Assembly (NCBI RefSeq): GCF_000269965.1
Contig: NC_017219.1
Coordinates: forward strand, 868,001 to 932,000
DNA from: Bifidobacterium longum subsp. infantis ATCC 15697 = JCM 1222 = DSM 20088
GTDB lineage: Bacteria > Actinomycetota > Actinomycetes > Actinomycetales > Bifidobacteriaceae
Direction of reading: 5' to 3'
Length of the DNA: 64,000 nt
Made by a program: the position numbers and the translations under genes. Every line of letters begins with the position of its first letter. Position 1 is the first letter of the stretch. This document shows positions 1 to 64,000 of this stretch, piece after piece. Below the pieces are notes generated by a model. The model had not been told where the DNA came from. It made no database searches and saw only the letters and a list, made by a program, of their open reading frames with translations.

Positions 1-537
1 GTCGATCTGGTGCTCGCCAACTTCACCGTCACCGAGGAGCGCAAGGAGAAGGTCGACTTCGCCAAGCCGTACATGAAGGTGGCGCTCGGCGTGGTCTCCC
101 CGCAGAACGCGCCGATCACCGATGTCGGCCAGCTCGACGGCAAGACCCTGATCATCGCCAAGGGCACCACCGCCGAAACCTGGTTCGAGAAGAACGCGCC
201 GAACGTCAAGCTGCAGAAGTACGACCAGTACGCCGATGCCTACAACGCACTGCTGGACGGCCGTGGTGACGCCTTCTCCACCGACAACACCGAGGTGCTC
301 GCCTGGGCCAAGTCCAACAAGGGATTCAAGGTCGGCATCACCCACCTTGGTGACGACGACACCATCGCCCCAGCGGTGCAGAAGGGCAACAAGGAACTGC
401 TGGACTTCGTGAACGATGAGATCGTCAAACTCGGCAAGGACGACTTCTTCCACAAGGATTACCAGGAGACCCTGGCACCGGTGTACGGCGACGAGGTCAA
501 TCCCGACGAGATCGTGGTCGAAGGCGGTGAGGTCTGA
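1..537 (+). CDS. Polar amino-acid ABC transporter substrate-binding protein (C-terminal part)
   Basis: This gene is cut by the window edge; the first 178 codons seen are in frame from base 1. It belongs to the extracellular solute-binding family 3 (glutamate/glutamine/cystine-type importers): the pattern of 'TVTEERKEKVDFAKPYM', 'LDGKTLIIAKGTTAETW', a YDQYADAYNALLDGRGDAF segment and a closing DFFHKDYQETLAP is that of the second lobe and hinge of such proteins. It would capture an amino acid outside the membrane for a permease/ATPase pair that should lie upstream, outside this window. Family is clear; the substrate is not. Confidence 0.85.
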   Translation, partial: VDLVLANFTVTEERKEKVDFAKPYMKVALGVVSPQNAPITDVGQLDGKTLIIAKGTTAETWFEKNAPNVKLQKYDQYADAYNALLDGRGDAFSTDNTEVLAWAKSNKGFKVGITHLGDDDTIAPAVQKGNKELLDFVNDEIVKLGKDDFFHKDYQETLAPVYGDEVNPDEIVVEGGEV

Positions 538-611
538 CGGACGGGTTCCGTCCAGCCGTTTGAACCGGATGGGGAACTGGATTATATCGCTTCATAACCA
601 ACGCATATAGC

Positions 612-640
612 AACGCCGGCCTTCGGGCCGGCGTTCTGCA
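612..640 (+). terminator. Rho-independent terminator after the binding-protein gene
   Basis: A perfect 10-bp stem (AACGCCGGCC / GGCCGGCGTT) with a TTCG tetraloop lies 75 bases after the stop codon. It separates the upstream amino-acid importer from the transsulfuration gene that follows. The T-tract after the stem is weak. Confidence 0.75.
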
Positions 641-707
641 TTACAGTCATATATGTGGCGCGGGGGAGTCCCGTGCACGGATGACGCGACACGTAAGGGG
701 GTGCGCA

Positions 708-1940
708 ATGACCAGATTCAATACTCAGCTCGTTCACGGACTGCCGGTTGACGACAATGACACCGGAGCAGTGAATCCGCCGATCTACAATTCGACGACA
801 TATGCCTTTGAGAGGGTCGATGCGATGCCCCGCTACGATTACGCGCGCAGCGGCAACCCCACGCGTGATTTCCTGGAGCGGCAGATCGCCCAGCTTGAAC
901 AGGGAAAGCGTGGTTTTGCGTTCGCCTCCGGTCTGGCTGCGATCCATGCGGTGCTCAGTACCTTCAAGCCCGGCGACCGTATCGTCGTGGGAGACAATAT
1001 CTACGGTGGAACGTACTCGCAGCTCAATGAGTTCTTCACCCGTTGGGGGCTTGTGGTCGAATCGGTCAATACCAGGGATGACGCCGCTTTGGAGTCCGCA
1101 GTGCGGGGCGATCGCGCGAACGGCGTCGCGCCCGCCCGGGCCGTCTATTTCGAGACCCTGACCAATCCGCTGCTCAAGGTCAATGACGTGCGCGCCATCT
1201 CCGCGACGGCGCATCGTCACGGCGCATTGTCCATCGTGGACAACACGTTCGCGACCCCGTACCTGCAGCAGCCGCTTTCCCTCGGCGCGGATGTGGTGAT
1301 TCATTCCGCCACCAAGTACTTGGCCGGCCACTCCGACGTCAATGCCGGTCTTGTGGTCGTATCCAGTGAGGATCTGGCCAATCGCGTGTACTTCGCGCAG
1401 AATCGTCTCGGTGGGGTCCTGGCGCCCGCCGAATGTGATTCGGTGCGTCGCGGCATACAGACGTTGGCCTTGCGTATGGATCGTCAGCAGGAAAACGCGA
1501 ACGCCCTCGCCCGGTATCTGCTCGCTCACCCATTGGTCAAATCCGTTCACTATCCAGGATTGCCCGGTGCCGGCGATCAGCGGCTCGCAGCCAAGGGGTT
1601 GAAGGGCGCCGGCGGCGTGCTGAGCTTCGAAGTGGTGCCTGGCGTGGACCCTGCGGATGTGCTCAACAACCTGCACATCTTCCGATTGGCTGTGTCCCTT
1701 GGTGCCGTGGAATCGCTTGCGGAACTGCCTTGCCGCATGACGCATTTCGAACTGCCCCGGGAGGAGCGTCTGAAGGTCGGCATCACCGATGAGCTGGTGC
1801 GTCTCGCCGTCGGCATCGAGGATGCGAACGATCTGATCGAAGACCTCGGACAGGCTTTCGATATCGCCTATGCCCGATACAGGGAACGCCACATCGACTC
1901 CGATGTACTTGGCGCATTGACTCCGAAGGTGTTCGCTTGA
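708..1940 (+). CDS. metB: Cystathionine gamma-synthase/lyase-family PLP enzyme
   Basis: This 410-residue enzyme of the Cys/Met metabolism PLP family interconverts cysteine/homocysteine-type substrates through cystathionine. The PLP lysine is K203 in SATKYLAGHSDV. The tail NDLIEDLGQAF is typical of the family. The start at 708 is chosen over an in-frame ATG at 681 because AAGGGG sits just upstream. Synthase, beta-lyase and gamma-lyase cannot be separated by eye; the symbol metB is the usual one for bifidobacterial homologues. It is followed at 2021 by a small CxxC redoxin, an arrangement repeated at 11.6-13.3 kb. Confidence 0.85.
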   Translation: MTRFNTQLVHGLPVDDNDTGAVNPPIYNSTTYAFERVDAMPRYDYARSGNPTRDFLERQIAQLEQGKRGFAFASGLAAIHAVLSTFKPGDRIVVGDNIYGGTYSQLNEFFTRWGLVVESVNTRDDAALESAVRGDRANGVAPARAVYFETLTNPLLKVNDVRAISATAHRHGALSIVDNTFATPYLQQPLSLGADVVIHSATKYLAGHSDVNAGLVVVSSEDLANRVYFAQNRLGGVLAPAECDSVRRGIQTLALRMDRQQENANALARYLLAHPLVKSVHYPGLPGAGDQRLAAKGLKGAGGVLSFEVVPGVDPADVLNNLHIFRLAVSLGAVESLAELPCRMTHFELPREERLKVGITDELVRLAVGIEDANDLIEDLGQAFDIAYARYRERHIDSDVLGALTPKVFA

Positions 1941-2020
1941 CGTGATATGGCCGTATGTGCCGTTACGATGGATGCGATGGGAAGCCGCGGACGAAGCGCG
2001 GCGCGCAGAAAGGACATGGC

Positions 2021-2272
2021 ATGGCCATTGATGTGTACGGCGCCACATGGTGTGGTGATTGCCGTCAGGCGAAGAACACGTTGGATGAGCTGGGTGCGGC
2101 GTATATCTGGCATAACATCGAAGAGGAGGACGGTGCCGCCGATCGTGCCGTGGCCATCAGCGGCCAGCAGCATATTCCGGTGGTGCTGTACGATGATGGC
2201 TCCTTCCAGGTGGAGCCCTCCGCCAAGGACATCAGGAACAAGCTGCGGGAGTTGAATCTGCTGACTGACTGA
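2021..2272 (+). CDS. Glutaredoxin/NrdH-like redoxin, copy 1
   Basis: This 83-residue thioredoxin-fold protein has a WCGDC active site near residue 11 and the cis-proline segment HIPVVLY. It is a probable thiol-disulfide oxidoreductase of the glutaredoxin-like/mycoredoxin type. AGAAAGGA precedes the ATG at 2021; another ATG five bases upstream is out of frame. It is nearly identical along its length to the 81-residue protein at 13007-13252, and both follow a transsulfuration enzyme. That suggests it services a sulfur-enzyme reaction or its product (inference). Confidence 0.85.
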   Translation: MAIDVYGATWCGDCRQAKNTLDELGAAYIWHNIEEEDGAADRAVAISGQQHIPVVLYDDGSFQVEPSAKDIRNKLRELNLLTD

Positions 2273-2291
2273 TTGGCAGGGCCCTCTTACG

Positions 2292-2337
2292 GCATGAGGC
2301 GTGTGCCACCATTGGATTGGTGGCACACGCCTCATGC
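2292..2337. terminator. Bidirectional hairpin terminator
   Basis: A perfect 19-bp inverted repeat, 2292-2310 against 2319-2337, with an 8-base loop lies between the convergent redoxin and VOC-protein genes. It has no good T-tract on either side but its position and strength fit a shared terminator. Confidence 0.7.
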
Positions 2338-2364
2338 GTTGTTGCGGTTGTGTGTGGACCGTAC

Positions 2365-3153
2365 TTACAGGCTTCTGAATCGCGCCTGGCCGATGGTCAC
2401 ATCGAAGGATTTGCCGGCGGGGGCGTCGTACTGCAGTTCGGTGATGGCGTTGCATTGACCCTGGACGAAGCGCCAGACACGATGCCCTCCCACATCGAGA
2501 TCGAAATAGTGCTCATCGGGCCGGTCGGCGTCCCCGCCTTCCGTGAGACCCAAACCAAACACGTCGGACCAGTGCGCGGCCACCGCCGCGGGGTCGGGCA
2601 CCGCGAAAATCGCGCGACGGGTGTCCACTTCGCCTATGGCATGCCGGTGCAGCAGTCCGCCGCTCTCGTAGCGGGCCAGTTGCTCGGATTCGCTCGCACC
2701 CCAATCGATGACGAACGGATAGCGCAGGCCCCGATCATCGCCCTTGATCCAGAGCAACCGCCAGCGTATCTCCTCACCGGCGGCCGTCGTGCGATTGCCC
2801 GGAACGATATGGCCAAGATCAAGGCCTTTGGCCGTGAGCCGTTCGGCCGCCTGTTCGATGCCATGCACGTGCAATGCCGGACGATAGAATCCCACATACT
2901 CGGGCAGCAGCTCCCCGGCTTCATGGAATATCAGCCCATGGTCCGGCGTCTCCGACAAGGCTTCCTCGCGGTCGTACAATGCCAGGAACTCCAGATAGTT
3001 ATCGGCGAAGTAGGCCAAGGAGTTCTCCGTGCCATGCCCCACGTGCTTGCCGCCGTATTGGGAAGTCAGCCCTGCGTCGGCGAACGTCCGTTCGGCGGAC
3101 TTGAGGTCATTCACGAATTCGACCGTATGGTCCCAGGTGAATTGTTGCGTCAT
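2365..3153 (-). CDS. VOC-superfamily (glyoxalase-like) protein
   Basis: The protein has 262 residues. The N-terminal half (TWDHTVEFVNDLKSAERTFADAGL ... YLEFLALYD) looks like the glyoxalase-like domain of the vicinal-oxygen-chelate superfamily, and a second beta-alpha-beta-beta unit begins near residue 175 (DTRRAIFAVPDPAAVAAHW). Members are metal-dependent dioxygenases, isomerases or lyases, or binding proteins; the substrate cannot be told here. GGGAGC precedes the start. It lies 15 bases downstream of proC on the same strand, so the two are probably co-transcribed. Confidence 0.75.
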   Translation of the reverse strand: MTQQFTWDHTVEFVNDLKSAERTFADAGLTSQYGGKHVGHGTENSLAYFADNYLEFLALYDREEALSETPDHGLIFHEAGELLPEYVGFYRPALHVHGIEQAAERLTAKGLDLGHIVPGNRTTAAGEEIRWRLLWIKGDDRGLRYPFVIDWGASESEQLARYESGGLLHRHAIGEVDTRRAIFAVPDPAAVAAHWSDVFGLGLTEGGDADRPDEHYFDLDVGGHRVWRFVQGQCNAITELQYDAPAGKSFDVTIGQARFRSL

Positions 3154-3168
3154 GATCGGCTCCCGTCT

Positions 3169-3972
3169 TTACTTTGCATCGCCGCCGAGCGCCGTGGTGC
3201 GCTCGACCGCCGCCAGCACCGCGGATTGTATGGATGCCGCGAATCCGGTTTTGTTCAGGGTATATGCCTCGGTGATTCCCACTCCGCCGGGGGAGTTGTT
3301 GATATTGAGCAGCACTTGAGGCAGCACGTCTTTCTGTTTGAGGAATTCGGTGCCGCCGATGATGGTGTCGAGCGCGATGGCTCTGGCCGCGTCCCGGGGC
3401 AGACCGGCCAGCACACCGGCATCCACGTAGGCGTCGATGAAATGGTAGACGATGTTCGGCGGGTAAAAACCGGTGATTACGTCGATAAGTCGTTCCTCGA
3501 CATACAGTACTTTGCCGAAAGTGTTGAGGAACGCATCCACGTCCTCGCGTGCCGCGGCCCCATTCAGCGCCACGCCGCTGTAACCGTAATCCACGGTGGT
3601 GAGTGTGTTCGGGATGATGCGGGCCACACGCCACCCATGGCCGAGCCCTTGCTCAAGCTTGGCGATGGTATAGCCGGCTACGATGGAGATCACCGTGGTC
3701 TTCGCCGGGTCGAAACGTCGCGCCACTGAAGCGGCCACGCCGGCGACATCGTCTTGCGGGCGCACCGCGATTACCACGATGTCGGCATCCGGGGCGTCCG
3801 TCGGTGACGCCGTCTCGGTGTTGTACGTGGATGCCAGATATTCGGCGCGTTCCCGTGAGATTTCCTCAACCCAGATGTGGTCGACCGGATATGCGGCGGC
3901 CTTACGTCGCACCGCTTCTATGATGGCGCTCGGCATATTGCCTCCGCCGATGAAATACAGGTTCGCTCCCAT
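3169..3972 (-). CDS. proC: Pyrroline-5-carboxylate reductase
   Basis: ProC carries out the last step of proline synthesis, NAD(P)H-dependent reduction of pyrroline-5-carboxylate in the cytoplasm. The 267-residue protein opens with a Rossmann motif (LYFIGGGNMPSAII), continues with VVIAVRPQD, RIIPNTLTTVDYGYSG and ends with the dimerisation domain carrying FIDAYVDAGVLAGLPRDAA and NSPGGVGITEAY, all family hallmarks. Length is normal. AGAAGAGGTG precedes the start. The VOC gene follows at 15 bases. A divergent promoter region lies upstream. Confidence 0.92.
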   Translation of the reverse strand: MGANLYFIGGGNMPSAIIEAVRRKAAAYPVDHIWVEEISRERAEYLASTYNTETASPTDAPDADIVVIAVRPQDDVAGVAASVARRFDPAKTTVISIVAGYTIAKLEQGLGHGWRVARIIPNTLTTVDYGYSGVALNGAAAREDVDAFLNTFGKVLYVEERLIDVITGFYPPNIVYHFIDAYVDAGVLAGLPRDAARAIALDTIIGGTEFLKQKDVLPQVLLNINNSPGGVGITEAYTLNKTGFAASIQSAVLAAVERTTALGGDAK

Positions 3973-4230
3973 CGGTTCACCTCTTCTGATGATGGATACG
4001 GATGTATGTCAGTTCCCGTAATACCGCATGGATTCCCGAACCGTCGTCGTTCCTTCCGAAATGGCATATAGGTGTTCTTGATAGGCGCTTCAAGGATGCA
4101 ATGATTTCGCGGATGGATAAGACGCTATAAGAAATGCCTGTAATACGTGGGCGGCATTCCGCTTGACATCGGCATCGCCGATGCGCTTCGATGACGGATA
4201 ACGTTGCGAATCAGGAGAAGGGACCCCAAT
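3973..4230. promoter_or_regulatory. Divergent intergenic region with shared 16-mer
   Basis: This 258-base region separates proC (minus) from the URO-D-fold gene (plus). It contains the 16-mer ATAAGAAATGCCTGTA at 4127-4142, present again at 11475-11490 upstream of the MetY-like gene, and a small hairpin around 4166-4181 (ATCGGCATCGCCGAT). A TTGACA-like element (CTTGACATC) is near 4163. Promoters are inferred, not proven. Confidence 0.45.
4127..4142. promoter_or_regulatory. 16-bp element, copy 1
   Basis: ATAAGAAATGCCTGTA occurs identically here and at 11475-11490, roughly 90 and 110 bases before two genes of the same sulfur/amino-acid region. It may be an operator for a shared regulator (inference). 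Confidence 0.4.
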
Positions 4231-5274
4231 ATGGTCAATCGTCGCGCCGACTTCCACGCCATCGTCAATCATCAGTCCCGGACGCCGTATCTGGTTAGCG
4301 CCTGGCAGCATCTTGTCGGTCATGAATACGGTGCCGAGGAATTCGCCAAGGCCACCATCGATTTCGTCAATCGCTGGGATTGGGAATGGGTGAAGATCAA
4401 TCCGCGCGCCATATACTATGCCGAGGCTTGGGGCTCTCGGTACGATCGCAACGATTATGCCGGATTCGTGCTGCCGAAGAAGATCGGCGCCGCAATCACC
4501 GAACCGGATGATGTGCGTGGAGTCAAGGAACTCGACGTTCGTGACAATGAGTATTTCGCCGAGGCTCTGGCCGCCGCCGCCCTTATCCGGCATGGCCTTG
4601 AGGATCGTGCCGTGCTGCAGACCGTCTTTTCGCCATTGTCCGTCCTGCTGCAGATCGCCGATCTGCCGCTGTACCCGGGTGACGATTACGCCACCGCGAC
4701 GCTCCGCGTCGAAGATCTGATCTTCAATCAGCCTGGTGTCGCCAAGCTGGCGCTCGCCAACATCGCCCGCACACTCGCCTCCTATGCGCGTGCGTTGGTT
4801 CGTCCCGAGTCCGAAGGCGGAGCGGGACTCGACGGCGTGTTCTACGCGCTCACCGGCACGGTGAGCGAGGGTTATTTCGACGCGCAACGCTATCTTGAAT
4901 TCTCCGAACCATACGATCGCATCGTGATTGACGCGGTGCATCGCGCCAACCCGGACGCCGTGGTGCTGCTGCACACCTGTCGTGCTGAATCCCACCCGAA
5001 TTGGTTCGACGTGAAGGGTGTGGACCTGCTGCAGTGGGATCAGTATCAACCGGGAAACCCGCAGGTGGATGCCGACCTGACGGCTGTGCCGGTCGCCGGT
5101 GCCCCGTACGACCTGTTCGCGCCGGACGGTGACGTCGAACAGGTGCGCCGCGAATTGGCCAAGACCAGCGCGCTTCGTACGGGCAAACCGTTTTTGCTGG
5201 CACCAAGCTGCACGGTTCCGACCCCGGCGGGCGACGAGGCGCTGCAGGCATTGAGCGACATCCGCGTGGGCTGA
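4231..5274 (+). CDS. Uroporphyrinogen decarboxylase-fold protein, probable methyltransferase
   Basis: The 347-residue protein has the URO-D/MtbA TIM-barrel pattern (DFVNRWDWEWVKINPRA, DLLQWDQYQPGNPQ). It also has an HTC motif at H248-C250 and a late cysteine C327 in LAPSCTVPTPAG. HxC plus a distal Cys is the zinc site of corrinoid/thiol methyltransferases of this family and is not part of the HemE active site, and no other haem genes are nearby. I therefore favour a zinc-dependent methyl transfer to a thiol. AGGAGAAGGG precedes ATG 4231. A HAAT-type importer follows immediately. Confidence 0.65.
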   Translation: MVNRRADFHAIVNHQSRTPYLVSAWQHLVGHEYGAEEFAKATIDFVNRWDWEWVKINPRAIYYAEAWGSRYDRNDYAGFVLPKKIGAAITEPDDVRGVKELDVRDNEYFAEALAAAALIRHGLEDRAVLQTVFSPLSVLLQIADLPLYPGDDYATATLRVEDLIFNQPGVAKLALANIARTLASYARALVRPESEGGAGLDGVFYALTGTVSEGYFDAQRYLEFSEPYDRIVIDAVHRANPDAVVLLHTCRAESHPNWFDVKGVDLLQWDQYQPGNPQVDADLTAVPVAGAPYDLFAPDGDVEQVRRELAKTSALRTGKPFLLAPSCTVPTPAGDEALQALSDIRVG

Positions 5275-5324
5275 GCCGGTCCCCATTTACGCTTCATGAT
5301 TATTCGAATAGAGAAGGGAACATC

Positions 5325-6488
5325 ATGACCATCAAGACAATCATCCGTACGGCGATCGCATCCGTGGTCACTGCGGGAACACTGATTGGCGTCTCCGCAT
5401 GCGGCCTTGGCGGGGATGCCGCCAGCGGTTCCAGCGACGACACCGTGAACATCGGAGTCATCTATCCGAAGACCGGGCAATATGCGCAATACGGCAAACT
5501 GTTCCAGCAAGGCTTCGATCTGGCGGTTGCCAAGGTGAACAAGGATGGCGGCGTCAAGGGTAAGAAGCTTGGTCTTCGATACTATGACACGCAGTCCGAT
5601 GCCAAGCAAGACGCCGCGGTGGCTCCCAAGATCGTGTCGGACAAGTCGATCATCGCCGTGGTGGGTGACTATGCCTCGCCCGCATCCTCGGCCGCGTCGC
5701 CCATCTTCCAGCAGGCCGGCCTCGTGCATTACGGTTTCAATAATTCGGCACCCACCTTTACCGATACCGGGGACCACGTATGGACTCCCCAGATCGGTCA
5801 GGACAAGTATCAGAAGACCAACGCGGATATAGTGGCCAAAAAAGCCAAGAAGATCGCGGTGGTCTACATCGAGAACGACTGGGGCAAACAGGCCTATCGG
5901 TACTTCAAGCAGGAGGCCGAGAAAAACGGTACCCAGATTGTGTACGAGTCCAGCTATCTGCCCGACTCCACCGACTTGTCGCCGATTCTGATTCCGGCGC
6001 GCGATGCCAAGCCTGACGCGGTGGTCGACATCGGCTACGGGCCGGACGGCGCTCTGGTGATCAATACCCTGCGCGACAAGCTGGGGTACGACGGCCTGTA
6101 CTTCGGTGGTCAGGAAACCAAGGAGTTCCTCGATCTCGCCGGCAAAAACGCCGAGGGTTCGATCATCACCGGATCCTTCTCCGCCACCGGCACCAAGGAC
6201 GCCAAGGCCCAGCAGTTCGTCAAGGACTTCAAGGCCAAGTACGGCAACAACCCGGGCAATTTCGAAGTGACCGCCTACGAGGCGATCATCGATCTGGCCT
6301 ATGCCGCCAACAAGACCGAACCGACCCGTGAAGGCATACAGAAGGCGCTGCAGACCGTGACGGATTTCCCGCTCTACCAGGGCAATGGCGGCACGTTCAA
6401 ATTCGATCGGCAGAGTCGTCGCGCCGATAACATCGATCCGATTCTGCTCATCGTCAAAGATGGCAAGTTCGAACAATACGAAGGTTGA
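5325..6488 (+). CDS. HAAT (branched-chain amino-acid type) ABC transporter binding lipoprotein
   Basis: The 387-residue Leu/Ile/Val-binding-protein family member has a lipoprotein signal peptide with lipobox VSAC (lipid-anchored C26). Typical segments follow: NIGVIYPKTGQYAQYGK, IAVVGDYASPASSAASPIFQ, KKIAVVYIENDWGKQAY and DAVVDIGYGPDGALVI. It should capture an amino acid or related small molecule on the cell surface and hand it to the fused permease at 6533. GAGAAGGGAA precedes the start. The substrate is unknown; sulfur-enzyme neighbours suggest a sulfur amino acid or derivative (inference). Confidence 0.87.
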   Translation: MTIKTIIRTAIASVVTAGTLIGVSACGLGGDAASGSSDDTVNIGVIYPKTGQYAQYGKLFQQGFDLAVAKVNKDGGVKGKKLGLRYYDTQSDAKQDAAVAPKIVSDKSIIAVVGDYASPASSAASPIFQQAGLVHYGFNNSAPTFTDTGDHVWTPQIGQDKYQKTNADIVAKKAKKIAVVYIENDWGKQAYRYFKQEAEKNGTQIVYESSYLPDSTDLSPILIPARDAKPDAVVDIGYGPDGALVINTLRDKLGYDGLYFGGQETKEFLDLAGKNAEGSIITGSFSATGTKDAKAQQFVKDFKAKYGNNPGNFEVTAYEAIIDLAYAANKTEPTREGIQKALQTVTDFPLYQGNGGTFKFDRQSRRADNIDPILLIVKDGKFEQYEG

Positions 6489-6532
6489 TTCTCCGGGCTT
6501 TCCCATACACCACGAACGAGGTAACGCACACA

Positions 6533-8347
6533 ATGTTTGATGTTCTTTTCGCCGGACTGATACACGGCAGCGCCTATGCGCTGGTCGCAGTCGGCATGTC
6601 GCTGATCTTCGGCGTCACCAACGTGGCCAACTTCGCCCAAGGTTCCATCGTGGCCGTGGGCATGATGATCGCCTGGTGGCTCGGTTCGTCATGGGGATGG
6701 GGAATCGTGCCCACATTCGTGGCGGTGCTCGTGGTTACCGCACTGCTGGGGCTGATCATGAACGTGGCGATCATCGCTCCGCTTGAAGGCCGTAAACCGA
6801 TTGCGGCGCTGCTCGCCACCATTGGCGTCGGCCAGGTGCTCGACAATGGTCTGCAGGTCGTCTTCGGGCCACAGACCCGACCGTTCCCGAAACTGCTGCA
6901 GACCTATAACCTGCAAGTCGCCGGCGTGCGTTTCGGCACTTCGGACATCGTGATGGTGACGCTTGCCGTCCTCTCGATGCTTGGCTTATGGGCATTCCTC
7001 AAGTTCGGCAAAGCGGGACAGGCCATTCGCGCCACTTCCCAGGATCCCGAAGCCGCCATGCAGATGGGCATCCCGGTGAAGGCCATCCGTAACCTCTCCT
7101 TTGTGATCGGTGCCGTACTCGCCGGCGTTTCCGGCATCTTCGTGGGCTTGTTCAACGGCAACATCAATCCGATGAATGGCGGCACCATTGGTATGACGGC
7201 GTTCGTGGCGGCCACGATCGGCGGTCTAGGCTCCATCCCGGGAGCCGTGGTCGGCGGTCTTGTGCTCGGTGTGGTGGAAGCGTTCGGCATCTCTCTGTTC
7301 GGAGACGGTGCACATGACCTCATCACCTTCGGCGCGTTGATCATCATCCTCATCGTGAAGCCGCAGGGTCTGCTTGGGCCGAAGACCGATGTCAAATCCG
7401 AGCCGCTGACCGGCACGTTCCTGGGAGGCGGCAGGGCGATCACGCTGCCCTGGTGGGGTAATCTCATCGGTGCCGTGGCACTCGTATCCACCCCGTTCTT
7501 CTTCAATGACTACCTGTCCGGCGTGGGCACTCAGGTCGCCATCTATGCCATCGCCGCCGTGGGACTGACGTTGATTTCCGGCTCCGCGGGCCAAACGATT
7601 CTGGGCATGGCAGGACCGTTCGCCGTGGGTGCCTATGCCTCCGCGATTCTGGCCACGCAGGCGCATTGGCCCTTCCTGGTGGCGTTGCCCGCCGCAGGTG
7701 TGATCGCGGCGCTTGTCGCCTCGGTGCTCACCTTCCCCGTATGGAGGTTTTCCGGCCATTATGTCGCCATCGCCACCATCGGCGTAGGTGCGGTGATGGT
7801 GGCGATCATTCGCCTCGCCGAGCCGTTGACCAAGGGTTCTCTTGGCATTCAGGGCATTCCGTTCCCGAAGGTGTTCGGCGTCACGCTGTACACGCAGCAG
7901 ATGATGTATCTGCTTGACGTGATCGTGCTGCTTGTCACGCTGGTCATCGTCATGCGTATCCGAACCGCTCATCTGGGGCGCGTGTTCGAGGCCGTGGGAT
8001 CGGATCGCGAGGCTTCGGAGGCGCTGTCCATCCGCACTGGCGCCTATAAGGCGCTCGCGTATGCGCTTGCCGCGTTTTTCGCAGGTCTCGCCGGTTCGTT
8101 GCTCGCGCACCAGTACACGTACATTGATCCGACGATCTTCAACTCGAACATGTCGATTCTCATCCTGACCATCATCGTGCTTGGTGGTATGAACTCTCCG
8201 CTCGGCGCGGTGCTTGGCTCCATAGTGCTGATCGGAGCGCCCGAGTTGCTGCGTTTCGCTTCCGACGCGCGCATCCTGCTGTATGGCGTGCTGCTGGTGC
8301 TTGTCATCTTGTTCCGTCCCCAGGGCCTGTTCGCCCGGAAAGGCTGA
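6533..8347 (+). CDS. HAAT ABC transporter permease, LivH-LivM fusion
   Basis: One 604-residue chain carries both permeases of a branched-chain amino-acid type importer. Residues 1 to about 290 are LivH-like (GSAYALVAVGMSLIFGVTNVANFAQG; GMTAFVAATIGGLGSIPGAVVGG; KPQGLLG) and about 305-604 are LivM-like (GQTILGMAGPFAVGAYASA; GSDREASEALSIRTGAYKALAYALAAFFAGLAG; FRPQGLF). About 16-18 membrane spans are expected. The ATG at 6533 with CGAGG upstream is preferred over an in-frame TTG at 6485 that overlaps the previous gene. LivH and LivM are usually separate genes. Confidence 0.87.
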   Translation: MFDVLFAGLIHGSAYALVAVGMSLIFGVTNVANFAQGSIVAVGMMIAWWLGSSWGWGIVPTFVAVLVVTALLGLIMNVAIIAPLEGRKPIAALLATIGVGQVLDNGLQVVFGPQTRPFPKLLQTYNLQVAGVRFGTSDIVMVTLAVLSMLGLWAFLKFGKAGQAIRATSQDPEAAMQMGIPVKAIRNLSFVIGAVLAGVSGIFVGLFNGNINPMNGGTIGMTAFVAATIGGLGSIPGAVVGGLVLGVVEAFGISLFGDGAHDLITFGALIIILIVKPQGLLGPKTDVKSEPLTGTFLGGGRAITLPWWGNLIGAVALVSTPFFFNDYLSGVGTQVAIYAIAAVGLTLISGSAGQTILGMAGPFAVGAYASAILATQAHWPFLVALPAAGVIAALVASVLTFPVWRFSGHYVAIATIGVGAVMVAIIRLAEPLTKGSLGIQGIPFPKVFGVTLYTQQMMYLLDVIVLLVTLVIVMRIRTAHLGRVFEAVGSDREASEALSIRTGAYKALAYALAAFFAGLAGSLLAHQYTYIDPTIFNSNMSILILTIIVLGGMNSPLGAVLGSIVLIGAPELLRFASDARILLYGVLLVLVILFRPQGLFARKG

Positions 8348-8353
8348 GTCGCC

Positions 8354-10168
8354 ATGACCGATTCCGAGACCGTATTTTCCACCGTAGACGCCGTGACCGG
8401 CATCGATATCGACAACGAACGCCTCGATAACGCGGATGATCTGGCTGAATATTCCGAAAGACACCGCCAGGCCGTCCTTGACGCGCCGGTGATGCTGCGC
8501 GTGCGCGAGCTCGACAAGTCCTTCGAGGGGCTGCACGCCGTCAACAAGGTCTCTTTCGACCTGCATCAAGGTGAGGTCATTTCCATCATCGGCCCGAACG
8601 GTTCGGGAAAATCGACCACAATCAACCTGATCTCCGGTTTTCTGCAGCCTGATTCCGGGCTCATCGATCTTGCCGACGAGCCGGTTGCCGGTCTGAGCCC
8701 TGCGGACATGTCTGAACGGGGACTGCTGCGCACCTTCCAGAACGGTCGTGTGTTCGGCGGTCTTACCGTCGAAGAAAACATCAATCTCGGATATCACCGG
8801 CGACTCGTCGCGGCACGCCCGTTCAAAAGCCTGCAAAGGTATCCGATCGCGCGTTGGCTGTCGTTGCTCGCCGAGACCGGCGTGGCGCTGGTTCCCGGAC
8901 CGCGGACTCGGCGCGAAGCCGATGAGGTGAACATCCGCGTGGATCGGGAAATCGACCGTTTCCGTGAACGACTGAGCGCGCGTCGACGGGATTGCACCTA
9001 CACGTTGTCGTACGCGAATCGTCGTCGTACCGAAATCGCCCGTGCCCACATCAGCGAACCGAAGATCCTGCTGCTCGATGAGCCGACCGCCGGCATGAAC
9101 CAGTCGGAGACCGCCGAAGTGCTTCGTCAACTGCAGTATCTGAAAGCGCAGGGACATACCATCCTATTGGTCGAGCACAAGATCGATCTGGTCACTGCAT
9201 TGTCCGACCGTGTGCTTGCGATGGATGGCGGCCGCGTCATCGCGCAAGGCGCCCCGGATGATGTGCGCAATGCCCCGCAGGTGGTCGAGGCGTATCTCGG
9301 CAAGCGGCGTGAAATGAACCATACCCGGGTCGCCGGGCAGTCGCATGTGCTTGCGATGCAGAACTCCATTGGCGCCGTCGTCGAAGTCGAGGACACCGGT
9401 GCCGGTACCGGACGAGATGAAACCGGGACGTTGGATGATGGCGGGGATGCCCTGCTTGCGCTCGATGGAGTGAATGTGTATTACGGGCAGGTCCACGCGT
9501 TGCAGAACGTGTCGATCTGCGTACCCAAAGGGGCCATCGTCTCTCTGCTGGGAGGCAACGCTTCCGGCAAGTCGACCACGATGAAGACGATTTTGGGCAT
9601 CAATCATCCGAAGACCGGTTCGCTGTGGTTCCAAGGCGAGGATGTGACCGGACTGTCCACGCGCAGACGGGTCCAAGCCGGTATCGCCGCCGTGCCCGAG
9701 GCGAGGCGCGTGTTTCCGCAGATGACGGTGGAGGAGAATCTGTTGTCTGGCGCCTATACGCGACACGACAGGGAGGGTGTGGCCGGCGATCTGGAAGCCA
9801 TGTACGATCGCTTCCCTCGTTTGAAGGAACGTCGTATGCAGCAGGCCGGCACGATGTCCGGCGGCGAGCAGCAGATGCTGGCGTTCGCGCGAGCCCTGAT
9901 GAGTCGCCCGAAAATCATCTGCATGGACGAGCCGACGATGGGCTTGTCTCCCAAACTCGTCGAAGACGTACTCGAACAGATAGCGCGACTGCGTGACGAA
10001 TTGGGCGTTTCCGTGCTCATGGTCGAACAGCAGGCCGAGCTGGCTCTCTCGATCGCCGACTATGGTTATGTGCTGCAGAACGGACGTATCCGGCTGCATG
10101 GCAAAGCCGGCGACCTGCTCGGCAACGAGCGGGTGCAGGAGGCGTATTTGGGAGGAGTGAAACAATGA
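8354..10168 (+). CDS. HAAT ABC transporter ATPase, LivG-LivF fusion
   Basis: The 604-residue protein contains two nucleotide-binding domains. Domain 1 has Walker A IGPNGSGKST near residue 79, Walker B ILLLDEPTAG and a divergent signature LSYANRRRTEIARA. Domain 2 has Walker A LGGNASGKST near residue 400, signature MSGGEQQMLAFARA and Walker B IICMDEPTMGLSP. They match LivG and LivF in order. It powers the fused permease six bases upstream. About 50 N-terminal residues precede the first domain. Its stop overlaps the start of a 24-codon ORF (ATGA). Confidence 0.87.
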   Translation: MTDSETVFSTVDAVTGIDIDNERLDNADDLAEYSERHRQAVLDAPVMLRVRELDKSFEGLHAVNKVSFDLHQGEVISIIGPNGSGKSTTINLISGFLQPDSGLIDLADEPVAGLSPADMSERGLLRTFQNGRVFGGLTVEENINLGYHRRLVAARPFKSLQRYPIARWLSLLAETGVALVPGPRTRREADEVNIRVDREIDRFRERLSARRRDCTYTLSYANRRRTEIARAHISEPKILLLDEPTAGMNQSETAEVLRQLQYLKAQGHTILLVEHKIDLVTALSDRVLAMDGGRVIAQGAPDDVRNAPQVVEAYLGKRREMNHTRVAGQSHVLAMQNSIGAVVEVEDTGAGTGRDETGTLDDGGDALLALDGVNVYYGQVHALQNVSICVPKGAIVSLLGGNASGKSTTMKTILGINHPKTGSLWFQGEDVTGLSTRRRVQAGIAAVPEARRVFPQMTVEENLLSGAYTRHDREGVAGDLEAMYDRFPRLKERRMQQAGTMSGGEQQMLAFARALMSRPKIICMDEPTMGLSPKLVEDVLEQIARLRDELGVSVLMVEQQAELALSIADYGYVLQNGRIRLHGKAGDLLGNERVQEAYLGGVKQ

Positions 10169-10239
10169 GCGAAGCCGAAGGGATTGAGACGTCCTCGCAT
10201 CCGTCCGTCATCGCCGTCACGCAAAGGAGGTTCCGGTGA
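10165..10239 (+). CDS. 24-residue coupling ORF between transporter and amidohydrolase
   Basis: ATG at 10165 overlaps the TGA of the fused ATPase gene (ATGA), and the ORF's own TGA overlaps the GTG start of the amidohydrolase (GTGA). The peptide is MSEAEGIETSSHPSVIAVTQ plus RRFR. The amidohydrolase ribosome-binding site (AAAGGAGG, 10223-10230) lies inside it. The double overlap suggests a translational relay; the peptide may have no function of its own. Confidence 0.5.
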   Translation: MSEAEGIETSSHPSVIAVTQRRFR

Positions 10240-11438
10240 CCGCAGCAACAACCCAATCGGGCGCATCCCCGACGGCGTTCGTAGCACTTCCCGATGCTCT
10301 GAACGCTGATGTGCAGGAATGGTACCGCTGGTTCCATCGTCATCCTGAACTCTCCTATGAAGAGTTCGGCACCACGGCGCGCATCCTTGAGATTCTGGAA
10401 TCGCATGGCGTTGAAATCCTCGAATCGGGACTCAGGACCGGCGTGGTGGCCATCGTGCGCGGCGCAAGCGCCAAGCCCGTCATCGCCCTGCGCGGTGACA
10501 TCGATGGGCTGCCCATCACTGAGAATACCGGACTTGACTACGCTTCGGATAATGCCGGAGTGATGCACGGCTGCGGTCATGACTTCAACCTCACCGTGGC
10601 GTTGGGCGCGGCGATTCTGCTCAATGAACGGCGTGCCTCATTGCCTGGTACCGTCAAGATCATCTTCCAGCCGGCAGAGGAAGGTCGTGCTACCGCGGAG
10701 CGCCCCACGGGTTCCGTGCAGGTGCTGAACACGGGTGTGCTGGACGATGTCGAGGCGTTTTTCGGCACGCACGATGCAGCCGGACCGGTTGGGTCCATAC
10801 TCATACGTGAGGGTGGCATCACCGGCGCGGTCGACAAATTCCAGGTTGCCATTCACGGCAAGGGCGCGCATGCAGCCGAACCGGAGGATGGCATCGACCC
10901 GATCACCGTGCTGACGAACGTGGTGCAGGGGTTGCAGGCGGTCATTGGGCGCAATCTCGACCCTAGCCATCCGCGGGTGTTGTCCGTCACCCATATAGAA
11001 GCCGGCAATTCGTGGAATGTGATTCCGCAGGATGCCTTCTTCGAGGGCACGGTGCGCACTACCGAGCCGCAGGATCGGGTTCTCGCCAAGAAGCGCGCCA
11101 TCGCCATCATCAACAACACGGCCGCCGCCTACGGTGCCACTGCCGATGTCTCGTGGTTCTTCGGATCGCCTTCCGTGTTCAACGACGCCGGATGGACCCG
11201 CATCGGACGAGAAGTCATCGCCGAGCAGGGGCTTCACGCGGATGATGATCATCCTCAACTGGGAGGAGAGGATTTCTCATATTACCTTGATCGCAAGCCC
11301 GGCCTGTTCGTGCACATCGGTGCCGGTGAGACCGGTGCCGCGCATGGGCCGACGTTCCGGCCGAATCCGGCCGCCATCGGCTACGGCATACGCTTTCTCA
11401 CGGCCATCGCGCAGAAAGCGCTCAACGAGTTACGATGA
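10236..11438 (+). CDS. M20-family amidohydrolase (hippurate hydrolase/aminoacylase type)
   Basis: This 400-residue zinc peptidase-fold enzyme has metal-site segments ALRGDIDGLPITENTG, MHGCGHDFN, FQPAEEGRA and the late HPQLGGEDFSYYL; the inserted dimerisation domain contains KGAHAAEPEDGIDPI. Family members release free amino acids from N-acyl conjugates or amides in the cytoplasm. The GTG start is set by AAAGGAGG six bases upstream. It is coupled to the HAAT importer, so it probably hydrolyses what that importer brings in (inference). Confidence 0.87.
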   Translation: MTAATTQSGASPTAFVALPDALNADVQEWYRWFHRHPELSYEEFGTTARILEILESHGVEILESGLRTGVVAIVRGASAKPVIALRGDIDGLPITENTGLDYASDNAGVMHGCGHDFNLTVALGAAILLNERRASLPGTVKIIFQPAEEGRATAERPTGSVQVLNTGVLDDVEAFFGTHDAAGPVGSILIREGGITGAVDKFQVAIHGKGAHAAEPEDGIDPITVLTNVVQGLQAVIGRNLDPSHPRVLSVTHIEAGNSWNVIPQDAFFEGTVRTTEPQDRVLAKKRAIAIINNTAAAYGATADVSWFFGSPSVFNDAGWTRIGREVIAEQGLHADDDHPQLGGEDFSYYLDRKPGLFVHIGAGETGAAHGPTFRPNPAAIGYGIRFLTAIAQKALNELR

Positions 11439-11474
11439 ACGCACCCCTCCTATCATTCCGGTTGATACCGAACG

Positions 11475-11490
11475 ATAAGAAATGCCTGTA
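11475..11490. promoter_or_regulatory. 16-bp element, copy 2
   Basis: Identical to 4127-4142 (ATAAGAAATGCCTGTA). It is followed by an imperfect hairpin (AAGCAC ... GGTGCTT, about 11495-11515) in the leader of the MetY-like gene. A shared control site is possible. Confidence 0.4.
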
Positions 11491-11600
11491 CCCGCAAGCA
11501 CGTGTTACGGTGCTTCGCTTCCTACACTGGTGCCGTATCAGTATGGGCGTCCGTCGGTGTTCCCCTAAGGGACGGCGGCATGACATTGAGGGGATAATTC

Positions 11601-12896
11601 ATGGCGAGGGATTTCGTTACCGCGGCTATTCACGGCGGCTATGACCGGGCGGCTCACGGTGAGGCGGCGAACCCGCCGATTTACGCCAGTGCGGCGTTTG
11701 ACATGGTCAGCGCCGCGCATGGTGACGCGCTGGGTGCCGGCGAAGCTGAGGGCTTCTCGTACTCGCGTGTGGCGAATCCCACTGTGGATGTGTTCGAGCG
11801 TCGTTTGGCGGAACTCGAAGGTGGTGTGAGCGCGGTGGCCGTCGCCTCCGGCATGGCCGCGGTGTCGTATGCGCTGTTGTGTGCCGCCGAAGGTGGTGGT
11901 CGCATCATCTCTCCGACCAACCTGTACGGCGCTTCCGTCGATGCCATGGAGACCTTCTTCCCGCAGTTCGGAGTCCATGCCGATTTCGTGCGCGACATCA
12001 ACGACCTCGATGAGGTCGCTTCGAAGATCGGGCCGGACACCCGTGCCATCTACACCGAATCCGTTGCAAATCCATCCACTGAAATCACCGATATTGAACC
12101 ATTGGCGGAACTCGCGCATCGCAACGGTATTCCGCTTATCGTCGACAATACCGTGCCTACCCCGTACCTCTTCCGGCCCATCGAGTTCGGAGCCGATATC
12201 GTGGTGCATTCCACCACGAAAGGCATCACCGGGCACGGCAACGCCATCGGCGGAGTGGTTATCGACGGCGGAAACTTCGATTGGGCCAACGGCAGATTCC
12301 CGCAGTTCACCACTCCCGAACTGGTCGTCAGCGATGAACGCAAAGGAATAGCGCGCAGCTTCGCCAGCAGATTCGGCCGCGAGGCGTTCATTCGCCGTGT
12401 ACGCATCAAATATCTGCGCACTTTCGGCGCGGTGCCCAGCCCGTTCAATACATACCTGTCGATGGTGGGATTGGAGACACTGGCTGTGCGTGAACGGCAG
12501 GAAGTCGAATCGGCCATGCATATTGCCGAGCATCTCACGCATGCGCCGCATGTGCTCAAGGTCAATTATTCCGGTTTGGGCAACACGGGTCAGTATGATC
12601 TGGTCGCCAAATACTTCCCCAAAGGGATCGGTACGATACTGTCGTTCCTCGTCGACGGCGATGAGAACAACGTGAGACGCATTCTCGACGGAACCGAGGT
12701 ATTCTCCTATGTGCCGAACATCGGTGACGCGCGTTCGCTGATTGTCGATCCGGCGCGCATCACCCATCGTGAAGTGCCGTTGGAATATCGGCATGCCGCG
12801 GGCGTAAGCGACAACCTTATCCGCCTGTCCATCGGATTGGAAAACGTCGATGATTTGATTGCGGACCTTGACCAAGCCATTGCCAACGCATACTGA
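11601..12896 (+). CDS. metY: O-acetylhomoserine sulfhydrylase-type PLP enzyme
   Basis: The 431-residue enzyme is of the Cys/Met PLP family. The PLP lysine is K207 in HSTTKGITGHGNAIGG, a form typical of O-acetyl-L-homoserine sulfhydrylases rather than of cystathionine synthases, and the 430-residue length and AVPSPFNTYLSMVGLETL segment agree. It would make homocysteine directly from an activated homoserine and sulfide; methionine gamma-lyase is an alternative. TTGAGGGGA precedes the ATG. The second CxxC redoxin follows at 13007. Confidence 0.78.
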   Translation: MARDFVTAAIHGGYDRAAHGEAANPPIYASAAFDMVSAAHGDALGAGEAEGFSYSRVANPTVDVFERRLAELEGGVSAVAVASGMAAVSYALLCAAEGGGRIISPTNLYGASVDAMETFFPQFGVHADFVRDINDLDEVASKIGPDTRAIYTESVANPSTEITDIEPLAELAHRNGIPLIVDNTVPTPYLFRPIEFGADIVVHSTTKGITGHGNAIGGVVIDGGNFDWANGRFPQFTTPELVVSDERKGIARSFASRFGREAFIRRVRIKYLRTFGAVPSPFNTYLSMVGLETLAVRERQEVESAMHIAEHLTHAPHVLKVNYSGLGNTGQYDLVAKYFPKGIGTILSFLVDGDENNVRRILDGTEVFSYVPNIGDARSLIVDPARITHREVPLEYRHAAGVSDNLIRLSIGLENVDDLIADLDQAIANAY

Positions 12897-13006
12897 CGTG
12901 TATCGCTTACGTATGCGGATAATTGTTCGTTCTGAGAAAAACCTGCGCTGTTATTCTTGAGGCGTTGTGAATTTGGGTTGTTGTATTACGAAAGAAGGAG
13001 CAGGAC

Positions 13007-13252
13007 ATGGCTATTGACGTCTATGGCGCAACATGGTGCGGTGATTGCAAGCAGGCGAAGAACACGCTTGAGGAGCTTGGCGCCGAATATACGTGGCATA
13101 ACATCGAAACCGAGGATGGGGCAGCCGATCGTGCGGTGGCCATCAGCGGCCAGCAGCACATTCCCGTGGTGCTCTATCCTGATGGCACATTCCAGGTCGA
13201 ACCGTCGGCTGTGGATATCAAGAACAAGCTCAACGAGCTGAATATCAAGTAA
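13007..13252 (+). CDS. Glutaredoxin/NrdH-like redoxin, copy 2
   Basis: This 81-residue thioredoxin-fold protein has a WCGDC active site and IPVVLY cis-proline segment. It differs from copy 1 (2021-2272) mostly in its C-terminal helix (VDIKNKLNELNIK against KDIRNKLRELNLLTD). GAAAGAAGGAG precedes the start. It lies 110 bases after the MetY-like gene, mirroring copy 1 after MetB, so the enzyme-redoxin pair has been duplicated or selected twice. A role in thiol reduction for sulfur metabolism is inferred. Confidence 0.85.
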   Translation: MAIDVYGATWCGDCKQAKNTLEELGAEYTWHNIETEDGAADRAVAISGQQHIPVVLYPDGTFQVEPSAVDIKNKLNELNIK

Positions 13253-13464
13253 AGACAAGAGTTGTACGAGTTTGACGATCTGCTGCATCTGTGAGCGAAC
13301 AATACGTCGGCGTCCGATGTGTTATTCATTGGTGTGAATAGCACTCCATAGGCACTGGATATAACCACGCCGAAACACAGGTGAGCAAGCGCGTCTACGG
13401 TAAGGGATTGTGCTTCGCGAACGAACGTTGACGTGCATAACAGCAGCGAAAAGAGAGTATCGGG
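13253..13464. promoter_or_regulatory. Leader/promoter region of amino-acid ABC operon
   Basis: A 212-base gap before the ATPase gene. It contains a small inverted repeat TATTCA-N6-TGAATA at about 13323-13340 that could be an operator. I see no strong terminator for the redoxin gene and no gene. Confidence 0.35.
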
Positions 13465-14223
13465 ATGATTCGGATTAGGGGAGTGAGCAAGAGCTTTGCC
13501 GACACCACCGTGCTGGATGGGCTTGATCTTGACATTCCTCGACAAAATGTGGTTACTGTCATCGGCCCCTCAGGCTCCGGTAAATCCACACTGTTGCGCA
13601 TTCTGGATTTCCTTGAGCACGCGGATTCCGGTACCGTCGATTTCGGTGATGGTCTTGTGGATTTGACCACTACCAAATCTGCCGACATTCACAAGGTGCG
13701 TTCGAAAATCGGGTTCGTGTTTCAGAACTACAACCTGTTTTTGAACAAGACGGCATTGCAGAATGTGACCGAACCGTTGGTGTATTCCAAGGGAATCAAG
13801 CCTGATGAAGCCCGCAAGATCGCTATTGAGCAACTCGATCGTGTGGGACTTGCCGATTTTCATGATCGGTATCCGAGCACACTGTCCGGCGGGCAACAGC
13901 AGCGTGTGAGCATCGCCCGCGCCGTGGCTATGAATCCTGAGCTGTTGGTGCTTGACGAGCCCACTTCGGCATTGGATCCGGAAATGGTCAACGGGGTGCT
14001 GGGGGTCATCAAGCAACTCGGTAGCGAAGGCATGACCATGCTGATGGTCACCCATGAGATGCGGTTCGCCTATGAGGCATCGAATCATGTGGTGTTCATC
14101 GAAGGAGGCCATGTGGTCGAGCAGGGTGATCCGAAGCGGATCTTCGAACATCCGCAGGAGGAGCGTACCGTCGAGTTCCTGTCTTCAACCAACAATGTGC
14201 TGATGATTCCGGTGACTCGGTAG
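13465..14223 (+). CDS. Polar amino-acid ABC transporter ATPase
   Basis: The 252-residue GlnQ/HisP-type ATPase has Walker A GPSGSGKST, Q-loop FQNYNLF, signature LSGGQQQRVSIARA, Walker B LLVLDEPTSALDPE and switch VTHEMRFA. It energises the importer formed with the lipoprotein at 14279 and the permease at 15196. The order ATPase, binding protein, permease and the short gaps indicate one operon. Substrate is not evident; the preceding sulfur genes make cystine or methionine a fair guess only. Confidence 0.88.
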   Translation: MIRIRGVSKSFADTTVLDGLDLDIPRQNVVTVIGPSGSGKSTLLRILDFLEHADSGTVDFGDGLVDLTTTKSADIHKVRSKIGFVFQNYNLFLNKTALQNVTEPLVYSKGIKPDEARKIAIEQLDRVGLADFHDRYPSTLSGGQQQRVSIARAVAMNPELLVLDEPTSALDPEMVNGVLGVIKQLGSEGMTMLMVTHEMRFAYEASNHVVFIEGGHVVEQGDPKRIFEHPQEERTVEFLSSTNNVLMIPVTR

Positions 14224-14278
14224 AGGCGTTTCACGGCTGTTGTAATTAATTGTGACAATATCAAGAGAGGGGTTTGTC

Positions 14279-15091
14279 ATGTTCAATAATCAAGTGATTC
14301 GCAAGGCTGCGGCTTTGCTGTCCGGTGTCGCCGTGCTGGTTTCGGTTGCCGCATGCGGTTCGGCTTCCGCTTCCAGCTCCAGTGCATTGGAGCAGGTCAA
14401 GCAGTCCGGCAAAATCGTGTTCGCCACTGAGGGCACTTATGCTCCGTTCAGTTACCATGACTCCAAAACCAATGAGCTGACCGGTTACGATGTCGAGGTG
14501 GCCAAGGCCATTGCCAAGGAGGTCGGTATCAAGGCCGAGTTTGCCGAGGGCAGCTTCGACTCCCTGCTTGCCGGTGTGGATGCCAAGAAGTACGATACGG
14601 TTGCCGATCAGATTTCCGCCACCGACGAGCGCAAGGCCAAGTATGATTTCTCCGAACCATACACCTACTCCTACGGTGTCGTCATTACCTCCAAGGAGAA
14701 CCCGAAGAACGTCACTTCGTTCGATGACGTCAAGGGGCTTCGCGCCGCTGAAACCGGTACCTCCAACTGGAACAAGACCGCTCAGGAGAAGGGCGCTACT
14801 ATCGTTCAGGTTAACGATTTTGGTCAGCAGGTCGATGCCATCACGTCCGGTCGTGCAGATGTGTCATTGAACGATGGCCTTGCTGCGCTCGACTACCTGA
14901 AGCAGAAGCCGGATGCGGACATCAAGATTGCCGCCAAGTCCGAGAAGACTCCGGCCGCCTACCTGCCGTTCCGCAAGGGCAGCGATGACTTGGTCAAGGA
15001 AGTCAACAAAGCCATTGTCAAGCTGCAGAAGGATGGCACATTGACCAAGATCTCCGAAAAGTACTTTGGCGAGGACTTCTCTCAGGAGTGA
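14279..15091 (+). CDS. Polar amino-acid ABC transporter binding lipoprotein
   Basis: The 270-residue solute-binding family 3 protein has a signal peptide ending in the lipobox SVAAC (C26). Diagnostic segments are GKIVFATEGTYAPFSYHD, LTGYDVEVAKAIAKEVG, DQISATDERKAKYDFSEPYTYSYG and DGTLTKISEKYFGEDFS. The start at 14279 is chosen because AGAGAGGGG is 6-7 bases upstream; an in-frame ATG at 14252 lacks one. It sits between its ATPase and permease. Confidence 0.88.
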   Translation: MFNNQVIRKAAALLSGVAVLVSVAACGSASASSSSALEQVKQSGKIVFATEGTYAPFSYHDSKTNELTGYDVEVAKAIAKEVGIKAEFAEGSFDSLLAGVDAKKYDTVADQISATDERKAKYDFSEPYTYSYGVVITSKENPKNVTSFDDVKGLRAAETGTSNWNKTAQEKGATIVQVNDFGQQVDAITSGRADVSLNDGLAALDYLKQKPDADIKIAAKSEKTPAAYLPFRKGSDDLVKEVNKAIVKLQKDGTLTKISEKYFGEDFSQE

Positions 15092-15095
15092 CATG

Positions 15096-15131
15096 TTTCC
15101 CGGCTCTCCTGTAATTAGGGGAGCCGGGAAA
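15096..15131 (+). terminator. Intra-operon hairpin (attenuator or processing site)
   Basis: A 15-bp stem with one G-T pair, 15096-15110 against 15117-15131, six-base loop, lies between binding-protein and permease genes. It probably lets the binding protein be made in excess by partial termination or mRNA protection. No T-tract follows. Confidence 0.55.
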
Positions 15132-15195
15132 TATGAGCTGGCCTCGTGAAGATTACGAGCAGGTGCAACATATACCACACAACAAAGGATGACCA

Positions 15196-15858
15196 ATGGA
15201 CGCACGAGTATGGGGAATAGTCGTAGATTCCTTTGCTAAGCTACTGATTCCCGGTATCACTGTGACCATTCCGCTGACGCTGATTTCCTTCGCTCTCGGT
15301 TTGATACTGGCGATTGTGGTGGCGCTGGTGCGTGTGGCTAAAGTACCTGTGGCCTCCCAAATCGCGTGGTTCTACATTTGGGTGTTTCGTGGTACGCCGT
15401 TGCTGGTGCAGTTGTTCGTTATCTTCTTTGGATTGCCGTCTGTTGGCATTACGATTCCGGCATTGCCTTCCGCGGTAATCGCGTTCTCGCTGAATGTGGG
15501 CGCCTATGCCGCCGAAACATTGCGTGGTGCGATTCTTGCCGTGCCTAAGGGGCAGCTTGAAGCTGGCTTGGCGGCGAACATGCCGTATGTGACGATTATG
15601 CGCCGCATTATTCTGCCGCAAGCATTCCGCTCCGCCTTCCCTGCATTGTTCAACTCCTTCATCGCATTGGTCAAGGACACGTCTCTCGCGGCGAACATCA
15701 CCGTGGTGGAAATGTTCATGACGGCCCAGCGCATTGTGGCGATTTACTACGAGCCGCTGGTCCTATACATTGAAGTGGGCTTGATCTACTTGCTCTTCTG
15801 CACGTTGCTTGGATGGCTTCAGGATTACTGCGAGAAGAAGCTCAACGAACACTTCTGA
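15196..15858 (+). CDS. Polar amino-acid ABC transporter permease
   Basis: The 220-residue HisM/GlnP-type permease has about five membrane spans. It contains IAWFYIWVFRGTPLLVQLFVIFFGLP and the ATPase-contact EAA loop EAGLAANMPYVTIMRRIILPQAFRSAFPALFNSFIALVKDTSLA (two runs of the usual family motif). AAAGGATG precedes the start. Last gene of the three-gene importer operon, followed by a terminator at 15888. Confidence 0.88.
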   Translation: MDARVWGIVVDSFAKLLIPGITVTIPLTLISFALGLILAIVVALVRVAKVPVASQIAWFYIWVFRGTPLLVQLFVIFFGLPSVGITIPALPSAVIAFSLNVGAYAAETLRGAILAVPKGQLEAGLAANMPYVTIMRRIILPQAFRSAFPALFNSFIALVKDTSLAANITVVEMFMTAQRIVAIYYEPLVLYIEVGLIYLLFCTLLGWLQDYCEKKLNEHF

Positions 15859-15887
15859 TGTGTTTATATGGCGGCAGTGCTTGATTC

Positions 15888-15930
15888 AAGTCGGGTGTTT
15901 CCTTGGTTGAAATGCCCGACTTTGTTGTTT
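15888..15930 (+). terminator. Terminator of amino-acid ABC operon
   Basis: A 14-bp stem (15888-15901 with 15909-15922, two G-T pairs) is followed by TTGTTGTTT. The rest of the 271-base gap to 16130 shows no gene. Confidence 0.75.
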
Positions 15931-16129
15931 CTGACGTGCGACTTGGCTGCTTCAAATAATAGTGCACAAGATGTGGATGCCGGAGTGAACGGAACATGAA
16001 ATCTGACGTTCGCTTTCTTGGACTTGCCTGTGAGAGCTATCAGTTACCGGGCGTGCGCTGGTAGCATGGATGGTGTTGGGGCGCGGCACAACGATATGCC
16101 GTGCTTGACCCTTGTGAGAGGAGTTTTAT

Positions 16130-17047
16130 ATGACCATCGCAAGTATGTTGGGCGGAACCATGCTGTTGGTGCTGATTCTATTAGTCGTTCTTATCGTGCT
16201 GCTGGCCGCCGCATTGTTCATCGTGCCGCAGCAGCAGGCGTATATCATCGAACGTTTCGGCAAGTTCTTGAGGGTCCAGTTTGCCGGTATCCATGTCCGT
16301 ATCCCGTTCGTCGACCGCATCGCCATGAAAACCAACATGCGTGTCAACCAGCTTAACGTGCAGCTGGAAACCAAGACTCTTGACAACGTGTTCGTGACCG
16401 TCGTGGCTTCCACCCAGTTCCGCGTGAACCCGAACGACGTGGCAACCGCCTACTACGAGCTGCGCGACCCGGCCGGCCAGCTGAGGAGCTACATGGAGGA
16501 CGCGCTGCGTTCCGCCATCCCGGCCCTAACCTTGGATGACGCCTTTGCCCGCAAGGACGATGTGGCGTTCGACGTGCAGAAGACAGTGGGCGCCGAAATG
16601 AGCCGCTTCGGCTTCACCGTGGTCAAGACGCTGATCACCGCCATCGACCCGAGCCCGCAGGTCAAGAACGCGATGGACTCCATCAACGCCGCCCAGCGTG
16701 AAAAGGAAGCCACCCGTCAGCGTGCCGAGGCCCAGCGCATCCAGATCGAGACCCAGGCCGCCGCCGATGCGGAGAAGACTCGCTTGCAGGGTGAGGGCCA
16801 GGCCAACTATCGTCGCGAGATTGCCAACGGTATCGTCGACCAAATCAAGAGCCTGCAGGCTGTGGGTATGAACATCAACGACGTGAACAACGTGGTGCTG
16901 TTCAACCAGTATCTTGACGTGATGCGCTCGCTGTCCGAATCAGGCAATGCCAAGACCGTGGTGCTGCCCGCCTCCACGCCCGGCGGTTATCAGGATCTCT
17001 ACGAGCAGGTCACCAAGGCCATGCTCACCGCGGCCGAGACGAAGTAA
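16130..17047 (+). CDS. SPFH/band-7 (stomatin-like) membrane protein
   Basis: The 305-residue protein has an N-terminal membrane segment (residues about 8-28), then the SPFH domain (VPQQQAYIIERFGKFLRVQFAGIHVRIPFVDRI; VTVVASTQFRVNP; FARKDDVAFDVQKTVGAEMSRFGFTV) and a charged coiled coil (AQREKEATRQRAEAQRIQ and following). Such QmcA/stomatin-like proteins form oligomeric membrane scaffolds and often affect membrane proteases. TTGTGAGAGGAG precedes the start. No NfeD partner is adjacent. Confidence 0.85.
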   Translation: MTIASMLGGTMLLVLILLVVLIVLLAAALFIVPQQQAYIIERFGKFLRVQFAGIHVRIPFVDRIAMKTNMRVNQLNVQLETKTLDNVFVTVVASTQFRVNPNDVATAYYELRDPAGQLRSYMEDALRSAIPALTLDDAFARKDDVAFDVQKTVGAEMSRFGFTVVKTLITAIDPSPQVKNAMDSINAAQREKEATRQRAEAQRIQIETQAAADAEKTRLQGEGQANYRREIANGIVDQIKSLQAVGMNINDVNNVVLFNQYLDVMRSLSESGNAKTVVLPASTPGGYQDLYEQVTKAMLTAAETK

Positions 17048-17079
17048 TCACCCCGTTTGCAAATCCTCATCCATCGATA

Positions 17080-17108
17080 GTGAAGCCCCTCCAAGCGAGG
17101 GGCTTCAC
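17080..17108 (+). terminator. Terminator of SPFH gene
   Basis: Perfect 12-bp stem GTGAAGCCCCTC (17080-17091) / GAGGGGCTTCAC (17097-17108), 5-base loop, 32 bases after the stop codon. No T-tract. Confidence 0.65.
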
Positions 17109-17121
17109 TGCGTTCCGCGCT

Positions 17122-17220
17122 GATTCCGACAAGTGCGCAAATGGGCCGTATACAGATTGTGACAAGTGTGAGAATCATCTACTTATAGATTGTGACGAAT
17201 GCAAAAATACCCCGAATTCA
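17122..17220. repeat. Three tandem 33-bp imperfect repeats
   Basis: Units start at 17122, 17155 and 17188. Each begins with a conserved 21-base core (GATTGTGACAAGTGTGAGAAT and variants) followed by 12 variable bases. The third unit abuts the end of the IS30 remnant, whose terminal sequence TGTAAGTGCAAC resembles the core. In the plus frame each unit reads D-C/S-D-K/E-C-x-N, but there is no sign of a gene. Confidence 0.7.
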
Positions 17221-17883
17221 ATTTGTAAGTGCAACGCTCGTCTTTGGGTGGCTTGTCTTCGGGAGTACCTTGCCGAGTTCGCGGTACCAAACCTCGTTGG
17301 GTGTTTCCCAGTCCAGGACCTTCATGGGGGTGTCGTTGATCTCGTCCACGATGGCCTGCAGGTCGGCGTCCGTCAGGCCGTCGAAACCGGTCCTCTTGGG
17401 CAGGTAGCGGCGGATGCGCCCGTTGCGGTTCTCGTTCGTGCCGCGCTGGTACGAGGAGTACGGGTCCGCGAAATAGGTCAGCATGCCGAGCGCCTCGTCC
17501 ACGAGCACGTGGCAGGAGGACTCCGTGCCGTTGTCCCAGGTGCGGTCGATCCTCGCGGGCGCGGGGATGTCCTTGTAGATGTCGTATTCGGCGCGCGCCG
17601 TGGCCGGCGCGCTCTTGTCGGGGATGAACCGGGCGAACAGCCTGCGGCTCCTGCGTTCGACCTGCGTGTCGATGCACCGCTTCGACGGGGAGGCGCCGAT
17701 GACCGTGTCGGACTCATAATGGCCGAACTCTCGGCGCGAGTCCACGCGTTTCGGACGTTCGCCGATCGGCTGTGTCCTCAGCTCGTCGATCCGGACACGT
17801 TCCTCTGCCGACAGGTGGGAATACACTCTCATATCGAGCGCGACACTTTCTCTCTGGTTATGAACTTGAACACTTCCAGCCAT
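17218..17883 (-). pseudogene. IS30-family transposase with internal deletion
   Basis: The 221-residue frame keeps the catalytic core of IS30 transposases: FGHYESDTVIG (first Asp), DRTWDNGTES (second Asp) and YSSYQRGTNENRNGRIRRYLPK (Glu). The C-terminal NDTPMKVLDWETPNEVW is also normal. The beginning, YSHLSAEERVRIDELR, runs straight into TQPIGERPKRVDSR, so the helix-turn-helix region of roughly 120-150 residues is missing, and the start is poorly defined. Its stop lies just outside the terminal repeat. It is probably inactive. Confidence 0.75.
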
Positions 17884-17904
17884 GGAGCAGGTGTTGCGCT
17901 TCTA
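17224..17904 (-). mobile_element. IS30-family element remnant
   Basis: Imperfect terminal inverted repeats flank the transposase remnant: TGTAAGTGCAACGCT (17224-17238) and the complement of 17890-17904 (TAGAAGCGCAACACC), 11 of 15 bases alike. The span of about 680 bp is shorter than a full IS30 element (over 1 kb), matching the internal deletion. I cannot find clear target duplications. Confidence 0.55.
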
Positions 17905-17953
17905 TTTAGAACTCGTGCGGTCTATCATTACATATTGTGGGGAGGTGTCGTAA

Positions 17954-19789
17954 ATGCCGATTGTCGCGGGATTCCGGCCGTTTTGTGATGCGGTGGCGAC
18001 ATCGTGGCGGACGAGTGCGTATGCGTTGCGTAGGCGTCCGGTGCGTACGGTGGTGATGTGGCTGTCGATGTTGGTGATGATGGCGATGCCGTCGTTGCAG
18101 GTGTGGCTGATCGGTTGGGCGTGCGGCCCGGACGGGCTTGGTATGGGGTCGGGGCTGGGCGTGGGCCGGTTCGCGGTGATCCTGGCGGTGCTGACGGTGG
18201 GCGCGGTGTTGATGTCGGTGTCGTCGTCGTTGGCGCAGAACATGCGTGACTTGTTGCAGGAGCCATTGATGGCCGAATACCAGTCCGATCTGACCGACGC
18301 GCTGGCGCGTCTGACTCCCGCGCAGACGTTGGACGACGAGGTGACGACGCAGGTGCGGGCCGCGCGCGACGCGATCCCGTACAACGTGGCCTCGCAGGCC
18401 GCGGACGCGACCTCAGTGGTGGGCGCGCTGGCGTCGATGGTCATGCTGGCCGCGTCCTTGTGGCATATGCATCCGTTGGCGGCGCTGATGATCGCGTTGG
18501 CGATGGTCCCGGAGCTGTTGGCCCAGTTCGGCGTGGAGAAGCTCACGAACGAGTTATGGCCCAAGCGCGGCAGGGAGTCGCGTCGGGCGAACTATTTCGA
18601 GCGGTTGTTGGATTATCCACCGTCGAGCACGGAGATCGCGGCCACGGCCGGTTCGTTCGGCATCCCTGCGCAGGCGCGCGTACGCTATTTCAATATGGCC
18701 GGCATGTGGGAGCGTATCTCGTGGCGCACGGTGCAGTTGACCGGTGTGAGTTCGCTCGTGTTCGCCGTGCTGACGGGCGGCGCGTTCTGGCTGATCCTGA
18801 CGTCCGGCCATGCGTCCGTGTCGAGCATCCCGGCCGCGTTGGTGGGCATCATGACGGGATTGTCGGTCACGCGCACCACTGGCGAGGCGTTCGGCAACCT
18901 CATGGCGTCCACGCCGATGATCCTTGCCTACGAACGGCTCATGGACCTGCTGCGCGCGAACCCCGCGATCCCCGAGACGACCGGTCCGGTCGGCGTGCAC
19001 GTGGAGCATCTGACGTACGCGTATCCGACTGTTGCAAAGCATGACGATGACGCGGATGACGCGTCGGCAGCGTCGGTTCCGGCCGTTCAGACTCCGGCGT
19101 TGGACGACGTGTCGTTGGATGTCGAAGCGGGATCGATCGTCGCGCTGGTGGGCGAGAACGGGTCGGGCAAGACCACGCTCGTCAAGCTCATCGCCGGCAT
19201 CCTCGACGCCCCGGACGGCACCGTGACCCTGTCCTCGGGCGCGGACGGCGGGAACGGCCGTACCTTGGGGTCGTGGGCCGAACGGTTGGGCGCGTCGAGC
19301 ATGGTGTTCCAGGATTTCACGCACATCGAGGTGACCGTGCGCGAGTTCATCGATCCCGCTCTGCGGCAATCGGATGATGAGTTATGTGACGGGTTGCGTC
19401 GCGCCCGCGCGCTCGACATCGTGGATGGGCTTCCCGGCGGCTTGGATACGCAGCTCGGTCAGGAGTGGGGCGGCGTTGGCCTGTCTGGCGGGCAATGGCA
19501 GCGGCTTGCGCTGGCCCGCACGTTCCTGTCCGGCAAGCCGTTGTGGATACTCGACGAGCCGACCGCCGCGGTCGACGCCACCGCCGAGGCCGCGATCTAC
19601 CATGATCTGATCGCCAACCGTCCGGCGGGCACCACTGTGATCGTCATCAGCCACCGGCCCCGCGTGCTAACCGGCATGGACCGGATTATCGTCCTCGACC
19701 ACGGCCACGTCAATGAAACCGGCACCTACCGTCAACTGGTCGACAGCAACGGCACCTTCTCCCGTCTCGCACACGACAGCCTCGAATGA
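17954..19789 (+). CDS. ABC transporter, fused permease and ATPase
   Basis: The 611-residue half-transporter of exporter type has about five to six membrane spans in residues 30-310. Its ATPase domain, starting near residue 345, has Walker A VGENGSGKTT, Q-loop VFQDF, signature LSGGQWQRLALAR, Walker B WILDEPTAAVDA and switch ISHRP. It starts directly beside the IS30 remnant; GGGAGGTG precedes ATG 17954. No partner half-transporter, substrate gene or regulator is adjacent, so it may homodimerise. Many GTG/TTG-rich codons differ slightly from neighbours. Confidence 0.8.
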   Translation: MPIVAGFRPFCDAVATSWRTSAYALRRRPVRTVVMWLSMLVMMAMPSLQVWLIGWACGPDGLGMGSGLGVGRFAVILAVLTVGAVLMSVSSSLAQNMRDLLQEPLMAEYQSDLTDALARLTPAQTLDDEVTTQVRAARDAIPYNVASQAADATSVVGALASMVMLAASLWHMHPLAALMIALAMVPELLAQFGVEKLTNELWPKRGRESRRANYFERLLDYPPSSTEIAATAGSFGIPAQARVRYFNMAGMWERISWRTVQLTGVSSLVFAVLTGGAFWLILTSGHASVSSIPAALVGIMTGLSVTRTTGEAFGNLMASTPMILAYERLMDLLRANPAIPETTGPVGVHVEHLTYAYPTVAKHDDDADDASAASVPAVQTPALDDVSLDVEAGSIVALVGENGSGKTTLVKLIAGILDAPDGTVTLSSGADGGNGRTLGSWAERLGASSMVFQDFTHIEVTVREFIDPALRQSDDELCDGLRRARALDIVDGLPGGLDTQLGQEWGGVGLSGGQWQRLALARTFLSGKPLWILDEPTAAVDATAEAAIYHDLIANRPAGTTVIVISHRPRVLTGMDRIIVLDHGHVNETGTYRQLVDSNGTFSRLAHDSLE

Positions 19790-20080
19790 GCTCGATGGCA
19801 TATCCGGTTGATTGTTAAAAACTCAGTGGCCGGCCGACAGATTCGTCCGACGAGGCTCGCGCGAGTGATCATAGCGCGGGTCGCGTCGGACATGCGGGAG
19901 ATGGCGCGCCTTATATCAAAAGCGATGATTTTCGAATAAGGACACGGCCCCATCAGCCGGTCGCGGGTACTACAGTGAACCACAACGTTCCTCCCCCGAT
20001 GGTTTGGGGAAACACAGAAAGAGGGAGGAACGATTCCAGGAGCATTCGCTCCGTTGCCATGCAGCAGTAAGGGGAAATTC
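19790..20080. other. Intergenic region with structured leader
   Basis: No gene is seen. The second half holds an inverted repeat CGTTCCTCCC (19986-19995) / GGGAGGAACG (20023-20032) with an internal CCCC...GGGG pair, then a small hairpin GGAGC-ATTC-GCTCC (about 20038-20051), 30 bases before the fragment ORF at 20081. This may be a cis-acting RNA that outlived its gene. Confidence 0.4.
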
Positions 20081-20302
20081 ATGACTGCATCAACCACCGC
20101 GGTACCATCAACGGTATCCGCCAGCACCGGAAAGTCCGGTAGCGCAACAACCAAACTCAGCCGCACGCTGGGCGCCGCCCTGGTCTGGGTGGTGTTCGGC
20201 GCGGACAACTCGTTCGCCGAAAACGAGAAATTCAACGTGTCCGGCGATCTGTGCCTGCACCTTGACACTTCCGCTTCTGCATTGCGTGCCGTACGAGCGT
20301 GA
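20081..20302 (+). pseudogene. N-terminal fragment of an unidentified gene
   Basis: AAGGGGAAATTC precedes an ATG opening a 73-codon frame with a low-complexity Ser/Thr/Ala start (MTASTTAVPSTVSASTGKSG) and then TKLSRTLGAALVWVVFGADNS, which could be the first membrane segment of a transporter. After about 20240 the frame has no recognisable character and overlaps, in another frame, the amidohydrolase remnant. I read it as the 5' end of a gene whose remainder was deleted. Identity unknown. Confidence 0.45.
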
Positions 20303-20616
20303 AGCGGCGTTTCTCTGCTCGGTGCATGCCAACGTATACATGGATGTCGGCCTTGCCAATCCGCATATGGGAGCGCAGGTGAGGGAAGTGCTGCGCAATG
20401 TTCTGGCGTGGTGCCCATTTGACAAGTTGCTCTATGCGTCGGACGGCGTCGGCATCAGTTGAATTGCATTATCTGGCCGCGGTGCTGTTCCGCAGGTATA
20501 TTGCGCGAATCGCCATCGATTGGGTATCGGATGGCGCATGGAACGCGAATCAGGCGAAACGGGTTATCGACGCCATCGCGCATGCCAATGCGGAATGGCT
20601 ATACGGTTTGGCGTGA
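20262..20616 (+). pseudogene. Amidohydrolase C-terminal remnant with frameshift
   Basis: Two overlapping frames together give the last third of a TIM-barrel amidohydrolase (amidohydrolase-2/FluG N-domain type). The first carries LLHCVPYEREAAFLCSVHANVYMDVGLANP and FDKLLYASDGVGIS; the second ELHYLAAVLFRRYIARIAIDWV and RVIDAIAHANAEWLYGL. The one-base frame change lies between about 20445 and 20462, exactly where homologues read SDxxGxPELHY. The first two thirds of the gene are absent. Confidence 0.65.
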
Positions 20617-20637
20617 ACGGGTACTTCGCCGGTGCCG

Positions 20638-21483
20638 TCACTTCCCGAGGAACGCCGGGATGGCTTCAGCCGCCGCGTATCCCTTGCGGTACATCATTTC
20701 CAGGCCCTCGAAGTTCTTCTTCAGGGTGTTGAGACCATACAGGTCTTCGGGTGCGAGGATCAGCACTTTGCCTTCCGCCTCGTAATGCTTGGCGAGTTCG
20801 AGTTCGTCGTTGTAGGTCTTGTAGCGCATGCGCAGCTTCTCGGCCGCGGCGGGGTGGGAGCGTTCGAGGATGCGGGCCGGAGCCAAATCCTTCTGCTGCT
20901 TGCGCACTTCGTCACGCAAGCGGGACAGAATCAGAATCACGCGATCATAGCCGTCATCCAGCGCCTTCTGTACCGGGATCGGATCGGCGATGCCGCCATC
21001 GAAATACGGCACGCCATCCACCACATACGGCTCGCAGGCCACCGGCACGGCGGACGAAGCCTTGATGATGTCGAAATCATCAAAACGCACGCGCGATTTG
21101 TCGAAATACTTGGTCGAGCCGTCCTCGGCATTGCAGGCCACCACGGTGAATCCGGTCGGATTGGCCTCAAAGGCCTCGAAATCCAACGGATTCTCACCGT
21201 CATGGTTGCTCAGCGTGCCATAGATGTAGTCGAGGTTGGCGAAGTTGTGGTTCTTGAAATAGCTCTCCGCGCTCGCGTACTCCTTGCGGAAGGCGTATTT
21301 GGTGTAGAAGGTGTGGTTGCGGCCGTGCTGGCGGGCGATGAACGAGGTCATATTGGCCGCGCCGGCGGAAACGCCGTAGCACATGTCCACGTCGATGCCG
21401 TCTTCCATCATGCGATCCATCACGCCGCAGCCGAAAATTGCGCGGAACCCGCCGCCGACATCAATCATCGCCGTCTTTGCCAT
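20638..21483 (-). CDS. Patatin-like phospholipase family protein
   Basis: The 281-residue protein has an oxyanion-type GGGFRAIFGCG, nucleophile motif GVSAG near residue 39 and the Asp motif DGGIAD near residue 163, the Ser-Asp dyad of bacterial patatins (RssA/YjjU-like). These hydrolyse acyl lipids in the cytoplasm or at the membrane; the natural substrate here is unknown. AGGGGG precedes the start. It is 100 bases downstream of murI on the same strand. Confidence 0.87.
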   Translation of the reverse strand: MAKTAMIDVGGGFRAIFGCGVMDRMMEDGIDVDMCYGVSAGAANMTSFIARQHGRNHTFYTKYAFRKEYASAESYFKNHNFANLDYIYGTLSNHDGENPLDFEAFEANPTGFTVVACNAEDGSTKYFDKSRVRFDDFDIIKASSAVPVACEPYVVDGVPYFDGGIADPIPVQKALDDGYDRVILILSRLRDEVRKQQKDLAPARILERSHPAAAEKLRMRYKTYNDELELAKHYEAEGKVLILAPEDLYGLNTLKKNFEGLEMMYRKGYAAAEAIPAFLGK

Positions 21484-21582
21484 ACCAACCCCCTGTTCAC
21501 TTGAATTTGGTATGAGCTTACGCGCGCTGCGCGGACAGCGATATGGGCAGTGTGCCGTGAATTTGTCTGGTTCTTTCTTGGC

Positions 21583-22377
21583 TCATACGTTCAACAATTT
21601 GCGTGATAACTCGGCAATCCGTTCGGACGGATCGGAATTGGCAAGCTCCACGCCGCCGGTAGCGCCTTCGGGCGCCAGCTTGCCCAGAGATTCCAACACC
21701 ACGCCCAGGTGGCGCACGGTGCCCTCATTGCCATCGATGACGGCGGCCCGTTCAGGCAGCAGCTCGCGGAAGTAGTCGCGGTAAAACACGAAATGCGTGC
21801 AACCCAACACCACCGAGTCGATGTGCTCCATGTCATATTGATCGAAGTAGCCGTGCAGCGTGCGCATCACCAGATCATGGTCGCCGAGCCGCCCGGACTC
21901 CACAATCTCCACCAAGTCGGGGCAAGGCTCCTTGAAAATGGTGTTCTGCGAGTCGAATCGATCCATGAGTGTGGCGAACTTCCGCTCACGCAAGGTCAGG
22001 GGAGTGGCCGCCACAATCACTCTCTGAGGAATATGATGCGGGTCGGAAGGCACGTCACCACGGTCGCACGCCACTTTCAGGGCCGGCTCCATGCCGATGA
22101 TCGGAATATCGTAGTGTTCGCGCAAATCGTTCACCGCGGCGGAAGTGGCGGTATTGCAGGCGATGACCACGGCCTTGACGCCTTGACGCACGAACCGTTC
22201 GACGATATCGAAACTCAGGGCCCTCACCTGCTCAGGCGTCTTGATGCCGTACGGGGCGTTGGCCGAATCGCCAAAATACAGCACATGCTCGGCCGGCATA
22301 TCCTTGGCGATTTGGCGAGCCACGGAAATACCGCCAAGACCCGAATCGAATACGCCGATTGGAGCCGAAGAGCTCAT
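21583..22377 (-). CDS. murI: Glutamate racemase
   Basis: This 264-residue enzyme converts L- to D-glutamate for peptidoglycan. Motifs are [34 protein letters not shown] (first catalytic Cys) and [10 protein letters not shown] (second catalytic Cys). The ATG at 22377 is chosen because AGGGAGGATTCAGGC lies just upstream and the protein then begins [13 protein letters not shown], the usual family start; upstream codons in the frame have no family similarity. dapF is divergent. Confidence 0.93.
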
Positions 22378-22471
22378 GCCTGAATCCTCCCTATAGCCAT
22401 GCCTGCAACCGTATGTTGCCGCGAACCGAACATAAAGCCGATTTTCAGCGGTGTTGTTTCGCTCCCTAGAG

Positions 22472-22484
22472 TACTCTGAAAGCC
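22472..22484 (+). promoter_or_regulatory. -10-like TACTCT seven bases before dapF start
   Basis: TACTCT (22472-22477), then 7 bases, then ATG 22485, with no Shine-Dalgarno sequence. This suggests a leaderless mRNA starting at the codon. Confidence 0.55.
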
Positions 22485-23378
22485 ATGAGTCTTCCGCAAC
22501 GAGTAACCAAGACACACGCAACCGGCAATGATTTCGTGGTGTACCTCGACAAGTCCGGCAAATTCGAGCCCACCGCCGATGAGGTTCGATTCCTGTGCGA
22601 CCGTCACTTCGGCATTGGTGGCGATGGCCTGATTCGTCTGACCCGTCCTGAGTTCGTGTCCGACCTAAGCGATGACCAGGTTTCGGCTGTGCTAGCCGGG
22701 GGCGCGAAATGGTTCATGGACTATCGCAACGCGGATGGATCGTTGGCGGAGATGTGCGGCAATGGTACACGCGCCATCACCTTGTTCGCCCAACGCGAGG
22801 GTGTGGCCGACTCCACCGAGCCGTTCCGCCTCGGCACCCGTGCCGGCGTCAAGATTCTCACTCCACGCAGCAACACGAAGCCATACGGAGCCAACGTCTT
22901 CCAGATCGAAATGGGGGAGTGGAAGGTCGGCGAAACCGATGCCTACGAGGTCACCATCCCCGGCACTGAGGGCTCGGCGCGCGGTACATTCGTGGATATG
23001 GGCAACCCGCATGTGGTCGCGGTGATCGAGGATGCCTTCGCGTCCCTGCCAGTGGTTGAATCACTGGATTTGGTCACCAAGCCCGTGGTGGCTCCCGTCA
23101 TCGAATCCGATCAGAACGTGGAATTCGTGCGGATCGACGAGATCGACCAGAACACCGGCGTGGGCGAGGCCACAATGCGCGTCAACGAGCGTGGCTGCGG
23201 CGAGACCCTATCCTGTGGTACCGGCCTGTGCGCCACAGGCATTGTGCTGCGGGCCAAGACCGGCATCAGCCACTGGGACATCACCGTACGTGGCGGCACC
23301 CTGCGCGTGGACGTCACCGACAGCGACGTAAAGCTGACCGGAGCAGCCACGCTGGTCGCCGATATCGATTTGTTGTAA
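22485..23378 (+). CDS. dapF: Diaminopimelate epimerase
   Basis: The 297-residue enzyme turns LL- into meso-diaminopimelate in lysine synthesis. Both catalytic cysteines are visible: [10 protein letters not shown] and [12 protein letters not shown]; the start [14 protein letters not shown] is typical. No ribosome-binding site is seen; a TACTCT hexamer seven bases upstream suggests a leaderless message. It faces murI across a 107-base divergent region and runs towards the VKOR gene. Confidence 0.93.
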
Positions 23379-23383
23379 AGGAA

Positions 23384-24124
23384 TCAGGCAGCGAACAGGG
23401 CCGCGCCTTCGGTGACGATGATGAGTACCACGATCGCCACGATCCACAGTATGTCGACCATGAGGTCGATGTTGAGGCGATAATACTTATTGAGTCCGGC
23501 CGGCACCGCCGCGACATCGGCCTCGCTGTCGCTATCATCAGCCGCCACAGCCTTACGTGACGGCAATCCCTGCACGGCCACGGTCGCATGGCTCAACGCC
23601 ATGAACTGGATGGTGGTGGAGAACATCAGGGTCAGGCACCACGGGCACAGCGCGTGAATCACGAACAGCGACTGTGTGCTCAGCCAGTACGAGTAGGCCA
23701 AAGCGGCCAGTCCGCCCAGCCACGTGCAGGTCGCGAACCAACGCGGCACCTTCACACGAGCCAAACCGATCACCGCGATGGTAATGAACACCGATTCGGC
23801 GGCGATGCCGAAGAACGCGTTCGGATAGCTCAGCCCGCCGAACTTCACGATTTCCGCCTGCCAGGACTGGGCCACCGCCGAACAGGACACCACCGAGTTC
23901 AGATCGCAGCCGAGCGCGGACTCCGGATGCCTAGCCAACTGCAAAGTCTCGGCGGACAGAATGAGCGAGGCCCCCAATGCCACTGCCGAGGCGATCAGCA
24001 TGATGAGATATGTCCAAGTGGCACTGTGGCGCCATCCAATCAACGGTCGCGTCTCCGCCAAGCCAAGCGGCGTGGTGTTCGTGGTGCTGGATGATGTGTC
24101 GGTTGCGGTGTTACGAGTCATCAT
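23384..24124 (-). CDS. Vitamin K epoxide reductase family membrane protein
   Basis: The 246-residue protein has about five membrane spans. Redox cysteines are the pair around CDLNSVVSC (loop 1) and the CxxC in HALCPWCLTLMF. Bacterial VKOR homologues reoxidise DsbA-like proteins and so drive disulfide formation in exported proteins. About 30 Thr/Ser-rich residues precede the first span. AAAGGGGC lies before ATGATG at 24124. No DsbA-like partner is adjacent. The stop is five bases from the dapF stop on the other strand. Confidence 0.87.
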   Translation of the reverse strand: MMTRNTATDTSSSTTNTTPLGLAETRPLIGWRHSATWTYLIMLIASAVALGASLILSAETLQLARHPESALGCDLNSVVSCSAVAQSWQAEIVKFGGLSYPNAFFGIAAESVFITIAVIGLARVKVPRWFATCTWLGGLAALAYSYWLSTQSLFVIHALCPWCLTLMFSTTIQFMALSHATVAVQGLPSRKAVAADDSDSEADVAAVPAGLNKYYRLNIDLMVDILWIVAIVVLIIVTEGAALFAA

Positions 24125-24267
24125 GCCCCTTTCGATAGCGCTGCGCTCCAGATTAGCCTCTGCGGTTGTCAGCTGAGTGCCGAATGTCTGGTCTTGGCCG
24201 TTGGCAGAAGGTGACGACCTGTCTGCGCCTTGCGTGGGAATGCTGAGATGAGGTTACGATGGAAGGT

Positions 24268-25152
24268 ATGACTGGATATGTGATGCCTTTGGAGCCGCCC
24301 GCCGTCGGGTGGGACATCCATTGCCATACCGTCTTCTCGGATGGCACGGAAACGCCGGTCACATTGGCCGAACAATCCAAGGCATTGGGACTCAAGGGCG
24401 TGGCCATTTCCGATCATGACACCACCGCCGGCTGGCCGGAGGCCGAAGCCGCAGCCCATAGGGTCGGTTTGCCGTTGCTCCGCGGCACCGAAATCACCGC
24501 CACGGATGAGAACGTCTCCGTACACATGCTCGGCTACCAGTATGATCCCACGAATCAGCACATCACGGACTTGTTCGCCGATACTCGAGCCGCACGGTTG
24601 CAACGCACGCAGCGCATGGTCGAATTGTTGTCTCGTGATTATCCGATTACCTGGCAATCCGTGCTCGCCCAAGTCAAAGAGGGTGGCAAAACCACCATTG
24701 GCCGGCCTCACATCGCTGATGCTTTGGTGAGTGCCGGCGTATATCGGACTCGTTCGGAAGCGTTTGCGGATGCGGTCAGCGCCTCATCCAAATACTATAT
24801 TCCCACGCCTTCGCCGACCTCTCATGAAGTGGTGTCCGCCGTCAAGGGAGCGGGCGGTGTGATTCTGATCGCCCATGCCGGTGATGTGAGCCGTAACCGC
24901 AGACTGTTGTCCGATGACCAGATCGAGGCATTGATCAGCGAGGGATTGGACGGGCTGGAGGTATGGCACCGTGGCAATTCACCGGAGCAACGAGAACGGC
25001 TGCTCACCATCTGCCGCCGGCACCAGCTGCTGGTCACCGGTGGATCTGACTGGCATGGCAAAGGCAAACCGAACAAACTGGGGGAGAACCTCACCGATGA
25101 GGCCACTGTCGAAGAGATCGTTCATCGCGGCGTGCTTCCGCTATATCGGTGA
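24268..25152 (+). CDS. PHP-domain phosphoesterase
   Basis: The protein (about 294 residues) opens with the PHP metal motif WDIHCHTVFSDGTETP, followed by GLKGVAISDHDTTAG, LLRGTEITA, AGGVILIAHAGD and GGSDWHGK. Family members act as 3',5'-nucleoside bisphosphate phosphatases/RNases (TrpH-like, RNase AM). I place the start at 24268 because TACGAT lies exactly seven bases upstream; an in-frame ATG at 24259 is the alternative. Confidence 0.85.
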   Translation: MTGYVMPLEPPAVGWDIHCHTVFSDGTETPVTLAEQSKALGLKGVAISDHDTTAGWPEAEAAAHRVGLPLLRGTEITATDENVSVHMLGYQYDPTNQHITDLFADTRAARLQRTQRMVELLSRDYPITWQSVLAQVKEGGKTTIGRPHIADALVSAGVYRTRSEAFADAVSASSKYYIPTPSPTSHEVVSAVKGAGGVILIAHAGDVSRNRRLLSDDQIEALISEGLDGLEVWHRGNSPEQRERLLTICRRHQLLVTGGSDWHGKGKPNKLGENLTDEATVEEIVHRGVLPLYR

Positions 25153-25165
25153 TTCGGCAATAGAA

Positions 25166-25197
25166 AAGCGTCCTCGAGGAAATGCTCAAGGACGCTT
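25166..25197. terminator. Bidirectional terminator
   Basis: 13-bp stem with one mismatch, 25166-25178 / 25185-25197 (AAGCGTCC...GGACGCTT), preceded by AGAAAAG, i.e. a short T-tract on the minus strand. It lies between convergent PHP and DUF3107 genes. Confidence 0.7.
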
Positions 25198-25212
25198 ATG
25201 CGCGATTCATGG

Positions 25213-25437
25213 TCACAGCGTGCCGAAGCCGACGGCGTGCTTGGTTTCGGAGCCGATGATCGCGTAACCGAGTGCCTTGGCGGGCACGATGATGCGACGG
25301 CCCTTGTCATCGGTCAGATCGATCGTCGCGTTGTCGGCCACGGCCTGCGCGATGGCCTGGCTCACATTGTCGGCTGATTCGTCGGTGCTGAAGTTCACCG
25401 GTCGTGCCACGTTCTGAATGCCCAGTTCGATATCCAT
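25213..25437 (-). CDS. DUF3107 family protein
   Basis: This 74-residue actinobacterial protein matches DUF3107: MDIELGIQNVARPVNFSTDES, a central DLTDDKGRRIIVPAKALGYAIIG and ending VGFGTL. Function is unknown. AAGGAG precedes the start. In actinobacteria it typically lies near UvrD-type helicases and a phosphotransferase, as here. Confidence 0.85.
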   Translation of the reverse strand: MDIELGIQNVARPVNFSTDESADNVSQAIAQAVADNATIDLTDDKGRRIIVPAKALGYAIIGSETKHAVGFGTL

Positions 25438-25585
25438 ATAAGGCTCCTTGTCCTGCCGTCTTTGTGACGAACATCATGGTAAGTGGCCGTCGCCGGCCGA
25501 GGTTCTGTACTCTATTGTGCCGCGTGTCTGCGTCGTCATGTGCGGTGTTACGCGCTCGGCGTGGCGCGGAACACCGCACATGACA

Positions 25586-27241
25586 TTATTGGGATGATGC
25601 GGATGATTCGGCCAGCGGATTGCCCTCGCTGTCATACCCGTCCAACCCGGCACGGGCATCGCGCAGAGCGCGTTCTTCCCGCTCCAGCAGCGGAATCACC
25701 GTGGTTTGGGCACTCGAGGCTCCATGCTGAACGAGACTGTCCGGAGTATCGTCATTCACCGCATCGTCGGTCGGGGCGGCGGATTGAGACGCAGGGGAAG
25801 CGTCGGTTGACGTCGTGCCGCTATGCCCGTTCATACTGAGGAGCTCCTTCAGCGTGATCGTCACCGAAGAATGGGAAGCGCCATGTGAGGGCTGCGGTTT
25901 GGTCGATCCTGTACCGGTTGCGGTGCCGGAGACACTCGCTTGCGGGTGATTGGCGGTCCGGTCAGCATCGGGTTCGACTTCCGGGGTAAGATCCACGTCA
26001 CCAGCGGCCACGATGTCAGCGGAACCGGTGCGATCGGGGTCGGGCGTGTCGTCCGAGACCTCGGCCGCCGCGGTACCGGTGTCGGACTGCTGCGGTTGTG
26101 CGGGTGCCTGATGGCGGTCGTCCTGCAACAATGTGCCGACGGTGATTGTGGAAGGCGAACCGGGCTTCGTCGACGCGGCGGCGGCCGACCCTGCGGCTGG
26201 GGCCGATGCCGGAGTGTGCTTGATCACGCCCAACTGGTGTGCGAGTCGTTCGACCTGTGCCTTGAACTGCATGATGCGATTGTTGTCCGCACGGTTCAAC
26301 GCCTGAATGAATTCGCCCACCTGTTCCATCTGCAGCCACAGGTTGGCCCTGAGCATGATGAGATCGTCAAGTCGAGAGCCCATCATGCGGCCGTATGCGG
26401 AGAGCACGGCGTTGCGATGGGATTCGTCGAGCTTGCCGAAAATCCAGGCAAGGTCTCGTGCCGGATCGTTGACCTGCATATCCTGCCAGTTGGTCACCGT
26501 GGTGATGGTGGAACCGGAGAACAGGAAGTCGCCGTCGGAGAATCCGCCGTGAACCGTGCAGGTGGAGAACGACCATAGTCCCTCGGTGTCCATGATGCGC
26601 GCCCAGCTGTCGGTGATTTCTTGGGGAACATGGCCGGCGGAGCGTAAGCGGCGAATCCAGGCGGTCAGCTGCGAACGAATCTGACCGGTGGTGACTACCG
26701 GATATTTGGCATTGGCCAGAAAAGTCGAAGGCAGACGATGAATGGCTCCGATGGAGGTGCCGACGGCCGCGCAGTCATCCAATGTCAACAGGTCGAGAGG
26801 ACGTGCCTGACCATCACGGTGGACGGCGATCATCACGGTCGTCTCGCCTGTGGGACCGGGCTTGCGCGGGGTCAACGGTGTGGACTCCGCCTGGGCCTGC
26901 TGCCCCACGGCCTGTGCGGTGGCCGTCTGGCCGGGTTGGGAAACGTCTCCCGGGACGAATGCGACCACACGGTCCATATCGAAGCCGAGGCCACCAAGCT
27001 CGCGCGCGGCTGCCAGTGTCTGCGCCGCTTTCACACGGCGAATCAGACGTGTACGCCCTTCCTTGCTGTCAGTGGCGTATACGTCGTACAACTTGCCCGA
27101 GGCATCTTGGATCACGGTCTGATCGATGCCTTTGGCCTCGTCGGTTGCGCTGGCCTGCACGTTCTCGCGTACACCGGCCACCCCCAGATTCGGCAGGACG
27201 GCTGAGGCGAGTGCCGCCAACATATAATCGCTACGTTTCAT
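25586..27241 (-). CDS. APH-fold phosphotransferase-like protein with long disordered tail
   Basis: The protein has about 551 residues. The first 300 resemble the aminoglycoside/macrolide phosphotransferase (APH) fold found next to UvrD-like helicases in actinobacteria. The expected catalytic loop HGDxxxxN is VHGGFSDGDFLF here and the metal motif (usually DW) is TNWQDMQVNDPARDLAW, so the catalytic Asp appears replaced and the kinase may be inactive. Residues from about 340 on are a Ser/Thr/Asp/Pro-rich, low-complexity tail. The start ATG 27241 has a weak AAGGG close upstream. Confidence 0.6.
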   Translation of the reverse strand: MKRSDYMLAALASAVLPNLGVAGVRENVQASATDEAKGIDQTVIQDASGKLYDVYATDSKEGRTRLIRRVKAAQTLAAARELGGLGFDMDRVVAFVPGDVSQPGQTATAQAVGQQAQAESTPLTPRKPGPTGETTVMIAVHRDGQARPLDLLTLDDCAAVGTSIGAIHRLPSTFLANAKYPVVTTGQIRSQLTAWIRRLRSAGHVPQEITDSWARIMDTEGLWSFSTCTVHGGFSDGDFLFSGSTITTVTNWQDMQVNDPARDLAWIFGKLDESHRNAVLSAYGRMMGSRLDDLIMLRANLWLQMEQVGEFIQALNRADNNRIMQFKAQVERLAHQLGVIKHTPASAPAAGSAAAASTKPGSPSTITVGTLLQDDRHQAPAQPQQSDTGTAAAEVSDDTPDPDRTGSADIVAAGDVDLTPEVEPDADRTANHPQASVSGTATGTGSTKPQPSHGASHSSVTITLKELLSMNGHSGTTSTDASPASQSAAPTDDAVNDDTPDSLVQHGASSAQTTVIPLLEREERALRDARAGLDGYDSEGNPLAESSASSQ

Positions 27242-27386
27242 CACCCTTCCACACTAATACATCCGTGGCGATTCGCACCGCAGAATGACACGCAAAACGC
27301 ATGATTCTGGCGATGTTTTGTCGTGAGCCCGATTCAGCCATAGGCGTGAGTCGTGCCGTGAGCGCGAATCGTGCCACAATGGACGC

Positions 27387-28961
27387 ATGGAACAGGCGCA
27401 GGGGATTCTTGAGGGGCTCGATGAGCGGCAGCGTACCGCCGCGACTACGTTGCAAGGGCCGGTGCGCATCATCGCCGGCGCAGGTGCCGGTAAAACCCGC
27501 GCGGTCACGCGGCGGATCGCCTATGCCTGCGCCACCGGGGCATGGAAGCCGGAGCGGGTGCTTGCCGTCACCTTTTCGGTAAAAGCGGCGGCGGAAATGC
27601 GCGCACGGTTGGGCCAGCTCGGCGTAGGGGGAGGTACAGGACGCTCCGGTTCGGGTGCGGGAACTGCCGGAGTCACGGCCGCGACCTTCCACTCAGCGGC
27701 ATTGCATCAGCTCAACAGCGTCTGGTCAGACATATGCGAGGCTCCATTCCCGCATGTGATCGAAGATCAGCGTGACGTCGTCTCCCGCGCGATCATCCGC
27801 GCCACCGCACGTACCGATGCCGATCCGCTGACCGTTCGCGATGTGCTCGCCGAAATCAATTGGGCCAAAATCTCGTTGGTGGCGGTGGAAGATTATGCAC
27901 GGACCTGTGCCATCGCCCATAGGCAACCGCCCGCCGGACTCGACACCGCTCGGTTCGCCGACGTCTACAGCGCCTACGAGCAGGAAAAGACCTCGCGTGG
28001 CGAAATCGATTTTGACGATATTCTGCTGCTCGTATGCCATATCATGGATGATTTTCCCGAAGCCGCCGCCCAAATTCGTTCCACCATCGGCTGGCTCACC
28101 GTCGACGAGTATCAGGACGTCTCGCCCCTGCAACACAGGCTGCTGACCCTGTGGCTGGGCGGGGGAGGACCTGACGGCAAGAGCGCGATGAACCGCAACG
28201 TATGCGTCGTGGGCGATCCGGCCCAGACCATCTACTCGTTTGCCGGTGCCTCCAGCTGGGATCTGCTGCGTTTCGCCGATGAATTCGGGCCGCTCGCCGC
28301 CGATGTCAATCTCAACACCGACTATCGTTCGACGCCGGAAGTCGTGAACCTCGCCAACCGGGTGCTTGCGGCCGCGCCGAACCGTGAGGATTACCTGAAA
28401 CTGGTTTCCGCCCGCGAATCCGGCCCGCGCGTTACCCGAACCGCTTATGAGAGCGATATGAAAGAGGCGCAGGGCGTGGCGGCACGCATCGCCCGGTTGG
28501 TCGCCAACGGGGCCAAGCCGTCCGATTGCGCGATCCTCACCCGCATCAACGCCCAACAGCCGGTATTCGGTGCCGCCTTGCGCGCTGCAAGACTGAAATA
28601 CCGCGTCCGCAAGGATTCGGGATGGCAATCATCCGCGCTCGCCGACGATGCCGCGTCCAAACGCGCACTATTGGAGGCGATGGGTTTGGACGCCACCGGA
28701 CTTGCCGCAAACGACGATCCCGGCGTTACGATTTCCACGATCCACGCATCCAAGGGTCTGGAATTCAAGCACGTGTTCCTGATCGGCTGTTCGGAAGGGC
28801 TCTTGCCGTACGGTTCGCCGGAAACGGGGGATGCGCTGGAAGAGGAACGCCGGCTTATGTATGTGGGCATCACCCGAGCTGAGGATTCGCTGCATCTGTC
28901 GTATGCGCGGACCAAGGATGGTTATGGAGCGCAACACAGACGCCCATCACGATTTTTGTGA
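27387..28961 (+). CDS. UvrD/Rep-family ATP-dependent DNA helicase
   Basis: The 524-residue SF1A helicase has QRTAATTLQGPVRIIAGAGAGKTRAV (Q motif and Walker A), a DEYQD motif in WLTVDEYQDVSPLQ, GDPAQTIYSFAGA, LNTDYRS, TISTIHASKGLEFKHVFLIG and YVGITRAEDSLHLSYA. It unwinds DNA 3' to 5' in repair. It is shorter than UvrD1 (over 700 residues) and resembles actinobacterial UvrD2 without a recognisable HRDC domain. CACAAT six bases before the ATG suggests a leaderless mRNA. Confidence 0.88.
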   Translation: MEQAQGILEGLDERQRTAATTLQGPVRIIAGAGAGKTRAVTRRIAYACATGAWKPERVLAVTFSVKAAAEMRARLGQLGVGGGTGRSGSGAGTAGVTAATFHSAALHQLNSVWSDICEAPFPHVIEDQRDVVSRAIIRATARTDADPLTVRDVLAEINWAKISLVAVEDYARTCAIAHRQPPAGLDTARFADVYSAYEQEKTSRGEIDFDDILLLVCHIMDDFPEAAAQIRSTIGWLTVDEYQDVSPLQHRLLTLWLGGGGPDGKSAMNRNVCVVGDPAQTIYSFAGASSWDLLRFADEFGPLAADVNLNTDYRSTPEVVNLANRVLAAAPNREDYLKLVSARESGPRVTRTAYESDMKEAQGVAARIARLVANGAKPSDCAILTRINAQQPVFGAALRAARLKYRVRKDSGWQSSALADDAASKRALLEAMGLDATGLAANDDPGVTISTIHASKGLEFKHVFLIGCSEGLLPYGSPETGDALEEERRLMYVGITRAEDSLHLSYARTKDGYGAQHRRPSRFL

Positions 28962-29007
28962 CGGGCGTCGTTCATGCATACTGAATGCTCCTGAACATTC
29001 AGGAGCG
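28939..29007. terminator. Two hairpins between convergent genes
   Basis: First stem 28939-28950 / 28958-28969 (one mismatch, loop GATTTTT) overlaps the end of the helicase gene. The second is a perfect 8-bp stem, GCTCCTGA-ACAT-TCAGGAGC, at 28988-29007. They separate the helicase from the DUF2342 gene. Confidence 0.65.
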
Positions 29008-29030
29008 GGAATTGGCTGAAGGCCGGTTGA

Positions 29031-30767
29031 CTATGCCTGCGTATCCTCCGAGTTGCCGTTTTCACTGTCTTCGCCATCTTCGCCGAGCAGCTTAGACAGT
29101 TCGGCATCCCAATCGATATCGCCGGTCTTGCCGTCTGCGGCAGGGTGGGAAGCGGAACCGTTGGCATCGGAAGAGGAGCCTGAAGGGGCGTCGGACGACG
29201 GAGACGCGCCAACTGCGGGCTTGTCGCTAGGCAGCGAAGGCAGCAGATCGGGATGCGACCACTTGGCGTCACGGCCTTCAGGGCCTTCGGCGGCGGTGAT
29301 CATCTCCCACAATCCGGCGGCCTCGCGCATGCGCTTGGGGCGAAGCTGCAGGCCGAGCAGACTCTCGAACGTGCGTTCGGCCGGGCCGCCCATCGCCCGT
29401 TCTCGGCGCAGCATCTCCCGCAACTGTTCGATATGCGGCAGGTGGGCCATGCCGGCGCGCCACACCACGCAATCCACCCAGCCCTCGACCATCGCCAGCA
29501 ACGATTCCAGCGAAGAGAGCGCCTCGCGCTGTTCGGGGGTGTCGGGGATGCCGACCTTGGTGAGGTTCACCGCGCCGGAGATCGACTCCGGATCCATCGA
29601 CGTGGCGTCACGCAGCTGTTCCTCCATCGCATCCAGGTCGATGGAGATGCCGCGTGCGTACTTGCCGATGAGCGCCTCGAAACGCGGCATCAGCCACGGT
29701 ACCGAGGCATACAGGCGGGCGTGAGCCATTTCCTGCAGGGCCAGGAAGGAAAGCACTTCAGATTCGGGGATTTTCTCGGTGGTCTCGAATCCGGAGAGCG
29801 CAGCCTCGAACGCGGCGGCGTCGGCGGAGGCGTCGGAGCCGGAGACTTGGGCGGTACCGTCAGTTGCCGGAGTATCGCTGTTGCCGGCCGAAGTGAAGCC
29901 AATGGGATTGGCGGAAGCGTCGGTGGAGGCGGAGAACGGATTGGTCGCGTCCACCGAAGTGCCGGCCGTGTCGGCCTTGGCCGCAGAAGCCTCACCGTTC
30001 AGCATCCTCGCGTATTCGGTGGCGTTCTGGGCAATCAGTCCACCAGCCGGATTCTTCAGCAATGCGATGCCCTGATCGAAACTGCCATGCACTTCATGGC
30101 TCAGATTGCCGGCCGCATGCCCCAGCTGCATGGCAAAGGACGTGTTTCCCAGCAGCTTCATCAGTTGGGCTGGGTCTTTCATGCCGTCGGGAATCGGAAT
30201 CGGCACCGGTCCGGCGAACATGCCGGCGATCTCGCCATCGCCGAACGCGCCGCCAAGACGCTCTGAAATCACCGAAGCCAAAGCGTCGTTCATCGACTCG
30301 GCCACAGGAGCTGCGAACTTCGCCCACTGGTCGATGGTGCCCTCCACCCAGCCGGCGCGGGTCAGCACATCCGGATCGCCGGGCGCGGGATTGAACTCGC
30401 AGGCGGTATCCAGCCACAGGTTCGCCTCACTCATCGCGCGGCGAGCCGCCTCGCCATCCACGGCGGACACGCTGGACGCGGAACCGGAGGTGTTGGCCTG
30501 CTGCAAGGCAATCGACTTGGCGAGCTTGACGTTGATCGGCCCTTCCTCGACAGTGCGCTGCATATCGCCCATCGTGTTGAGTCCGCCGGCGCTGAACGCG
30601 GCCATCATCTGCTGGACTTCGGATGGATTGGGCAGCCGGCTGGGGTCCTGACTCATCAGCTGTTCACGGATCTCCTCAGGCAACTGGCTGATCTGCTGCC
30701 AGGCCATCTCACCCTGAATGGGGCCGAAGCATTTGATCAGCCACTCGTGAATCGCGTTGTCGTCCAT
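29031..30767 (-). CDS. DUF2342 zincin-like putative metallopeptidase
   Basis: The 578-residue actinobacterial family protein contains GPIQGEMAWQQISQLPEEI at the start and a diagnostic C-terminal block GGPAERTFESLLGLQLRPKRMREAAGLWEM ... DAKWSHPDLLP (in two runs). The position of the proposed zincin helix reads LALQEMAHARLYASVPWL: Q345-E346-x-x-H349 rather than HExxH, so activity is doubtful. An Ala/Ser/Asp-rich linker lies around residues 265-315 and the tail is acidic. Start 30767 follows AAGAAGGA; the frame extends 25 codons further without support. Confidence 0.8.
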   Translation of the reverse strand: MDDNAIHEWLIKCFGPIQGEMAWQQISQLPEEIREQLMSQDPSRLPNPSEVQQMMAAFSAGGLNTMGDMQRTVEEGPINVKLAKSIALQQANTSGSASSVSAVDGEAARRAMSEANLWLDTACEFNPAPGDPDVLTRAGWVEGTIDQWAKFAAPVAESMNDALASVISERLGGAFGDGEIAGMFAGPVPIPIPDGMKDPAQLMKLLGNTSFAMQLGHAAGNLSHEVHGSFDQGIALLKNPAGGLIAQNATEYARMLNGEASAAKADTAGTSVDATNPFSASTDASANPIGFTSAGNSDTPATDGTAQVSGSDASADAAAFEAALSGFETTEKIPESEVLSFLALQEMAHARLYASVPWLMPRFEALIGKYARGISIDLDAMEEQLRDATSMDPESISGAVNLTKVGIPDTPEQREALSSLESLLAMVEGWVDCVVWRAGMAHLPHIEQLREMLRRERAMGGPAERTFESLLGLQLRPKRMREAAGLWEMITAAEGPEGRDAKWSHPDLLPSLPSDKPAVGASPSSDAPSGSSSDANGSASHPAADGKTGDIDWDAELSKLLGEDGEDSENGNSEDTQA

Positions 30768-30887
30768 GCGTATCCTTCTTTGCCGCGGTGTGTTACCCCA
30801 AGTGTAGGGTCTGCCCGGGCCTGTTCGCTTGTGGCCGAGCAATATTTTCGGTTTATGTTCGTTTTCGGCTGATTTCGGCCCTCCACT

Positions 30888-30900
30888 TACACTGTAGGGT
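30888..30900 (+). promoter_or_regulatory. -10-like TACACT seven bases before start
   Basis: TACACT (30888-30893), seven bases, then ATG 30901; consistent with a leaderless transcript of the S16 protease gene. Confidence 0.5.
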
Positions 30901-31869
30901 ATGTTTGCACGCCACAGGAATCAGAAACCAGACCTCGTCCAAGAGCAGAAGAGCCCGACTGCGGATTCGGAAGCGGGGGATGAGCACATGCCATCGTTCG
31001 AAGTGAAGCACGATTCGCGCCTATCTCGTGGAATCAGCCGTGCTCGGGCCTATGCGGCCGCTCGTCCGAAACGCCATTTCGTCGGTGCATTCGCCGTGTT
31101 GCTTGGTGTGGTGATTCTGCTGCTGCCCAGCCCGTACGTCATCGAGATGCCCGGACCCACCCAGGACGTGCTGGGCAAGGTCGAGGATGGTGCGGTTATC
31201 GACATCACCGGTACCGGCGTGACGACGTATAAGGATTCCGGCAAGCTGCTGCTGACCACGGTGAACGCGTCCGGCGTGCCCGGGTACCCGATCATCAACG
31301 CGCAGGCCGTCTGGGGCTGGGCCAATCCGCAGGTGGAGGTCATGCCGCGTGAGGCCACGGTACCGGTGGGCCAGAGTGCGGACCAGTATCAGAAGAAAGT
31401 CGAACAGGACATGGCCGGTTCCCAGGATTCGGCCAGTGCCGTCGGTCTGGCGCATGCCAAAGCCCATGCGGACGAACTGGGCATTGACGCCAGGGCATTG
31501 CAACACGCCAAGGTGACGATGCACGTGGACAGCATCGGCGGACCGTCCGCAGGCATGATGTACACGCTCGGTCTCATCGACAAACTCACCCCCGCCAACG
31601 AGAGCGGCGGCAAGACCATCGCCGGCACCGGCACCATAGACAAGGACGGCAAAGTCGGCAGAATCGGCGGCATAGCGCTGAAGATGCTTGGTGCCAAGCG
31701 CGATGGTGCCACATGGTTCCTGGCCCCCGCGTCGAATTGTTCGGATGTGGCCGGTCGCGTGCCGGATGGTCTGCGCGACGTCAAGGTCGCCACGCTGGAC
31801 GAGGCGTATCAGGCGTTGGTGGCCATCGGCAAGGGGCAGGCCGACGATTTGCCTCATTGCGAGGCATGA
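30901..31869 (+). CDS. Membrane-anchored Lon-type (S16) peptidase, YlbL-like
   Basis: The 322-residue protein has one membrane span (about residues 60-80, FVGAFAVLLGVVILLLPSPY), an extracytoplasmic domain (GKLLLTTVNASG) and a C-terminal Lon proteolytic domain with Ser in IGGPSAGMMYTL and Lys in GGIALKMLGAK. YlbL relatives carry a PDZ domain between MAGSQ and the Lon domain; here only about 30 residues separate them, so the PDZ appears lost. A start at 30988 is possible but 30901 fits a leaderless promoter. Confidence 0.83.
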   Translation: MFARHRNQKPDLVQEQKSPTADSEAGDEHMPSFEVKHDSRLSRGISRARAYAAARPKRHFVGAFAVLLGVVILLLPSPYVIEMPGPTQDVLGKVEDGAVIDITGTGVTTYKDSGKLLLTTVNASGVPGYPIINAQAVWGWANPQVEVMPREATVPVGQSADQYQKKVEQDMAGSQDSASAVGLAHAKAHADELGIDARALQHAKVTMHVDSIGGPSAGMMYTLGLIDKLTPANESGGKTIAGTGTIDKDGKVGRIGGIALKMLGAKRDGATWFLAPASNCSDVAGRVPDGLRDVKVATLDEAYQALVAIGKGQADDLPHCEA

Positions 31870-31984
31870 CACGCGCGGCCAGTCGTTGTTTCTGGTGAGA
31901 CGACTCGCATGGGTCTGCCCACAATGCGGCGATTTTCGGCCGCGTTAACGCATTTGTTCGCGAAGACTTGCTAATGTGTCCCCT

Positions 31985-32401
31985 GTGAATCAAACGGCAT
32001 CACAGAACGCTGAAGAATTTGGTTTCGAGCCCGGCGATATCGTCCAGGAGTGGCTCTGGGACGACGATGTGGACGATTCCATTCGTGCCCAGATTGAAGA
32101 GCTCACGGGCGAGGATCTCGTGGACGAGGACTACGACTCCGCTGTGGACGGCGTCATCGTATGGTGGCGCGACGGCGATGATGAGGACGAATTGTCCGAT
32201 ACGATCGTTGACGCCTACGCGGTACTGGGCAATGACGGCCCGCTGTGGATACTGACTCCCAAGCCCGGCCGCCCGGGTGCCGCCAGCTCCTCCACCGTGC
32301 AGTCCGCCGCACAGACCGCCGGTATGAACGCCGCCACCCCGCTGACCGTCAGCTCGGACTGGAACGGCATCCGCCTGCGCGCATTCGGCAAGGGCCGCTG
32401 A
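31985..32401 (+). CDS. DUF3052 family protein
   Basis: The protein (138 residues from GTG 31985) matches the actinobacterial DUF3052 pattern: FEPGDIVQEWLWDDDVDDSI, EELTGEDLVDEDYDSAVDGV, VWWRDGDDEDELSDTIVDA, WILTPKPGRPG and SDWNGIRLRAFG. Function is unknown; it is strongly acidic and soluble. GTG 31985 is preferred over GTG 31976 because TAATGT lies exactly seven bases upstream and no ribosome-binding site is seen for either. Confidence 0.85.
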   Translation: MNQTASQNAEEFGFEPGDIVQEWLWDDDVDDSIRAQIEELTGEDLVDEDYDSAVDGVIVWWRDGDDEDELSDTIVDAYAVLGNDGPLWILTPKPGRPGAASSSTVQSAAQTAGMNAATPLTVSSDWNGIRLRAFGKGR

Positions 32402-32501
32402 TAAGCCTCAATCAATACGCTTGACTTTAAGCGTGTTGACCGGCGTCGCGTGCTGCGTAGTGCTGCTGGGCGTGGCTGAATGTCATTGCGATTGAGCGCT
32501 A

Positions 32502-32539
32502 CGGCACGCGTATGCGACACCACGTGTCGCGCAGTGCCG
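32502..32539. other. Hairpin upstream of tRNA-Val
   Basis: Nested stem CGGCAC (32502-32507) / GTGCCG (32534-32539) enclosing GCGACAC / GTGTCGC (32514-32520, 32524-32530). It may end the DUF3052 transcript. The rest of 32402-32564 holds no gene. Confidence 0.4.
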
Positions 32540-32564
32540 GCCATACGCTATTGTTGTCATTTGC

Positions 32565-32638
32565 GGGCAATTAGCTCAGTTGGTTAGAGCGCCACCTTTA
32601 CACGGTGGATGTCGGGGGTTCGAGTCCCTCATTGCCCA
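32565..32638 (+). tRNA. tRNA-Val (anticodon TAC)
   Basis: Full cloverleaf of 74 bases: acceptor GGGCAAT / ATTGCCC, D arm GCTC...GAGC, anticodon stem CCACC / GGTGG with loop TTTACAC (anticodon TAC at 32599-32601), T arm GGGGG-TTCGAGT-CCCTC. It decodes GTA/GTN valine codons. The CCA end is not encoded; the gene continues CT then a T-rich stretch that may terminate it. Confidence 0.95.
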
Positions 32639-32869
32639 CTTTCATTTTTCATCACTTCATGCAATCCCCTCATTCCACGGATGTGGGCTGTGACGATATT
32701 CCCTGACAGTCTTCGGCAAAGGTTCTGAAATCTCAGTGAGATGCGTGCAGAAGGAAACCGGCAGTACTGCTACAGAATCGTGAATTTCGGTCTTCTTGGT
32801 CAGATGCGTCTCAATAGTCACGTAAAGTTGTGGCAGAGTGTTTATATCCAGCAGGAGGTCGAATAGCCG

Positions 32870-34573
32870 ATGGCGCAGGAACTTCGTGAAGGGGACGGCA
32901 AGTCGGGCATCGCACGTGCGGGCAAGCGCAAGTGGGGGTATGACCCCGCTCAGGTGGACGCTTTCCTGGAGCGCGCCCATGCTCTGTATGACAGCGAGGG
33001 CATGAATCTCACCCAGCATGACATTCAGAACGTGTCCTTTGATCTGCGCAAGAACGGCTATGTGATCGCACAGGTTGACGCCGCGCTTGGACGTCTGGAA
33101 CGTGCCGTGGTCGATAAGCAGACCACATGGGAGATAGCACAGCATGGGCGTGTGACGTGGAAGGCGAAGACCGAGAAGCTGTATCACGAAGTCCAGAACC
33201 ATGCGGAGCGTAACGAGCGCGAACGCTTCAAGTCCGGAGCGCCCAAGCAGCCTTCGTATGATAAGAAGCAGGTGGATCGTCTGGTCGACCAGATTGTGGA
33301 CAAGGCGGCGGCCGCATTGGGCGTTGACGGCGTGACCGAAGACGATGTACGGTCTTTGGCCGATCTCAATGCGGATACGGTCAACAATGTGATCTTCACC
33401 CAGCGCAAGGGCAAGAGAGGCTATGACGAGCGACAGGTCGATTACTTCCTGAATGCCTGCGTGCAGTTGCTGAGTCGCTTGGAATCCTATGCCCGTGTGG
33501 CCGATTTCGTGTCCGGCGAGCCCGCGGCTCCTGCCCAGACCGCCACGAACGTGACCGTTCAAGCGAACGGCGTCTCGCCATTGTTCGCTTCCGGAACGCA
33601 GCGCCCGGCAACTGACGAACGTTTTGCGCCGTCTGCCGTTGCTCATGACGAATCATTCGATGCCCTGCATCAGGCCGAGCAGAGCTTGTTCACTGCTCCG
33701 GCTCCGGTTGCTCCCGCAGCGCCGGCCGCGGCGGCACCGATCGCCTATGCGCCGGCTCCTGCATCGTTCGATGCTTCCACAAGCACCAATAGCACCAATG
33801 CGGAACAGCCGGTTTCCTTTGCTCCCGCAGCATACCCGGTGCATGCGTCCAACGAGTCTGCGGCGAAGCCCGTCTCCGAGACGCCTTCCGTGGCTCCTAC
33901 CGCAGCTGTTGCGGCTGAGCCTCCCGTCAGTGCCCCGTCCGCGCCGGTTTCCGGTGCGACCGCTGGCAACGCCCCCTCGTTTGCTCCGGCACAGTCGTCA
34001 CACGAATCCGCAGCTCCGTCATCGACCCCGTCGGTGTTCGCGGAACAGCCCGTGGATATGGTGCAGAACGATTCCTCTCTGGCCGCTCTCGCCCACATGG
34101 CTGCGGTTTCTCAGGAACTTCCGGCGGTGGATGTACCGTCCTTCGCTCCCAAGATGCCCAGCCTTGATACACCGAATGCGCTGAAATTGAATGAGGTACC
34201 GGGTTCGGTTTCATCCCCGGCACCTTCCGCCCCGGCAGCGCAGCCTGTGAATAGCACTGCCGACGAGGCTGCGTCCGCTGCCATGCCGGTCTCCTTTGCT
34301 CCCACCAGCAAGCCGGATCGTAACACGAACTCCATTCCGGTTCGCGTATCCGATAGTCAGCCTGCAGACAGCACGACCTCCCGTCCGGCTGCGGAATCAT
34401 CTGAATACGTTGCCGCCTCCCACGACACGGAAGCGGCTCAGCCGTCACAGGATAAGCACGATTCCAACGATTCGTTCCCGCTGCTGTTCCCGCTTGTCGG
34501 TAACTTCGATTCGGATATCCCCGACCTGTCGTTCCCCACACTGAACAATGACGATACGAAGAAGGAACAGTGA
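32870..34573 (+). CDS. Multi-repeat DivIVA-domain protein with Pro/Ala-rich tail
   Basis: The 567-residue protein has an N-terminal part with repeated short DivIVA-type motifs: KWGYDPAQVDAFLERA, KNGYVIAQVDAALGRL, PSYDKKQVDRLVDQI and KRGYDERQVDYFLNAC (residues about 20-210). Then comes roughly 340 residues rich in Ala, Pro, Ser and Val with recurring SFAP. The architecture suggests a cytoplasmic polar or septal scaffold (inference). AGGAGG lies 11 bases before the ATG. Its stop overlaps the GTG of dxr, so it is translated with the isoprenoid genes. Confidence 0.75.
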   Translation: MAQELREGDGKSGIARAGKRKWGYDPAQVDAFLERAHALYDSEGMNLTQHDIQNVSFDLRKNGYVIAQVDAALGRLERAVVDKQTTWEIAQHGRVTWKAKTEKLYHEVQNHAERNERERFKSGAPKQPSYDKKQVDRLVDQIVDKAAAALGVDGVTEDDVRSLADLNADTVNNVIFTQRKGKRGYDERQVDYFLNACVQLLSRLESYARVADFVSGEPAAPAQTATNVTVQANGVSPLFASGTQRPATDERFAPSAVAHDESFDALHQAEQSLFTAPAPVAPAAPAAAAPIAYAPAPASFDASTSTNSTNAEQPVSFAPAAYPVHASNESAAKPVSETPSVAPTAAVAAEPPVSAPSAPVSGATAGNAPSFAPAQSSHESAAPSSTPSVFAEQPVDMVQNDSSLAALAHMAAVSQELPAVDVPSFAPKMPSLDTPNALKLNEVPGSVSSPAPSAPAAQPVNSTADEAASAAMPVSFAPTSKPDRNTNSIPVRVSDSQPADSTTSRPAAESSEYVAASHDTEAAQPSQDKHDSNDSFPLLFPLVGNFDSDIPDLSFPTLNNDDTKKEQ

Positions 34574-35760
34574 GCATAGCCTCCAACTCCACCGTCATCA
34601 TTCTCGGATCCACTGGATCCATCGGCACCCAAGGACTTGACGTCATCGCGCGTCACCCTGAACGATTTACCGTCACCGGTCTGGCGGCGGGCGGAGCACA
34701 TATCGAGCTGCTGGCGCAACAGGCCGCACAGTTCCATGTGTCCGAAGTCGCGGTGTTTGATGAGACCAAGATTCCAGCACTGCAAGCAGCTCTCGCACAG
34801 GCCGGCGCACAAGGTGTCCGCGTGACCGGCGGTCCGGATTCGGTCATCGCCATGGCCGGATCCGGTGCGAATGTCGTATTGAACGGCATCACCGGCTCCA
34901 TCGGCCTCGAACCGTCGATCGCGGCGCTCAAGGCCGGTTCCCAGCTGGCATTGGCCAACAAGGAGTCCGTAGTCGCGGGCGGTCATCTGCTGTTCAGCGC
35001 CCAAGTACGCGAGAACCAGATCAACCCGGTCGATTCCGAACATTCCGCCATCTGGCAATCCCTGCGCTCCGGAACCCACGCCGAAGTCGCCAAGCTTGTG
35101 GTCACCGCCTCCGGCGGACCGTTCCGCGGTTGGAAACGTGCCGACATGGAGAACATCACTCCCGAGCAGGCGCTGCATCATCCGACGTGGAACATGGGGC
35201 CGGTTGTCACCATCAACTCCTCCACGCTGATGAACAAGGGGCTCGAAGTCATCGAGGCGTCCCGCTTGTTCGACGTTCCGCCTGAACGCATCGACGTGAC
35301 CGTGCACCCGCAGTCCATCGTCCATTCCATGGTCGAATTTGTGGACGGCGCCACGATTTGCCAGGCTTCGCCGCCGGACATGCGTCTGCCCATCGCGCTG
35401 GGCCTGTCCGCGCCGGACCGCATGGCCAATGTGGCCGCCGCGTGCGACTGGACGAAAGCCGCAACTTGGACCTTTGAACCGTTGGACGATGAGGCGTTCC
35501 CCGCCGTGCAACTGGCCCGTCACTGCCTGGCCGCCTCCGAGAAGCATACGGCGGTGCTGAATGCGGCCAATGAACAGGCCGTGCATGCCTTCCTCGAGCA
35601 TCGTCTGCCATACCTCGGCATCGTGGACACGGTCAAAGCCGTGCTGGACCAGATGGACGCCGAGCTTCGTGGTAACCCGCTGTTCACGGACGTGGAGGAA
35701 ATGAACCAACTTGAGCTTGAAGCCCGCCGACGCGCCGACGACCTGATAAACAAGCAATGA
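34570..35760 (+). CDS. dxr: 1-deoxy-D-xylulose-5-phosphate reductoisomerase
   Basis: The 396-residue enzyme makes the first committed step of the MEP isoprenoid pathway (DXP to MEP, NADPH). Motifs: [78 protein letters not shown] and [15 protein letters not shown]. The GTG start overlaps the previous stop (GTGA) and its stop overlaps ispG's start (ATGA). Translational coupling of the three genes is expected. Confidence 0.95.
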
Positions 35761-36980
35761 TGAATACCTTGAATACGGAAAATCCCATCGAAAAGCCGTT
35801 CCGCAAAACCGGTGATCCGGTCGATCTGACCAGCGAATCGCCCTTGCACCCGCGCCGCAAGTCCCGTCGCATCATGGTGGGTCCGGTGCCGGTCGGCGGT
35901 GGCGCCCCCATCTCCGTGCAGTCGATGACCAACACGCTCACGGCCGACGTGCCTGCCACGTTGCAGCAGATCGCCGAACTGACCGCCGCCGGCTGCGACA
36001 TCGTGCGCGTGGCCGTGCCGAGTCAGGACGATGCCGACGCGCTGCCGGAAATCTGCCGCAAATCGCCGATTCCGGTCATCGCCGATATCCACTTCCAGTC
36101 CAAATACGTGTTCCAGGCCATCGACGCCGGCTGCGCGGCCGTGCGCGTGAACCCCGGCAACATCCGTAAGTTCGACGAAGTCGGCCCGGACATCTGCAAG
36201 GCCGCCACAGACGCGGGCATCTCGCTGCGTATCGGCGTGAACGCCGGCTCGCTGGACAAGGACCTGTACGCCAAATACGGTGGCCCGACTCCGGAAGCGC
36301 TGGTGGCCTCCGCCTTGAAGGAAGCGCACATGTTCGAGGACGTCGGCTTCCACGATTTCAAGATCTCCGTCAAACACCATGACGTCATCACCATGGTCGA
36401 AACGTACCGATTGCTCGCATCCAAGGGCGACTGGCCGCTGCACCTCGGCGTCACCGAAGCCGGCCCCGCCTGGCAAGGCACCATCAAATCCTGCCTGGCG
36501 TTCGGCGCGCTCTTGGCCGAGGGCATTGGCGACACGATTCGCGTGTCCCTCTCCGCGCCGCCGGTCGAAGAGGTCAAGGTGGGTTGCAAACTCTTGGAAT
36601 ACATGGGATTGCGCCCCCGCAAGTTCGACATCATCTCCTGCCCGAGCTGCGGCCGCGCCCAAGTGGACGTGATCCAGCTCGCCTCCGCCGTCACCGAAGG
36701 CCTGAAGGACGTGACCGCGCCGATCCGAGTGGCTGTTATGGGCTGCATCGTCAACGGTCCGGGCGAGGCGCGCGAAGCCGACCTCGGCGTGGCCTCCGGC
36801 AACGGCAAAGGGCAGATCTTCATCAAAGGCAAGGTCATCAAGACCGTGCCCGAGGATCAGATCGTCGACACGCTGCTCACCATAGCGAACGATATCGCCG
36901 CCCAGATGGAGGCCGACGGCCAAGTGCCAGTCAATTCCACCGGCCCGGTAGTGGTTCCAATCCAGCATCCCGGTCACTGA
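35757..36980 (+). CDS. ispG: 4-hydroxy-3-methylbut-2-enyl diphosphate synthase
   Basis: The 407-residue [4Fe-4S] GcpE enzyme acts late in the MEP pathway (MEcPP to HMBPP). Seen: [46 protein letters not shown] and the cluster cysteines in [12 protein letters not shown] and [14 protein letters not shown]. Length is that of the actinobacterial single-domain type. The start overlaps the dxr stop by four bases. Confidence 0.95.
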
Positions 36981-37021
36981 TTCGGCCGAATAGGCCCTCG
37001 GCATAAATATCGCGGTCAGAT

Positions 37022-37034
37022 TACAATAGCGCAC
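37022..37034 (+). promoter_or_regulatory. -10-like TACAAT seven bases before start
   Basis: TACAAT (37022-37027), seven bases, then GTG 37035, without Shine-Dalgarno; probable leaderless start. Confidence 0.55.
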
Positions 37035-38813
37035 GTGTCGCAAGAAGAAGAGCATCGCCGTACTGTTCGATCCAAGCCGTGGACCAGCGTCCATCGGCTG
37101 ATGGTCAGCCTGCCCATCTTCATCATCCTGCTCGGCGTGATGGTCTGCATCTCCAATCTGACCACGGTCCCTTGGAACATCGAGCCCACCGGTCAGTCGA
37201 TGGCCACGCTCACCGACGACACCAAGGTCACCTTCGACAACCCGTCCGGAGAAACGCTGTCGGTGCGGGGCGCATATGAGGTCGATGAGCGGTACGTCAC
37301 GCTGAACATGACCGACGATGGCGAGCTGACCGATGAGCCGGGCGCGCAAGGCAAAGCCAACAAGGATGGCATCCAGGCCATCAGGGTGCTGATTCGGGCG
37401 CCGAGGAACGCGCCGGGCGCGCGACCGGGCGTGGTGTTCATGCACGGCGCCGGCTTCGGCACCTGCGACAATTCCTTCGGCGACGTGGCTTCCGACATGG
37501 CCTCGGCCGGATTCGTGACCGCCGTGATTGACAAGCCCGTGTGGAACACCACCGACGTCACGCGCGACTATCCGGCATCCGCCAAAGCCTACGATAAGGT
37601 CATCGACTATCTGCGGGCCCAGAACGACGTCGACGCCGCCAAGGTGGGCATCTACGCCACCTCCGAATCGACGTGGATTTCCTCGTATCTCCTGCAGGAC
37701 GACCCGAATATCGCCTTCCAGATCCTCCTGAGCCCGATGGTGTTCAGTCCACGTCAATCGCTGGGATTCTTCATCACGCAGGACTTCACCCTCGTCGGCG
37801 CGAACAAAGGCTACCAGTCCATCGTCCAGCGCGTGTTCAGCGCGGACACCGCCCTGTTCGGACTGACCAATCTCGATCTCGACACGCTCAGGCCGGCCGC
37901 CTACGCCGTGCCCACCTACGTGGCGTACGGTTCGAAGGACGTGATGACCGCACAGGTCGACGGTGTGCGGGCGATTCTCGACAACGCCCACAAGGCCGGC
38001 AATTGGAACGTCACCATACGCAGCTATCCGGTCGCCAACCATGTGCTGCGCCTGGGAGACGAATCCCAGGCCGGCACCCCGTTTGCCGACGCCTATGTCG
38101 ACGATCTGATCGACTGGGCCGTCGGCACTTCGGCCGGACTCACGCAGACCAGCGAGAAGGCAGGCGGCACCGACCTGTATCAATCGGTCGGCCTGCCGGG
38201 CGCCCTGAAACCCCGCCGCGCCGGCACCATCTACGGGGTGATCCTGCATGCCGCAGTGATGCTGCTGCTGTTGGCGTCCATCGTACTGTCGCTGGTGGCG
38301 TTGGGCCGCAAGGCCTCGGCAGACATCCGGTGGCGGCGGGACAGGCGTGAGGCCAAGCGTGCGGGCATGCCGGTGCCGAGACGTCCCGAGGTGCTGGGCT
38401 TCGTCCACGGTTTCGGCAATGCGCTGCTGACGTTGACCCTCACCACGCTCGCCACGCTGCTCATCTTCGGTGCGGGCCTCGGCCAGGTGATCATGGGCGT
38501 GGTCAGACTCGCGTGGGGCGGCGCACCCACGGAGACGCCGGGCGTCATGTACTGGAGCTGGCCGGTCATCCAAGTGGTGTCGGTGCTGGTGTTGTGGGCG
38601 TGGTCCCGTGTGTTCATGCACCTGATCGAAGTCGCCTCCATCCGCGGCTTGATTCAGCTGCCTCCTCGGCGTGAATCCGTGCGGGACATCGTCACCGGTA
38701 CCGATCCGGTGCTTGCCTCCACCCGCCTGGGCCGGATCCTGTTCTGGCTGGTGGCGTTCACCATGCTGTGCATACTCCTGGTGTTCGCCTTCTGGGGACT
38801 GTTCGTCTACTGA
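37035..38813 (+). CDS. Membrane-bound alpha/beta hydrolase
   Basis: The 592-residue protein has an N-terminal membrane segment (about residues 22-40) followed by an extracytoplasmic alpha/beta-hydrolase domain: ARPGVVFMHGAGFGT (oxyanion), YATSESTW at the nucleophile elbow, YGSKDVMTA (acid) and YPVANHVLRLGD (His). C-terminal third: four more membrane spans from about residue 400 (VILHAAVMLLLLASIVLSLVAL onward in pieces). Substrate is unknown; a lipid or wall precursor fits its place between ispG and uppS (inference). Confidence 0.75.
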   Translation: MSQEEEHRRTVRSKPWTSVHRLMVSLPIFIILLGVMVCISNLTTVPWNIEPTGQSMATLTDDTKVTFDNPSGETLSVRGAYEVDERYVTLNMTDDGELTDEPGAQGKANKDGIQAIRVLIRAPRNAPGARPGVVFMHGAGFGTCDNSFGDVASDMASAGFVTAVIDKPVWNTTDVTRDYPASAKAYDKVIDYLRAQNDVDAAKVGIYATSESTWISSYLLQDDPNIAFQILLSPMVFSPRQSLGFFITQDFTLVGANKGYQSIVQRVFSADTALFGLTNLDLDTLRPAAYAVPTYVAYGSKDVMTAQVDGVRAILDNAHKAGNWNVTIRSYPVANHVLRLGDESQAGTPFADAYVDDLIDWAVGTSAGLTQTSEKAGGTDLYQSVGLPGALKPRRAGTIYGVILHAAVMLLLLASIVLSLVALGRKASADIRWRRDRREAKRAGMPVPRRPEVLGFVHGFGNALLTLTLTTLATLLIFGAGLGQVIMGVVRLAWGGAPTETPGVMYWSWPVIQVVSVLVLWAWSRVFMHLIEVASIRGLIQLPPRRESVRDIVTGTDPVLASTRLGRILFWLVAFTMLCILLVFAFWGLFVY

Positions 38814-38866
38814 TCGACGACGCCGGGTGCCCGCCGTTCACCGGGTCCCGCCGCAAGGGGAACGAA

Positions 38867-39586
38867 ATGTCACTGTACCGAGATGAAGGCGTGGTGTTAC
38901 GCACGTCCAAGCTGGCGGAGGCCGATCGCATCATCACCGTCCTGACGCGCGACCATGGCAAGATCCGGGCGGTAGCCAAGGGCGTGCGCCGCACCAAATC
39001 GCGCTTCGGCGCCCGGCTTGAGCCGTTCATGCGCGTCGATCTGCTGATCGCCGAAGGCCGATCGTTGGATACGGTTTCCCAGGCCGAGTCGATCGCCGCG
39101 TACGGTGCCGCGATCGTCGGGGACTATGCGGCGTATGAGGCCGCGAACGTCATCGTCGAAACCATCGACAAGCTCGTCGGCACGGAACGTGAGCGCATGA
39201 CGGACCAGTATCGGCTCCTGATCGGCGCGTTGAACGCGCTCGCCAAACGCGCCCACGCCCCGCAGGCCATAGGCTGCTCCTATGTGATGCGCGCCCTGGC
39301 ACTGGCCGGTTGGACGCCGCGTCTGGGCACATGCGTGGTGTGCGGTGCGGCGGCGCCGGCGTATCTGTCGATCGCATCCGGCGGCGTGATGTGCGAGGCC
39401 GACCACACCACGGACGCGCGTCGCATCGCGCCGTCCGCATTGGGTCAGTTCGATGCGCTGGTCCATGGTGATTGGACGGTGCTTGACGCCGCACCGGTGG
39501 AGCGGGTCGTACGGGAGTTGGTTGAAGATTGGGGGGAGTATTACCTTGAACGGCCGATTCGTTCGCTGCGCTTGATAGATTCGTAG
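38867..39586 (+). CDS. recO: DNA repair protein RecO
   Basis: RecO helps load RecA in the RecFOR gap-repair pathway. The 239-residue protein begins with the OB-fold segment YRDEGVVLRTSKLAEADRIITVLTRDHGKIRAVAKGVRR and has zinc-type cysteines CVVC and VMCEAD later. Start 38867 is chosen because AAGGGGAACGA lies just upstream; the frame is open for 33 codons before it but these overlap the hydrolase. uppS follows two bases after the stop. Confidence 0.92.
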   Translation: MSLYRDEGVVLRTSKLAEADRIITVLTRDHGKIRAVAKGVRRTKSRFGARLEPFMRVDLLIAEGRSLDTVSQAESIAAYGAAIVGDYAAYEAANVIVETIDKLVGTERERMTDQYRLLIGALNALAKRAHAPQAIGCSYVMRALALAGWTPRLGTCVVCGAAAPAYLSIASGGVMCEADHTTDARRIAPSALGQFDALVHGDWTVLDAAPVERVVRELVEDWGEYYLERPIRSLRLIDS

Positions 39587-39588
39587 GT
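39576..39588 (+). promoter_or_regulatory. -10-like TAGATT seven bases before uppS start
   Basis: TAGATT (39576-39581), seven bases, ATG 39589. It lies within the last codons of recO and could drive a separate leaderless uppS message. Confidence 0.45.
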
Positions 39589-40377
39589 ATGGCTTTTGAG
39601 AACGTTGATTACACCTCGCTGAACATCCCCGCGGCCCCATTCAGCGACCCCGCCCGTATTCCCGACTTCCCCAAGAACAAAGTGCCTCGCCATATCGGCG
39701 TGATTATGGACGGCAACGGCCGTTGGGCCAAGCAGCGTGGCATGATCCGCACCAATGGGCATCAGGCCGCCGAACCGGTGGTGTTCGACACGATCGCCGG
39801 CGCCATCGAGGCCGGGGTGCGCTATTTGAGCCTGTATACGTTCTCCACTGAAAACTGGAAGCGTTCGCCCCAGGAAGTGCGCTTCCTCATGGGCTTCTCG
39901 CGTGAGATTATCCACCGCCGCGTGGAACAGATGGACGAGTGGGGTGTGCGCGTGCGCTGGTCCGGCCGTCGCCCCAAGCTGTGGAAGTCGGTGATCGACG
40001 AGCTTGAGGCCGCCGAGGAGCGTACCAAGAACAACAAGGTCATCGATGTGGTGTTCTGCATCAACTATGGTGGCCGTGCTGAAATCGCCGACGCCTGTGC
40101 CGCCATCGCTCGCGAAGTGCGTGACGGCAAGATTTCCGGCGACCGTGTGACCGAGAAGATGATTGCCGACCATCTGTACAATCCGGACATTCCTGATTGC
40201 GACTTGGTGATTCGTACTTCCGGCGAACAGCGCACCTCCAACTTCCTGCCGTGGGAGGCCGCCTACGCCGAGCTCGACTTCGTGCCCGAACTCTTCCCGG
40301 ACTGCGGCCGTGACGTGCTATGGCGCTCCATCGACCATTACATCCACCGCGATCGCCGATTTGGCGGCGTGAAATAA
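39589..40377 (+). CDS. uppS: Isoprenyl transferase (undecaprenyl diphosphate synthase)
   Basis: The 262-residue cis-prenyltransferase makes the lipid carrier for peptidoglycan and other glycans. Motifs: HIGVIMDGNGRWAKQRG (catalytic Asp), LSLYTFSTENWKRSPQEV, CINYGGRAEI, and DLVIRTSGEQRTSNFLPWEAAYAEL split over the RxSGE motif. It follows recO directly. The last codons and stop lie in one arm of a hairpin (40363-40411). Confidence 0.93.
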   Translation: MAFENVDYTSLNIPAAPFSDPARIPDFPKNKVPRHIGVIMDGNGRWAKQRGMIRTNGHQAAEPVVFDTIAGAIEAGVRYLSLYTFSTENWKRSPQEVRFLMGFSREIIHRRVEQMDEWGVRVRWSGRRPKLWKSVIDELEAAEERTKNNKVIDVVFCINYGGRAEIADACAAIAREVRDGKISGDRVTEKMIADHLYNPDIPDCDLVIRTSGEQRTSNFLPWEAAYAELDFVPELFPDCGRDVLWRSIDHYIHRDRRFGGVK

Positions 40378-40411
40378 AGAACAGTCCGGTGGACTGTTCG
40401 TTCACGCCGCC
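40363..40411. terminator. Nested hairpin at the uppS 3' end
   Basis: Outer 11-bp stem GGCGGCGTGAA (40363-40373) / TTCACGCCGCC (40401-40411) encloses an 8-bp stem AACAGTCC / GGACTGTT (40380-40387, 40391-40398). The outer arm includes coding sequence of uppS. Likely terminator or mRNA end structure. Confidence 0.6.
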
Positions 40412-40643
40412 TGGCCGAGGCCGATAGGACATGACCAGGTAATGATGAGTCCGGCGAAGCCGGTCCTTGATTGCTGGGGGCGTGAAATAGTCCTTGTTAG
40501 GCCCCCTCTGACGGGCTGAGCCGTAAAGCAAACAGCCTGGTCTGTTTGTAGGCGAAGGCGAGACGAGAGTCGAGCCAGAAGAATGCGAGCGGCAGCTTGT
40601 CCGTAATTGCGGTCGAGCTGTCCGTGTAGCGGACTGAGGGGAG
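40412..40643. repeat. Hairpin-rich interspersed repeat cassette
   Basis: No gene is seen. The segment holds several stems (CCGGC/GCCGG about 40451-40463; GGGGGC/GCCCCC 40476-40481 and 40501-40506; GTCCG/CGGAC near 40620-40634). Bases 40503-40526 and 40542-40557 recur almost exactly at 59599-59621 and 59640-59655. The end, 40615-40642, resembles 41339-41364 inside the nucleoside hydrolase gene. Confidence 0.6.
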
Positions 40644-41843
40644 TTACCGGCACACCTCAGCCATCCTCTCTGCAAACTCATCCAAAAAACGTCCCGAATC
40701 CACACCAAGTGCCACATGCACATGCGGCATGGAATGATTCACCAGCCCAACCGGGTCTCCGGTGGTCCGGCCTCGTACTCCATTGAAATCACCGGTATTG
40801 GTCTCCGCGCGCAACGCAAGATCAAAACAATCGACCAGTGAAGAGTCAAGTGCAACCGCCGCCGCCAACGGATCATGCAACGGCATGCCGCCAGAGAACA
40901 GTGCGGTGTCGGCTTCCAAATTTGCCTTGATGGAAAAGTCCGCGAGATCAGCCAAGAACCGCCCGCGCTTGGTCCCCGTTGCACGCCACCGGTCGGCCGC
41001 CGATCGCGTTAGCAAACACTGGTGAGTCACATCAAGTCCCACCATTGTGATGTCTGCGCCGGAATGAAATACACGATTCGCGGCCTCAGGGTCTTGGATG
41101 ATATTCGTCTCGGCCACCGCATCCCAACAATTGCCGGGTTGGGTAAGCGTACCTCCCATCATCACCAGCCTGAGTTTCGACGCAATATCCGGTGCCCGAG
41201 TAATAGCCGCATCCACATCCGTCAACGGCCCGGTAGACAGCACGGTAACGTTTCGACCAAACTCGCGAACCTGCTCAATCAGATACTCAATCCCATCCGC
41301 AGCATCAACGGAGCACCTCCTTGTGCCCCCGCTGACGAGAGCTGTCGATGTAGCCGACTGGGGGCGGTCCACAGACCGAAAGCGACCCACACGAGGATAA
41401 GACCCCAACGCCGGATGAGCATGAGCGTCCCCTACCAAATACCCGCCAACAGAAACAACCCCATCGGGCACATCCACAGACATGTCATCCCCAGACATAT
41501 CACCAGGCACACCAGCTCCATCAGCCAGAGCTCCGGACCCAGCCAGCCAAGTATTCCCCAGTCCATCATCCCCATGGAACTGGGCACACCCTGCATCAGG
41601 AATGAACGCATCAGCCCAAGAAGGATGCTCAGAGCCCAAAAACACCGGAATATCCGACCGACCAAACAAATCAAGCACCGCGCGAGTATTGGCATAAGCC
41701 GTGTTCGCATCCACATTGCCATAACTGGCGATCACACCGCTCAGCTCGCACTCATCCGCCGACCCCAACAAATACGCCAACGCCAACGCATCATCAACAC
41801 CGGTATCCATGCTGGCAATAATGCGGTCAAGACATTGGACCAT
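40644..41843 (-). CDS. Nucleoside hydrolase (IUNH family) with large internal insertion
   Basis: The 399-residue ribonucleoside hydrolase-like protein cleaves the N-glycosidic bond of nucleosides, releasing ribose and base. Seen: IASMDTGVDDALALAYLLG (Ca-site Asp cluster), NVDANTAYANTRAVLDL, TVLSTGPLTDVDAAI, VMMGGTLTQPGNCWDAVAETNI and DVTHQCLLT. Usual length is 310-340; the extra length sits between residues about 95 and 175, and part of it is encoded by a repeat (41325-41365). AGGAGG precedes the start. Confidence 0.83.
   Translation of the reverse strand: MVQCLDRIIASMDTGVDDALALAYLLGSADECELSGVIASYGNVDANTAYANTRAVLDLFGRSDIPVFLGSEHPSWADAFIPDAGCAQFHGDDGLGNTWLAGSGALADGAGVPGDMSGDDMSVDVPDGVVSVGGYLVGDAHAHPALGSYPRVGRFRSVDRPQSATSTALVSGGTRRCSVDAADGIEYLIEQVREFGRNVTVLSTGPLTDVDAAITRAPDIASKLRLVMMGGTLTQPGNCWDAVAETNIIQDPEAANRVFHSGADITMVGLDVTHQCLLTRSAADRWRATGTKRGRFLADLADFSIKANLEADTALFSGGMPLHDPLAAAVALDSSLVDCFDLALRAETNTGDFNGVRGRTTGDPVGLVNHSMPHVHVALGVDSGRFLDEFAERMAEVCR
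41325..41365. repeat. Miniature palindromic repeat inside the nucleoside hydrolase gene
   Basis: Six-base terminal inverted repeat GCCCCC (41325-41330) / GGGGGC (41360-41365). Bases 41339-41364 match 40615-40642 at most positions (GAGCTGTC..TGTAGC.GACTG..GGGG). In the protein this adds about 14 residues (around DRPQSATSTALVSGGTRR) without breaking the frame. Confidence 0.6.
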
Positions 41844-41902
41844 GGAATCGCCTCCTCGTTAGCGTGATCCGCTATGAATAACCTTATCGGCCGATACACA
41901 AA

Positions 41903-41934
41903 AATGCGTCCTTTCCTCATGGAAAGGACGCATT
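41903..41934 (-). terminator. Terminator of the binding-protein gene
   Basis: Perfect 14-bp stem AATGCGTCCTTTCC / GGAAAGGACGCATT with TCAT loop; ACACAAAAA on the plus strand gives a T-tract for minus-strand transcription. It separates the binding protein from the nucleoside hydrolase downstream. Confidence 0.85.
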
Positions 41935-41966
41935 CTTTCGTAGATTCAAACTCGGAATATCGGAAA

Positions 41967-43037
41967 TTACTTGCCGAGGAACTCGTCGGTAGCAAGGTCC
42001 TTGGCCTGCGGGGCCTCATGAATCACCTTGTCGTGACTGTCGGTGTAAGCGTCTTCTTCAGCCAGGAAGTCGAAGTATTCCTGAGTGCCCTTGAAGTCGT
42101 TGGTGCCGAGCACGAAAGAGCCGTCCTTGATCTTGGCCGGATCGCCCCAGTACTGGCCGTCGACGATAACCTGCATGCTCTTCTTGACGAATTCGGGCTT
42201 GAGGTTGGCGTCAGGGGCTTCGTCCACGAGAATCTGCGCGGCGTCATCCGGGTTGGCGTACGCGTACTCGTAACCCTTCTGAGTGGCCTGAGTGAACTTC
42301 TTGACCAGGTCGGGATTGTTCTTGATGGTCTTGTCGTTGGTGATGATGCCGATGGCGTCGGCGTTGCCGGGCACGCCGTAGTCGGGCTCGGTGAAGCAGT
42401 TGAGCTTCGGGCCGTACATGTCGGCCTGCACGCCTTCCCACGTGGCGTAGAAGCCGCCGAAATCGGCCTTGCCGGATTCCATGGTCTGGAAGGTGGAGGT
42501 GCCGACGGTCACCTTGTCGAACTCGCCCTTGCCGCCATCGGTTTGGATCATGCGGCGCACCACGGCATCGGACTCGTTGGAGCCGAAGGTGGCGAAGGTC
42601 TTGCCATCAAAATCCTTAGGGGACTTGATGGCGGCGTTGGACGCCAGTGCGCACCAAATGGCGCTCGGCTTCTGCTGCACCTGCAGCACCTGCTTGATGT
42701 GAGCGCCCTTCAGCGTGTAGATGCCCACGTTGGTCAGGTTGGACAGGGCGAAGTCGGCCACACCGTTGTTCACGGCTTGTTCGGCACCAGCCTGGGCCAC
42801 GGCCACGATATCCACGTCAAGGCCGGCGTCCTTGAAGTAGCCCTTGTTCTTGGCCACGTACACGCCGATGTGGTTGGTATCGGGTGCCCAGGAGAGCATG
42901 AAAGTGACCTTCTTGAGGTCGGAGGTGTTGGAGTTGGAGGAGTCGGCGGTGTTGGTCTGGCCACATGCGGCGAAACCGAAAGTCATAGCAAGGGCGCCCA
43001 CGAGGGCAGCGGCCTTGGATACAAGGCTTTTCTTCAT
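41967..43037 (-). CDS. NMT1/THI5-like ABC transporter binding lipoprotein
   Basis: The 356-residue protein has a signal peptide with lipobox GFAAC (C25). VTFMLSWAPDTNHIGVYVAKNKGYFKDAGLDVDIV is the hallmark of the ThiY/NMT1 family that binds thiamine-pyrimidine precursors; later DFALSNLTNVGIYTLKGA and FGSNESDAVVRRMI agree. Thiamine genes at 51-57 kb support a pyrimidine substrate, but no TPP riboswitch precedes it; a nitrile, taurine or nucleobase-type ligand remains possible. The permease gene is upstream on the same strand. Confidence 0.8.
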   Translation of the reverse strand: MKKSLVSKAAALVGALAMTFGFAACGQTNTADSSNSNTSDLKKVTFMLSWAPDTNHIGVYVAKNKGYFKDAGLDVDIVAVAQAGAEQAVNNGVADFALSNLTNVGIYTLKGAHIKQVLQVQQKPSAIWCALASNAAIKSPKDFDGKTFATFGSNESDAVVRRMIQTDGGKGEFDKVTVGTSTFQTMESGKADFGGFYATWEGVQADMYGPKLNCFTEPDYGVPGNADAIGIITNDKTIKNNPDLVKKFTQATQKGYEYAYANPDDAAQILVDEAPDANLKPEFVKKSMQVIVDGQYWGDPAKIKDGSFVLGTNDFKGTQEYFDFLAEEDAYTDSHDKVIHEAPQAKDLATDEFLGK

Positions 43038-43086
43038 AATGATGGTTCCCTAATTCGTTGTCTCTCTATCGTTCTCTGGGATTGCT

Positions 43087-43195
43087 TCGAACGGAAGTCG
43101 GCAGAAAACGATATGGAGGGCCTTGATTTCCGTTCGACCAGCGCCCCCGACATTCCCTATGAAAGCTCGGGAAAGCCGGTTTGCCACACGCTGGT
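43087..43195 (-). ncRNA. Candidate structured leader of the binding-protein gene
   Basis: Read on the minus strand: stem ACCAGCG/CGCTGGT (43195-43189 with 43143-43137) enclosing CCCGA/TCGGG, then a perfect 10-bp stem TCGAACGGAA / TTCCGTTCGA (43137-43128 with 43096-43087), 50 bases before the start codon. It does not match the TPP consensus. It may be a terminator-antiterminator or unknown riboswitch. The remaining 43196-43295 shows nothing clear. Confidence 0.4.
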
Positions 43196-43295
43196 AAAGC
43201 TGTTCCATTATAGAGACAGGGTTGGAGACCTCATGAGAAGCCGCCGCGTTCAGTCGGTCCTGGCCGCCGGCTCGTGCCTTTGACGGTAAAAAGAA

Positions 43296-44078
43296 CTACT
43301 GGTCCGCGTCGGGATCTTCGTCATCGCCGGCCGGGCCGAGCAGGATGCGTTCGCTGGCGTTTACCACCAGCATCAGTACGCATGTCATCAGGATAATGAC
43401 GATGGTGGCGGAGAAGATCAGCGGCGTGCGGAACGAATTGTAGGCAGCCTGCAGCCAGATGCCGAGGCCCTTGCGTGCGCCAAGATATTCAGCGGTGGAT
43501 GCCGTGGCGAAGATGTATGCGGCAGATACTCGGATACCGCCATAGATCTGACGTGCGGCAACGCGCAGCTTCACGTGCCAGAGCGTCCAGACCGGGGTCG
43601 CGCCGCAGGTCAATGCGACGTCGGAATAGAACTGGGGCACTGCTTCCAGTCCGCGCACTGTCTGCACGGCGATGGGGAAGAGGCCGAATACCGCCACGAT
43701 TACGATTTTGCCGGAAATCTCAAAACCGAACCAAATCAGGAACAACGGGGCGATGGAAATCAGCGGCATGGTTTGTGCGGCGGCAAGCAGCGGATAGAAC
43801 GCCGCGTTGAACGTGTGAGAGCAGTACAGTGCAATGCCGATCATAATGCCGAAGAACACGGCGAACAGGAAGCCGACCACGCCCTCATAGCCGGTGATTG
43901 CCGCGGCCGGGCCGAGCGTGTTCCATGTTTCGATGGTGGCGGCGAAAATCTCGCTTGGCGCGGAGATCATCGTGGGGGAGACATGCCCTAGATCCACCCA
44001 CGTTTCCCAGACTGCCAGCAATATGATGACGGCGATGACGGTGGGCATGCGGCGCTTGAGGCGCTTGGCGATGGACAT
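43296..44078 (-). CDS. ABC transporter permease (SsuC/ThiX type)
   Basis: The 260-residue permease has about six membrane spans: VIAVIILLAVWETWVDLG, VGFLFAVFFGIMIGIALY, LLAAAQTMPLISIAPLFLIWFGF and further. The ATPase-contact loop is ALTCGATPVWTLWHVKLRVAARQIYGGIRVSAAYIFATASTAEYLG (in family order). It pairs with the lipoprotein at 41967. No ATPase gene is adjacent; it must borrow one from elsewhere. AAGGTGA precedes the start. The C-terminus is acidic (GDDEDPDADQ). Confidence 0.83.
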   Translation of the reverse strand: MSIAKRLKRRMPTVIAVIILLAVWETWVDLGHVSPTMISAPSEIFAATIETWNTLGPAAAITGYEGVVGFLFAVFFGIMIGIALYCSHTFNAAFYPLLAAAQTMPLISIAPLFLIWFGFEISGKIVIVAVFGLFPIAVQTVRGLEAVPQFYSDVALTCGATPVWTLWHVKLRVAARQIYGGIRVSAAYIFATASTAEYLGARKGLGIWLQAAYNSFRTPLIFSATIVIILMTCVLMLVVNASERILLGPAGDDEDPDADQ

Positions 44079-44237
44079 GGGATGTCACCTTGCTTTCCGC
44101 GCCAGTCCGGTTTGCTGGTGGCGCTTGCGGCCGGGGCGTGGAACAGTAAGGTGAGGAGCCTGCGCGCCTGCCGGCCATGTGATGGATTGTGTTATATGCC
44201 GTCCATCAGTATAGGCAAAGGCGAACGACAGGGGCGC

Positions 44238-44268
44238 ACAAAAAACCTCCCTCGTCAGAGGGAGGTGA
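44238..44268 (-). terminator. Terminator of the sucrose gene unit
   Basis: Stem ACCTCCCTC-GTCA-GAGGGAGGT (44245-44266) with CACAAAAAA before it on the plus strand, i.e. a T-tract in the direction of the GH32 gene. Confidence 0.85.
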
Positions 44269-44273
44269 GAGAG

Positions 44274-45830
44274 CTACTCCAGTCCGATGGACTTCATGTG
44301 GTGGAGCTTCAGGGAATCCACCTTGAGGGAGCCGGACTCGGCGACGAGCTTGATGGCACGCGGTCCTTCGGAGGCGTAGGAGTAGGAGCTCAGCACTTGG
44401 TGGCCACCGTTGACGTAGACCTCCACGGAGCCGCGATCCACGAACACGCGCAGGTCCAGCTTGCCGGAGGCCAGTTCGGTGTCGGTCAGTGGGGCGGCGC
44501 GGTAGCCGCGATCGCCGTTGGCCATGGCCTGACGATCCACCACCACGCGGCCGATCTGGTCGTCATAAGCCACGTAGGTGTAGGCACCGTCCTCAGTGGC
44601 ATGAATCTTCAGGCCCGCACGCTCGGCAGTGGAGGCAGCCAAGTCGATGGTCATTTCGATTTCCACGGCCTCGGCGTCATCGGCGATGACCTGCTCCCCA
44701 TCCATATCGAGCGTGATCGAACCATGGTCGAGGGTATCCTCGCGCAGGCCTTCCATTTCTGCGACCGGCGCGGTGACCACGTCGCCGTCATCGCCAAGGG
44801 TGATCTCGCGCGGCAGGGTGAGCTGGCCACACCAGCCGTCATCCTCCATGGGAATCGGCTGCACGAACGGGCTCATCCAGCCATAGACGATCTGACGGCC
44901 GTCCACATTGAAGGACTGCGGGGCGTAGTAGTTGTGGCCGCAATCCCACAGGCGGAACTCGGTTTCCGGCTTGAATTCGCCGCCCGGCTCCCACGTGCCG
45001 ATCATGTAGCCGGCGTTGTTGACGTTGCGGTTCATGAAGCCGCTGGGCTTGGACCCCATGGCGGAGAAGCCAATGACCCACTTCTCGTTGCCGTCCTTGT
45101 CTTTGATGGGGAAGAAGTCGGGGCATTCGAGCATGAACACATCCGGATCCGGGTGCTGGAAGAGCACGCGCTCGTATTCCCAGCGGACCATGTCCTTGGA
45201 GGAGAACAGCCACATCTGGCCGCGCTTGTCCGCAGAGGAGACACCGAAGGTCATGTACCAGGTGTCGCCGGTCTTCCAGACCTTCGGGTCGCGGTAGTGA
45301 TGGTCGACCTTGTCGGTCGGGCAGTCGATGATCATGCCGCGCTTGGTGGCGCTGGTCAGCTCGTCGTTGTCCGGCTCGGCGAGCATCTGCACCTGCCAGT
45401 CGCCGCCGGTGTTGTCTTGGCCGTTGGCCCAACGGTGGCCGGTGTAGTAGAACTTGAGTTCGCCGTCGTCGCCGATTACTGCGGAACCGGAGAATACGCC
45501 GTCCTTCTCCTCTTCAAGGGTCGGGGCGAACATGATTGGCTCACGTTTCCAATTGAGCATGTCGGTGGAGGAGACGTGTCCCCAGTGCATCGGACCCCAC
45601 TGGGTGCCGTACGGGTGCAGCTGGTAGAACACGTGCCAGCGGCCCTTATAGAAGCACAGGCCGTTCGGATCGTTGATCCAACCGCCGTTGGATGCGATGT
45701 GGAACTTCGGGTACCAGCGGTTGTTGCGTTCGGCGGCCATGGCAGCAACGCCTGCTTCCGCCTGTGCCAGAGCTTCGCTGTGGTCCTTGATTTCGTGGAG
45801 GACGGGTGCGTCCGGAGTGAAGCCAGTCAT
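44274..45830 (-). CDS. GH32 beta-fructofuranosidase / sucrose-6-phosphate hydrolase
   Basis: This 518-residue cytoplasmic GH32 enzyme hydrolyses sucrose and short fructo-oligosaccharides. Catalytic motifs: nucleophile in GGWINDPNGLCFY, transition-state Asp in HYRDPKVW and acid/base in MLECPDFFPI; a C-terminal beta-sandwich follows from about residue 360. No signal peptide. AAAGGATA precedes the start. It follows the sugar permease, with which it forms an uptake-and-cleave pair. Confidence 0.93.
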   Translation of the reverse strand: MTGFTPDAPVLHEIKDHSEALAQAEAGVAAMAAERNNRWYPKFHIASNGGWINDPNGLCFYKGRWHVFYQLHPYGTQWGPMHWGHVSSTDMLNWKREPIMFAPTLEEEKDGVFSGSAVIGDDGELKFYYTGHRWANGQDNTGGDWQVQMLAEPDNDELTSATKRGMIIDCPTDKVDHHYRDPKVWKTGDTWYMTFGVSSADKRGQMWLFSSKDMVRWEYERVLFQHPDPDVFMLECPDFFPIKDKDGNEKWVIGFSAMGSKPSGFMNRNVNNAGYMIGTWEPGGEFKPETEFRLWDCGHNYYAPQSFNVDGRQIVYGWMSPFVQPIPMEDDGWCGQLTLPREITLGDDGDVVTAPVAEMEGLREDTLDHGSITLDMDGEQVIADDAEAVEIEMTIDLAASTAERAGLKIHATEDGAYTYVAYDDQIGRVVVDRQAMANGDRGYRAAPLTDTELASGKLDLRVFVDRGSVEVYVNGGHQVLSSYSYASEGPRAIKLVAESGSLKVDSLKLHHMKSIGLE

Positions 45831-45915
45831 CGTTGAATATCCTTTCTTAATGATTGATGAATCTTGCGATTGTTGAATTGTTGCTTATTGAGTTTTTAGA
45901 TAAAAGTTTTAAGAA

Positions 45916-45956
45916 TGCTGCCCGAAACGGAAAAAGGGGAAATGCTTCGGGCAGCA
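45916..45956 (-). terminator. Hairpin between permease and GH32 genes
   Basis: 11-bp stem TGCTGCCCGAA (45916-45926) / TTCGGGCAGCA (45946-45956); on the minus strand it is followed by a T-rich stretch (TCTTAAAACTTTTA). It may terminate partially, letting some transcripts reach GH32. Confidence 0.65.
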
Positions 45957-45994
45957 CGATTTAGTTGTGTTCTTGCCGATTTTGGCGGTTGCGC

Positions 45995-47320
45995 TCAGGC
46001 GTTTGCTTTAGCTGCGGCTTGGGCCTTGAGCTGCTTATCGGTGTAGAACGGATCACCGCCGACTTCCTGGTCGTCCTTCTTGATCACGAAGAAGCCGTAG
46101 ATTAGGGCGGCCAGCACGATGCCGGAGATGGTGAAGAAGGTCGGACGGTCGCCCATGGCGTCATGCAGGGCGCCCATCGGGGTGGAGAAGATCACCTGGC
46201 CGATTTGGGAAGCGATCTGGAAGCCCACCATGTACAGGGTTGCCGACAGTTTGGTGTCGAAGTGCAGGGTGAAGTAGCGGAATGCCGGTAGGCAGAACAG
46301 CGGAACCTCGATGGAGTGGAACAGCTTGACGATGGAGACACTGACCGGATCGTGGAACACGCCGCACAGGCCGATACGCAGGAACATCACGGTTGCGCCG
46401 AGCAGCAGGGAGTTGCGAACGCCGATCTTCTTCATGATAATCGGAACGACGCCCATCATGGCGGACTCGAGGAACACCTGGAAGGAGTTCAGGGTGCCGT
46501 AGGTGGCGTTGCCGATTTCGGTGGTCGGGAAGAGGGAAGCGTAGTAGTTAGGGAACATCTGCTGGTCGAACACGGTGTAGAAGGTGTTGGTGAACAGCAT
46601 GAAGACGATGAGCACCCACAGAGTCGGCATCTTCAGAACGGAGATCATCTCTTTGAAGGATGGGTTGGTTGGAGCCGCGTTCGGATCGGCTTCTTTCTTG
46701 AGCTCTTCCTTTTGCTTGGCCGGAACCCAGAAAGCGTAGACGCACAGCATGCCAAGGCCGCAGATGGAGCCGACCCAGAAGTTCAGCAGCGGGTTGATGT
46801 TGAACAGGAAACCTGCGCACAGTGCCACGATGGCGTAGCCGAAGGAGCCCCAAGCGCGGGACTGGCCGTATTCGAAGCCGAACTTACGGGAGTAGCGTTC
46901 GGTGAGCGCTTCGAACAGGGAACAGCCGGCCATGAAGCCTGAGGAGAGCACGATGGAGCCGATGAGCACGCCGATGAAACGGGTGGTGCCGCCGGCAGTC
47001 AGCATCGGGGCATACACGAACTGTACGAACGGGCCGACGAGCGCTGCGATGGCGGAGACGAAGATCACGAGCTTGCGCTTGATGCCCAGCTGATCTTGGA
47101 TGGCACCATAGGCGAACATGATGACCAGGGTTGCCAAGGAGTTAATGGAGTAGATCTGGCCCTGCTCTGCGGAGGTCATGCCCAGACCGTGGGTCGGGTC
47201 GGTGAGCCAGCGGGAGAAGAAGGACCACCAGATGCCCCAGGAGCAGAAGAACATGAAGATGCCGAAGGAGCTCTGCAGATAGGAAGGATTCTTCCATGCA
47301 GATTTGGTTGCACTTGCCAT
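45995..47320 (-). CDS. Oligosaccharide:H+ symporter (MFS, LacY/CscB type), sucrose permease
   Basis: The 441-residue transporter has 12 predicted spans; FGIFMFFCSWGIWWSFFSRWLTD in the first helix and GALHDAMGDRPTFFTISGIV near the end are characteristic of the oligosaccharide:H+ symporter family. GH32 downstream and LacI upstream make sucrose the likely substrate. The start at 47320 (MASATKS) is preceded by AAAGGATGATT; an in-frame ATG two codons earlier overlaps the ribosome-binding site. Confidence 0.88.
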   Translation of the reverse strand: MASATKSAWKNPSYLQSSFGIFMFFCSWGIWWSFFSRWLTDPTHGLGMTSAEQGQIYSINSLATLVIMFAYGAIQDQLGIKRKLVIFVSAIAALVGPFVQFVYAPMLTAGGTTRFIGVLIGSIVLSSGFMAGCSLFEALTERYSRKFGFEYGQSRAWGSFGYAIVALCAGFLFNINPLLNFWVGSICGLGMLCVYAFWVPAKQKEELKKEADPNAAPTNPSFKEMISVLKMPTLWVLIVFMLFTNTFYTVFDQQMFPNYYASLFPTTEIGNATYGTLNSFQVFLESAMMGVVPIIMKKIGVRNSLLLGATVMFLRIGLCGVFHDPVSVSIVKLFHSIEVPLFCLPAFRYFTLHFDTKLSATLYMVGFQIASQIGQVIFSTPMGALHDAMGDRPTFFTISGIVLAALIYGFFVIKKDDQEVGGDPFYTDKQLKAQAAAKANA

Positions 47321-47420
47321 AATCATCCTTTGATTACTACTTGGTTGGTTATTGGTTATGTGACGCTTCTGCTCGGGCGGCTGTGCCTTTGTAGAAGTTG
47401 TTGTGTAGTAATTACTATGC

Positions 47421-47453
47421 GACGTCAATCGATTTACGTCAATCGATTGACGT
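47421..47453. promoter_or_regulatory. Two overlapping LacI-type operators in the permease promoter
   Basis: Operator A, ACGTCAATCGATTTACGT (47422-47439), and operator B, the perfect palindrome ACGTCAATCGATTGACGT (47436-47453), share four bases; centres are 14 bp apart. On the minus strand TTGACG of B lies 17 bases before CATAGT, a plausible -35/-10 pair for the permease, so bound repressor would cover the promoter. The LacI gene next door is the obvious binder. Confidence 0.75.
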
Positions 47454-47485
47454 CATCGGCGTGTCGTACCCGTTCGACATGCAAA

Positions 47486-47512
47486 AAGGCCTCCGTGCTG
47501 GACGGAGGCCTT
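47486..47512 (-). terminator. Terminator of the LacI gene
   Basis: Perfect 11-bp stem AAGGCCTCCGT / ACGGAGGCCTT; a short T-tract follows on the minus strand (complement of GCAAAAAGG). Confidence 0.85.
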
Positions 47513-47533
47513 GAGAAATCGTGTGGGACTCGG

Positions 47534-48574
47534 CTACTTCACCGAGGCCTTTTCGATCAGCGTGCAGTGGATCTTCGCCGGAATCGGCGCGTCGATCGGC
47601 GGCAGGGGAGCGGTGGTCGCTGGCCGTGAGACGTCGTCCATCGAGCGTCCTTCGATGATCGACACCAGCTTGGCCACGGCCCAGTAGCCCATCTCGAAAT
47701 GCGGCAGTTCCACAGTGGTGAGCATCGGTTCCAGCGTCTCGGCGAACACACGATGGTTGTCCACGCCGACCACGGAGATGTCCTTGCCGACCGTGAGTCC
47801 TCGGCGTGCGGCGCATTCGTACACATACCAGGCGCGGGCATCGTTGAAGCAGAAGAATCCGTCCGGATGCTCGGCGTCGAACAAATCGCTGACTGCGGTC
47901 AGTGCCGGCCCGCTGTTGAGCACATTGACGACCAGATGATCGTCATAGTCGAGGCCGGCATCCCTGAGCGCCGCCTGATAGCCTTCCAAACGACCGTCCT
48001 GCGCAATCATCGGCTCCGAGCAACCCACATAGGCGATACGTGCGCATCCGGCCTTAATCAATCTGGTGGTGGCGTCGTAGCCGATTCGGAACTCGTTCGG
48101 TTCGACGCTCGGGATTTTGCCAAGCGAGTCGGTGGCATCCACCAACACCAGTGGCGTCTTGGCTAGCGAAGAAGGCACATGGGTGATGCGGTTCGACATC
48201 TTGGCGTACAGGAAACCGTCGGTGCCGTATCGCTTGAGTGCGGCGATTTCCTCGCTCTCGCTGTTCTCACCGTCGGTGATCACGGTGATGAGCATATAGC
48301 CGAACTGGCTTGCGGCGGTCTGCGCGCCCAGAATCATACCGCCGGCGTACGGGGTGGTGGCCACCTCCTCGCTGATGAAACCGAGGATGTGCGTCTTGCC
48401 TGTACGCAGCGAACTGGCCAGCGGATTCGACCGGTAGCCGAGCTTGGTGGCGATGGCGCGCACATTGTCCGCAATTTCGGACTTTACGCGCCCCTCGTCG
48501 CGTCCGTTGAGCACCAGCGACACCGTAGAGACGGAAACCCCCGCCTTGTTCGCGATTTCCTTCATCGTAGCCAT
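47534..48574 (-). CDS. LacI-family transcriptional regulator
   Basis: The 346-residue regulator has an N-terminal helix-turn-helix and hinge (MATMKEIANKAGVSVSTVSL, then LGYRSNPLASSLRTGKTHILGF) and a periplasmic-binding-like sugar domain to the end. It probably represses the sucrose permease and GH32 genes through the sites at 47421-47453. No Shine-Dalgarno is evident; TATCGT lies exactly seven bases before the ATG on the minus strand, suggesting a leaderless message. Confidence 0.88.
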   Translation of the reverse strand: MATMKEIANKAGVSVSTVSLVLNGRDEGRVKSEIADNVRAIATKLGYRSNPLASSLRTGKTHILGFISEEVATTPYAGGMILGAQTAASQFGYMLITVITDGENSESEEIAALKRYGTDGFLYAKMSNRITHVPSSLAKTPLVLVDATDSLGKIPSVEPNEFRIGYDATTRLIKAGCARIAYVGCSEPMIAQDGRLEGYQAALRDAGLDYDDHLVVNVLNSGPALTAVSDLFDAEHPDGFFCFNDARAWYVYECAARRGLTVGKDISVVGVDNHRVFAETLEPMLTTVELPHFEMGYWAVAKLVSIIEGRSMDDVSRPATTAPLPPIDAPIPAKIHCTLIEKASVK

Positions 48575-48617
48575 GCGTCAAACGATACACCCTAATTGAC
48601 GGACTGTTGGGAAAGCA

Positions 48618-50015
48618 TCAGTTTTCTCCACCGACTCCGCCGAGGTTGCGCACCGCACCGATGAATAATGGTATGCCGTCCGGGGTGACGTACGAATACA
48701 GGAATGGGCGATCCACCGTGAATTCGACGTTGTCCACCGGCGCGCTAGCGAAGTCTGCGCCGGCTTTGGTGAAGGACATGGCCTTGGCGCCGGCCTCGTT
48801 CACCGCGATGCGCGTGCCCTGCAGAATCGAGCCGATATACAGGTTCTCGCCGTGCGAACCGGCGTCGACCATCTTGGTGAAGTCGGCGTCGCCTGCACTG
48901 AACGCATCGGTCACCCCCAGTTTTTCGAATGCCTTGATGGTGGCTTCCGAGTCGAACATGCTGTCGATGGTGAATCGCGGTAGCGTGACGTTCACCGTGG
49001 CCGAGTTGACGGAGACGCCCCATCCGGGCATACTGTCCGCGGCGCAACCCATTGCGCCCTCGCCAAGGGATGCCGACGAACACGTGCCGAACGCCCATCC
49101 GAGTTTCTGAGCATCGCCGGCCAACTCGTCAAAATGCCCTTCGGCCGGCAGCACGATGGCCAGATTGCCGCCGTTGTCGAACGGAATCTCCACCCGTTGC
49201 CAAGTGTTGTACTCATCATGTCCGTAAGCCATTTGGCTGAAGGCCCGGTGCATCATCGGCACCTGAGCATCTCCGGCTTCGCCGTGGAAGGTGCCGTCGC
49301 CGGTGGACTGCTCTTCGAACGGATCCTTCCAGCGGCCATCCGCATAGACGGTGTTGATGATGGACAGGACTTCACGGTCACGCAGCGTGATCTTCGGCTT
49401 GAGCGAACCATTCGTATGCTTGGCAATCCAATCGGACATCTTGGCGGCGGCCTGATCGTCGAACGGTAGCGTGGTGACTTCGGCCTCGAATATCTTCTTG
49501 ACGGTGGATTGGTAATCGCTGGCAAGAGAGTAGTCGTTATCGATCCACAGCGAGTTCGCGGCGCTCATCTCGGATTTCGCCCCCGAATATTGCCCGTTGA
49601 TCGAACTCAGCAGCGATTGGTAGTCGCTGTCGGCCAGCGAACCGGAGTCCAGCAGTTCGTTCAGTTGCGAGCGGGTCGTGCCATTGGCGCCCTGCGCGGC
49701 GATGGCCAACGCCATCCACATCGAAGCAGGGGAGTAGTTCACATTACCGGTGCCTCGGTCGCCGGCTCCCATCGCCAGGAATTCCGGTGCGGTGCGGTAG
49801 GCGAAGGCTGCGGTGCTGTCGACTACCGGCTGTGTGGCAGGCGTGGCCTTCGGCTTGAACATATTGCGAACCAGTGCGCTGCCATCGCCGGCCGTCCACC
49901 ATACGCCGCCGGCGACGGCAAGGACAAGCACTACTGTCACGATGGCGGCGATACAAGCGTTACGGCGTTTGCGTTGTTTGCGCAACCGGTACTGTTCCAT
50001 CAGTTTCTCGCTCAT
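48618..50015 (-). CDS. Serpin-family serine protease inhibitor, membrane-anchored
   Basis: The 465-residue protein has a short basic cytoplasmic start, one membrane span (residues about 20-42, IAAIVTVVLVLAVAGGVWW) and then the serpin fold outside: VNYSPASMWMALAIAAQGANG, TVYADGRWKDPFEEQ, the hinge/reactive loop VNEAGAKAMSFTKAGADFASAPV and FTVDRPFLYSY. Bifidobacterium longum serpin is known to inhibit elastases. AAAGGGG precedes ATG 50015; 12 upstream codons in frame lack support. Confidence 0.92.
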   Translation of the reverse strand: MSEKLMEQYRLRKQRKRRNACIAAIVTVVLVLAVAGGVWWTAGDGSALVRNMFKPKATPATQPVVDSTAAFAYRTAPEFLAMGAGDRGTGNVNYSPASMWMALAIAAQGANGTTRSQLNELLDSGSLADSDYQSLLSSINGQYSGAKSEMSAANSLWIDNDYSLASDYQSTVKKIFEAEVTTLPFDDQAAAKMSDWIAKHTNGSLKPKITLRDREVLSIINTVYADGRWKDPFEEQSTGDGTFHGEAGDAQVPMMHRAFSQMAYGHDEYNTWQRVEIPFDNGGNLAIVLPAEGHFDELAGDAQKLGWAFGTCSSASLGEGAMGCAADSMPGWGVSVNSATVNVTLPRFTIDSMFDSEATIKAFEKLGVTDAFSAGDADFTKMVDAGSHGENLYIGSILQGTRIAVNEAGAKAMSFTKAGADFASAPVDNVEFTVDRPFLYSYVTPDGIPLFIGAVRNLGGVGGEN

Positions 50016-50047
50016 GGTCAGCCCCTTTGCTTGGATCGGCTCGTGCA

Positions 50048-50449
50048 TCATTGCACGAAATCGCTATTTTCATTATATTGCTGCTTTCCCTTGAGCCCAG
50101 GAACGGTATGGGAACCCCGGCCGTAAGCGAAGATTGGTACAGCCGAATGCCAGCGGTCCGATGGTTGCGCTCGCCAATGGGAAGACAGACTGCCGGATCG
50201 TATCGAACCAAGTATCAGGTTAGTGATTCCCAACACCAATGGCCAGTGCAGCACCATACCGGGGAACCATACGAACAGGTTTTTGGCAGCCCTGTCAAGG
50301 ACCTCGTCGGGCATGAGATACATTGATGAGCTCCACTGCAGCAGCAACAACACCGCTATCAGTACAACCATGCCAATCCAATGCGCGCGGTTCCATGTGA
50401 ACAGTCGTTGCGTCCCGCGCTCGGCGGCGGACTGCCTTGCGGAGTTCAT
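50048..50449 (-). pseudogene. Possible membrane-protein gene or remnant upstream of the serpin
   Basis: This minus-strand frame of about 133 codons ends 32 bases before the serpin start. It has two convincing membrane segments (HWIGMVVLIAVLLLLQW; NLFVWFPGMVLHWPLVLGI) separated by a polar loop, then a tail after about residue 85 that looks random. I recall a membrane protein gene co-transcribed with serpins in related bifidobacteria; this may be a frameshifted relic. Start and integrity are uncertain and no good ribosome-binding site is seen. Confidence 0.4.
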
Positions 50450-50596
50450 ACTCGTTGCCATTGTGGGGTGGATGGCGTTTCGTCCGGTCACCGGATGCGT
50501 GGCGGTGGCTCTTCATCCAGTGGGTCTGACAGCGCAGGGCGGTCGGGAAGCGACTTCACCGGAAGCGCCCATGAATCGAGCGGTTCTTCTGCCGAG

Positions 50597-51000
50597 CATC
50601 GCACTGGGCAAGTGATTCTTGGTGCGATTGCCTTCTATGGTGTGATGCCAGTGGCCGTGCTGTTTATTGGCTTCATGCTTGGTGGCATGGCGGCGCGATG
50701 GAATCACGAACGCAGCTTGGCTCGAGCGGAGTTGGCTCACCGCCGTCAGCAGGAACGCACAGCTCAGGACATTCACGATTACGTATCCAATGATTTGGCA
50801 TACCTGATTTTGCGATTCGACAACAATATTGCCGATGGCAAGACCCCTTCTGAAGAAGAATTACGCGAACTGCGTAGCGTGGCTATGGGCGCATTGGATC
50901 GCACGCATCAGGTCATTGATGTTATTGAAGGCAGGGGAGAAGCGGCGCACAGTGCAGTGACTCCGCATGATTCGACCGTTGATGCCGCTTCTGGCATTGC
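50597..51000 (+). pseudogene. Truncated sensor histidine kinase
   Basis: The plus-strand frame holds a membrane segment (LGAIAFYGVMPVAVLFIGFMLGG) followed by a coiled linker and an H-box of the HisKA_3/NarL-partner type, RRQQERTAQDIHDYVSNDLAYLIL, and the second helix RSVAMGALDRTHQVIDVI. The ATPase domain is missing: the frame dissolves after about 50950 and stops at 51109. Upstream sensing region is also not recognisable. It may be the relic of the two-component system that controls serpin in relatives (inference). Confidence 0.55.
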
Positions 51001-51076
51001 AACTGCGCGAGCGTTTATATGCCCCACTTACGCTCTTACCCTGTTGAAAGAAGGAAAAAGGCAGAGCCGTGATTCC

Positions 51077-51216
51077 CATGGGGCGGTAAAACACTCATGG
51101 GGCGGTTAGCGGATTTTGCCTTTCCGCAGAATAGAGCCGTTTTCGCCTACCGCCCCATGAAGGTTTTACCGCCCCATGAGATATTTACCGCCCCATGGGT
51201 GAGCTACCGCCCCATG
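51077..51216. repeat. Iteron-like array of TACCGCCCCATG with exact 19-bp period
   Basis: Four direct copies begin at 51148, 51167, 51186 and 51205, each 19 bases apart (12 conserved, 7 variable). Two inverted copies, CATGGGGCGGTA/T, lie at 51077-51088 and 51096-51107, also 19 bases apart. The period is not a multiple of three, so it is not coding. It looks like a cooperative protein-binding array. Confidence 0.85.
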
Positions 51217-51264
51217 AAACGTGTAATAACAAAGCATGCCCTTGCTGGTGGAAGCAATGCTTTG

Positions 51265-51642
51265 CTACTTCGCCCGCTTGTCGGCGAGGATCTCGTCCAC
51301 CAGCTTGGGCTTTTCGGTCAGCTGGCCGGTGAAACCGGGACGGATATCCATGTGCAGCACCAGAGAAGTGCGGTAGCCCTGCTCGGCGAGCTTCTTGGCG
51401 GCCTCACCGGCCACCTTGAGCACGTCGTCCAGATTGCCTTCCACGTTGGTGAACAGGGCGTTGGTTTCCTGCGGCAGGCCGGATTCGCGAATCACTTCGA
51501 CGGCCTGAGCCACGTATGGCGAGACCTCGGAGCCCACGCCATTGGCCGACACCTGGATGGCGGCCACGGTATTGAGGTACGGTTTGCCGGTTTCCGGGTC
51601 GATCGGCACTTCCTGGGTAACGGCATTACGGTCAAGAACCAT
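51265..51642 (-). CDS. Thiamine-binding protein, MTH1187/YkoF-like (DUF77)
   Basis: The 125-residue protein contains TVAAIQVSANGVGSEVSPYVAQAVEVIRESGL and ALFTNVEGNLDDVLKVAGEAAKKLAEQGYRTSLVLHMDIRPG (in two runs), the ferredoxin-like fold of the MTH1187/YqgV family that binds thiamine or its precursor. It follows thiD on the same strand, consistent with a thiamine role. AAAAAGGAG precedes the start. Confidence 0.82.
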   Translation of the reverse strand: MVLDRNAVTQEVPIDPETGKPYLNTVAAIQVSANGVGSEVSPYVAQAVEVIRESGLPQETNALFTNVEGNLDDVLKVAGEAAKKLAEQGYRTSLVLHMDIRPGFTGQLTEKPKLVDEILADKRAK

Positions 51643-51663
51643 GATTCTCCTTTTTCAGTAGTG

Positions 51664-51691
51664 TTAAGCTCCCCTGACAGGGGGAGCTTAA
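51664..51691 (-). terminator. Hairpin between thiD and the thiamine-binding gene
   Basis: Perfect 11-bp stem TTAAGCTCCCC / GGGGAGCTTAA with a six-base loop. It belongs to the recurring GCTCCCC...GGGGAGC hairpin set of this window. Confidence 0.7.
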
Positions 51692-51705
51692 CAACCACAC
51701 TTATG

Positions 51706-52515
51706 TCAGCGATACTTCCAGAGATGATCCATCGGGCCGGAGCCGTGGCCAAGATTCAGCTGGGCCTTCAGCGCACCGGTCAGGTACTTCTTCGCATGCT
51801 TGATGGCCTTGGGCAACGTGTCGCCAAGCGCCAGATACGAGGCGATGGCGGAGCTCAGCGTGCATCCGGTGCCGTGCGTGTTCGGATTATTGATACGCGC
51901 GCCATCAAACCAGGTCACGGTTCCATCCGTCTCGGCAAGCACATCGTTGGCATCCTCGGTGCCATGACCACCCTTGACCAGCGCGGCACAGCCGTAACGC
52001 TCCACGATGCGGTGGGCGGCGGCCTCCATATCCTCCTGATCGCGAATCAGCGTATCGGTCAGCACTTCGGCCTCGGGAATATTCGGAGTCACGACCGTAG
52101 CCATCGGGAACAGCTTGCCGGTCAAGGCCGCAATGGCATCGTCACTGATGAGCTTGGCACCGGAAGTGGCCACCATAACCGGGTCGAGCACGATGTTCGT
52201 GGCGTGATGGAAGGTGAGTCGTTCAGCGATGACGTCGATGATGTCAGTGGCAGACACCATGCCGATTTTCACCGCGACCGGCGGAATATCCTCAAACACC
52301 ATGTTGATCTGGTCGGCGAGAATGTCCGGTTTGGTATCCTGAATGGAACGCACGCCGGTGGTGTTCTGTGCGGTGAGCGCGGTGATGGCGCTCATGCCGA
52401 ACACGCCGCAAGCCAGCATGGTCTTCAGATCGGCCTGCATGCCGGCACCGCCGGACGAGTCGGAGCCGGAGATCGCGAGAACAGCGGGAAGTGTAGATGT
52501 TGCAATCTGTGCCAT
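51706..52515 (-). CDS. thiD: Hydroxymethylpyrimidine/phosphomethylpyrimidine kinase
   Basis: The 269-residue enzyme phosphorylates HMP and HMP-P in thiamine synthesis. Seen: [67 protein letters not shown] and [15 protein letters not shown] (anion hole and catalytic region). The start at 52515 is chosen because TAGAAT lies seven bases upstream on the minus strand; an in-frame ATG three codons earlier overlaps this hexamer. Confidence 0.92.
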
Positions 52516-52641
52516 AGTGTTCATTCTAAGTGGGGCCCATGATGTTTTTCGGAGCGGTTTTCCTTGATGTTTTGCCGCTCCTGTGGTGAGATGGGAGGGT
52601 TTGCTGATTGCGATTGATTCATGAAATGTTCGGGAGGGGAC

Positions 52642-53850
52642 ATGGCTGATAACGATGTACTGCGCCGTGACGGCGTCTTGGTACGCATCACCGGTTTTGA
52701 CGATGAACGCACCGCATATTTTGGCGTAATGCCTAATGGGCACACCACACAGCTCACATTTCCGCGTCAGGAGGTGTTCGATGTGGGCGACGTGTTGCTC
52801 GTCGGCACGGATTTCTATCGTAAAGTGCCGCATGATGTGTGGCCGTTGAAGCCCCGTGTGGGCATCGTGCGCCGTGCGCTCAACGAAGGCGTGGTCCTGG
52901 AGACTTCCGACGGCCTCGAACTGCTTGAAGGCGATTACCCGAATTCGATCATGCCCGGCAACACCGTGCAGTTCACCGACCTGTTCGGCATCGAACGAGT
53001 GCTGTGGCCCACGGCCATCCGCCCAGGCGAATCCGATCACGATGACGACATCAAGCAGTACCGCATCACGCCGGGCAGCGATCCGTCGCTTACCTTCGAT
53101 TCGTTCGGCGGTTATGAGCAGGTGATCACGCGCGCCAAGGAGCTTATCGAAACGCAGCTGGGCAACAGTGCGCAGATGCGTGCGATCGGTGCCAAGCCCA
53201 TCAAGGGCGTGATCTTCACCGGTGCTCCGGGCACCGGCAAAACGCATCTGGCCCGCATCATCGCCAATGTGGCGGACGCGCAGTTCTATCTGGTGTCTGG
53301 CCCGACCATCGTGAGCAAGTATGTGGGCGATAGTGAGGAAACGCTGCGCATGATTTTCGCCGCCGCGCAGGCGGACAAGCGCGCCATCATCTTCTTTGAT
53401 GAGATCGATTCGATTGCGTCCTCGCGCGAGAACGATACCAATGGCGTCGGCAAGCGCTTGGTGGCACAGTTGCTGACGTTGATGGATGGTTTCGAGTCCA
53501 AGGGCAATGTTGTGGTGGTCGCTGCGACCAATCGTATTGAGGACGTGGATCCCGCTTTGTTGCGTCCGGGCCGTTTCGACTGGCAGATTCCTTTCCCGAT
53601 GCCGTCCGAGCACGACCGTTTGGGCATTCTGCAGGTGCAGGCCCGTTCGTTGTCAATCGAGGGCGAACTGCCGTTGGTGGATATCGCACAGCGAACCGAA
53701 GGCTGGAGCGGCGCCGAAGTGTGCGCCATCTGGACCGAGGCCGCTCTGGTGGCCGCCAAGGACCGCCGCGGCGCGATCCGTGCTGCCGACCTCGTCACCG
53801 CCTTCGAGCGAGTCGAGCGTCGTCCCGAATTAAGACACCACCGGGCATAA
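52642..53850 (+). CDS. AAA+ ATPase of the FtsH/Cdc48/ARC-like classic clade
   Basis: The 402-residue protein has an N-terminal domain of about 130 residues (beta-rich, possibly OB/barrel-like) then one AAA module: FTGAPGTGKTHLARI (Walker A), IIFFDEIDSIASSREND (Walker B), sensor-1 VVVVAATNRIEDVDPALLRPGRFD with arginine finger region, and the helical lid GWSGAEVCAIWTEAAL. Likely a hexameric unfoldase or remodeller; the partner is unknown. GGGAGGGGA precedes ATG 52642. It sits alone between thiamine genes on the opposite strand. Confidence 0.8.
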   Translation: MADNDVLRRDGVLVRITGFDDERTAYFGVMPNGHTTQLTFPRQEVFDVGDVLLVGTDFYRKVPHDVWPLKPRVGIVRRALNEGVVLETSDGLELLEGDYPNSIMPGNTVQFTDLFGIERVLWPTAIRPGESDHDDDIKQYRITPGSDPSLTFDSFGGYEQVITRAKELIETQLGNSAQMRAIGAKPIKGVIFTGAPGTGKTHLARIIANVADAQFYLVSGPTIVSKYVGDSEETLRMIFAAAQADKRAIIFFDEIDSIASSRENDTNGVGKRLVAQLLTLMDGFESKGNVVVVAATNRIEDVDPALLRPGRFDWQIPFPMPSEHDRLGILQVQARSLSIEGELPLVDIAQRTEGWSGAEVCAIWTEAALVAAKDRRGAIRAADLVTAFERVERRPELRHHRA

Positions 53851-53854
53851 TAAT

Positions 53855-53879
53855 TGGCTCCCCTCAGAGAGGGGAGCCA
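53855..53879. terminator. Bidirectional terminator
   Basis: Perfect 10-bp stem TGGCTCCCCT / AGGGGAGCCA with loop CAGAG between the convergent AAA+ and thiE-thiC genes. Confidence 0.75.
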
Positions 53880-53886
53880 GAGAGGT

Positions 53887-56691
<2,805 letters not shown>

Positions 56692-56722
56692 TTATGAGCT
56701 CCCTCATCAGAGGGAACTGAAA

Positions 56723-57667
56723 CTACTGCACCAAAATCTCGGATTCCGCCACCTGTTCGGCGGTAACATTCCACAGCGCGTCAAGGAACGCGACCTGGAA
56801 CGAGCCCGGCCCGTGCGAAGTCGTATCGGCTATCTCTGCCGCGCGGTTGTACAGCAGAGATGCGGACAGAGCGGCGGTCAACGGATCGGAAACCGCCAGA
56901 TATGTGGCAGCCACGCCGCCCAGCGAGCAGCCTGCACCGGTGATCTTGGTCATCATCGCGCTGCCGCCCGGCAGTCGGTACACGGTTTCGCCGTCGGTCA
57001 CCAGATCGGCGATGCCGGACACAGCCACTGCACAGCGGGTGGAAGCGTCATGGGAGGAATGCTTGGCGTGCTGTTCGGTCAGATACTGTGCCAGCGCCAC
57101 CGCCGCACCGGTTGCGGACTCCACGTCGTCGACGGATTCCACTCCGGCGGGGCGGTGCTCGGAAGCGTCCCCCACGGTTTCGGTATTGAGCCCCCACATG
57201 TTCGCCAGCGCGATTACCTCGGAGGCGTTCGCGCGAATCATGGTCGGGGGAGCGGCCTTGAAGGTCTGAAGAATGGCGGTGCGGGTGTGGCCGATGCCGG
57301 CGGCCACCGGGTCGAGCACCCACGGCTTGTCCAAGTAGTTGAGTCGCTGGGCGATTTCGGGCAGCGCATCCTTATAGAACGGCAGCAGCGTGCCCACGTT
57401 GATGTAGTTCGCGCCCGCGATTTTCGCGGTTTCGATCACGTCGTCCGGCAGGAAACTCATGGCCGCAGTGCCGCCGGCCGCCAGTTGCGCGTTGGCAACC
57501 AAATTGATGGTCACAAAATTGGTGAATGACTGGGCCAATGGAGTCGTCTCGCGTACGCGGCGAACGGCATCGGCGATATTATCGCGGATGGGTGAATCGG
57601 CTGGAACCGGAGTCCCGGCGGTACAACCGCTGGACACATCGGCAAACGATGATGCACTATTGCTCAT
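56723..57667 (-). CDS. thiM: Hydroxyethylthiazole kinase
   Basis: The 314-residue salvage enzyme phosphorylates thiazole alcohol. Seen: TPLAQSFTNFVTINLVANAQLAAGGTAAMSFLPD (in two runs), WVLDPVAAGIGHTRT, IRANASEVIALANMWG, AVSGIADLVTDGE and KITGAGCSLGGVAATYLAV. About 40 residues longer than typical (N-terminal extension and a loop around 145-175). Its ribosome-binding site AGGGAG is part of the TPP riboswitch directly upstream. Confidence 0.92.
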   Translation of the reverse strand: MSNSASSFADVSSGCTAGTPVPADSPIRDNIADAVRRVRETTPLAQSFTNFVTINLVANAQLAAGGTAAMSFLPDDVIETAKIAGANYINVGTLLPFYKDALPEIAQRLNYLDKPWVLDPVAAGIGHTRTAILQTFKAAPPTMIRANASEVIALANMWGLNTETVGDASEHRPAGVESVDDVESATGAAVALAQYLTEQHAKHSSHDASTRCAVAVSGIADLVTDGETVYRLPGGSAMMTKITGAGCSLGGVAATYLAVSDPLTAALSASLLYNRAAEIADTTSHGPGSFQVAFLDALWNVTAEQVAESEILVQ

Positions 57668-57670
57668 TTA

Positions 57671-57756
57671 CTGCTCCCTACGATGGTCTTAACCAACAGG
57701 TTCTAAGGGTCAGGCTCAGGCCTTTCTCAACTCGCGAACCACATGCGAGTCCCCCT
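57671..57756 (-). promoter_or_regulatory. TPP riboswitch controlling thiM
   Basis: On the minus strand the consensus appears in order: GGGGGACTCGC, P3 arm closing GCGAGT, the invariant TGAGA, GACCCTTAGAACCTG, TTGG-TTAAGA-CCA and TCGTAGGGAG. The 3' P4 strand contains AGGGAG, which is also the Shine-Dalgarno of thiM (start 57667). TPP binding should therefore hide the ribosome-binding site. Confidence 0.93.
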
Positions 57757-58102
57757 GCACTACAGTGCCGACGCTATGCGCCAACATGGACATTATCGTG
57801 ACGGATTTGTTCGATACGTGTCGTCAGGTCTGGCGCGTCCCGTCCATTCGTGATATGTGGACGCCTCCGCCGAGCAACATCTCCCGGATTTGTGACGCTA
57901 ACGCGATGTCAGTGGTACAAATTGGGGAAGGGCAAAACAACAGGAACAATATGGAGGTGTTTGCGATATAGGAATCGCTGCGAACGGCCGCTCGTGAGAC
58001 GCGGAACATATACCGGACAATGCCGCCTGACCTGTCACCGTATACGGCTATCCTGAAGCGGTTGTTATTAGACCCCAAACCGTTCAAACCAGAAGGTGCA
58101 TT
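57757..58102. other. Divergent intergenic region thiM / glyS
   Basis: About 350 bases without a supportable gene. It must hold the thiM-thiEC promoter (minus) near 57760-57800 and the glyS promoter (plus); a weak TATCCT near 58048 is the best -10 seen. Confidence 0.4.
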
Positions 58103-59575
58103 GTGGCTCAGTCCAAACTCGATGAAGTCGTATCCCTTGCGAAGCGTCGCGGCTTCGTGTTCCCCGCCGGCGAAATTTACGGCGGCACCCGTTCCGCTTG
58201 GGATTACGGCCCCCTCGGCGTCGCTCTCAAGGACAATATCAAGCGTGAATGGTGGCGCTCCATGGTCGTCACCCGTCCTGATGTCGTCGGTGTCGACACC
58301 TCCATCATTCTGCCGCCCGAAGTGTGGGTGGCGTCCGGCCACGTGAGCGTGTTCAACGATCCGCTCGTCGAGTGCCTCAACTGCCACAAGCGCAACCGCG
58401 CCGACAAGCTCGAGGAATCCTACGCCGAGAAGCACGGCGACAAGATGCCGGAAAACGGCATGAAGGACATCGTCTGCCCGAACTGCGGCACCCGTGGACA
58501 GTGGACCGAACCGCGCGACTTCAACATGATGCTGCGCACCCACCTCGGCCCGGTCGAGGACGAGAACAGCCTGCACTACCTGCGTCCGGAGACTGCACAG
58601 GGCATCTTCGTCGACTTCAAGAACGTGATGACCTCCTCCCGTTCCAAGCCGCCGTTCGGCATCGCCAACATGGGTAAGTCCTTCCGTAACGAGATCACCC
58701 CGGGCAACTTCATCTTCCGCACCCGTGAGTTCGAGCAGATGGAGATGGAGTTCTTCGTCACGCCCGGCACCGATGAGGAATGGCACCAGTACTGGATTGA
58801 CGCCCGCACCCGCTGGTACATCGACCTCGGCGTCAAGCCGGAGAACCTGCGCCACTACGAGCACCCGAAGGAGAAGCTCTCCCACTACTCCAAGCGCACA
58901 GTGGACATCGAATACAAGTTCGGCTTCCAGGGTTCCGACTGGGGTGAGCTCGAAGGCATCGCCAACCGTACCGATTACGATTTGAGCGCGCACTCCAAGC
59001 ACTCCGGCGAAGACCTGAGCTACTTCAACCAGGCCACCGGCGAGAAGTACGTGCCGTACGTCATCGAACCGGCCGCCGGCCTGACCCGCTCCCTGATGTG
59101 CTTCCTCGTGGACGCCTACGATGTGGACGAGGCCCCGAACACCAAGGGCGGCGTCGACAAGCGCACCGTGCTGCGTCTCGACCCGCGTCTGGCCCCGGTC
59201 AAGGCCGCCGTGCTGCCGCTGAGCAAGAAGCCTGAACTGCAGACCGTGGCCCAGAACCTGGCCGACGACCTGCGCTTCAACGAATGGATGATCGACTACG
59301 ACGAGTCCGGTGCCATCGGCCGTCGTTACCGTCGTCAGGACGAGATCGGCACCCCGCTGTGCATCACCGTGGACTTCGACACCCTCGAGGACCACGCCGT
59401 GACCATCCGTGAGCGTGACACCATGGCCCAGGAGCGCGTCGCTCTTGACAAGGTGGCCGATTACGTGGCCGCCCGCATCGGCGAGAAGCGCACCCGCGTG
59501 CCCCTGAAGCCCGTGGAAATGGGCGGCGAGGCTTGGCCTGAGTCCGGCGTTCAGGAAGCCGGCGGTCTGTACTAA
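58103..59575 (+). CDS. glyS: Glycyl-tRNA synthetase (class II, homodimeric type)
   Basis: The 490-residue enzyme charges tRNA-Gly. Seen: [52 protein letters not shown] with a zinc-type CxxC (and a second CPNCG), [14 protein letters not shown], the motif 2 region [32 protein letters not shown] and the anticodon domain to the end (all read in order). GTG start with AGAAGG upstream. Ends before a strong terminator-repeat. Confidence 0.94.
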
Positions 59576-59593
59576 GCCGGAGTCGCACAACTT

Positions 59594-59712
59594 GGGCTCC
59601 CCTCTGTGGGCTGAGCCGTAAGGAAGACATCCCAGTGGGCTGTTTGTAGGCGAAGTGGCGGCGATAGACGCCGGGGCTCCTCTCTCAGGGGAGCCCCTAC
59701 TTATTTTCTTAG
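59594..59712 (+). repeat. Interspersed repeat with terminator at its 3' end
   Basis: Bases 59599-59621 (CCCCTCTG.GGGCTGAGCCGTAA) and 59640-59655 (CTGTTTGTAGGCGAAG) recur at 40503-40526 and 40542-40557. The outer arms GGGCTCCCCT (59594-59603) / AGGGGAGCCC (59687-59696) pair, and a local GGGGCTCC...GGAGCCCC hairpin is followed by TACTTATTTTCTT, a terminator for glyS. Confidence 0.7.
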
Positions 59713-59719
59713 GAATCAC

Positions 59720-60964
59720 ATGGCACAATCCGAATCCGAAACAGTGCTCACCGAGCATCACGAGACCGACAACCTCGACCCACGTACGGACGCGCCGGCG
59801 CGCCCCGGGACCCCGGTGCATATCGCCCCGGTCCAACTCGGCAACATCACCGTGCCGACCCCGGTGGTGCTCTCGCCGATGGCGGGAGTGACCAACTGGC
59901 CCTTCCGCGTGATTTGCGAGGAATATGGTCCCGATGGACTCTACGTGGCCGAGATGATCACCGCTCGAGCCCTCGTGGCGCATAACCCGAAAGCACTGCG
60001 CCTCTGTCATTTCGCCAAAAGCGAAAAAATCCGTTCACTGCAGTTGTACGGCGTGAACCCCTCCATCACCGAACAGGCGGCGAAAATCGTGGTCGACGGC
60101 AACATGGCCGACCATGTGGATCTGAACTTCGGTTGCCCGGTGCCCAAGGTCACTCGTCGAGGCGGTGGTTCGGCCTTGCCTTGGAAAACCGACATTTTCA
60201 CTGAGCTATTACAGCGCGTGGTCGCCGTATGCGAGCCGGCGGGCATCCCCGTCACCGCGAAGATCCGCGTCGGCATCGACCATAACCATGAGACCTTCCT
60301 CGAAGCCGGACACATCGCGCAGGAGGAGGGCTGCAAGGCCGTAACCCTGCATGCCCGTACCACCGCCGAATACTATGGCGGTCATTCCGACTGGTCCCGC
60401 ATCGGCGAGCTCAAGGAACACCTCAACATTCCGGTATTCGGCAATGGCGATATCTGGGGTGCCGAGGATGCGCTCGAAATGGTGCGCGAGACCGGCTGCG
60501 ACGGTGTGGCCATCGGCCGCGGATGCCAGGGCCGGCCGTGGCTGTTCGCCAACATCAAAAACGCCTTCGAGGGCAATCCCGAACGGCTCAACCCGAATCT
60601 GGGCGAGGTCTGCCGCGTGATTCACCGTCATGCCGAGCTGCTTACCGAGTTCTATGAGGGCGATGAGATGATGGCCGTCCACGATCTGCGCAAGCACATC
60701 GCCTGGTATCTGAAAGGATTCCCGGTGGGCGGCTCCACCCGCAAGGCCTTTATGGAATGCGAGAGCCTGGCCGATGTGGACCGCGAGATCGGCAAGCTCG
60801 ACCCGACTATCGAATACCCGCCACGCGTGGTCGACAAACCGCGCGGCCGCGTGCGTTTCGCCAAGAAGGTGCACTTGCCGTATGGCTGGTTGGAATCGCG
60901 TACCACCACCCACGAAGAGCGTGAGGCGCTCTTCGGTGACGACCCAATGGACGCCAGTTACTGA
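59720..60964 (+). CDS. dusB: tRNA-dihydrouridine synthase
   Basis: The 414-residue FMN enzyme reduces uridines in tRNA. Seen: [33 protein letters not shown] (in two runs), [31 protein letters not shown] with the catalytic Cys, [35 protein letters not shown] and [17 protein letters not shown]-terminal helical domain follows from about residue 310. N-terminal 35 residues are extra and polar. AGGAA precedes the ATG. Symbol dusB by similarity to the bacterial form. Confidence 0.92.
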
Positions 60965-61016
60965 GAAAATACTGAAAATACACGCAACACGCGCCATTCT
61001 GCGCGTGAATTTCCCT

Positions 61017-61046
61017 CCAAGAGTAGCCTGTTTGCGCTACTCTTGG
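61017..61046 (+). terminator. Hairpin between dusB and ftsZ
   Basis: Perfect 11-bp stem CCAAGAGTAGC / GCTACTCTTGG with an 8-base loop, 30 bases before the ftsZ start. No T-tract follows, so it may be an ftsZ leader structure instead of a terminator for dusB. Confidence 0.5.
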
Positions 61047-61075
61047 GTGTAACCGTGAAGTGACAGGAGCCAAAC

Positions 61076-62287
61076 GTGAGCGAGATCGCGCAGAATGAGT
61101 TCAACGACAAGACCAACATCAAGGTTGTTGGCGTCGGCGGTGCCGGCGGTAATGCCGTCAATCGCATGATTGCCGAGGGACTGCAGAATGTTGAATTTGT
61201 GGCGGTAAATACCGATGCGAAGGATCTTCTGCGCTCTGATGCGGATGTCAAGATTTCCCTTTCCGATAAGTCCAGTCGTGGTCTCGGTGCTGGTGCCGAC
61301 CCGGAGCGTGGAGCCAAGGCGGCCCAGGACCACCAGTCGGATATCGAAGAGGCGCTTAGGGGTGCCGACATGGTGTTCGTCACCTGCGGCGAGGGCGGTG
61401 GCACCGGTACTGGCGCCAGCCCGATCGTCGCTCGTGCGGCTCATCAACAGGGTGCTCTCACCATCGCGGTTGTTACTCGTCCGTTCAGCTTCGAAGGCCC
61501 TCAGCGTTCCGCTTCCGCCGAATACGGCATCGACAACCTGCGCAAGGAAGTCGACGCGCTGATCGTCATTCCGAACGATCGCCTGCTCGAGCTTTCCGAC
61601 CGTTCCATCGGCATCATTGAGGCCTTCAAGACCGCTGATACCGCACTGCTTGCCGGTGTTCAGGGCATCACTGACCTGATTTCGATGAACTCCTATATTC
61701 ACGTCGACTTCAACGATGTGAACTCCATTCTTCGTGGTGCTGGTACTGCGCTGTTTGGTATCGGTTCCGCACGGGGAGAGGATCGTGCCACGCAGGCCGC
61801 CGAAATCGCCATCAGCTCTCCGCTGCTTGAGGAAAGCATCGAAGGCGCACACGGTGCGCTGATCAACATCGCCGGTCCGACCGACCTGAAGTTGCAGGAG
61901 GCCTCTGCTGCCACCGAACTGGTGCGCAAGGCCATTCACCCTGAAGCCCAGATTATTTGGGGTCTTGCTCTGGACGATGCTTATGGCGATGAAGTGCGTG
62001 TCACTGTTATTGCTGCTGGTTTTGACCCCGTCGCCGCTCAAGATGACGACACTCAGAGCACGGTGACGCCGGTTGTGCCAACCGCCGCCGATCCTGCGAC
62101 TCCCGTGGCACAGCCAGCTCCAGCACCGGCACCGGCTGCACAGCCCGCTGCCACTGCCCAACCGGCATTCACACCGGCTACCGGTGACTCCGCATCGTTG
62201 CCTTTTGATGATCCGACTTCCGCTCATCCGAATATCGCCGTGAACGATCCGGCTGGCGATCTCGACATCCCTGACTTCCTGCGCTGA
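61076..62287 (+). CDS. ftsZ: Cell division protein FtsZ
   Basis: The 403-residue tubulin homologue forms the division ring. Seen: [27 protein letters not shown], tubulin signature [15 protein letters not shown] and FAFKTADT-like region [22 protein letters not shown]. After residue 320 comes a Pro/Ala-rich linker and the C-terminal peptide DLDIPDFLR that binds partners such as SepF. GTG start after ACAGGAG. sepF follows after 12 bases. Confidence 0.96.
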
Positions 62288-62299
62288 AAGGATTGATCC

Positions 62300-62779
62300 A
62301 TGGCTGGGTTCATGAAAAACGCGATGTCCTATCTGGGCATGAGTGACGTTGTGGACGATGAGGACGACTACATCGAGGAGGACGAGGAGCAGAAGCCGGC
62401 TTCGAAGTCCGCATTTGATTCCGACCATACGGTCACGCCGCTGGCGTCAACCACCGCGCCTGCCGCATCGTCGACTACCAAGCCGTTCCCCGGTGGCCGT
62501 GTGAACAGAATCACCACCATCCATCCGAAGTCATATGAGGATGCTCAACTGGTCGGCCGCGCATTGCGTGACGGTGTTCCGGTCGTACTGAATCTCACCG
62601 GTGTGGCCGAAGCCGTGGCATATCGCATCGTGGACTTCTCCGCCGGCGTGGTGTTCGGCGTGCGTGGTTCCCTCGAGCGTGTCACTCCGCGCGTGTTCCT
62701 GTTGAGCCCGGCGCAGGTGAACATCAAGGTCGAAGAGCCGACAAAACCAGCCTCGGCACACGATTTGTTCGCTGACTGA
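62300..62779 (+). CDS. sepF: Cell division protein SepF
   Basis: The 159-residue membrane-binding FtsZ partner starts with an amphipathic helix (MAGFMKNAMSYLGMSD), has an acidic linker (DDEDDYIEEDEEQ) and the SepF fold (INRITTIHPKSYEDAQLVG-like block, then VPVVLNLTGVAEAVAYRIVDFSAGVVFG and RVFLLSPAQVNI). AAAGGATTG precedes the ATG. Position directly after ftsZ is the actinobacterial norm. Confidence 0.95.
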   Translation: MAGFMKNAMSYLGMSDVVDDEDDYIEEDEEQKPASKSAFDSDHTVTPLASTTAPAASSTTKPFPGGRVNRITTIHPKSYEDAQLVGRALRDGVPVVLNLTGVAEAVAYRIVDFSAGVVFGVRGSLERVTPRVFLLSPAQVNIKVEEPTKPASAHDLFAD

Positions 62780-62819
62780 CCGGTTCAGTAGTTTTCGCAT
62801 TCGACGTTATATCGGTATT

Positions 62820-62856
62820 CGGCCGACTCCCAGCAAGGAGTCGGCCGATTCTTATT
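62820..62856 (+). terminator. Terminator after sepF
   Basis: Perfect 11-bp stem CGGCCGACTCC (62820-62830) / GGAGTCGGCCG (62837-62847) followed by ATTCTTATT. Confidence 0.85.
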
Positions 62857-62900
62857 GTGCTCCGAGCAAACTTTTCATGCGCGGTTGTTAGTCTGTCAGC

Positions 62901-63203
62901 ATGCTTTCCTTAGTGTTCTCTCTGATCGGCCGCATTCTTGCATGGCTCATTAACGCGTATATCACGGTTCTGTTCGTGCGCATGATTCTGGACTGGGTCT
63001 CCGTTCTCGCACGAAACTGGTATCCACGTGGTGTGGTGGCCCAGCTGATCAATATTGTGTATTCCATCACCGAACCCCCTCTGCGCTGGCTACGTCGCTA
63101 TATTCGCCCATTGCCGCTCGGTTCGATTTATCTTGATGTCAGCTTCATTGTGCTGTATTTTGCGCTGGTGGTACTGGAAAGTGTTGTTCTGATAGTGTTC
63201 TGA
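62901..63203 (+). CDS. YggT family membrane protein
   Basis: The 100-residue protein has two to three membrane spans (LVFSLIGRILAWLINAYITV; YLDVSFIVLYFALVVLESVVLIVF in pieces) and the family motif RMILDWVSVLARNWYPRG...TEPPLRWLRRYIRPLPLG. It usually sits between sepF and divIVA. No Shine-Dalgarno; TAGTCT six bases before the ATG suggests a leaderless message. Confidence 0.88.
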   Translation: MLSLVFSLIGRILAWLINAYITVLFVRMILDWVSVLARNWYPRGVVAQLINIVYSITEPPLRWLRRYIRPLPLGSIYLDVSFIVLYFALVVLESVVLIVF

Positions 63204-63342
63204 GGCCGTTTTTGACCCGCCGGAGGCATATATCTGGCATAAAAACCCACGTCGAATGTTCTGAAACGATGGGGTCGTGATAGCATTCTGACTTGAGACC
63301 AACGTAAGTGCGGGCGATGCCCCAAAGCGAGGTGCAAGATTT

Positions 63343-64000
63343 ATGGCTCTGTTGACGCCGAAGGATATTAAGGAGCACACCTTCCAGACTGTTCGATTCA
63401 AGGAAGGTTATGATGTCGACGAGGTCGATGACTTCCTTGATCAGGTCACGGAAACCGTCGAGGCTCTTGGACGTCAGGCGGTAGCCGGCGGTCAGGCCAC
63501 CCAGACTCTGGGTCCTGACGTGACCAACCTTAATGCGAAGATCTCCGATCTTACCGGTCAGGTGCAGCAACTCCAGTCGGAGAATGCTGGTTTGAAGAAC
63601 GCTGTGGCTCAGGCCCAGCAGGCCGCTCAGGCTGGCAATGATCAGGCGGCACAGCTTGCCTCTGCCAAGCTCAGCGAAGCCGAGGAATCCAACCGCGCGC
63701 TGTCCTCCCAGAATGAGCAGCTCAAGGGTCAGGTCGATCAGCTGAACGCTCAAATCGATCAGCTCACCGCCCAGGCCGCTCAGGCCTCCGGTAACCAGGA
63801 AGCCGTCGGCCAGCAGATCGCCGCCATTCAGCAGGAACGTGATCAGTTCCGCGCGGCCAACGAGGAGCTGTCCCGTCAGCTCGCCGCTGCTCAGCAGGAG
63901 GGTTCCGCCGCTCAGCAGCAGTCCGCTCAGATCGCTGAACTGTCTCGTCAGCTCGAAGAAGCCAAGCAGCGTGAAAACCAGCTTCGTGCCCAGGTTTCCA
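63343..64000 (+). CDS. DivIVA/Wag31-family polar growth protein (N-terminal part)
   Basis: The gene runs off the window; 219 codons are visible. It begins with the DivIVA domain: MALLTPKDIKEHTFQTVRFK then EGYDVDEVDDFLDQVTETVEAL. A long Gln/Ala-rich coiled coil follows (repeats of QLxxQxAQ). It marks curved membrane and directs cell-wall growth and division. GAGGTG lies nine bases before the ATG at 63343. Confidence 0.92.
   Translation, partial: MALLTPKDIKEHTFQTVRFKEGYDVDEVDDFLDQVTETVEALGRQAVAGGQATQTLGPDVTNLNAKISDLTGQVQQLQSENAGLKNAVAQAQQAAQAGNDQAAQLASAKLSEAEESNRALSSQNEQLKGQVDQLNAQIDQLTAQAAQASGNQEAVGQQIAAIQQERDQFRAANEELSRQLAAAQQEGSAAQQQSAQIAELSRQLEEAKQRENQLRAQVS

Follow-up and report, generated by a model that had tools for sequence, protein, structure and literature searches.

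The array at 51077-51216 of the window, by which we mean the whole 64,000-nucleotide stretch of Bifidobacterium longum subsp. infantis DNA analysed here, is one copy of a repeat scattered through Bifidobacterium and is no solitary operator. We think it probable that the array is a non-autonomous copy of a dispersed repeat family whose own nuclease gene is of the DUF559/MTES_1575 type. Our best reading is of a REPtron-like system in which a Vsr-type nuclease takes the place of the HuH transposase, and the position of the repeat beside the nuclease gene, taken with the species-specific wording of its arms, points to a new kind of enzyme-and-repeat partnership.

Anatomy and dispersal of the repeat

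The 12-mer TACCGCCCCATG is present at 51077-51216 of the window in five exact copies and one copy that matches at 11 of 12 positions. The copies form two arms, which are inverted to each other and point outward from a 40-bp core. The element and its neighbours are laid out as follows:

51077..51216, minus strand (core orientation), whole element, two inverted arm arrays flanking a core
51077..51088, minus strand, left outer arm copy, exact TACCGCCCCATG
51096..51107, minus strand, left inner arm copy, one mismatch, AACCGCCCCATG
51108..51147, minus strand, core of 40 bp, from the alignment of 12 elements
51148..51159, plus strand, right arm copy 1, exact TACCGCCCCATG
51167..51178, plus strand, right arm copy 2, exact TACCGCCCCATG
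51186..51197, plus strand, right arm copy 3, exact TACCGCCCCATG
51205..51216, plus strand, right arm copy 4, exact TACCGCCCCATG
50381..51109, plus strand, neighbouring truncated sensor-kinase-like ORF, 3' end inside the element
51265..51642, minus strand, neighbouring gene for a thiamine-binding protein (Thiamine_BP, PF01910), 3' end towards the element

A sequence-only reading of this stretch had described six copies of the 12-mer, four direct (51148, 51167, 51186, and 51205) and two inverted (51077 and 51096), locked to a 19-bp period. All six are found in these places and orientations, the one at 51096-51107 being inexact by one mismatch. The period holds inside each arm and is lost between the arms, where the copies at 51096 and 51148 are an off-phase 52 bp apart. 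The flanks that it named, a truncated sensor kinase, a thiamine-binding gene, and a nearby serpin gene, are borne out, with the HisKA_3 match in ORF 50381-51109 being weak (E 0.0013, below the curated cut-off) and no further domain found in it; the final codons of this ORF extend into the array. The pair pattern with a 7-base spacer and up to three mismatches occurs four times in the window versus none in 100 shuffles, and the TACCGCCCCATG array scores highest among the six tandem arrays in the window. R1, a sequence-only model made from 12 elements and used at E <= 0.001, matches 51077-51178 (-) with 96.8 bits, and two more right-arm units lie beyond the match. Among the 12 aligned elements, the core keeps the pattern AAAA(T/C)GGC...ATTC(T/C)GC, and the other core half is variable.

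In G001, the nearest genome compared, which we take to be B. longum JCM 1217, 26 exact 12-mers fall into 10 clusters, and all 10 elements have arms on either side of a core, pointing outward. A typical element has two to four direct 12-mers per side at a 19-bp period, the sides being inverted around a core of ∼40 bp. The number of arm units varies at the outer ends in G001 and the core is fixed; the cores at the unlinked loci L019 and L023 are 95% identical. R1 has matches in 25 of the 112 genus genomes, and since the strands of an element may be listed apart, matches can outnumber elements; no more than 36 candidates per genome were scored, and large counts may fall short for that reason. When 30 loci found with R1 were viewed by eye, nearly all showed inverted arms and a core, some with a missing or degenerate arm. 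As judged from ORFs, without a gene caller, 7 of the 10 G001 elements lie between convergent gene ends (L003, L006, L015, L019, L021, L023, and L025), two (L010 and L012) follow one gene and precede the next codirectional gene, L005 is not assignable, and no element stands between the starts of divergent genes.

The exact-pair pattern was found in none of the viral contigs. In contigs of other genomes, a search that may have left out near records returned 17 stretches, none from Bifidobacterium and 15 of the 17 off the 19-bp period; these were set aside as chance matches. We note that L042 and L049, both from the Chloroflexota MAG bin116, carry two and three close exact-pair matches at a 20-bp period.

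A nuclease gene beside the elements

In some species, a DUF559/MTES_1575 gene (PF18741) adjoins the elements, near a conserved gene that all 112 genomes have. A profile of seven orthologs separates 12 genomes (399-642 bits) from the next match (220 bits) by a clear gap, and in all 12 the nuclease gene lies within ∼5 kb of the conserved gene. Elements are detected by R1 in 11 of these 12 genomes (G066 is the exception) versus 14 of the 100 others (Fisher p 9e-8, relatedness ignored). An R1 match is present at 11 of the 12 ortholog loci, weakly at L133 and L144, with none at threshold at L134, and G005 and G018 have elements on both sides of the nuclease gene. R1 matches 0 of 18 other DUF559 loci and 0 of 20 further DUF559 stretches, of which two repeat loci of the 18 and four are other DUF559 genes of G001. 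At the conserved locus, no trace of the nuclease was found at E <= 1e-3 in 15 other genomes and G016, the stretch of G041 being a short contig. Descent of the nuclease gene seems to have been vertical, at a single locus that adjoins copies of the element; the main exception to the association is G038, with at least 35 R1 matches and no ortholog.

Two individual loci bear on the history of the gene. At 8700-10900 of L083 (G005), one DUF559 gene has three closely similar elements around it in a span of 2.2 kb, suggesting that they spread recently, and the DUF559 ortholog match at G017:C72:28806-29792 has two in-frame stops and is perhaps a decaying copy.

In its predicted fold, the nuclease combines two domains, one AbiEi-like and one like homing endonucleases and Vsr. 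The first is predicted for residues 33-174 and matches the C-terminal part of the AbiEi antitoxin; here, unlike in AbiEi, it is fused to a nuclease. The second has the predicted fold of EDxHD homing endonucleases (I-Bth0305I) and of Vsr, and also weak profile matches; residues D214, E225, Y226, G228, H231, and D241 are invariant in 50 chosen sequences. Unlike the situation with EDxHD homing endonucleases, short elements without the gene are dispersed here. The MTES_1575 Vsr-like REase domain belongs to the same Pfam family, PF18741, and is described within a large HEPN fusion protein, in a text without the terms palindrom or inverted repeat (PMC3710099). I-Bth0305I is reported to form a dimer on a target close to 60 bp long (PMC3943268), and AbiEi binds inverted repeats with positive cooperativity (PMC7319586). 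By analogy, both properties would fit an inverted array, and they prove nothing here.

Other DUF559 genes lie between other repeats. Among the genomes of the genus, 81 of 112 have DUF559 matches, as do 92 of 246 in the class; from these we took best-scoring matches, mostly one per genome and not a random sample. In the genus, a block of 45-239 bp is present on both sides at 13 of the 30 best DUF559 loci versus 2 of 215 control placements, with L154 and L156, which are cut by contig ends, counted as negatives; when wider flanks were tested, the figures were 16 of 30 versus 6 of 209. Of the 13 flanked loci, three are among the 12 orthologs and ten among the 18 other high-scoring DUF559 loci. Flanking blocks at several loci, for example L145-L149 and L151, are unrelated to R1 in sequence. 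One of these, at L148:1190-1345 in G041, flanks the DUF559 gene at 99% identity and is found in at least seven places in the genome, two of them flanking the gene. Only 4 of 20 lower-scoring DUF559 stretches are flanked, or 2 of 18 without L257 and L258, which repeat L153 and L152, so that the repeat link does not extend to DUF559 genes as a whole.

Outside the genus, a shared block was found at 13 of 24 loci versus 2 of 200 placements at E <= 1e-8, and at 15 of 24 versus 15 of 200 at E <= 1e-4; the controls came from 20 genomes with DUF559 matches, and the 24 loci are what remained of 29 after five were dropped that contig ends had cut and whose flanks overlapped. Most of the 14 non-genus blocks that we viewed are near-perfect palindromes of ∼60-90 bp (L201 and L211 are not). 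Dispersal was followed for two blocks, the L148 block above and a palindrome pattern. The latter occurs nine times in G153, with two pairs flanking two DUF559 genes, in exactly two copies in G329, both flanking its DUF559 gene, in 27 places in G171, and not at all in 4 of the 9 genomes asked. In G171, 61-bp palindromes have conserved ends GTTGATCATGGAG and interiors that change yet mostly pair. Within the genus, L145, L147, L148, L149, and L152 have a second element set beside DUF559 paralogs, in which, as judged by eye, the shared core resembles ATTTCAACG or its relatives and the arms are different.

Elements are replaced in place and arm words differ between species

The comparison of species used one genome each. 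G016, which we take to be B. breve, has elements with different arms at the sites of the G001 loci L003, L019, and L021. At L019, the near flanks of G001 and G016 are identical at 94 of 100 and 126 of 150 positions, versus 74 of 140 inside the element. The corresponding figures are 65 of 100 and 125 of 150 versus 76 of 140 at L003, and 73 of 100 and 71 of 150 versus 72 of 160 at L021, the contrast between flank and inside being less marked close by at these two loci than at L019. Genes beyond the shared loci align at 75-96%. Core identity between the species is 0.70, 0.57, and 0.53 at the three shared loci and averages 0.64 for non-shared between-species pairs. The mean core identity within species is 0.68 and 0.70, and the best same-species partners of the three cores reach 0.88-0.95 in G001 and 0.72-0.82 in G016. 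At these shared sites, the element has been replaced where it stands.

A single element is common to the window, G001, and G016 at the thi locus, where G001 and G016 are 96% identical over 3 kb, and its three copies differ by whole 19-bp units. No clean empty site, from which a target duplication could be read, was found between G001 and G016: L003, L019, and L021 are replaced and the thi locus holds the same element. In this search, L006 ran off the end of the stretch, L015 matched on one side only, and L005, L010, L023, and L025 were without a usable flanking match in the chosen stretches. Some sites are also shared with distant species, on both flanks for L023 with L065 and L075, L025 with L067, L015 with L079, and L058 with L070, and on one flank for L012 with L081, L015 with L059, and L023 with L061.

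The arms follow the frame CA(C/T)-NNN-G(C/T)(A/G)G(T/G), within which the word is CATGGGGCGGTA in G001, CATGGTGCGGTA in G005, CATGGTGTAGGG in G048 and G017, and CACGGTGTGGTA in G071, and most commonly CACCACGTAGTG in G016. These words were counted in 75 stretches picked by hand from 15 genomes and the window, with a regular expression that takes the outer arm frame as given. The mean identity to the arm consensus within a genome is 0.96 in G001 and G005, 0.94-0.95 in G098, G038, G059, and G017, 0.87-0.92 in G048, G053, G068, G066, G071, G069, and G075, 0.86 in G018, and 0.80 in G016. Arm words thus differ between species; some species have uniform arms and others mixed ones.

The proposed pairing of repeat and nuclease would call for uniform arms with the nuclease gene and mixed arms without it. 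Instead, G018, G069, and G075 have the gene at identities of 0.86-0.88; among genomes without it G038 stands at 0.94 and G016 at 0.80, compared with 0.96 for G001 and G005, which have it. The random decay in relatives that the sequence-only reading had set against a binding array is thus seen in part: G016 lacks the nuclease and has mixed arms, but G018, G069, and G075 are mixed as well. With neighbour-gene distance removed, arm-word distance is weakly related to protein distance (Mantel, r 0.23, p 0.04), a value for which the G017 protein was a 144-residue fragment only (there are stops in the match) and the arm words came from an earlier consensus in which the near-palindromic G016 arms had been scored on each strand and a G071 element had been entered twice.

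Proposed copying by a nuclease and the alternatives

In REPtrons, palindromic repeats dispersed between genes go with a cognate enzyme-coding gene, mostly single-copy and housekeeping-like (PMC8266576). The likeness here lies in dispersed intergenic palindromic copies, at 10 loci in G001 and in 25 of 112 genomes. The differences are that a Vsr-type nuclease stands where REPtrons have a HuH transposase, and that a phased arm array surrounds the core without a fixed foot: in place of the REPtron foot, a fixed tetranucleotide that is mostly GTAG, the inner-arm end reads GGTAGG, GGTATC, GGTAAC, or GGTGGC (12 copies, by eye). The anatomy of the elements, their dispersal, their gene-end location (in one genome), their linkage to the nuclease, their replacement in place, and the predicted fold of the enzyme are established by the comparisons given above. 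We suggest that the nuclease would recognise the phased arms, probably as several subunits, and cut at or near the core, and that repair of the break would copy the element from another copy. In this way copies could spread, and the inside of a copy would be replaced as its site stays. The homing-like copying step taken alone we put forward tentatively and regard as rather doubtful. Copy-rich G038 without the gene and arm uniformity that is independent of the gene are counter-evidence, and since the arm words proved less uniform on recount, we lowered the weight given to the nuclease-family reading and to the bolder one that follows.

It is possible, though in our judgment the balance tips slightly against it, that the DUF559/MTES_1575 proteins of Actinomycetes are AbiEi-like plus homing-type Vsr enzymes of a new repeat-spreading class, which both copy and exchange their cognate repeats, palindromic or in arm arrays, at fixed chromosomal sites, with the recognition word rewritten in place between species. 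If so, a family of uncharacterised nucleases would gain a function, the REP problem would have a second, unrelated enzyme solution, and there would be a natural case of recognition sites rewritten in place between close species. Our searches of an open-access library found no published link between DUF559 and repeats.

An unlikely alternative is a MITE that depends for its movement on a transposase or tyrosine recombinase from a different family, with DUF559 as a passenger or a defence gene prone to adjoin repeats. Size and dispersal fit, copy-rich G038 lacks the ortholog, and the movement of DNA by DUF559 is a proposal made here from sequence comparison. However, DUF559 genes recur between unrelated repeats in several genera, and the variable number of outer arms around a fixed core in G001 is the reverse of what is expected for transposon ends. 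The mobile integrase cassettes of B. longum are likewise mobile elements with inverted ends, and the printed 96-bp IR also starts, by eye, with a spaced short repeat, but they have three XerC-type integrases (PMC2430713). We rejected the array as a repeat of such a cassette because the printed IR and palindrome differ from it by eye (PMC2430713). The open-access library searched returned no report of a recombinase in trio in Bifidobacterium, of Bifidobacterium repetitive extragenic palindromic sequences or their transposase, or of B. longum miniature inverted repeats, and nothing related for a nine-base piece of the 12-mer with Bifidobacterium.

Cooperative binding was first proposed for this array, by a regulator, an initiator, or a nucleoid protein; we consider it decidedly unlikely that this, without any mobility, explains the array. 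Part of the proposal is plausible: in G001 the 12-mer and the within-arm phase are kept and the 7-bp spacers vary, as foreseen for a phased array read by a protein, some loci are common to different species, and a protein that drifts with its sites would also yield species-specific words. The role of a regulator, initiator, or nucleoid protein itself is not supported, as the array is one of many dispersed elements, which lie at gene 3' ends in G001 (7 of 10 convergent, 0 of 10 divergent) and tend to accompany the nuclease gene (at 11 of 12 ortholog loci, and at no other DUF559 gene that was tried). Core identity of up to 95% at unlinked loci suggests copying. Sites upstream of regulated genes, as in an operator array, are not the rule in G001, where L010 and L012 precede a codirectional gene.

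A structured RNA or transcript-end signal, kept between genes as a hairpin, is quite improbable as the explanation of the array, which may nonetheless have been co-opted for such a role. The long hairpin predicted for the window array is very stable (-77.9 kcal/mol, z -8.2) and the gene-end location in G001 would suit it, but there is no terminator-like site at the array and no pair changed on both sides among the 12 copies, which vary little and make this a weak test. A comparison with Rfam gave three matches, all to microRNA families and all below gathering scores. A classical REP/BIME of a HuH (Y1) TnpA-REP enzyme would likewise pair palindromic repeats between genes with one cognate gene, in the manner of REPtrons (PMC8266576), yet it has next to no weight with us: Y1_Tnp (PF01797) occurs in 7 of 112 genomes and, among the 25 genomes with elements, in G017 only, and its absence from G001 refutes this origin there unless a diverged HuH enzyme was missed.

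Two other tandem repeats were seen in the window. At 47421-47455, 2.5 copies of GACGTCAATCGATT lie at the start of a transporter gene adjoining a gene for a LacI regulator and are perhaps a LacI operator cluster; at 41471-41502, CATCCACAGACATAT is repeated 2.1 times.
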